From positions 1 to 26,672 of the forward strand of contig BEIR01000001.1 of NCBI GenBank assembly GCA_002898855.1: DNA of 26,672 bases, in the 5' to 3' direction. A program made the position numbers and the translations under genes. The first letter of the stretch is position 1. Every line of letters begins with the position of its first letter. The notes beneath the pieces are model-generated. The model searched no databases and was not told the origin of the DNA. It saw nothing but the letters and a program-made list of their open reading frames with translations. This DNA is from a bacterium HR41 (GTDB taxonomy: Bacteria > Actinomycetota > Thermoleophilia > Solirubrobacterales > Thermoleophilaceae). Of the stretch, positions 1 through 26,672 are shown piece after piece.

Positions 1-281
1 GCGCGCCTGGACCTTGTTCGCCGCTGCGCGCCGCGCGCGACCCGCTCCGCTGCTCGAGATTTTCGGCCTCACACGCGACCGCGCTGCGCGCTGGCTCGAT
101 CGGCGCCTACTTCTCGGACCGCCATCCCGAGCTTGTCGACGAGGTGATCGCCGAGAGCAACGAGATCGAGCGGGTGGGTTTAAGCGAGTACGCGCGCCGC
201 GAGGGGCTGCCCGTCGAACAGTGTTTCGAAACGCTGCTCACCGGGCTTGCGCTGCGCTACTACAACGCGGTGGCAGGGTGA
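1..281 (+). CDS. C-terminal part of an unidentified protein (5' end outside window)
   Basis: The frame ending at the TGA at 279-281 reads as convincing protein over about its last 60 codons. It has an acidic helical stretch (ELVDEVIAESNEIERVGLSE) followed by a tail ending LALRYYNAVAG. The first ~110 bases in this frame are rich in Arg, Ser, Pro and Ala and look much less protein-like, so either the upstream part is poorly conserved or the frame changes there. I do not recognise the family and assign no function. No start codon is needed because the gene enters from the left edge. It ends 80 bases before the tRNA gene. Confidence 0.45.
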   Translation, partial: APGPCSPLRAARDPLRCSRFSASHATALRAGSIGAYFSDRHPELVDEVIAESNEIERVGLSEYARREGLPVEQCFETLLTGLALRYYNAVAG

Positions 282-361
282 ACGAGATCGACGGTCGGAT
301 CGACAGCGCAGGTAGTGGGGGGCGAGCGGGTGGTGGTGGCCGCGCGGTAGGCTTTCTCCGA

Positions 362-435
362 CGGGCTGTGGCGCAGCCTGGTAGCGCGCTCCGTTCGGGT
401 CGGAGAGGTCGCCGGTTCAAATCCGGCCAGCCCGA
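362..435 (+). tRNA. tRNA-Pro (anticodon CGG)
   Basis: The cloverleaf can be folded by hand. The acceptor stem CGGGCTG (362-368) pairs perfectly with CAGCCCG (428-434), with discriminator A435. The D arm has a GCGC/GCGC stem and the GG of the D loop. The anticodon stem CTCCG/CGGAG closes the loop TTCGGGT, giving anticodon CGG at 396-398, which reads proline codon CCG. The T arm GCCGG-TTCAAAT-CCGGC is canonical. The 3' CCA is not encoded. Confidence 0.95.
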
Positions 436-451
436 TCGCCGTTCCGCGGCG

Positions 452-1636
452 GTGCCGGTGCTCGCGCTCGCCGCGCTGCTAGTCGTCGCGGCTATCCCCT
501 GGTCGGCGTGTGCTTCGGCTCCGAAACCCGGCGGGCCGGCAGTAATCGCCGCCCAAACGTTGCGTCTGGTGGCGGTCGGGCGGTTCGCCGCGCCGACCTA
601 CGTCACCGCTCCGCCAGGAGACAACGCGCGCGTGTTCGTCACCGAGCGCGCAGGCACGGTGCGGATCGTCAAGCGCGGGCGCAAGCTCCCCCGCGTGTTC
701 CTCGACATCCGCAACCGCGTCTCGACCGAGGGCGAGGGCGGGCTCCTCTCGCTTGCCTTCGCCCCCGACTACCGCCGCTCGCGGCGCTTCTACGTCTACT
801 ACACGGATCGTCGCGGCTACATCACGATCGACCAGTTCCAGAGCGATCCCCGCGACCCCGACCGGGCGCTTGCAGGCTCGCGCCGCACGGTGATCGTCCA
901 GCCGCACTTTCGCGCTAACCACAAGGGTGGGCAGATCGTGTTCGGCCCCGACGGTTACTTGTGGACTGCGTTCGGCGACGGCGGCGGTGGCGGCGACCCC
1001 GATGACAACGCCCAGAACCTCGGCACCCTGCTCGGCAAGTTGCTGCGCATCAGGCCGCGGTCACAGGGCGGGTACACGGTGCCGCGCAGCAACCCGTTCG
1101 TGGGCCGCACGGGCCGCGACGAGATCTACGCCTACGGGTTGCGCAACCCGTACCGCTTCTCGTTCGACCGTCTGCGCGGTCACTTGCTGATCCCGGACGT
1201 CGGACAGGACGCTGCCGAGGAGCTGAACATCCTCCGCTCGCCCGGGGGCCGGCGTCCGCCGCGCGGCGGCGTCAACTTCGGTTGGCCGGTCTTCGAGGGG
1301 TTGTTGCGCTACCGCACGAACGAGAGCTTGCGCGGCCCCGGGCGGTACGTCCGACCGGTAGTGCAAGAGCTCCACTCGCGGCTGCCGGTGTGCTCGATCA
1401 TCGGCGGGTACGTGATTCGTGATCCTGCCCTCGGGCGCTTCCGGGGTCGCTACGTCTACGGCGATCTGTGCGACTCGCGAATCCGGCTCGCCGCGCTTCC
1501 CCGCGGACGCCGGCCGAGCGTGCGCTATACGGGGCTGCGGGTGCCGAGCCTCGTCTCGTTCGGCGAGGACGCGCGCGGTCGAATCTATGTCGTCTCGCTC
1601 GAAGGCGGCGTGTGGCGGCTCGCGGCTGGTCGCTAG
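452..1636 (+). CDS. Secreted PQQ-dependent sugar dehydrogenase (soluble aldose dehydrogenase family)
   Basis: This protein belongs to the six-bladed beta-propeller family of soluble glucose/aldose dehydrogenases (YliI/Asd-like). These oxidise sugars outside the cytoplasm using PQQ and calcium. Family signatures run in order: GGLLSLAFAPDY, NHKGGQIVFGPDGYLWTAFGDGG (with the active-site His), YGLRNPYRFSFD, PDVGQDAAEELN, NFGWPVFEG and SIIGGYVIRDP. From GTG 452 the product is 394 residues, normal for the family, and begins with a hydrophobic run ending ACASA, a plausible Sec signal peptide with signal peptidase I cleavage. The frame is open much further upstream but runs through the tRNA gene, so the start must follow 435. 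GTG 452 lacks a clear Shine-Dalgarno and a charged n-region, so the exact start is uncertain. Substrate cannot be told. Confidence 0.85.
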   Translation: MPVLALAALLVVAAIPWSACASAPKPGGPAVIAAQTLRLVAVGRFAAPTYVTAPPGDNARVFVTERAGTVRIVKRGRKLPRVFLDIRNRVSTEGEGGLLSLAFAPDYRRSRRFYVYYTDRRGYITIDQFQSDPRDPDRALAGSRRTVIVQPHFRANHKGGQIVFGPDGYLWTAFGDGGGGGDPDDNAQNLGTLLGKLLRIRPRSQGGYTVPRSNPFVGRTGRDEIYAYGLRNPYRFSFDRLRGHLLIPDVGQDAAEELNILRSPGGRRPPRGGVNFGWPVFEGLLRYRTNESLRGPGRYVRPVVQELHSRLPVCSIIGGYVIRDPALGRFRGRYVYGDLCDSRIRLAALPRGRRPSVRYTGLRVPSLVSFGEDARGRIYVVSLEGGVWRLAAGR

Positions 1637-1753
1637 CGGAGTGACCTGCGCCAGAGCGAGCGGGCTGCGCGAGAGCGGGCGATCTCCACCGGTGTGCGCA
1701 GACAAGGCGGCGGCTCGGGTGAGAGCCGCTCGCCGGTTGTGCCGACGGGATCG

Positions 1754-2431
1754 CTAGGGAGCGAGGAGACGGCGGGCCATCGAGCGCAGCCGCTCGTCGG
1801 CCTCGTCGGGCCAGCGATCGGGGTCGGGATCCCACCAGGCGAAGGCGTCGTGCTCCTCGTCGGGCACCGGTTCGGCGTCGCTGGCGACGGTTGCGCTGCC
1901 CACGATCATCGCCATGCCACCGGGCAGGTCGAGGAGCGCGCGCACACGCAGCTCGATCGGCTCGAGCCGCCACTCCTCTGCAAGCTCGCGTGCGAGCGTG
2001 TGGGCCGGGTTCTCGCCGACCTCGACAGCGCCGCCGGCACCGAGCGCCCAGCGGCCCGCCCACGTCGCCAACCAGCTCGCGCGCCGACCGGCCAGCCAGC
2101 GACCGTCCTCGCTTCGCACCACGCACAAGGCGGTCAGTGAGCGGCAGCGATCGCCGTCGACGAGCCGCAGCGACCAGCGCGCCGGCTGCAGCTCGAGCTC
2201 GAGACGCTCCGGCGTCGCGCGGAAGCGCGCGAGACGCGCCGCCAGTCCGTCGTGGGTGGGCGAGCCGCGCGCAGCGAGCTCAGCAATAGCGCGATCGGCC
2301 GCGTGCTCGAGCTCGGGGGGAGGTGCGAAGGGCTCGTCGATCCAGCTCGCGCCGACCGCGGCTGGCAGCCAGCTGCCGTGCGCGAGCAGGACAGGTCCTT
2401 GCGGTTGTTCGCTCAGGCGAGGTTCACCCAC
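1754..2431 (-). CDS. NUDIX hydrolase domain protein
   Basis: The protein is 225 residues from GTG 2431. A NUDIX box is visible in the C-terminal two thirds: G, five residues, E, seven residues, then RELAEEWRL, with the surrounding strands (WLAGRRASWLATWAGRWALG) expected of the fold. These enzymes cleave nucleoside-diphosphate-linked compounds with Mg2+ bound by the REx2EE glutamates. The usual small-Gly pair after EE is replaced by Trp-Arg, a deviation from the consensus. The N-terminal ~80 residues are outside the domain and unrecognised. The chosen GTG lies inside the last codons of the upstream aldehyde dehydrogenase gene (19-base overlap), suggesting translational coupling. No good alternative start exists after the dehydrogenase stop. 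Substrate unknown. Confidence 0.75.
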   Translation of the reverse strand: MGEPRLSEQPQGPVLLAHGSWLPAAVGASWIDEPFAPPPELEHAADRAIAELAARGSPTHDGLAARLARFRATPERLELELQPARWSLRLVDGDRCRSLTALCVVRSEDGRWLAGRRASWLATWAGRWALGAGGAVEVGENPAHTLARELAEEWRLEPIELRVRALLDLPGGMAMIVGSATVASDAEPVPDEEHDAFAWWDPDPDRWPDEADERLRSMARRLLAP

Positions 2432-3909
2432 ACCGTCTTCGTCTCGAGATAGGCGTCGAGGCCTTCGCGCCCATGCTCCCGCCCTATCCCGGAAGCTTTG
2501 ATGCCACCGAACGGTGCCGACGGGTCGCTCGGCCCCCAGATGTTGACGTACACGTCGCCCGCCTCGAGCAGGGCAGCCATGCGGTGCGCACTCGCCACGT
2601 CGCGCGTCCACACCCCGGCGGCGAGACCGTACTCCGTCGCGTTGGCGCGCCGCGCCACCTCCTCGAGATCCTCGTACGGCAGCGCGACCAGCACCGGGCC
2701 GAAGATCTCCTCGCGCGCGATCGTGATGTCGTCGCGCGTGCTGACGAACAGTGTCGGGTTGACGTAGTAGCCGCCCTCCACTGGTTTCTCCCCGTCGCCT
2801 CCCGCGACGAGCTCGGCACCTTCGGCGAGGCCGCGTTCGATGTAGCCGCGCACGCGCTGCTCTTGCTCGCGCGAGACGAGCGGACCGATCTGCGTTTGCG
2901 GGTCGAGGCCCGGCCCGACCTTGGCGGCCCGTGCCTGCTCGGCAAGGCGCGAGACGACATCGTCGAAGTGCTGTTTGGGCACGAACAGGCGCGAACCGGC
3001 CGTGCACACCTGACCGGTGTTGTAGTAGATCGCCTGAAACGATCCCTTGACCGCGCGGTCGAGATCGGCGTCGGGCAGGATCACGTTTGGGGATTTGCCG
3101 CCGAGCTCGAGCGTCACGCGCTTTAGATCGCGTCCCGCCTTGGCGCCGATCTCGCGGCCGACGGCAGTCGATCCGGTGAAGGCGATCTTGGCGACGAGCG
3201 GATGCTCGACGAGCGCCGCGCCGGTCTCGCCCGGTCCGGTGACGATGTTGACGACACCGGCCGGGACACCCGCCTCGAGACAGAGCTCACCGAGCCGCAG
3301 GGCCGACAGCGGCGTTTGCTCGGCCGGCTTGAGCACGACCGTGCAGCCTGCCGCCAGCGCCGGGGCGATCTTCCACGCCGCCATCAACAGCGGGAAGTTC
3401 CAGGGAATGATCTGGCCGCAAACACCGACCGGCTCGCGACGCGTGTAGACGTGCATGTTGGGTATCGAGACCGGCAGCGTCGCCCCCTCGATCTTCGTCG
3501 GCCAGCCTGCGAAGTAGCGGAAGTGCTGGGCGGCGAGGCGTACGTCGACGCGGCGGGCGAGCGTCACCGGCTTGCCGCAGTCGAGGGCTTCTAGCTCGGC
3601 GAGCTCGTCGCCGTGCTCGTCGATCAGTTCGGCGACACGGGCGAGGATTCGCTCGCGCTGTGCCGGCGGCAGGCCGTGCCAGCGCTTCTCCTCGAAGGCG
3701 CGGCGGGCGGCGCGAACGGCGCGGTCGACGTCCTCGCGCCCCGCGAAGGCGACCTGCGCGATCGTTTCGCCGGTCGAGGGATCGGGGTTGTCGAAGCGGC
3801 GACCGTCGACGGGTTCGACCCACTCGCCGTCGATCAACAGCTGTTTCGGCGCAGCGAGGAAGCGGCGGACTCCCTCGGAAAGCTCGTAGGCCGGTGCTTG
3901 CGTCGACAT
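2413..3909 (-). CDS. NAD(P)-dependent aldehyde dehydrogenase
   Basis: A full-length ALDH-superfamily enzyme of 498 residues, oxidising an aldehyde to the carboxylic acid in the cytoplasm. Visible signatures: PWNFP around 169-173 (transition-state Asn), VVLKPAEQTP (cofactor-binding Lys194), the FTGSTAVG nucleotide loop, general base Glu268 in TLELGGKSPN, nucleophile Cys302 in GQVCTAGSR, and EIFGPV. Glu268 and Cys302 fall at canonical numbering. A strong Shine-Dalgarno (GGGAGG) sits about 7 bases before ATG 3909. It follows the zinc alcohol dehydrogenase gene by only 13 bases on the same strand, so the pair probably converts an alcohol through its aldehyde to the acid. The sequence resembles the betaine/phenylacetaldehyde-type ALDH group, but the substrate cannot be assigned. 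Confidence 0.93.
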   Translation of the reverse strand: MSTQAPAYELSEGVRRFLAAPKQLLIDGEWVEPVDGRRFDNPDPSTGETIAQVAFAGREDVDRAVRAARRAFEEKRWHGLPPAQRERILARVAELIDEHGDELAELEALDCGKPVTLARRVDVRLAAQHFRYFAGWPTKIEGATLPVSIPNMHVYTRREPVGVCGQIIPWNFPLLMAAWKIAPALAAGCTVVLKPAEQTPLSALRLGELCLEAGVPAGVVNIVTGPGETGAALVEHPLVAKIAFTGSTAVGREIGAKAGRDLKRVTLELGGKSPNVILPDADLDRAVKGSFQAIYYNTGQVCTAGSRLFVPKQHFDDVVSRLAEQARAAKVGPGLDPQTQIGPLVSREQEQRVRGYIERGLAEGAELVAGGDGEKPVEGGYYVNPTLFVSTRDDITIAREEIFGPVLVALPYEDLEEVARRANATEYGLAAGVWTRDVASAHRMAALLEAGDVYVNIWGPSDPSAPFGGIKASGIGREHGREGLDAYLETKTVWVNLA

Positions 3910-3922
3910 GCGGAAGCCTCCC

Positions 3923-4957
3923 TCACGGTTTGAGAACGACCTTGAGCGCCTCGCGCCGATCGTAGATCGCGTAGCCCTCGGGCGCTTCGTTCAGCGACAG
4001 GTGGTGCGTTACGAGCGGGCGCGGGTCGAGACGGCCGCTCTCGAGTAGGGCGATGACCCGGTCGAGATGTCCGACCACGTTGGCGAAGCCGGTGCGCAGC
4101 GACAGTGCCTTGATCCACACAAGCCCCATGTGCACCTGTACCCGCTCGGCGTAGACGCCTATGCCCGATACGCGCCCCGCCTTGCGTGCGAGCCGGATCG
4201 CGAGATCGAGAGCCTCGGGATGACCGACCGCCTCGACCACGACGTCAGCGCCACGCCCGCCGGTGGCGGCGCGCACCGGTTCGCGCGGATCCTCTTTCTC
4301 GAGATCGATCGCGCGGGCGCCGAAGCGCTCGGCGAGGGCCAGGCGCTCGGGCACGCGATCTACAGCGAAAACATGCGCAGCACCGCAAACCTTGGCTGCC
4401 TGCACAGCGCACAGGCCGACCGGACCGAGACCGATCACGCACACCGTTTCGCCCGGTACGAGGTTCGCGTCGACGATCGCGTGGTAGCCGGTGCCCATCA
4501 CGTCGCCAGCGAACAGCGCGACCTCGTCGGGCATCCCCGCGGGAACGCGGCGGAGGGTGAGGTTGGCGTGGGGAACGAGCACCAGCTCGGCCTGGGCACC
4601 TTGCAGGTCGCCGAGCGTCTTGCCGTGCCCGAAGACGCGGCCGTGGTCGCACTTGTGGTAGTCGCCGTGACGGCAGAAGAAGCAGCGCCCGCACGCCGTG
4701 CAGAAACAACCGAGCACACGATCGCCGACCGCGACCTCGCTAACCGCCGAGCCGGCCTCGACGACGGTGCCGACGAACTCGTGACCGAGCGTGAAACCGC
4801 GCTCCATCTTCACGCGGCCGTGGTAGATGTGGAGATCCGAGCCGCAGATGCCGCTCGTCTCGACGCGGACGATCGCCTCCTCGGGGGAGGTCAAGCGCGG
4901 TTCCGGCCGCTCCTCGACACGCACCTCCCCTGGTGCCTGAAAAGTGACTGCGCGCAC
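3923..4957 (-). CDS. Zinc-dependent alcohol dehydrogenase (MDR family)
   Basis: A 344-residue medium-chain dehydrogenase/reductase that oxidises an alcohol with NAD(P). Catalytic zinc ligands are visible: Cys38 (GICGSD), His59-Glu60 (LGHE) and Asp152 region (AGDVMGTGYHA). The structural zinc loop carries Cys89, Cys92, Cys95 and Cys103. The Rossmann loop GLGPVG lies at 176-181 and is followed by the beta-strand acidic residue in FAVDR. The start is GTG 4957; no ATG nearby fits. It heads a minus-strand cluster: alcohol dehydrogenase, 13-base gap, aldehyde dehydrogenase, overlapping NUDIX gene. The likely role is the first step of alcohol-to-acid oxidation. Whether the alcohol is aliphatic, polyol or another type is not visible. 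Confidence 0.92.
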   Translation of the reverse strand: MRAVTFQAPGEVRVEERPEPRLTSPEEAIVRVETSGICGSDLHIYHGRVKMERGFTLGHEFVGTVVEAGSAVSEVAVGDRVLGCFCTACGRCFFCRHGDYHKCDHGRVFGHGKTLGDLQGAQAELVLVPHANLTLRRVPAGMPDEVALFAGDVMGTGYHAIVDANLVPGETVCVIGLGPVGLCAVQAAKVCGAAHVFAVDRVPERLALAERFGARAIDLEKEDPREPVRAATGGRGADVVVEAVGHPEALDLAIRLARKAGRVSGIGVYAERVQVHMGLVWIKALSLRTGFANVVGHLDRVIALLESGRLDPRPLVTHHLSLNEAPEGYAIYDRREALKVVLKP

Positions 4958-5039
4958 GGGCGCTGAACCTACCGCAACGCCGCGGCGAGGGTGTGGCGGC
5001 CGACCTGTCTCCGTTCACCAATCGCCTGAGCGCGACGGG

Positions 5040-6095
5040 TCACACCAGCGGAGTGCCAGCGGCACGGGCGGCCGCGATAGTTGCGCGGAGTGTGCGTAGC
5101 GCCGTGTGGCGCGGTTTCCAACCGAGCAGTTTCTGGGCGCGCTCCGTCCGCATCAGTACAGGGCGGCGCAACGCGTGAACCCAGGCAAGCTCGGCGGGGG
5201 CTCCGGGGAGGCGGCGCAGGGCCTCGCCGCCCGCGATCAGCGCCGCGCGAGGCACCGGAACGGCGTGCCAACCAAGCTCGTGGGCGAGCCTTGTGATCGT
5301 GAGCGTGCCCGGTGCAGCAAGGTTGTACGGGCCCGGCTCGCCACGTCCCAACACTGCCGCGACGAAGGCTTGAGCGACGTCGTCTTCGTGGACGAGCTGG
5401 AAGGGAACCCCGGGATCGGGCAGCACTGGTCGCAGCAGCGGGGCGGAGCGCGCGAGACGCACGAGCGGCCCCGGTAGCGAGCGCGCTGCGCGAACGTAGG
5501 GCAGCTCCTCGATCAACGTTCGCGCTCTTGGCCCGGCGATGATGCAGGGACGCAGGACCCACGCCTGGGTGCGCGCGCCGGCGGTTTCAAGCAGGGCGTT
5601 GAGCGCGCGTTCGACCGCGGCCTTTTGCGCGGAATAGGGATGCTCGGGGGAGCCGAGCGCCGGCTGCTTTTCGTCGATCCGAGCTGGCAGTTCAGGGCGG
5701 AAGCCGTAGGCGGCGACACTGGATGCGTAAACGATCCGGCGCACGCCCGCTTCGATCGCCTCCTCGAAGACCGTGCGCGACCCACCGACGTTGATCTCAC
5801 AGGTTGCGTCGGATGCGGACAGAACAGCGAATGCCAGGTGCACGACGACGTCGGCGCCACGTACGAGTTCGCGTACCGCGTCGCGGTCGGCGACGTCGCC
5901 CTGCAAGTACTCGAAGCGCTGCCAACCCGCGCTCTTGGGATCGAAGGGGCGGCGGGCCATTCCGACGACCCGGGCGATCCGCCGGCTGCGCAGAAGCGCC
6001 GGTACGAGCGCGCGGCCAAGGTCGCCGGTTGGGCCGGTTACGGCGACCGCTAGCTGGGCGTTTTGTGGACGGCGCTTGACGGTGTCGGTTGCCAT
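5040..6095 (-). CDS. NAD(P)-dependent epimerase/dehydratase family protein (extended SDR)
   Basis: A 351-residue extended short-chain dehydrogenase. The N-terminal Rossmann motif VTGPTGDLG (19-27) binds the dinucleotide. The Asp of GDVADRDAV, the HLAFA strand, the catalytic Ser region YASSVAAYG (123-131) and Tyr154/Lys158 in YSAQK are all present, so the active site looks intact. The C-terminal half (PFQLVHEDDVAQAF, PYNLAAPG) matches the substrate-binding part of sugar-nucleotide epimerases and sterol/flavonoid reductase-like SDRs. It starts at ATG 6095 without an obvious Shine-Dalgarno, is separated from the alcohol dehydrogenase by 82 bases and could be transcribed alone. Substrate unknown. 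Confidence 0.88.
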   Translation of the reverse strand: MATDTVKRRPQNAQLAVAVTGPTGDLGRALVPALLRSRRIARVVGMARRPFDPKSAGWQRFEYLQGDVADRDAVRELVRGADVVVHLAFAVLSASDATCEINVGGSRTVFEEAIEAGVRRIVYASSVAAYGFRPELPARIDEKQPALGSPEHPYSAQKAAVERALNALLETAGARTQAWVLRPCIIAGPRARTLIEELPYVRAARSLPGPLVRLARSAPLLRPVLPDPGVPFQLVHEDDVAQAFVAAVLGRGEPGPYNLAAPGTLTITRLAHELGWHAVPVPRAALIAGGEALRRLPGAPAELAWVHALRRPVLMRTERAQKLLGWKPRHTALRTLRATIAAARAAGTPLV

Positions 6096-6191
6096 GGCTG
6101 CGTTGGCCGGCGTTGGCGCTAAGTCGGACCGCTAGCGTGCGGTGAGGTGTCGCACGAGTGCGTCGCTGTTCGCGCTCGTGACGCTTGCTGA

Positions 6192-6214
6192 CGAGCAGAG
6201 GGGGCGTCTGCTCG
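6192..6214 (-). terminator. Hairpin downstream of the NUDIX gene, possible terminator
   Basis: CGAGCAGA (6192-6199) pairs perfectly with TCTGCTCG (6207-6214) around a 7-base loop, in the 165-base gap between two minus-strand genes. There is no U-tract on either side, so intrinsic termination is doubtful. It could instead be an mRNA-stabilising hairpin. Confidence 0.3.
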
Positions 6215-6260
6215 ACCGGCAGCGTAGCGCGCTGCGAGCGTGTGTGCCCTCCGGCGTCGG

Positions 6261-6872
6261 CTAATAGCCCGGTTCGCCGGGAAGCACGACACGCGGCCCC
6301 TCAGTGTCGATGATCACGCGCGGCTCCACCGGTTCGACGCGCGCCGAGCGCGCGTAGGACATCAGCGCATCGGTCGAGTCGAACTGCGCCAACAGCTCGA
6401 GGTGTTTGACGGTCGGAAACACGAGCTCGAGCTTGCCTGCGCGCCACTCGGCGAGTGCGGCGGGAGGCGTGATCCAGCGCACGGCTACGCACTCTTCGCC
6501 GTCGGGGCAGGGGCGACAGCCCGGCGGTGCAGGGGTGACGAAAAAGTGCGTGTCGAAACGCACCTTGACTTCGCGGGGTGTCACCCAGCGCGAGAACTCG
6601 GCGAGCTCGGCCCCCTCGCCTAGTTCGATACCCGCTTCTTCGCGCAGCTCGCGGATCGCGGTGCGGGCAGGGGTTTCGCCGCGATCGACGGCCCCGCCGG
6701 GGAACACCCAAACGCCACCCATGAAGCGCTGGTCGGGATGGCGGCGGACGAGCAAAACCTCGACCCCGTCGGCGGCGTCTCGTGCCACTACGACTGTCGC
6801 AGCCGGCCGCGGCTTAGCGACAGGTGCATCGCCGCGCAACTCCTCCCCCGGTGGCGGCCTGTCCAACCGCAC
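6261..6872 (-). CDS. NUDIX hydrolase
   Basis: A 203-residue NUDIX-family pyrophosphohydrolase. The complete NUDIX box runs over residues 60-82: G, five residues, E, seven residues, then RELREEAGI, preceded by WVFPGGAVD. The N-terminal strand ATVVVARD...[10 protein letters not shown] is typical of the fold. The larger size and the [11 protein letters not shown] segment recall the NUDT19/CoA-diphosphatase-like subgroup, but the defining CoA motif is not clear, so I assign only the fold and general chemistry. It starts at GTG 6872 and is divergent from the rubredoxin gene with a 59-base shared upstream region. Two proline-rich residue clusters near the start make the exact N-terminus uncertain. 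Confidence 0.88.
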
Positions 6873-6898
6873 GTTACGAGAGTACCGCGTTCGTCACT

Positions 6899-6918
6899 TT
6901 TCCCTGTATTTCCCTGTA
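6899..6918 (+). repeat. Tandem 10-bp direct repeat upstream of rubredoxin
   Basis: TTTCCCTGTA occurs twice back to back (6899-6908 and 6909-6918) in the 59-base space between the divergent NUDIX and rubredoxin starts. The 10-bp period is one helical turn and the stretch is the most AT-rich of the neighbourhood. A regulator-binding or promoter role is possible but unproven. Confidence 0.6.
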
Positions 6919-6931
6919 CTCTCCCCGAGCC

Positions 6932-7120
6932 GTGGGAGACGCCGACACGAAAACGCTGCAAAAGTGGATCTGCACCTCGTGCGGGTACATCTACGACCCA
7001 GCCGAGGGTGATCCGGACGGGGGTATTCCACCGGGAACGCCGTTCGAGGAGATTCCCGACGACTGGTTCTGTCCGGTCTGCGGGGCGCGCAAGCGCGACT
7101 TCGAGCCGCTCGAAGAGTAA
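6932..7120 (+). CDS. Rubredoxin
   Basis: A 62-residue rubredoxin, a small cytoplasmic one-electron carrier with a single Fe(Cys)4 centre. The ligands are Cys14 and Cys17 ([12 protein letters not shown]) and Cys47 and Cys50 (WFCPVCGA), with the conserved aromatic core and the [20 protein letters not shown] connector. The frame is open upstream, but the domain fits tightly from GTG 6932. It stands alone between a divergent NUDIX gene and a convergent bioA. No alkane hydroxylase, rubredoxin reductase or rubrerythrin lies next to it, so its partner is unknown. In actinobacteria rubredoxins often serve alkane monooxygenases or oxygen-stress enzymes; neither can be chosen here. Confidence 0.95.
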
Positions 7121-7168
7121 GCGCCAGAAGTCGGCGCCTTTCGCGCAAGGGCTCCGCGCGGGTGGGCG

Positions 7169-8530
7169 TCAGGATTTTTCGGGCAGCGGCAGGTCGCGCG
7201 TCGCGGCGGCGATCGCCTCGGCGGTGATGGTCACCAACCGATCGAGGTCGTCCGCGCTGATCGCGAGCGGAGGCATCAACACCACGACGTTTCCGAGTGG
7301 TCGGATCACGGCGCCGCGTGTGCGGGCCTCGAGCGTTACGCGGTGTCCGGCGACGAGGGCGGGGTCGTAGTCGAGCAGTTCGATTCCGACCATGAATCCG
7401 CGCTGGCGGATCTCGCGCACGGTTGCGAGTGGCGCGACGCGTTCGGCTAGCCAGCGCTCGAGCAGAGCGATCTTTGGCTGCAGGCGCTCGAGAGTGCGCT
7501 CTTGCTCGAACGTCTCGAGGGTCGCGAGAGCAGCAGCGCAAGCGAGCGGGTTTCCGGTGTAAGTGTGACCGTGAAAGAAGGTTCGGTTCGTCTCGGGCGC
7601 CCCGAGAAATGCCTCGTAGATCTCCTCGCTCGCGAGCGTGGCGGCGAGCGGCAGGTAGCCGCCGGTTATGCCCTTGGCGAGACAGAGCAGGTCGGGCTCG
7701 ACGTTCTCGTGTTCGCACGCGAACATGCGGCCGGTCCGCCCGAACCCGGTGGCGACTTCGTCACAGATCAAGAGCGTGCCGTAGTGATCGCAGAGCTCGC
7801 GCACGCGAGCCAGATACCCCGGCGGTTGCATCAGCATGCCCGCAGCACCTTGCACGAGCGGTTCGACGATTACCGCGGCGACCTCGCCGCGATGGGCGGC
7901 GAGAAGACGTTCCATGTCGTCGGCGTTACCGGGCTCCGCACGCAGAGCGTCGAAAAGCAGCGGGCGGTAGATCGAGTGGAAGAGGTCGATTCCGCCGACC
8001 GAGACGGACCCGAGCGTGTCGCCGTGATACGCCTCGCGGAGCGCTACGAAGCGCGTTTTGCGGCGATGCTCGCCGCCCTTTTGCTGCCAGTACTGGAAGG
8101 CAATCTTGAGCGCGATCTCGCAAGCTGTGGCGCCGTTGTCGGAGTAGAAGACGCGCGTAAGGCGCTCCGGGGTGATCTCCACAAGCCGCCGAGCGAGTTC
8201 GATCGCCGGCGGATGGGTGAGCCCGAGCATCGTCGAGTGTGCGACCCGCTCGAGCTGGGCTCGGATCGCGGCATCGATCGCGGGATGGCGGTGGCCGTGG
8301 ACGTTGCACCAAAGCGACGAGACGCCGTCGATGTAGCGGTTCCCGCGCGCGTCGATCAGGTCGGTGCCCTCGGCGCGCTCGATGATCAGCGGCTCTTCGC
8401 GCTCCCAGATCGAGTGCTGGGTGAAGGGATGCCAGATGTAGCGGTGGTCGTCGGCGGCGAGTCGGGCGTAACGGGCTTCGAGATCGACGGCCGGCGCGGC
8501 ATCTTCGCCTGGGGTTGCGCTCCCGGTCAC
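7169..8530 (-). CDS. bioA: Adenosylmethionine-8-amino-7-oxononanoate aminotransferase
   Basis: BioA transfers the amino group of S-adenosylmethionine to KAPA to give DAPA, the third committed step of biotin synthesis. The 453-residue protein is a class III PLP aminotransferase. It has the BioA-typical N-terminus HRYIWHPFTQ (29-38), the DGVSSLWCNVHGH segment near 68-80, SDNGATACE for phosphate binding, CDEVATGFGRTG (Asp257) and the PLP Lys286 in LAKGITGGYLP. These BioA-specific segments separate it from ornithine and GABA aminotransferases. It starts at GTG 8530, 34 bases after the stop of the FAD oxidoreductase gene on the same strand, and may be co-transcribed with it. It is separate from the bioB-bioF-bioD cluster some 7 kb away. 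Confidence 0.95.
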   Translation of the reverse strand: MTGSATPGEDAAPAVDLEARYARLAADDHRYIWHPFTQHSIWEREEPLIIERAEGTDLIDARGNRYIDGVSSLWCNVHGHRHPAIDAAIRAQLERVAHSTMLGLTHPPAIELARRLVEITPERLTRVFYSDNGATACEIALKIAFQYWQQKGGEHRRKTRFVALREAYHGDTLGSVSVGGIDLFHSIYRPLLFDALRAEPGNADDMERLLAAHRGEVAAVIVEPLVQGAAGMLMQPPGYLARVRELCDHYGTLLICDEVATGFGRTGRMFACEHENVEPDLLCLAKGITGGYLPLAATLASEEIYEAFLGAPETNRTFFHGHTYTGNPLACAAALATLETFEQERTLERLQPKIALLERWLAERVAPLATVREIRQRGFMVGIELLDYDPALVAGHRVTLEARTRGAVIRPLGNVVVLMPPLAISADDLDRLVTITAEAIAAATRDLPLPEKS

Positions 8531-8564
8531 GGCCGGGAAGCTACCGGCTCCATCTCTCTGCAGA

Positions 8565-9701
8565 TCATCCGGCCGCGGCTAGCAGCCGAGCGAGTTCTTC
8601 GCCCGCAACCTTCACGCCGGATCCCCAAGGCGATGTGTCGGCGACCCGCGCCTGGAACGCGCGCTCGCCAACCAGCCGGGCTTCCAGATAGAGGGGCTTC
8701 TCGGGTGTGATCAGCACCGCTTGCAGGGATGCGCGGAAGGAGCGACAGCCGGCGTCGGCGAGACCGAGCCGTGTCGCTAGGCAGTCGGCTGCGACATCGG
8801 CTTGCTGGCAGGCGAGGCCACCGTGTTTGACTGGGAACGGTGTGGCGTCGCCGACGCAGAAGCAGTGCCCCTCGGTGTCGACGATCCGACAGCTCGAGTC
8901 AACTGGTATCCAGCCGCCCTCGACGCTCGGCAGGCCAGGCAGAGCGGGTCCGACGAGCCGGGGGAGGGCAACGACGCGATCGAACCGAAACTCTTTGCCG
9001 TCGGCGGTGCGCACCAGGCCGCCGGGCCCAACGGTCGGCACGGTGGCGGTGTGCAACTCGACGCGGTACCGCGCGGCGAGCTCGGCGACGCGCGTGCTAG
9101 CCGGTTCACCGAAGATCTCGAGCGGCCGCCGCTCCGGGGTGAAGAGGTGGATCGAACACGACCGCGGCGCCGCCTCGCGAGCACGACCGCCGAGCAACAA
9201 CGCAATCTCGTAGGCGGGCAGCGGCCACACCGGCCCTTCTGGCAACAAAACGGCGACGCGGCGGCAGTAGCCACCCTCTAGGTCCTGCACGACGCCCCGC
9301 AGGCTGCGGTCGGCGTGGAGCGGGTCGAGCGTCGTGGCGTGCGACCAGGCGGGCGATGCGTGTGCGCCGACAGCGACGATCAGACCGTCCCATGCGATCG
9401 ACTCGTCCCCGGTCGTGTGCACGACGCGCTGCTCGCAGTCGACCCGGGTGGCGCCACCACCGACGATGCGTGCCCCGGTGCGTTCACCGATCTCCCGCCA
9501 AGGGATGCGTCGGGCGGCCGGCAGCGCGAACGGCTCGCGCACGGTCTCGGCGAGCACGACGAGTTCCGCGCGCGGCGTGAGGACGGTCAGCGACGCGCGC
9601 CCGTGCGGCGCGTACTTCGCTAAACGCAAGGCTGCCTCTGCCGCCGCAATCCCGCCCCCGAGGATGAGGCAGTGGGGACCGCTCGTGCGCACGTCGGACA
9701 T
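8565..9701 (-). CDS. FAD-dependent pyridine nucleotide-disulfide oxidoreductase-like protein
   Basis: A 378-residue two-dinucleotide-fold flavoprotein. The FAD-binding GGGIAAAEAALRLAK motif lies at 15-29, a short second segment (WDGLIVAVGAH) follows near 104-114, and the C-terminal FAD motif CFCVGDAT lies at 280-287 (Asp285). The closing segment VKHGGLACQQADVAA resembles the quinone-interacting end of NDH-2 and sulfide:quinone oxidoreductase-like proteins. The redox CxxxxC of disulfide reductases is absent. The second dinucleotide-binding motif is degenerate (VAVLLPEGPVWPLPAYE), so NADH may not be the donor. It starts at ATG 9701 and precedes bioA by 34 bases. The role is unknown; a quinone-linked dehydrogenase is the best guess. 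Confidence 0.75.
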   Translation of the reverse strand: MSDVRTSGPHCLILGGGIAAAEAALRLAKYAPHGRASLTVLTPRAELVVLAETVREPFALPAARRIPWREIGERTGARIVGGGATRVDCEQRVVHTTGDESIAWDGLIVAVGAHASPAWSHATTLDPLHADRSLRGVVQDLEGGYCRRVAVLLPEGPVWPLPAYEIALLLGGRAREAAPRSCSIHLFTPERRPLEIFGEPASTRVAELAARYRVELHTATVPTVGPGGLVRTADGKEFRFDRVVALPRLVGPALPGLPSVEGGWIPVDSSCRIVDTEGHCFCVGDATPFPVKHGGLACQQADVAADCLATRLGLADAGCRSFRASLQAVLITPEKPLYLEARLVGERAFQARVADTSPWGSGVKVAGEELARLLAAAG

Positions 9702-9873
9702 CGGATTGAGGCTAGCGCTGCCGCCTCGCGGCCGCCTCGAGCGTGTCAGCTAGCGCCATCTTGTTGCGATGTGTTAAGAAAGCGCGAACCGCTGCTAAGC
9801 GCAGCCCGGTTAGTAAGCCTCAACTCCTGTCCCTCGAGCCGGCGCGCTCGCGTGGTCGGCCCGTGTTCGAAGC

Positions 9874-10083
9874 ATGCGCAGATTCGTACCGAGCGAGAAA
9901 ACCCTCCACATCTTCGCAGTCTGGGCCTTCGCTGTAGCGAAACCAGTTTACGACGTGTTCGCTCGCAGCCCAGATTTTTTCGTCGTACGCGGTAACCGTG
10001 CCCTCGACGTAGTCGTCCTAGCGCTGGTCGTTGGGCTTGTCCCGCCACCGGTAGCGGCCCACACGGTGCCCCACTCGACGTAG
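9874..10083 (+). pseudogene. 5' fragment of a frameshifted LtaS-like membrane sulfatase gene
   Basis: From ATG 9874 the frame encodes 69 residues: a short basic start, one hydrophobic helix (IFAVWAFAVAKPVYDVF), and the beginning of a second (ALDVVVLALVVGL) that ends after 55 codons in an unrelated tail and a TAG at 10081. That tail is the spacer between two identical 36-bp repeats. Joining codon 55 to the base after the second repeat restores one continuous frame with the large downstream gene, for about 848 codons. I therefore read this as the detached N-terminus of that gene, not as an independent small protein. Region 9702-9873 upstream shows no supportable gene. Confidence 0.65.
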
Positions 10084-10109
10084 TCGTCCTAGCGCTGGTC
10101 GTTGGGCTT
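10003..10109 (+). repeat. 36-bp direct repeat with 71-bp offset, disrupting a coding frame
   Basis: The same 36 bases, beginning CTCGACGTAGTC and ending GTTGGGCTT, occur at 10003-10038 and 10074-10109. The 35-base spacer is itself loosely similar to sequence around the second copy. The offset of 71 is not a multiple of three: copy 1 is in frame with ATG 9874 and copy 2 with the large sulfatase frame. This looks like a tandem duplication, later diverged, or an assembly error. Confidence 0.9.
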
Positions 10110-10178
10110 CTCCTCCCGCTGCTAGTCGCTGCGATCGCGCGTCTGCTCGACCGCTTCTATCGCCACGCTACCAGCCTT

Positions 10179-12491
10179 GTGATCGCAATCCTGTTTGCTT
10201 TAGCTGTTGGCCAGTTCGTGAGCAGTTGGCCGGCGGCTGTCTGGCTAGTCGCTGTCGCCGTCTCTGGCTATCTAGGTTTTCGTTTGTACGAGTGGCACGC
10301 GCCGGTTCGGTCAGCGCTTTCGTTCCTCGCTCCAGCCGGTGTCTTGTTTCTTCTCTGGTTCCTGTTCTTTTCCCCCGTCAAAAAGGTTGTCCTGGTATCC
10401 GAAGTGCAGACGGACGACGCAACAGTCGTCGCAGCGTCGACCTCCCGGCCGATCGTGTGGGTCATCTTTGATGAACTTAATGCAATTGCTCTTCAAGACC
10501 GTAACGGGCATATCGACTCTACGCGTTTTCCGAATTTTGCACAGCTAGCGCGGTCCTCCACATGGTACGTTAACGCTACCACGACGCATAGTTCAACCAC
10601 ATTAGCTGTGCCCACTCTGCTCACGGGGCGGGTAGCGAAGCGTAACGATCTGCCGAATGTCACTGATCATCCTACGAATGTCTTCACACTTCTCGCGGGA
10701 CGTTACCAGTTCCACGTAGAAGAGCCCCTCACTCGGTTGTGCCCCGAATCTATGTGTCATAGGCGCGATGCTAGTTTTGCGGCTCGCCTTCGCTCGCTGT
10801 TCAATGACGGGTCCGTTATCGCTGCACGCATTTTGGCCCCGGACTGGTTTGATCGGAGGCTGCCTAGCGTCGAGGCGGCCTTTTCGGGCTTTGGCTGGCA
10901 AGGCTCGGGGTCGCCAGACGGTAGCGGTCGCTCGGCCGGCGAAGGCGCTGATGGTGACAGCTTGTCTACCGCGGTCACGGCCCCGCAGAGATTTCTGCAC
11001 TTCATCAAGGGGGTTAAGCGCCGCGGCGCACACCCAACCCTAAACCTGGCACATGTTGAACTACCACATGTTCCCTGGCGTTATACACCTGATGGGACTA
11101 CCTACGGGCGAGGGAAGATTGACACGCCTGGCTTGTACATGGAACGGTGGGCTCGTGATCAGGGCGCAGTGCGATCTGGGCTGCAGCGATTTCTGCTTCA
11201 AACCATGTACGTTGATCGCCTTCTAGGGAAACTGATAGCACGCCTGAAGAAAGTGGGATTGTGGAATAGTGCTGTGATTGTGGTCACAGCGGATCACGGC
11301 GTCAGCTTCCACCCGGGCTTGCCGCGAAGGGCGGCTCTAAGACCCAATGTGGCCAGCATCGCTTCGGTGCCGCTATTTATTCGGTATCCCGGCCAAAAGC
11401 GTGGGCGGCGCGATCAAGCATTCGTGACAACAACCGATGTGCTCCCAACCGTGCTTCGCGCTGCTGGCGTGTCGGTACGCGGCGTCCGGTTCGATGGACG
11501 GGACATTAGACGTGGTGCAAGAAGAACGGGAACCGTGTCGGTACGGGGTTACACGGAGGTCAACGGACGGTCGATTTCCTACGGCGTTCTCGAGGTGTCG
11601 TCCCGCGAGTTTTTGCAACGGCTAAAGAGTGATCGGCGTGCGTACGTCGCGGTTTTCGGTGACAAGGATGGGGGACGGAACGTTTGGGTACCCCTACCTT
11701 GGTCCAGACCAGCTCAGTACGGGGACAACGTGGTGCGCGCGTCGACGACGCCAGATCGAATCGGTCCTCGCGTTACTTTGGAAGGGTCACTGGCAATTCC
11801 GGGCGTGTGGCGGGTGCCCGGGCACGGGGTTGTTGGGATTCGGGGGAGAGTTGAGGGCGTGTCGGCAACGGTGGCCTCGCAGACAGCAGTGGCTGTGTAT
11901 CGGGGACGCCGTCTTGTGAGTGTCGCGCCGGTCGTGCGCGAGAGAGACCGCAGCATCTTTGTCGCGATCGTCCCGCCCGGTGAGGGTGGACAGAGCAGGG
12001 CAGCGTTGGCGCTCGAGGTGTGGGTTAAGTCTCAGGGGGTGATCAGGGCGACACGGCAGAACGTGCCGGAGCTAGCGGGGATTCGTCTCGTCGCCCGTAA
12101 CGGTCAAACGTGGCTCGTTGGTGAGCGTCCGCTGGCGCGTGTGATTAAAAGTGGAAGCGTGGAATGGTTGGTCGACGCGATTTCGGTTAATCAGGGACTT
12201 ACGGTTTTGGACGGTTGGGCAGTGGATCGTGCACTAAGGCGCCCAGCACAGCAAATTGTGGTTGTGTTGGGTGAGCGTGTAATCGGTCTTGGGCAGATGG
12301 TGCGCGTCCGACGCGACATCGCGCAGATGTTCGGCACACGGAAGGTGGCAAAAAGTGGATGGCACGCCCCGTTACAAGTCCGGCTTCGAGGTTCAGACCT
12401 GCGAAAGCTGCGAGTCTTTGCCTTAAGTGGAGGGAATGCCGTTGAGCTGAAGCTATGGGAGCCCGCGCTTAAGCGCGCCAACCTGGGTTAA
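10179..12491 (+). CDS. Membrane-anchored sulfatase/alkaline-phosphatase-fold protein (LtaS-like), N-terminally disrupted
   Basis: The open frame from GTG 10179 encodes 770 residues. Two transmembrane segments (about 1-34 and 46-66) precede an extracytoplasmic sulfatase-fold domain. Metal-binding FDE lies at 97-99, a nucleophile-type Thr/Ser cluster THSSTTLAVPTLLTG at 136-150, AHVELPH near 291-297 and the metal-binding TADHG at 370-374. The family covers lipoteichoic-acid synthase, phosphoglycerol and phosphoethanolamine transferases and sulfatases. Residues ~470-770 form an unrecognised beta-rich-looking region. Frame comparison shows three more helices encoded upstream but cut off by the 36-bp repeat, so GTG 10179 (no Shine-Dalgarno) is probably not the native start. 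Lower GC and different codon choice than neighbours suggest transfer. Function is uncertain and the copy may be a pseudogene. Confidence 0.7.
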   Translation: MIAILFALAVGQFVSSWPAAVWLVAVAVSGYLGFRLYEWHAPVRSALSFLAPAGVLFLLWFLFFSPVKKVVLVSEVQTDDATVVAASTSRPIVWVIFDELNAIALQDRNGHIDSTRFPNFAQLARSSTWYVNATTTHSSTTLAVPTLLTGRVAKRNDLPNVTDHPTNVFTLLAGRYQFHVEEPLTRLCPESMCHRRDASFAARLRSLFNDGSVIAARILAPDWFDRRLPSVEAAFSGFGWQGSGSPDGSGRSAGEGADGDSLSTAVTAPQRFLHFIKGVKRRGAHPTLNLAHVELPHVPWRYTPDGTTYGRGKIDTPGLYMERWARDQGAVRSGLQRFLLQTMYVDRLLGKLIARLKKVGLWNSAVIVVTADHGVSFHPGLPRRAALRPNVASIASVPLFIRYPGQKRGRRDQAFVTTTDVLPTVLRAAGVSVRGVRFDGRDIRRGARRTGTVSVRGYTEVNGRSISYGVLEVSSREFLQRLKSDRRAYVAVFGDKDGGRNVWVPLPWSRPAQYGDNVVRASTTPDRIGPRVTLEGSLAIPGVWRVPGHGVVGIRGRVEGVSATVASQTAVAVYRGRRLVSVAPVVRERDRSIFVAIVPPGEGGQSRAALALEVWVKSQGVIRATRQNVPELAGIRLVARNGQTWLVGERPLARVIKSGSVEWLVDAISVNQGLTVLDGWAVDRALRRPAQQIVVVLGERVIGLGQMVRVRRDIAQMFGTRKVAKSGWHAPLQVRLRGSDLRKLRVFALSGGNAVELKLWEPALKRANLG

Positions 12492-12546
12492 GCGGGCTAC
12501 GCTGCCGTGCCTCACGGAGAGGCGGGCGCCGCGAGGTGTGTTCCCT

Positions 12547-13944
12547 TCACGTTCGGGGTTGGTCTACGTCACACGCAAGCGCCCAACCGGCCTCGCGCCA
12601 CGTGGTGACCCCACCGTCGGCGACGTGCAACACGTTGCGTACGCCGCACCGGAGGAGGAGGCTCGCGGCGGTGCCGGCCCGCGAACCAGTGCCGCAGACG
12701 GTTGCGACGGGACGCTCCGGATCGAGCGCGGGCGGGAGCTCGGTGAGCTCGTGATAAGGAACGTTGAGCGATCCCGGGATGTGGCAACGCCGCCACTCCG
12801 TTCGCTCGCGCACGTCCAGCACCTGCAGGCCGTCGCCGGCAACTACGCGCTCGCGCAGCTCGGACACCGAGAGGCGTGCCACCCGCTCTACCGGTCGTCG
12901 TTCCTCGCGCCAACTCGTCATGCCCCCGGCGAGAAACCCCGAGATGCGGCGCAATCCGACCGCCTCGGCGAGCGCCACCGCGTGACGACCGTCAGCATCG
13001 TCGCGCCCCACGAACACGATCTCCTGATCGCGGTCGGCGATCCAAGCGAGCTTGGTGCCGAACCCTGCGCCCGTGGCCGGTATCGAGACGGCGCCGGGCA
13101 CGTGCGCCTCGTCGAACTGCCGCGCTGTACGTACGTCGACCACGAGCGCGCCCGCGTGTTGCTTGAGCAGCACCTGGCGTGGAGTCAGTGGGCGTGCCTC
13201 GACACCCTCGATCAGCAGGGGCCCGCGATTGAGCGCCACGATCGCCTGGAAGTTAGGTGGCTGTGGCGGCAGATCGCGTGTCGCGCGGTCGACGAACTCG
13301 TCCTCGTCGGTCACGGCCAGCATCTCGTTGTGCAGCCGCTCGTAGCCGAGCGTCGACACCGGTTTGCGGTCGACTGTGTCGCCGCCGCACAGCGACCCGC
13401 CGATGTGGCCCGGCCAGATCTCGACGTGCTCGGGAAGCTCGAGCATCCGCCGCAGCGAACGGAAGATGCCGCGTGCGCCCTCGTGCTTCTCGATTGCGAG
13501 ATCGGGACGGGCGATGTCGCCAACGAACAGCGAGTCGCCCGTGAGTAGCGCCCAAGGTTGCTGCGATCGGCGCACGTCGTAGAGGAGAAAAGCGGTGTGC
13601 TCGGGACGGTGCCCCGGCGTGTGCAGGGCTCGAATGCGCACATCGCCCAGCGAGAGTTCGAAACCATCGTCGAACGGTTCGTGCTCGTAATCGGGCGATG
13701 CCAGCCGGTGAATGTGAATCGTGGCGCCGGTAGCGGCGGCCAGACGCCCGTGCCCTGACACGTGGTCAGCGTGATTGTGCGTTTCAAGGATGTGCTCGAT
13801 CGAGAGCCCGTGGTAGCGAGCGATTTGCAGGTATTCGTCGATCTCGAATTTCGGATCGACAACCGCGGCTCTGCCGGTGCGCTCGTCGCCGACGAGGTAC
13901 GAGGCGCAACCGAGGTCGTCGTGCATCACTTGACGAAAAATCAC
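12547..13944 (-). CDS. ETHE1-like metallo-beta-lactamase protein with two rhodanese domains
   Basis: A 465-residue fusion. Residues 1-~235 are an MBL-fold domain of the ETHE1/glyoxalase II group: THNHADH at 55-61, His112 (HTPGH), Asp137 (TGDSLF) and His180 (WPGH) supply metal ligands. ETHE1 enzymes oxidise glutathione or other thiol persulfides to sulfite. Two rhodanese domains follow. The first (~253-348) has DVRTARQFDEAHVPGA but no Cys in the active loop (IVFVGRDDADG), so it should be inactive. The second (~360-455) has Cys417 in VCGTGSRAG. Its GTG start overlaps the stop of the upstream ArsR gene in GTGA, implying translational coupling. With the divergent TauE/SafE permease the likely job is persulfide/sulfide detoxification, with sulfite as product. 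Stop TGA 12547. Confidence 0.9.
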   Translation of the reverse strand: MIFRQVMHDDLGCASYLVGDERTGRAAVVDPKFEIDEYLQIARYHGLSIEHILETHNHADHVSGHGRLAAATGATIHIHRLASPDYEHEPFDDGFELSLGDVRIRALHTPGHRPEHTAFLLYDVRRSQQPWALLTGDSLFVGDIARPDLAIEKHEGARGIFRSLRRMLELPEHVEIWPGHIGGSLCGGDTVDRKPVSTLGYERLHNEMLAVTDEDEFVDRATRDLPPQPPNFQAIVALNRGPLLIEGVEARPLTPRQVLLKQHAGALVVDVRTARQFDEAHVPGAVSIPATGAGFGTKLAWIADRDQEIVFVGRDDADGRHAVALAEAVGLRRISGFLAGGMTSWREERRPVERVARLSVSELRERVVAGDGLQVLDVRERTEWRRCHIPGSLNVPYHELTELPPALDPERPVATVCGTGSRAGTAASLLLRCGVRNVLHVADGGVTTWREAGWALACDVDQPRT

Positions 13945-14390
13945 CGCCGACCACCTCCCGCTGGGGGTTGTTCGCCGTTTGCGCGTGGCGCCGGGCGGCC
14001 CACCAGCCGCCTGCTGCTAGCCGTGCTGCTGCCCGCAACGTCCGGACTTTCGCCCGCGACCAAGCGCACCAGGGCGTCGATCTCGCGCTGCAAGCTGCCG
14101 CAGACGAGTTCGCACATTTCGAGCACGTACGGGTCGGCAATGCGGTACAGGGCGCGCGTTCCCTGCTTGCGCCGCGAGACCACGCCCCGTTGCAAAAGCA
14201 CGCTCAAGTGCTTCGAGACGTTTTGTTGCGTAGCGGCGAGCCGCTCCACCAACTCACCGACCGACAGTTCCCCTTCGCGGCGGAGCTCGTCGAGGATCTG
14301 GAGCCGCAGCGGGTCGGCGAAGGCAGCGAAGCGCGCGGCGATCAGCTCGGCGACGTGTCTGGGCAGCGGGCTCGGGAGGGACCACGTCAC
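13941..14390 (-). CDS. ArsR/SmtB-family transcriptional regulator
   Basis: From GTG 14390 the product is 149 residues. The winged helix is clear: FADPLRLQILDELRREGELSVGELVERL, recognition helix TQQNVSKHLSVL, and the wing VSRRKQGTRALYRI. The helix after the wing contains Cys93 and Cys97 (MCELVC), a CxxxC pair that could sense persulfide, metal or redox state. The N-terminal Cys used by BigR/SqrR-type sulfide sensors is missing. The frame remains open upstream of 14390 but that sequence is low-complexity and the domain starts here. The gene's stop overlaps the start of the ETHE1/rhodanese gene (GTGA). By position it probably represses itself, its coupled partner and perhaps the divergent permease. 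The C-terminal ~40 residues are a disordered Ser/Pro/Gly tail. Confidence 0.88.
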   Translation of the reverse strand: MTWSLPSPLPRHVAELIAARFAAFADPLRLQILDELRREGELSVGELVERLAATQQNVSKHLSVLLQRGVVSRRKQGTRALYRIADPYVLEMCELVCGSLQREIDALVRLVAGESPDVAGSSTASSRRLVGRPAPRANGEQPPAGGGRR

Positions 14391-14590
14391 CGTGTCGCGA
14401 GCGGCCGGGGCACCTCGGCTCTGACGGACGTCGCCGCCGCTACGGATGCCGCGACCACCCGGCCGGTGGTCGGTCAGCTCCCCGCCCTCGCCGCTGTTGC
14501 GGTTGCGCGAAGCGAGAGGGCTTCCTGGCGTTGGTCGCGAGGGCGAACTCACGACAAGGACTATAGCTCGATCGCCATACATCAGTACAG

Positions 14591-14679
14591 TTGTGCTTGT
14601 GGTCGCGGGCACAATCACTGCGAAGATCGGTGCCGGGGGGTGGTTGCAGAGATGCCTCGTGCAGTGAGCGGGCACTCAC
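14591..14679. promoter_or_regulatory. Candidate operator repeats between ArsR and TauE/SafE genes
   Basis: The 261-base divergent region 14391-14651 is GC-rich apart from an AT-richer patch near 14560-14600. Two inverted repeats are visible nearby: TTGTGC (14591-14596) with GCACAA (14609-14614), and GTGAG (14664-14668) with CTCAC (14675-14679). A TATAGT-like hexamer reads toward the ArsR gene at 14565-14560. Either repeat could bind the ArsR regulator; neither is strong enough to be sure. The second lies downstream of the ATG chosen for the permease. Confidence 0.3.
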
Positions 14680-15590
14680 GGGCAAGGCTCTCGGCCCACG
14701 AGGGGCGACCAGACGCCGGCAGGTGCGCGAGACCTGGAAGCGACCGCTCGGACGCGACGTCTGGGCGTCGCGAGATCCCACCGACACTGCCGCTTGCGGT
14801 GGCGGGCGCCCTCGGCGCGGTGGTCGTGGGAGTGCCCGCGGTGACCCTGGCCATTGGCCTTACGACCGGCCTTGTGGTGGGAGCGACCGGTGCGGGCGGT
14901 TCCGTGCTTGCCCTGCCGCTCCTTGTTCATGTCGCAGGCCAGGATCCGCACACCGCTGCGGTCACCGCCCTCGGTCTGGTGGCTGCAGCAGCGGCGGTCG
15001 CGCTGCCAGCACATCTGCGCGCGCACCGCGTTTGCCCGCGACACGGGGTCGCCTTGGGCGTGCCGGTTGTAGCGGCTGCGGTGGGCGGAGCGCTCGTCGG
15101 TCGTGCACTCCCGCCACGTGTCGTCGCGCTTGGCATCGCCGGCGCACTCGTCGTCGGCGCCGTGATCGTGTGGCGCGGCCTTGGCGGCAGCGGGCCTGGG
15201 AAGGTCCTGCCGAGCGAGGTCTGTCCACCCGTTCGCCCGCTTGCCGCGCTTGTCTCCGCAGCCATCGTGGGCGCGCTTGCGGGCGCCTTCGGTGTCGGCG
15301 GCGGCTTCATCGCTTTGCCGCTACTCGTCGGCTTGCACCGCCTGCCCGAGCACGCCGCTGCGGGGACCGCAGCGCTCGTCGTCGGCCTGGGCGCCGGGGC
15401 GGCGCTCTGCACCCACCTCGTCGCCGGCGAGCCGGCGCCGCTTACGGCGTGGGCGGGTCTGATGCCCGGCGTTCTCCTCGGCGTTCTGGTGGGCGCGCGG
15501 CTTTGCGGAGCACTCTCGCAGATCGCGCTGCGCCGAGGTACGGCTCTGCTACTCGCAGCGGTGGCGGTACCGATGGCCCTCGCAGGCTGA
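14652..15590 (+). CDS. TauE/SafE-family membrane permease (putative sulfite/sulfonate exporter)
   Basis: An integral membrane protein with two homologous halves typical of TauE/SafE. The first half has GLTTGLVVGATGAGGSVLALPLL and the second GALAGAFGVGGGFIALPLLV, each with the Gly-rich re-entrant motif followed by a helix ending in a Pro-Leu-Leu. About seven to eight hydrophobic helices can be counted. Family members export sulfite, sulfoacetate or similar organosulfur anions. The placement, divergent from the ArsR-ETHE1/rhodanese unit, fits sulfite export after persulfide oxidation. The start is uncertain: ATG 14652 gives 312 residues with a 49-residue polar leader of poor coding quality, while GTG 14799 would give a more usual 263 residues starting just before the first helix. 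Confidence 0.85.
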   Translation: MPRAVSGHSRARLSAHEGRPDAGRCARPGSDRSDATSGRREIPPTLPLAVAGALGAVVVGVPAVTLAIGLTTGLVVGATGAGGSVLALPLLVHVAGQDPHTAAVTALGLVAAAAAVALPAHLRAHRVCPRHGVALGVPVVAAAVGGALVGRALPPRVVALGIAGALVVGAVIVWRGLGGSGPGKVLPSEVCPPVRPLAALVSAAIVGALAGAFGVGGGFIALPLLVGLHRLPEHAAAGTAALVVGLGAGAALCTHLVAGEPAPLTAWAGLMPGVLLGVLVGARLCGALSQIALRRGTALLLAAVAVPMALAG

Positions 15591-15619
15591 GACGGCTGCG
15601 CGCGTGCCGTGGGGGCGCG

Positions 15620-16300
15620 CTAGCGCGGTGTGATCCAGGCGTCGAGGGGAAGGTCGGCGGCGCTCGCAGCAAGCTCGGCGCGCGTCGTATGCGGAAGCGT
15701 GTAGGTGGCGACGCGACCGAGCTGCTCGATCGTGTCACGGTTGGAGTGGTGGATCGGCTCGGGATCGTTAGGCCACGGCGTGAACACCACCGCCGCCACC
15801 GTCAGCCCGGCCGCGCGCGCCGCTTCGAGCGTCAGCAGCGTGTGGTTGATCGTGCCGAGCCCCGGACGCGCTGCCACCACCAGCGGCAGAGCGAGGTCGC
15901 GCGCTAGGTCGCGGACTAGATAGTTGGCTGTGAGCGGCACCAACAGGCCGCCCACGCCCTCGCACACGATCACCTCGGCTTGCGCCGCCTGCGAGCGGGC
16001 GTGCTCGACGAGGCGGGTCGGGTCGATCTCGACACCGGCGAGTTCGGCAGCGAGGTGCGGCGAAAGCGGCGGGTCGAAACGGTACGGGGCCACATCGTCG
16101 GGCGCCTGGCCGGCGTTGGCCACGCTCGCCAAGAGCTCGTGATCGCGCCCGAACGGACCCGGCTCGTCGGCCACACCCGTCACGGCCGGCTTGAAGGCCG
16201 CGACCCGCTTGCCGCTCGCCACAAGCGCGGCGACGATCGCTGCCGCTGTGACGCTCTTTCCGACTTCGGTGTCGGTGGCTGTAACGAAGAGCCCGCGCAC
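15620..16300 (-). CDS. bioD: Dethiobiotin synthetase
   Basis: BioD closes the ureido ring of dethiobiotin from DAPA, CO2 and ATP. The 226-residue protein begins with the deviant P-loop region FVTATDTEVGKS (Lys15), characteristic of BioD. It continues with the substrate-binding KPAVTGV, CEGVGGLLVPLT (the conserved E-G-A/V-G-G loop) and LPLVVAARPGLGTINHTLLT. Length is normal. It starts at GTG 16300, 9 bases after the bioF stop, as the last gene of a bioB-bioF-bioD unit. It converges on the permease gene with a 29-base gap. Confidence 0.95.
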   Translation of the reverse strand: MRGLFVTATDTEVGKSVTAAAIVAALVASGKRVAAFKPAVTGVADEPGPFGRDHELLASVANAGQAPDDVAPYRFDPPLSPHLAAELAGVEIDPTRLVEHARSQAAQAEVIVCEGVGGLLVPLTANYLVRDLARDLALPLVVAARPGLGTINHTLLTLEAARAAGLTVAAVVFTPWPNDPEPIHHSNRDTIEQLGRVATYTLPHTTRAELAASAADLPLDAWITPR

Positions 16301-16309
16301 GGCCGCCGC

Positions 16310-17509
16310 TCACGCTACGGCCAAAGCCGAACTCGTGCGCTCGCGCATCTCCTGGCGAGCTGTTCGCAGCGCCTGGGCGAGCGTCCGTCCCGCGTGCCGG
16401 AGCTCCGCCTCGGTGTGCGACGCCATCACCGTAAGCCTCAGTCGCGACGTGCCCTCGGGCACTGTCGGCGGACGGATCGCCTGCGCGAACACCCCCCGCT
16501 CGAGCGCGAGCTCGCAGGCGCGCGTTGCTGCCTCGGCGGGTCCGACCACCGCCGGGAGAATCTGGGTCTGCGAGGGCACCTCGACACCGTGGTCGGCGAG
16601 CGTCGAGCGCAGGATGCGCGCGTTACGCCGCAGGCGCTCGACCCGCTCGGGGCGCTGCTCGAGGATCTCGAGCGCGGCCAGCGCGGCGGCCACGACCGGC
16701 GGCGGCAGAGCGGTCGAGAAGATCAGCGTGCGCGCGGTGTTGACGAGGTACTTCGCCATCGTCCGCGAGCAGCAGACGTAGGCGCCGTAGGAGCCGAGCG
16801 CTTTGCCGAGCGTGCCGACCAGCACGTCGACCTCGCCCTCGAGCCCCGCGGCGGCCACGGCGCCGCGCCCGCCGGGGCCGAGAGCGCCCGTGGCGTGCGC
16901 CTCGTCGACCATCACGCGACAGTCGTAACGCTCGGCGAGCTCGACGATCTCGGCGAGCGGTGCCACGTCACCGTCCATCGAGAAAACCGAGTCCGTGACG
17001 ATCAAGCTCGCACGTCCCTCGGCCTTGCGCAGACCCCACTCGAGATGCTCGAGATCGCAGTGGCGATACACGAACCGCTCGGCTTTGGCGAGGCGACAGC
17101 CGTCGATGATGCTGGCGTGGTTCAGCTCGTCCGAGAGCACCACCTCGCCGGCGCGGGCTAACGCCTGGATCACGCCGGTGTTGGCGAGGTAGCCCGAGCC
17201 GAAGAGAACGCACGCCTCGTAGCCCTTGAACTCGGCCAGGCGCTCCTCGAGGCGCCGGTGAACGGTCATGTTCCCGCTCACCAGGCGCGAGGCGCCAGCG
17301 CCGGCGCCGTAGCGCATCGCTGCCTCGGCGGCCGCGCCGCGCACGCGCGGATCGTCGGCGAGCCCGAGATAGTTGTTCGAGCAGAGCAACAGCACGGGCT
17401 TGCCGTCGAGCAGCACGCGCGGCCCCTGCGGGCCGGAGATCACTCGCAACCGGCGATAGAGACCTTTGTCGCGAAGCTCGGCGAGGCGCTGCTCGAGCTC
17501 GCTCTGCAT
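16310..17509 (-). CDS. bioF: 8-amino-7-oxononanoate synthase
   Basis: BioF condenses pimeloyl-CoA/ACP with L-alanine to KAPA in a PLP-dependent decarboxylative reaction. At 399 residues it has the normal length. Visible are LLCSNNYLGLADDPRV (near 41-56), GAGASRLVSGN (70-80), the His in DELNHASIIDG, VDEAHATGALG (Asp202, His205) and PLP Lys236 in GTLGKALGSYG. The alpha-oxoamine synthase family also includes 2-amino-3-ketobutyrate CoA ligase, which is very similar; placement between bioB and bioD decides for BioF. ATG 17509 lies only 4 bases after the bioB stop, indicating coupled translation. Confidence 0.94.
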   Translation of the reverse strand: MQSELEQRLAELRDKGLYRRLRVISGPQGPRVLLDGKPVLLLCSNNYLGLADDPRVRGAAAEAAMRYGAGAGASRLVSGNMTVHRRLEERLAEFKGYEACVLFGSGYLANTGVIQALARAGEVVLSDELNHASIIDGCRLAKAERFVYRHCDLEHLEWGLRKAEGRASLIVTDSVFSMDGDVAPLAEIVELAERYDCRVMVDEAHATGALGPGGRGAVAAAGLEGEVDVLVGTLGKALGSYGAYVCCSRTMAKYLVNTARTLIFSTALPPPVVAAALAALEILEQRPERVERLRRNARILRSTLADHGVEVPSQTQILPAVVGPAEAATRACELALERGVFAQAIRPPTVPEGTSRLRLTVMASHTEAELRHAGRTLAQALRTARQEMRERTSSALAVA

Positions 17510-17513
17510 CGCC

Positions 17514-18701
17514 TCAGGCGGTCGCCGCCCGCTCGCGCTCGGGCTCGACCTGGACGACCCGCAGGCCGCGGTTCGGCGCCCCGTCGGGGCGCGGCGGCAC
17601 GTAGCGCTTCTTGCGCCGGCGCAGCTGTCGCGCTGGGTTCCACAGCGGCGCTTCGGACTGGCTGTCGATGAGGTCGTCGATCGGTGTGCGCGGCGTCTCG
17701 CCCTCGAGCCATCCCGAGCGGTTGTCGGGGCGCGGGTTAGACCCGTTGTCGGGCTGGCGCCAAACGTTGAGGCCGAGGTCGGTGAAGAGCTTGCGATCCC
17801 AGGCCGGATCCGATCCGAGGGTGGTGAGGAAGTTGCCCATCATCACCCCGTTCAGCCCCGCCTTCACCGCCAGCTTCTGGAATTCGCCGAGGCCGAGGTT
17901 TTCGTTGCGCCCGCCGCACAGACGGAAGAGCGCGTCGGGGAGGATCAAGCGGAAGATGGCGAGCCACTTGACGGCCTCCCAGGGATCCATCAGCGGGCGA
18001 TCGCCGAACTTCGTCCCCGGGCGCGGGTTGAGGAGGTTGATGGGAACGCTCGTCGGGTTGAGCTCGGCGAGCTCGAACGCCATCTCGACGCGTTGTTCGG
18101 GCGACTCGCCGAGGTTCAGGATCCCGCCGACACAGGTCTCGAGGCCCGCTTCCTTCACGGCCTGGATGGTGCGCCTGCGCCCCTAGTAGCGGACGGTGGT
18201 CGAGACCTCGGGGTAGTAGGAGCGCGCGGTCTCGACGTTGTGGTGGACGCGCTGCACCCCCGCTTCCTTGAGCTTGCGCGCCCGCTCGGGCGAGATGTGG
18301 CCAATCGACACGCAACGCTTGAGATTGGTGTGTTCGGCGACCAGGCGCGCGCCCTCGAGAATCTTCTCGAAGTCGCGCTTCGACAAGCCTTGGCCCTGCG
18401 TGACCATGCAGAAGCGGTGTGCGCCGGCAGCCTCGGCGGCCTTCGCATGCTCGAGGATCTGCTCGGGCTCCATCATCGGGTGCATCGGCGTGTCGGCCGA
18501 CGCGTAGCGCGACTGGGCGCAGAAGCCACAGTCCTCGGCACAGCCACCCGACTTGGCGTTGACGAGCGAGCAGAGATCGGTGGAGTCGCCGAACCGTTCG
18601 AGGCGAACCCGCCAGGCTCGCTCGACCAGCTTCTCGATCTCGGCGTGGTCCTCGATCTTCCCTAGCTCGAGGGCCTCCTCCCGCGTGATCAACGGCGGCA
18701 C
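17514..18701 (-). pseudogene. bioB: Biotin synthase interrupted by an in-frame amber codon
   Basis: BioB is the radical-SAM enzyme that inserts sulfur into dethiobiotin. From GTG 18701 (Shine-Dalgarno AGGAGGT at 18717-18711, spacing 9) the frame carries the radical-SAM cluster motif GGCAEDCGFCAQS (Cys-x3-Cys-x2-Cys), MVTQGQG and HHNVETARSYYPEVSTTVRY. It then hits TAG at 18185-18183. The same frame continues without any shift as GRRRTIQAVKEAGLETC, GGILNLGE, NLLNPRPGT, RLCGGRNEN and GNFLTT to the TGA at 17514. Homologues have an acidic residue after this Tyr, so a GAG-to-TAG change would explain the stop. The C-terminus has a ~60-residue basic extension beyond the core. Everything else is well conserved, so the lesion is recent, or it is a sequencing error. 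Confidence 0.85.
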
Positions 18702-18737
18702 CCTTTGTGCACCTCCTGCGCGACCGCTCCCCTTGAC

Positions 18738-18752
18738 GAACACCGTACGTTC
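18738..18752. promoter_or_regulatory. Small inverted repeat upstream of bioB, possible biotin operator
   Basis: GAAC (18738-18741) and GTTC (18749-18752) form an inverted repeat with a 7-base spacer, 37 bases upstream of the bioB start. Actinobacterial biotin repressors of the BioQ type use GAAC/GTTC-like half sites, so this is a candidate. The half sites are short enough to occur by chance. Confidence 0.25.
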
Positions 18753-18786
18753 CACGTCGGACGCACAGTGCAAGCGCGCACTATAA

Positions 18787-18843
18787 GGCGACAGCCGCGA
18801 GGGTGTCGCCGAGCTGGGCGAACAGCCGCTCGCGTCTGTTCGC
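18787..18843 (-). terminator. Two hairpins between the crotonase gene and bioB
   Basis: GCGAACAG/CTGTTCGC (18818-18825 with 18836-18843) and GGCGACA/TGTCGCC (18787-18793 with 18804-18810) are perfect stems just downstream of the crotonase stop. On the minus strand the second is followed by TTATAG rather than a clean U-tract. They may end or attenuate crotonase transcription before bioB. Confidence 0.4.
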
Positions 18844-18871
18844 GCGCCCTCGCAAGCGGGAGGCTAGGCGG

Positions 18872-19687
18872 CTAGCGCTCGCGTCCGCTCCATTGCGGGG
18901 CGCGCTTTTCCGCGAACGCACGGATGCCCTCGCGGAAGTCTTCGGATGCGAAGCAGGACTCACGCAGCGCGACGAGCTCCTGTTCGACTTCCGGGGAAAG
19001 ACGCCAGCGCTCGCTGCGCAGAGTGCGGATGATGCGCTTGTTGCCGCGCAGCGAGAGCGGCGAGCAAGCAGCGATGTCGCGTGCCAGCGCCTGCGTGAAC
19101 TCCTCGAGCTCGGGGCGCGCGACGACATGGTTGACGAGACCGAGCTCGCGGCCGCGTTCGGCGCTGATGTTGCGGGCAGTGAAAAACAGCTCGGCGGTAG
19201 CCGCCGGGCCACAGACGTCGAGGAACTTGCGCAGGCCGGTGTGCGAGTAGATCAGGCCCAGGCGCCCGGGCGGCATCGCCAGCTTCACACCGCTTGCGGC
19301 GACGCGCAGGTCGCAGGTCACAGCCAGTTCTAGACCACCGCCGATCGCGTGGCCGTTGATCTGCGCGACGACCGGGTAGGGGTAGTTCTCGAGCGCTTCG
19401 ATCGCAGCGTGGAAGGGGTGCGCGACGAGCCGTTCGGCCGCTGCCGCTAGGTCGGACCCGTCGAGATCGCCGATGTCGTACCCCGCGGAGAAGACCTCGC
19501 CGCTGCCGCGGATGACCAAGCAACGGGAATCCAGCTCGGGAAGCAAGGCGGCCAGGGCGTCGAGCATCTCCTGGTCGAGCGCCCCGCGGCGCCGCTCGTT
19601 GCGAATGGTGATGCGCGCGACGCCCTCGTCGGGCCGGTCGAGAACGAGTTTTCCGCCCGCTAGTTGCTCGTCGCTTGTGTTTGCCAT
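18872..19687 (-). CDS. Enoyl-CoA hydratase/isomerase (crotonase) family protein
   Basis: A 271-residue crotonase-fold protein from ATG 19687. It has the oxyanion-hole segments SAGYDIGDL and NGHAIGGGLELAVTCDLRVA, then LAMPPGRLGLIYSHTGLRKFL and RGRELGLVNHVV. In true enoyl-CoA hydratases the second segment carries a catalytic Glu before a Gly-rich GAGGT loop. Here it reads LIYSHTG, with a Tyr where E. coli methylmalonyl-CoA decarboxylase (ScpB/YgfG) has its Tyr in a VPYNLVG segment. A decarboxylase or other non-hydratase activity is therefore a reasonable possibility. The frame is open upstream of 19687 but that sequence includes the terminator of the preceding gene. It acts on a CoA thioester; the substrate is unknown. 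Confidence 0.85.
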   Translation of the reverse strand: MANTSDEQLAGGKLVLDRPDEGVARITIRNERRRGALDQEMLDALAALLPELDSRCLVIRGSGEVFSAGYDIGDLDGSDLAAAAERLVAHPFHAAIEALENYPYPVVAQINGHAIGGGLELAVTCDLRVAASGVKLAMPPGRLGLIYSHTGLRKFLDVCGPAATAELFFTARNISAERGRELGLVNHVVARPELEEFTQALARDIAACSPLSLRGNKRIIRTLRSERWRLSPEVEQELVALRESCFASEDFREGIRAFAEKRAPQWSGRER

Positions 19688-19753
19688 GGCGCCTGTCAGC
19701 GAGTCGCGCGCGCGTCGCCCATACGCCGCGCGTCGATCGCGGCGCACGATCAT

Positions 19754-19796
19754 AAAAAGCGCTCCCGACCGAGCGGTCACTACCCGGTCGGGAGCG
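19754..19796 (-). terminator. Intrinsic terminator downstream of the R2lox gene
   Basis: A perfect 12-bp stem, CGCTCCCGACCG (19760-19771) with CGGTCGGGAGCG (19785-19796), has a 13-base loop. On the minus strand it is followed by C and then TTTTT (19758-19754). It lies 82 bases past the R2lox stop and upstream of the crotonase start, so the two genes are probably separate transcription units. Confidence 0.88.
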
Positions 19797-19878
19797 TTCT
19801 CAAGATCCGCGGTTGAACTGTGCGCACAGCCGCCGCTGGAGTTGCGGCAAGTGCGCACGCGACCTCCGCACGGACGCC

Positions 19879-20781
19879 CTACACAAGTTGCGGCACGCCC
19901 AGGCCGATCACCTTCATCCGGCGCGACAGGGCCTGGAAAGCGTAGCCGTGGACGTCGCTACGCGTGAAGCCGAACAGCTCCCACTCTTCGTCAAGGGAGC
20001 GGCCCGGTGGCACCAGCACCTCGGCGGCGATCGGCAGCAACTCCGCGAGCTTCGCTTGGATGCGCTCCGCTGCCGAGCGATCGCGCTTGACCGCTTGCTG
20101 CAGATACCACGTGCCGTAGGCGACGTGACGGTGCTCGTCGGTCGCGATGCGGCGGAAACCCTCTACGAACCCCGGCATGATGCCGCGCTCTTCGAGCGAG
20201 CGAGTGATCGTCTGTTGGCCGGTCAGGGCCAACGTGCCCTCGATCACCATCATGTAGGTAGTGACGAAGTCGATCTTCGCGTCGCGGTCGCTGGGATCGG
20301 CTATCAAGCGCTTGTTCGCGTCGACGAGCGCTTCGTCGAAGAGCTTGACGAAGGCGTCGTTGACATGTTCGCGCACGCGCTCGAGTTGAGCGTCGATGCC
20401 GCCGCCGATCTTGAAGACCGTGTCGTAGTAGCGGGCAAAGAACTGCGTGTGGCGCGCCTCGTCGACCTGCTGCGTGGCGAGGTAGGCCTCTTCGGACTGG
20501 TCCTCGTACGCCATGACGAGGCCCGAGAACTGGGTCGTGACCCGTTCCTCGCCGATGAAGAACGACGAGAGCCCCCACAGCATGTACTCGCGCTCGTCGT
20601 CGGGCACCTCGCGCCAGTCGTTGATGTCACGCGACAGGTCGATGCCGTGAGCGCGCCACTGCTGGCGCTCCCATAGCTCGTAGAGCTGCTGCGGGGTCTG
20701 GAGCACGATCTTGTCGAGCTGCGACTCGTCGACGATCGTGCCCGGGTCGCCCTGCTGGGTGAGTTCGAGCAAGTTCGGCAC
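19879..20781 (-). CDS. R2-like ligand-binding oxidase (R2lox)
   Basis: A 300-residue ferritin-like di-metal protein of the R2lox group (M. tuberculosis Rv0233 type). These proteins assemble a Mn/Fe cofactor and bind a long-chain fatty-acid-like ligand. Metal ligands are Glu79 (GEERV), Glu108 and His111 (DEARH), Glu181 (MVIEG), Glu216 and His219 (DEHRH). Diagnostic for R2lox rather than ribonucleotide reductase R2 are Val81, two residues after the first Glu, and Tyr176, five before the fourth ligand; these form the Val-Tyr crosslink in characterised members. GTG 20781 is chosen because AAAGGAGG precedes it by 7 bases; an upstream extension is open but unconserved-looking. It faces a TetR gene across a palindrome that probably controls it. 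The physiological substrate is unknown; lipid oxidation is suspected. Confidence 0.93.
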   Translation of the reverse strand: MPNLLELTQQGDPGTIVDESQLDKIVLQTPQQLYELWERQQWRAHGIDLSRDINDWREVPDDEREYMLWGLSSFFIGEERVTTQFSGLVMAYEDQSEEAYLATQQVDEARHTQFFARYYDTVFKIGGGIDAQLERVREHVNDAFVKLFDEALVDANKRLIADPSDRDAKIDFVTTYMMVIEGTLALTGQQTITRSLEERGIMPGFVEGFRRIATDEHRHVAYGTWYLQQAVKRDRSAAERIQAKLAELLPIAAEVLVPPGRSLDEEWELFGFTRSDVHGYAFQALSRRMKVIGLGVPQLV

Positions 20782-20901
20782 GTCGATGCCTCCTTTGTCG
20801 TCCGCGGAGCCTCGCGCGAGCGTCGTTCCGATGCTCGCGGGCGACGAAACGGCTCCGACCGCATCGGCGCCGTCGCCGCCCGGCGACAAAGGTAGGCAGG
20901 T

Positions 20902-20930
20902 CTTGACACATTGTCAAGCGAGGTGTCAAG
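20902..20930. promoter_or_regulatory. Palindromic operator with a third half-site between R2lox and TetR genes
   Basis: CTTGACA (20902-20908), three bases, then TGTCAAG (20912-20918) is a perfect 17-bp palindrome. The half-site TGTCAAG recurs at 20924-20930, 12 bases on. It lies 50 bases before the TetR start and about 120 bases before the R2lox start, the expected place for an autoregulating TetR repressor that also controls the divergent gene. TTGACA/TTGTCA could double as a -35 element. Confidence 0.7.
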
Positions 20931-20979
20931 AGATGCCTCGAGCTGCGCTCCGGACCCTGGCGTAGACTCGCTGGTACGA

Positions 20980-21669
20980 GTGTCTGACGAGGGATCAGCG
21001 GCCGGAGCGCGGCGCGGGCTCGCCCAGCGTCAGAGCGGCGTGCTGTCGCGGCGCGGGAGCGACGAGTCCGGCCCCCGAGAGGGCGAGGCGAAGCTGCTGC
21101 AAGCTGCTGAAGCGCTGCTGCGCGAGGGGACTTCGCTCGCCGAGCTGAGCGTCGCCCGGATCACCGAGCGCGCCGGTCTCACGCGCACCGCCTTCTACTT
21201 CTACTTCCGCGACAAGCGCGAGCTTCTGGAACGGCTCACCGAGCAGGTCGCGGCCGCCCTCTACGAGCAAGCCGAGCAGTGGTGGGGCGGGGAGGGCGCG
21301 CGCGAGGAGTTGGCCGAGGCACTCGACGCAATCTTGCGCCTGCACCGCGAGCACGCAGCACTGCTGCGCGCCGTCGTCGAGGCGTCGACCTACGACGAGC
21401 CGACGGCACGCTTCTGGCGCGGTCTCGTCGAGCGCTTCGTCGCCGGCACCGAGCGCCGGCTGGTGGCCGACGGCGTCGACCCGGTCCAGGCACGCGCCTT
21501 GTCGGTCGCGCTCGTGTGGGGTGTCGAGCGCGCCTGCTACCAGCAGATCGTCGGCTCGACAGGCGTCAGCGACGCCGACCTCGTCGCCGCTCTGGTCGAA
21601 ATCTGGGACGGCGTGATGGCGCCGCGCCGCCGACCGCGAGCCGGCGACGGCGCCAGCGTCACTCGATGA
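20980..21669 (+). CDS. TetR-family transcriptional regulator (EthR-like)
   Basis: A 229-residue regulator from GTG 20980. The N-terminal ~35 residues are a flexible Ser/Arg-rich leader. The TetR DNA-binding domain follows (about 36-82): AKLLQAAEALLREGTSLAEL, then the helix-turn-helix ARITERAGLTRTAFYFYFRDKRELL. The helical C-terminal domain (LRAVVEASTYDEPTARFWRGLV, ALVWGVERACYQQ) resembles EthR-type ligand domains, which accept hydrophobic ligands. It is divergent from the R2lox gene with a palindrome between them, so it most likely represses itself and R2lox. TAGACT at 20963-20968 ends 11 bases before the GTG, which would allow a leaderless transcript. Its last 11 bases overlap the end of the convergent biotinyl-protein gene. 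Confidence 0.88.
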   Translation: MSDEGSAAGARRGLAQRQSGVLSRRGSDESGPREGEAKLLQAAEALLREGTSLAELSVARITERAGLTRTAFYFYFRDKRELLERLTEQVAAALYEQAEQWWGGEGAREELAEALDAILRLHREHAALLRAVVEASTYDEPTARFWRGLVERFVAGTERRLVADGVDPVQARALSVALVWGVERACYQQIVGSTGVSDADLVAALVEIWDGVMAPRRRPRAGDGASVTR

Positions 21670-21871
21670 TCACCAGCGGATCGCCCTCGGAGACGGCCTG
21701 GCCCTCTTCGCAGAGAATCTCCTTGACCGTCCCGGCCTCTTCGGCTTCGACGGGCATCTCCATCTTCATCGACTCGAGCACGACGAGGGTGTCGCCTTCC
21801 TCGACCTGTTGGCCCACCTCGCACTCGATCTTCCAGACCGTGCCGGTGATGTGAGCAGGAACCTCGGGCAT
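21659..21871 (-). CDS. Free-standing biotinyl-domain (biotin carboxyl carrier-like) protein
   Basis: A 70-residue protein consisting only of a biotinyl/lipoyl beta-barrel. The modification site is Lys36 in LESMKMEMP, the canonical biotin motif, followed by GTVKEILCEEGQAVSEGDPL. Small actinobacterial proteins of this type (such as M. tuberculosis TB7.3) are biotinylated and may act as mobile carrier subunits of acyl-CoA carboxylases. ATG 21871 has a strong purine-rich Shine-Dalgarno (GGAGGAGG) about 8-10 bases upstream; the longer open frame above it is not protein-like. No carboxylase or carboxyltransferase gene is adjacent. It overlaps the TetR gene tail to tail and is divergent from glpK by 89 bases. 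Confidence 0.94.
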   Translation of the reverse strand: MPEVPAHITGTVWKIECEVGQQVEEGDTLVVLESMKMEMPVEAEEAGTVKEILCEEGQAVSEGDPLVIIE

Positions 21872-21960
21872 CGACTCGTCCTCCTCCTCTCCTTGGATCC
21901 CCTGCGGCGCGGCAAGATACCGCCCGCACCTGCAGCTCCGCCAGCGATCGGACAGAAAGG

Positions 21961-23448
21961 ATGATTCTCGCAATCGATCAGGGAACGACCGGGTCGACAG
22001 CGATCGTCTTCGACGACGAGGCGCGTCCACGTGGCCGCGGCTACCGCGAGATCCGCCAGCACTATCCGCGGCCGGGCTGGGTGGAACACGACCCCGAGGA
22101 GCTGTTGGCGAGCGCGCTCGCCGCTGCGCGCGACGCCTTGCGCGAAGCCGGCATCGAAGGCGCGCAGCTGCGCGCGATCGGCATCACCAACCAGCGCGAA
22201 ACCGTCGTCGCGTGGGACGCGCGCAGCGGGCGCCCGCTCGCGCGCGCAATCGTCTGGCAGGACCGGCGCACCGCCGGTCGCTGTGAGGAGCTGCGCAGCG
22301 AGGGGCACGAGCCGCTCGTGCGCGAGCGCACCGGGCTGTTGCTCGACCCCTACTTCTCGGCGACGAAGATCGAGTGGCTTGTGCGTAACGCCGAGGCGGT
22401 GCGGGCGGCCGGGCGTGCCGCCCGCTTCGGCACCGTTGACGCCTGGTTGTGTCAGCGCCTGTGCGGGCGCGCAGCGACCGACCCGAGCAACGCCAGCCGC
22501 ACTCTGCTCTTCGACATCGCCCGCCTGCGCTACGACGACGAGCTTTGCGCACTGTTCGGTGTCGACCCGGCGATGCTGCCCGAGGTGCTGCCGAGCGCCG
22601 GCGTTTTCGGCGAGACCGATGTTTTCGGTGGGCGCGTCCCGCTCGCCGGGATCGCTGGCGACCAGCAAGCGGCGCTGTTCGGCCAGGGCTGCCTCGAGCC
22701 GGGCGCCGTCAAAAACACTTACGGCACGGGCAGCTTCGTGCTCGAGAACGTCGGCTCGGACCCGCCGCGCGCGCCCCACGGCCTGGTCGCGACCGTCGCA
22801 TGGCTGCTCGGCGAGCGACCGAGCTACGCGCTCGAGGCGTCGATCTTCGTGACCGGCGCAGCGGTGCAGTGGTTGCGCGACGGGCTCGGCGTGATCGCCG
22901 ACGCCGCCGAGACAGAGGCGCTCGCGCTGTCGCTGAAGGACAACGAGGGCGTGTACTTCGTGCCGGCGCTGACCGGGCTGGGTTCGCCCCACTGGGACCC
23001 GCACGCGCGGGGCACGATCGTCGGGCTCACCCGCGGCAGCGGACGCGCGCACCTTGCGCGTGCCGCGCTCGAAGCGATCGCCTACCAGAGCGCCGACGCG
23101 ATCGCGACGATGCGTGTGCAAGCTGGCATCGCGCCGACGGTGCTGCGAGCCGACGGCGGCGCGGTCGCTAACTCGTTCTTGATGCAGTTCCAGGCCGACG
23201 TGCTGGGAATCCCCGTCGCTGTGCCGGAAGTGAGCGAGACGACCGCACTCGGAGCGGCGTTGCTCGCCGGTGTCGGCGTCGGCATCTGGACGGCCGAGGA
23301 GGCGGCGGCGCGGTGGCGCGAGCGACGTCGCTTCGAGCCGCGGATCGGCGACGCCGAGCGCGAGCGCCTGATCGCAGGCTGGCGGCGCGCCCTGGCCGCG
23401 ACCCGTGCGGCGACGGGCGGCGGCGGGAGTGAAAGAGAGGCACCGTGA
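21961..23448 (+). CDS. glpK: Glycerol kinase
   Basis: GlpK phosphorylates glycerol to sn-glycerol 3-phosphate. The 495-residue FGGY-family protein has the N-terminal phosphate-binding AIDQGTTGSTAIVFD, GWVEHDPEEL, the substrate-contacting ITNQRETVVAWD and IVWQDRRT, GDQQAALFGQGC, KNTYGTGSFVLENVG and the C-terminal ADGGAVANSFLMQFQADVLG. These segments together are specific for glycerol kinase rather than xylulokinase. ATG 21961 is preceded closely by AAAGG. The stop overlaps the start of the PlsC-type acyltransferase (GTGA at 23445-23448), so glycerol phosphorylation and acylation are likely coupled for membrane lipid synthesis. No glpF or glpD is seen here. Confidence 0.95.
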   Translation: MILAIDQGTTGSTAIVFDDEARPRGRGYREIRQHYPRPGWVEHDPEELLASALAAARDALREAGIEGAQLRAIGITNQRETVVAWDARSGRPLARAIVWQDRRTAGRCEELRSEGHEPLVRERTGLLLDPYFSATKIEWLVRNAEAVRAAGRAARFGTVDAWLCQRLCGRAATDPSNASRTLLFDIARLRYDDELCALFGVDPAMLPEVLPSAGVFGETDVFGGRVPLAGIAGDQQAALFGQGCLEPGAVKNTYGTGSFVLENVGSDPPRAPHGLVATVAWLLGERPSYALEASIFVTGAAVQWLRDGLGVIADAAETEALALSLKDNEGVYFVPALTGLGSPHWDPHARGTIVGLTRGSGRAHLARAALEAIAYQSADAIATMRVQAGIAPTVLRADGGAVANSFLMQFQADVLGIPVAVPEVSETTALGAALLAGVGVGIWTAEEAAARWRERRRFEPRIGDAERERLIAGWRRALAATRAATGGGGSEREAP

Positions 23449-24179
23449 GTCGCGAGGCAGCTCCCAAGACCAAGCTCAAACCGCAGGTCTACGAAGACCC
23501 GCGGCCCGCCGAGCACTTCGCGCGCTACCACCGGCGAGCCCGGGAACGCGGGCCCGACTGGGTATACGAGCTCTGCCGTTTCGTGCTCACGCCCTACATC
23601 GCCGGCGTCTACCGCGCCCGCGCACGCGGCATCGCCAACGTGCCCCCGTGGGGGCCCGCGATCGTCGCTCCCAACCACTTTTCTTTCCTCGACCACTTTT
23701 TCATCGCCGTCTATCTGCGACGCAAAGTGCGCTTCGTCGCCAAGTCGCAACTGTTCAAACCACCGCTCGACTTCATCCTCTCCCATGACGGTGCTTTTCC
23801 GATCCGGCGCGGGGTGGTCGACGAAGAGGCGTTCACCACCGCCCACACCGTTCTCCGCCAGGGCGGCCTCGTCGTGATGTACGCCGAGGCGGGGCGCTCG
23901 CGCACCGGCGAGCTCGGGCGGCCGCGCTGGGGGCTCGGTCGTCTGGCGCTCGAATCGGGCGTGCCGGTCGTGCCCACGGCGATCGTCGGCACCGAGCGTG
24001 CGCGCGACTGGCGGCGCCTCCGTTTCCCCCAGGTGACGATCGCGTTCGGCGGGCCGCTGGCCTTCGAGCGCGTCGAACGCCCGCGGCGCCAGCAGTCGCA
24101 GCGCGCGTCGGAGATCGTCTTCGACAGGGTGCGCGCGCTCCACAGCCAGCTGCGCGCCGAGCACGCGGTCCGCTCGTAG
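23445..24179 (+). CDS. PlsC-type 1-acyl-glycerol-3-phosphate acyltransferase family protein
   Basis: A 244-residue member of the PlsC/LPLAT family, which transfers acyl chains to (lyso)glycerophosphates at the membrane. The catalytic HX4D motif is NHFSFLD (His78, Asp83). The second block FVAKSQLFKPPLDFIL, the FPIRRG block and the substrate-binding block YAEAGRSRTG (a variant of the usual FPEGTRS with Glu148 kept) are in order, followed by VPVVPTAIVGTE. A hydrophobic segment lies near 44-56. GTG 23445 overlaps the glpK stop and has GAGAGG just upstream, so it is translated with glycerol kinase. Whether it acylates lysophosphatidate or another acceptor is not visible. Confidence 0.9.
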   Translation: MSREAAPKTKLKPQVYEDPRPAEHFARYHRRARERGPDWVYELCRFVLTPYIAGVYRARARGIANVPPWGPAIVAPNHFSFLDHFFIAVYLRRKVRFVAKSQLFKPPLDFILSHDGAFPIRRGVVDEEAFTTAHTVLRQGGLVVMYAEAGRSRTGELGRPRWGLGRLALESGVPVVPTAIVGTERARDWRRLRFPQVTIAFGGPLAFERVERPRRQQSQRASEIVFDRVRALHSQLRAEHAVRS

Positions 24180-24216
24180 CCGGCACGGCGCTCGCCTCGC
24201 CGCTCGGGGAGTGCGT

Positions 24217-25116
24217 CTAGGCGGCGCCCGCCCCGTAGCGGGCGAGCAGCTCGGGCTCGTGGCTCGGCAGGATCTCGACGTCCGGGTATTGGCGGGCGAA
24301 GACCTGGAGTTCGTGGAGCGAGCGCCGAGCGAGGTGCTCGTCGGCACAGAAGGCCGGCAGAGTGCCGTTCGCAAGCGTCTCGCGCAGATAGATCGCGTCG
24401 CCCGCGAGGAGCTTGCTCCCGCCGGTGGTGCGCAACAGCACCGCGATGTGTCCGGCGCTGTGGCCAGGGGTCGAGATCAGAACCACCGAGCCGTCCGCGA
24501 AAAGGTCGAACGTGCGCGCGAACGTTGCGTGCGACCGCCCTTGCGTGGCGAAGTCGACGACACGAAAGTCGAAGGCGAGGTCGAACTGCCGGCGCACGTA
24601 GCCACGCAGCGCCTTGCCTTCGTAAGCCGCTTGCCACTCGCGCCGGTCGAGGACGACGGTCACGCGGTCGAACTCCGAGAGGGCGCTCGCGTGGTCGAGG
24701 TGGAGGTGAGTCATGACGACCGCTCGCACCGCGTCCGGTTCGACTCCCAAAGCCCGCAACCGCTCTGGAGCCGACCAGCCCTTCTCGAGGCGCACGCCGC
24801 GCAAGATGGCGGCGCCGACGCGGCCGAGGTTCTGGCGCGGCGCCCACGCCACCGAGGGGTGCAGCCCGGTGTCGACGAGCAGCCAACCGGCGCCGGGGTG
24901 GCGCAGCGCCCAGGCCATCACCGGGATCGTCACGCGCGGTGCGCCGAGCAAGCCGAGCGCGCGCAGGCGTCCGCGTACGCCGGGCTCGCCTACCAGGAAC
25001 GGGCGCGGAGCGGCGAGCGTGCCGCAGACCAGCGGGTGCAGTTGCACCACGGCCCCCGGGATCCCGCCAGCGAGTGGCTCGGCGAGAAGCTTGGGTGCTG
25101 CAGCGGTCACGCTCAC
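24217..25116 (-). CDS. Metallo-beta-lactamase-fold hydrolase (lactonase-like)
   Basis: A 299-residue MBL-fold protein with the metal motif THLHLDH (His137, His139, Asp141, His142), later ligands in STPGHSAGH and LAGDAIY, and WLLVDTGLHP upstream, an arrangement shared with N-acyl homoserine lactonase-like enzymes. The fold and metal chemistry are secure. The substrate is not: this group also includes other lactonases, esterases and phosphodiesterases. The start is GTG 25116 (GTG 25110 is an alternative). It is divergent from the SDR gene with only 38 bases between start codons, and converges on the acyltransferase with a 37-base gap. Confidence 0.85.
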   Translation of the reverse strand: MSVTAAAPKLLAEPLAGGIPGAVVQLHPLVCGTLAAPRPFLVGEPGVRGRLRALGLLGAPRVTIPVMAWALRHPGAGWLLVDTGLHPSVAWAPRQNLGRVGAAILRGVRLEKGWSAPERLRALGVEPDAVRAVVMTHLHLDHASALSEFDRVTVVLDRREWQAAYEGKALRGYVRRQFDLAFDFRVVDFATQGRSHATFARTFDLFADGSVVLISTPGHSAGHIAVLLRTTGGSKLLAGDAIYLRETLANGTLPAFCADEHLARRSLHELQVFARQYPDVEILPSHEPELLARYGAGAA

Positions 25117-25154
25117 CGCGCTTCGACAACCGCACCAGGTACCCTGCAGCGCGC

Positions 25155-25997
25155 GTGCCGTCGGAGCTGTTCAGGGAGGGGCTGCTCGAGGGTCGGGTCG
25201 CGATCGTCACGGGGGGCGGTAGCGGCCTCGGACGCGCTGCCGCGCTCGAGCTTGCGCGCTTGGGTTGCAAGGTGGCGATCTGCGGGCGCCGTCGCGAACC
25301 GCTCGACGAGACGGCAGCGCTAGCCCCCGCTGGCAGCGTCGAGGCGCACGTGTGCGACGTGCGCGAAGAGGAGCAGGTCGACGCGTTCGTCGACACGGTG
25401 ATCGCACGGCACGGCCGCATCGACTTTCTGCTCAACAACGCCGGCGGCCAGTACCTCGTGCCGGCCGAGGACATCACACCCAAGGGTTTCCGCACCGTGA
25501 TGCGCCTGAACGTCGAGGGCACGTGGCTCATGACGCACGCGGTGGCCAGCAAGTGGATGATCCCGAGCGGTGAGGGCGGCAAGATCTGCAACGTCACGCT
25601 CTCGCCGCACAACGGTTTGCCGGGCATGGCGCACTCGTCGGCGGCGCGCGCCGCGGTCGAGAACCTGACGCGCGTACTGTCGATCGAGTGGGCGCGTTTC
25701 AACATCCGTTTGACGGCCATCGCCGCCGGGCACTTCGCGACCGAGACGCTGATGACGAAGTACCCCGAGGTGGTGGTGCGCGGCGTCGCGAGAACCGTCC
25801 CGCTCGGCAGGCTCGGGCGTCCCGAGGAGTTCGCGTGGCTGGTGGCGTTCCTGGCGTCGCCGGGGGGCGACTACTTCTCGGGCGCGGTACTGACGCTCGA
25901 CGGAGCGCGCGACAACTGGTTCGGCCCCTATCCGCCGCCAGGGCTCGCCGACGAGAGCGGCAAGCCTCCCGCCGAAGAGCGGCGCGCCCGGAGCTGA
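25155..25997 (+). CDS. SDR oxidoreductase resembling trans-2-enoyl-CoA reductase (PECR-like)
   Basis: A 280-residue classical SDR. TGGGSGLG at 19-26 binds the nicotinamide nucleotide, ICGRRREPL suggests NADP preference, and LLNNAGG is the central strand. Where most SDRs have YxxxK, this protein has GMAHSSAARAAVENLTR. The HSGAARAGV-type segment is characteristic of peroxisomal trans-2-enoyl-CoA reductase (PECR) and relatives, so the missing Tyr/Lys pair is a family trait rather than damage. It probably acts on an unsaturated acyl-CoA, which fits the neighbouring lipid genes. GTG 25155 is chosen because the domain starts 10 residues later; upstream sequence in the same open frame is antisense to the MBL gene. 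Confidence 0.88.
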   Translation: MPSELFREGLLEGRVAIVTGGGSGLGRAAALELARLGCKVAICGRRREPLDETAALAPAGSVEAHVCDVREEEQVDAFVDTVIARHGRIDFLLNNAGGQYLVPAEDITPKGFRTVMRLNVEGTWLMTHAVASKWMIPSGEGGKICNVTLSPHNGLPGMAHSSAARAAVENLTRVLSIEWARFNIRLTAIAAGHFATETLMTKYPEVVVRGVARTVPLGRLGRPEEFAWLVAFLASPGGDYFSGAVLTLDGARDNWFGPYPPPGLADESGKPPAEERRARS

Positions 25998-26040
25998 GCG
26001 TCCGCTTTTGAGCGCCCGCTCTCGGGCGCGTACCGCGCGG

Positions 26041-26073
26041 GCAAAGTAAAGGCGGCGGCCGAAGGCCGCCGCC
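26041..26073 (-). terminator. Intrinsic terminator downstream of the partial SDR gene
   Basis: GGCGGCGGCC (26051-26060) pairs with GGCCGCCGCC (26064-26073) around a 3-base loop. On the minus strand it is followed by TTTACTTTGC. It lies 25 bases past the stop of the minus-strand SDR. A separate GCGCCCG/CGGGCGC hairpin at 26012-26029 sits just after the plus-strand SDR but has no U-tract. Confidence 0.7.
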
Positions 26074-26098
26074 GCTCGAGTCGTAGGTCTGCTGCGGC

Positions 26099-26672
26099 TC
26101 AGAAGTACATGCCGCCGAACATGCCGCCGGTGCAGTTGATCACCTGCCCGTGCACGTAGTTCGACCACGGCGAGCAGAGGAAGAAGATCACGCCCGCTGC
26201 TTCTTCCGGCGTCGCCGGGCGGCCGAGCGGGATCAGCATCCGCGCCATCTGGCGCATCTGCTCGGGGATGCCGAGCTCGATCTCCTTGCCCTCGATCTCG
26301 AGCTTCTCGCCCTGCTCTTTGGCTGCGGTGAGGCGCGTTTCGACGAAACCGAAGGCGACGGCGTTGACGTTGATCTTGAACTGGCCCCACTCCTTAGCGA
26401 GCGTCTTGGTGAGGCCGACGACGCCGAGCTTCGCCGCCGAGTAGTTCGCCTGGCCGGCGTTGCCCATCATGCCCGACGTCGAGCTGACGTTGACGATCTT
26501 GCGGAAGACTTCTTTGTCCTCCGCGAGCTCCTGCTTCGCCGCGTCGCGCATGTACGGCGCGGCCGCGCGGATGATGCGGAACGGCACGACCGTGTGGATG
26601 TCGAGCATCGCCTGGAACTGCTCGTCCGACATCTTGTGCAGGACGCCGTCCCAGGTGTAGCCGGCGTTGTTG
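26099..26672 (-). CDS. FabG-like SDR (3-oxoacyl-ACP reductase family), 5' end outside window
   Basis: The C-terminal ~190 residues of a classical SDR entering from the right edge; the frame stays open to 26672, beginning NNAGYTWDG. The catalytic residues are present: Ser in IVNVSSTSG, Tyr and Lys in ANYSAAK, followed by GLTKTLAKEWG and NAVAFGFVET. The closing GVIFFLCSPWSNYVHGQVINCTGG is typical of FabG-type enzymes. An insert of about 25 charged residues (AAKEQGEKLEIEGKEIELG) between the Tyr/Lys region and the C-terminal helices is longer than in core FabG. The protein ends in a Gly/Met-rich tail. The role is reduction of a 3-oxoacyl thioester or a related alcohol/ketone; a dedicated terminator follows. 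Confidence 0.9.
   Translation of the reverse strand, partial: NNAGYTWDGVLHKMSDEQFQAMLDIHTVVPFRIIRAAAPYMRDAAKQELAEDKEVFRKIVNVSSTSGMMGNAGQANYSAAKLGVVGLTKTLAKEWGQFKINVNAVAFGFVETRLTAAKEQGEKLEIEGKEIELGIPEQMRQMARMLIPLGRPATPEEAAGVIFFLCSPWSNYVHGQVINCTGGMFGGMYF

Follow-up and report, generated by a model that had tools for sequence, protein, structure and literature searches.

Cas1-Cas2 is said to integrate spacers noncanonically, at off-target sites (reportedly Nivala, Shipman and Church, 2018), and, to our knowledge, most work on such integration has relied on overexpressed or purified integrases. Off-target Cas1-Cas2 integration has been described in vitro for the type II-A system of S. thermophilus (PMC6895254), and Cas4/1 of type I-G is the subject of a further report (PMC10274657). 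The locus described here resembles the known cases in having a spacer-sized insert between duplicated, repeat-sized copies of its target, outside an array. It differs in that the host is an uncultured bacterium, the geometry is 36+35, two sites occur in one genome, one site breaks a coding gene, and a target motif is not established. In the accessible parts of the literature searched, which lay largely outside subscription journals, we came across no naturally occurring type I-G scars of this kind. On the evidence below, we consider it very likely that the locus arose by off-target integration of a 35-bp prespacer by a Cas1-Cas2 integrase into a sulfatase-family gene.

The interrupted gene and its intact relative

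The window (the whole 26,672-nucleotide stretch that was analyzed) belongs to a 1.61-Mb assembly of 285 contigs that is 72% complete. The features of the site are as follows.

9874..10083, + strand: upstream gene piece, an ATG frame of 69 codons with the stop TAG at 10081-10083 (frame reading; identity with database protein P0002)
10003..10038, no strand: 36-bp target copy 1 (target duplication, or "repeat"), 36/36 identical to copy 2
10039..10073, no strand: spacer-like 35-bp insert, 77% G+C, at a single place in its own genome
10074..10109, no strand: 36-bp target copy 2, identical to copy 1
10074..12491, + strand: downstream gene piece, 805 residues in frame with copy 2, 785/805 identical to P0002 residues 44-848
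10986..11471, + strand: best Sulfatase (PF00884) stretch of the downstream piece (Pfam, E 7.7e-21)

The original prediction had placed a 36-bp sequence twice at a 71-bp offset, with copy 1 in frame with the ATG at 9874 and copy 2 in frame with a 770-codon sulfatase frame; all of this was verified. The exact direct repeat is far beyond chance: the longest exact repeat within 500 bp in 50 simulated windows was 17 bp, and the next longest close exact repeat in 296,434 bp of the same genome (the window and 20 other contig stretches) was 20 bp. The bases bordering the two copies differ on both sides and, because identity breaks off at both ends, this is no simple tandem duplication; the 35 bp repeat neither the sequence after copy 2 nor that before copy 1.

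The predicted product of removing one unit, an 848-residue protein, exists as P0002, which is recorded from jgi and ena contigs and unites the frames on either side but lacks the insert (848 = 43 + 805). The upstream frame equals P0002 through residue 55 by direct reading, with a BLASTP alignment covering residues 1-43. Because P0002 joins both frames without the insert, the one-copy form appears ancestral, so that the uninterrupted target of the window site is present, at the protein level, in a relative. As 71 is not divisible by three, the reading frame shifts beyond residue 55 and translation ends after 69 residues, and the gene product is probably lost. The idea of a repeat-linked frameshift in a newly broken gene is thus supported.

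The first ATG, GTG, or TTG start in the downstream piece is the GTG at 10179, which gives the 770 codons. It is hardly credible that this is the true start and that the gene is intact, with an irrelevant upstream frame. The 770-codon frame is open and contains the Pfam sulfatase match, but P0002 begins with the cut-off upstream frame and appears to refute this start largely by itself. Homologues beginning at the equivalent codon, named beforehand as evidence against a frameshift, were not seen: all 24 aligned database proteins (P0002 and 23 others, from 120 listed of 622 and chosen mostly for high coverage, with shorter members outside the set) begin upstream of it.

The sulfatase domain was borne out, with a PF00884 score of 75.1 bits against a gathering cutoff of 25, which places the protein in the sulfatase superfamily. 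The proposed likeness to lipoteichoic acid synthase (LtaS) held in part. As in LtaS and other sulfatase-fold membrane enzymes, a hydrophobic N-terminal region precedes a sulfatase-family domain, and LtaS structures are among the PDB matches; unlike LtaS, P0002 falls far below the family cutoff (34.4 versus 970 bits in the LtaS-specific NCBIfam model). Five transmembrane helices had been predicted, whereas P0002 showed three or four hydrophobic stretches in a simple hydropathy scan. Ranked by score, P0002 is followed by a sulfatase-like protein of Thermoleophilum album (38%).

Geometry of the insert and a second site

The extra 71 bp at the window site consist of the 36-bp exact target duplication and 35 bp that occur once in the genome (one place in the assembly with up to 3 mismatches allowed), and the insert has 77% G+C compared with 59% for the gene. 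The resulting 36+35+36 layout matches that of a single CRISPR repeat-spacer unit. We rejected local template switching (a hairpin or inverted copy) as the source of the 35 bp, whose alignments in the surrounding 1.2 kb were no better than those of shuffles (139/200 and 148/200 shuffles matched or beat the best alignment on the two strands).

This composition also bears on the suggestion of a reversible on/off switch, that is, phase variation in which a repeat unit is gained and lost. Recombination between perfect direct repeats of 36 bp at this 71-bp offset could delete one copy, making a change from off to on possible. The insert, however, is not a duplicated unit, and turning the gene off would require a fresh integration because 35 bp of other sequence lie between the target copies. 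The relative's protein has the one-copy form, which leaves no existing second copy to restore the insert from, and the insert has no local template better than shuffles. These features speak against recurrent, interconvertible states built on standing repeats, and we regard the switch as very doubtful.

A close-repeat scan at offsets of 37 to 399, covering 1,089,193 bp of the genome (141/285 contigs, 18 of them in partial length), returned nine 36-base windows with at least 31 matching positions. The two top matches, 36/36 at the window site and 35/36 on contig C71, both lie at offset 71; the offsets of the remaining seven are all divisible by three. The second site (C71:5933-6039, L125) has the same 36+35+36 structure, with one mismatch between its copies. 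At both sites the target duplication is 36 bp, the repeat length by comparison with relatives' repeats, and the insert is 35 bp, the length of a spacer. The two targets have 9/36 bases in common and the inserts 11/35, and both inserts are absent elsewhere in the assembly. The offset-71 pair was already apparent in a smaller scan of 994,107 bp.

An assembly artefact had also been proposed. In that case, or with a mixture of strains, the contig would loop wrongly across a 36-bp word plus 35 bp of foreign DNA. Such an origin became less likely because the C71 site, on another contig, has the same structure at a 71-bp offset. The fragmented, incomplete assembly, the record of the intact relative's protein from jgi and ena contigs, and the 69-amino-acid truncated product, found in the protein database from this window only, would all fit such an error. 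Two sites of identical geometry do not, and neither insert was found elsewhere in the assembly. The C71 copies differ by one mismatch, and all other close 36-base matches in the 1.09 Mb scanned have offsets divisible by three. We judge an artefact unlikely.

CRISPR arrays beside Cas1 in five relatives (G013, G045, G057, G059, and G039) are built on repeats close to 36 bp long, and the commonest array period in relatives is 71 (52/199 pooled intervals; range, 69 to 80), although it varies by genome, with modes of 75 in G045 and 70 in G039 and a period of 74 in the mini-array of G001. Across 99 loci of relatives, some overlapping (1,056,812 bp; offsets 37 to 199), matches of at least 34/36 cluster at offsets of 69 to 76 and their doubles, which are arrays, with single cases elsewhere. 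The window and C71 sites are like the arrays of these six genomes in their approximately 36-bp repeats, approximately 35-bp spacers, and the pooled period of 71. They are unlike them in that the 36-bp copies are local host sequence, different at each site, that each site is a single unit, and that any hairpin of the window target is no stronger than those of shuffled sequences. Neither is a canonical array with a shared repeat, a leader, and several spacers, the two being single units with 9/36 bases shared.

G001, the sole same-genus genome in the set, carries a Cas4-Cas1 fusion best assigned as Cas1g (E 2.1e-171), Cas2g (E 2.2e-27), and a one-spacer array with a 36-bp repeat; Cas subtyping covered G001 proteins only. 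Beyond this mini-array, no further 36+35+36-type site was recognized in 774,371 bp of G001. Close repeats as such are not unique, because G001 has three 36/36 matches, at offsets 84, 120, and 369; among the 15 matches listed for it, 12 lie at offsets divisible by three and the others at 74 (the mini-array), 44, and 37.

Proposed integration model and its implications

In the proposed mechanism, a Cas1-Cas2 integrase would insert a 35-bp prespacer within the membrane sulfatase-family gene and not into a CRISPR array. A staggered double attack across the 36-bp target, followed by gap filling, would duplicate the target and yield 36+35+36, and the 71-bp gain would shift the frame and leave a truncated protein. 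The integrase is probably the Cas4/1-Cas2 complex of a type I-G CRISPR system, which the source species presumably has or had.

Repair of a staggered double-strand break, in which end filling duplicates 36 bp and nonhomologous joining captures 35 bp of filler with no CRISPR enzyme involved, could in general yield a like anatomy of duplicated flanks and filler, and the assembly yielded neither cas1 nor cas2. It does not account for exactly 36 and 35 bp at two unrelated sites on two contigs, nor for their sum being the commonest pooled array period of relatives, and we hold it to be rather improbable.

Off-target integration suggests that such an immune system can introduce mutations into genes of its own host. 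We think it fairly probable that the Cas4/1-fusion adaptation complex acts as a natural insertional mutagen that left at least two 36+35+36 chromosomal scars, one of them knocking out a cell-surface enzyme gene. Natural cases would show a mutational cost of adaptive immunity, gene breakage, and the possible seeding of new arrays. Since the lengths of the duplication (36) and of the insert (35) indicate the likely enzyme class even where no sequence matches, they provide a simple search rule for other genomes. If this reading is true, the scar geometry is exact enough to search any genome, and natural off-target rates could therefore be measured from assemblies alone. For annotation, some short-repeat frameshifts may be CRISPR scars and not phase switches or assembly errors.

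Integrase, target, and protospacer searches

Neither Cas1 (one of the searches run without a positive control) nor Cas2 was found in the 72%-complete assembly, and the scanned contigs held no CRISPR array. Relatives' repeat patterns gave 0 matches in this genome, and another search gave 1 (with 2 mismatches) versus 2 for the reversed control. Compared with relatives' repeats, the window target on the + strand ranks among the top 2.5% of random 36-mers; the three remaining target/strand combinations are unremarkable, and the likeness is weak overall. Folding of the window target does not exceed that of shuffled sequences (z of -0.55 and -0.20), and the first C71 copy gave z of -2.02 on the + strand, in a register unlike that of the arrays' hairpin, and -0.10 on the opposite strand. 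No motif common to the two targets was detected (9/36 identical). The intergenic flanks of the C71 site were unmatched in G001 and G002, so no empty site was recovered there.

Among viral contigs, none had an exact match to four protospacer patterns, and the best phage or plasmid matches (plasmids for the window insert only) had E values of 0.1 to 0.3, which are not significant. The best phage matches of the two inserts are to actinobacterial phages, of Microbacterium (25 bases, 92%) and Gordonia (20 bases), each with an E of 0.1.

Several smaller observations concern the repeats and the insert. At the window site, 9/15 of the first bases after the copies agree, compared with only 2/15 before them; this agreement between the start of the insert and the sequence after copy 2 exceeds that of the rest of the insert, is unexplained, and counts against the CRISPR reading, as does the one mismatch between the C71 copies. 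A 52-nucleotide repeat family at 88% rests mainly on the 36 identical bases. We also considered and rejected gene conversion from a paralogue: a match on contig C40 (79%, E 0.007) is located some 700 bp beyond the match to the paralogue on that contig, and it did not resemble a paralogue's N terminus. The reading VPPPVAA resembles a family motif of the aligned homologues, a similarity that we treated as chance.

A split gene and its intact counterpart

The assembly that holds the window as contig C1 is fragmented (1,610,524 bases in 285 contigs, 72% complete). Re-reading the frames bore out the original prediction that a 36-bp repeat splits a gene, with the repeated target lying at two positions:

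10003-10038, 36-bp target, copy 1
10074-10109, 36-bp target, copy 2

In 50 simulated windows, exact repeats less than 500 bp apart reached 17 bp at most, versus 36 bp here, and the runner-up among close exact repeats in 296,434 bp of the same genome (the window and 20 other contig stretches) was 20 bp. The upstream frame, from ATG 9874, stops after 69 codons. Starting from copy 2, the downstream frame spans 805 residues, contains the sulfatase domain, and has GTG 10179 as its earliest available ATG, GTG, or TTG.

When the downstream piece was used as a protein query, 622 proteins matched at E ≤ 0.001. Among the best 120 of these, the top match was the 848-aa P0002 (98% identity across the full length searched; its 6 member sequences lie on 2 contigs, which come from jgi and ena), and the next by score was 38% identical. 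BLASTP found residues 1 to 43 of the upstream frame identical to the start of P0002, direct reading extended the identity to residue 55, where copy 1 ends, and the downstream frame matched residues 44 to 848 ungapped at 785 of 805 positions. Because P0002 matches both frames without the insert, the window carries 71 bp that are absent from this relative, which points to one copy as the ancestral state. Searched against the protein database, the 69-aa product matched only the window itself, so the insert is seen in no other assembly of that database. The insert takes the protein out of frame after residue 55 and ends it after residue 69. Homologues beginning at the equivalent of GTG 10179 would have spoken against a broken gene; all 24 that were aligned, chosen from the 120 listed of 622 mostly for high coverage, have sequence upstream of that codon, and normal function has therefore likely been lost, judging from the sequences.

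Anatomy of the insert and a second site

The extra 71 bp consist of the second target copy and a 35-bp interval. A plain duplicated unit of 71 bp was rejected, since the interval is other sequence between the target copies. The G+C content of the interval is 77%, that of the gene 59%, and that of the window 68%. The interval occurs at one place in its own genome, allowing up to 3 mismatches, and a search for a template within the window on either strand gave best alignments that shuffled sequences equalled. At its start, 9 of 15 bases agree with those following copy 2, which is probably chance in GC-rich DNA.

A target duplicated around a short foreign piece is the trace left by an integrase, and 36 and 35 bp are ordinary lengths for a CRISPR repeat and spacer. 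The likeliest account of the window structure is that a CRISPR spacer was integrated off target, in nature, and thereby broke the gene. Gap repair after prespacer joining duplicates the CRISPR repeat. In canonical adaptation, Cas1 joins both prespacer 3′ ends to the leader-repeat and repeat-spacer junctions (PMC10274657). Such joining and gap repair on a non-array 36-bp stretch would produce exactly the observed 36+35+36 arrangement. Other papers describe integration by purified Streptococcus thermophilus Cas1-Cas2 into an array-less plasmid at sites like the leader-repeat junction (PMC6895254), integration at non-array genome regions when Cas1-Cas2 is overexpressed (PMC11788318, citing Nivala 2018), and frequent off-target integration by type V-C Cas1 (PMC13034035). 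On this reading, the window case would belong with these already described off-target spacer integrations. Nivala 2018 reportedly also noted putative natural examples in genome records.

A genome scan for 36-base sequences recurring almost exactly at offsets of 37 to 399 covered first 994,107 bp (121 contigs) and then 1,089,193 bp (141 of the 285 contigs, 18 of these incompletely). In the enlarged scan, nine 36-base windows matched at no fewer than 31 positions. The top match (36/36, offset 71) was the window repeat, and the second (35/36, with one mismatch between target copies) was a different 36-bp target around a different 35-bp insert, again at offset 71, on contig C71 (L125, 5933-6039). 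The remaining seven had offsets of 54, 84, 87, 111, 171, 174, and 198, all divisible by three, as would be expected of in-frame coding repeats. In the given orientation, the window and C71 sites share 9 of 36 target bases and 11 of 35 insert bases, so they are not one repeated element. The C71 insert is unique within its own genome and was absent from G001, a genome of the same genus. The C71 structure is probably intergenic, with a frame that stops at 5857 and matches no Pfam family on one side and, on the other, a Tad-type pilus gene presumed to start at about 6101, ∼60 bp past the site; other frames run open across it in GC-rich DNA.

The recurrence of the same lengths at a second site makes an assembly artefact an unlikely source of the window structure. 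Nor is a switch supported: CRISPR arrays lose units by repeat recombination, and the window's perfect 36-bp repeats could likewise recombine to drop one copy, but this would be a one-way reversion. Of the earlier interpretation, the repeat-associated frameshift and the newly broken gene are supported, and the reversible on/off switch is not.

CRISPR systems of relatives and counter-evidence

A Cas1 search of 61 genomes was positive in 7, including G001, the sole same-genus genome among the 61. Five of the seven loci fetched around Cas1 (G013, G045, G057, G059, and G039) held arrays with repeats of about 36 bp; in degenerate parts of the G059 array, exact repeat runs were shorter. Across 199 intervals in five arrays, leaving out the second array of G057, the commonest period was 71 (52/199), followed by 72 (40), 73 (35), and 70 (27). 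Modal periods were 71 in G059, 71 and 72 tied in G013, 71 and 73 tied in G057, 75 in G045, and 70 in G039. One G057 contig (C49, in part L140) carries two arrays with different 36-bp repeats, and its second Cas1 match lies on the other strand, split in two pieces.

No array was found in the loci surrounding Cas1 of G001 and G014. The G001 contig ends shortly past cas2 (L136 8839-11071, cas4/1 and cas2), and another begins with a one-spacer array (L193 819-928; repeat 36 bp, period 74) whose repeat end resembles those of G013, G045, and G057. The G001 Cas4-Cas1 fusion (560 aa) scored best as Cas1g and its 97-aa neighbor as Cas2g, by which the pair is assigned to subtype I-G, a subtyping that covers G001 only. 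In 99 loci of relatives (1,056,812 bp, with some overlap between loci), nearly all matches of at least 34/36 fell at offsets of 69 to 76 and their doubles, i.e., arrays, with single matches at 42, 44, 51, 55, 80, 84, 102, and 120. In 774,371 bp of G001, which has the machinery, no further site was recognised beyond the one-spacer array, and the offsets of three 36/36 matches (84, 120, and 369) were multiples of three.

Neither Cas1 nor Cas2 was found in the 72% complete HR41 assembly; for Cas2, 1 of 16 genomes searched was positive (G001). Searching the HR41 assembly with patterns based on the repeats of relatives yielded 0 hits, or one 2-mismatch hit versus two for the reversed control. With 28% of the genome missing, these absences are weak but real counter-evidence to a CRISPR origin. 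A protospacer search for the inserts found none, which also counts against this origin, as do the lack of further sites in G001 and the mismatch between the target copies on C71. On the plus strand, the window target ranked in the best 2.5% of random 36-mers for repeat likeness and shared 16 of 36 bases with the G057 repeat; as the sole such result among four target/strand combinations, this moderate likeness does not hold up.

The broken gene and its surroundings

The broken gene is a member of the sulfatase superfamily. Remote PDB matches include LtaS structures, the best match overall being a phosphonate monoester hydrolase, and the LtaS family score lies far below the cut-off. "LtaS-like" suits the layout of the protein but does not name its family. 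In P0002, a pattern scan detected a TADHG motif and no sulfatase motif of the form C-x-P-x-R or S-x-P-x-R. Paralogues on contigs C40, C72, and C4 (36 to 42% identity) could back up its function.

The stretch at 9700-12500 has a G+C content of about 59%, versus about 65 to 73% in 1-kb windows elsewhere, and long matches to the gene in 60 relatives are about 33 to 41% identical (among the matches listed). Together, this composition and low identity hint at horizontal acquisition. Beside the broken gene lies what is likely a sulfur-metabolism pair:

12547-13944, minus strand, metallo-beta-lactamase and rhodanese protein
13968-15590, plus strand, TauE/SafE-type exporter
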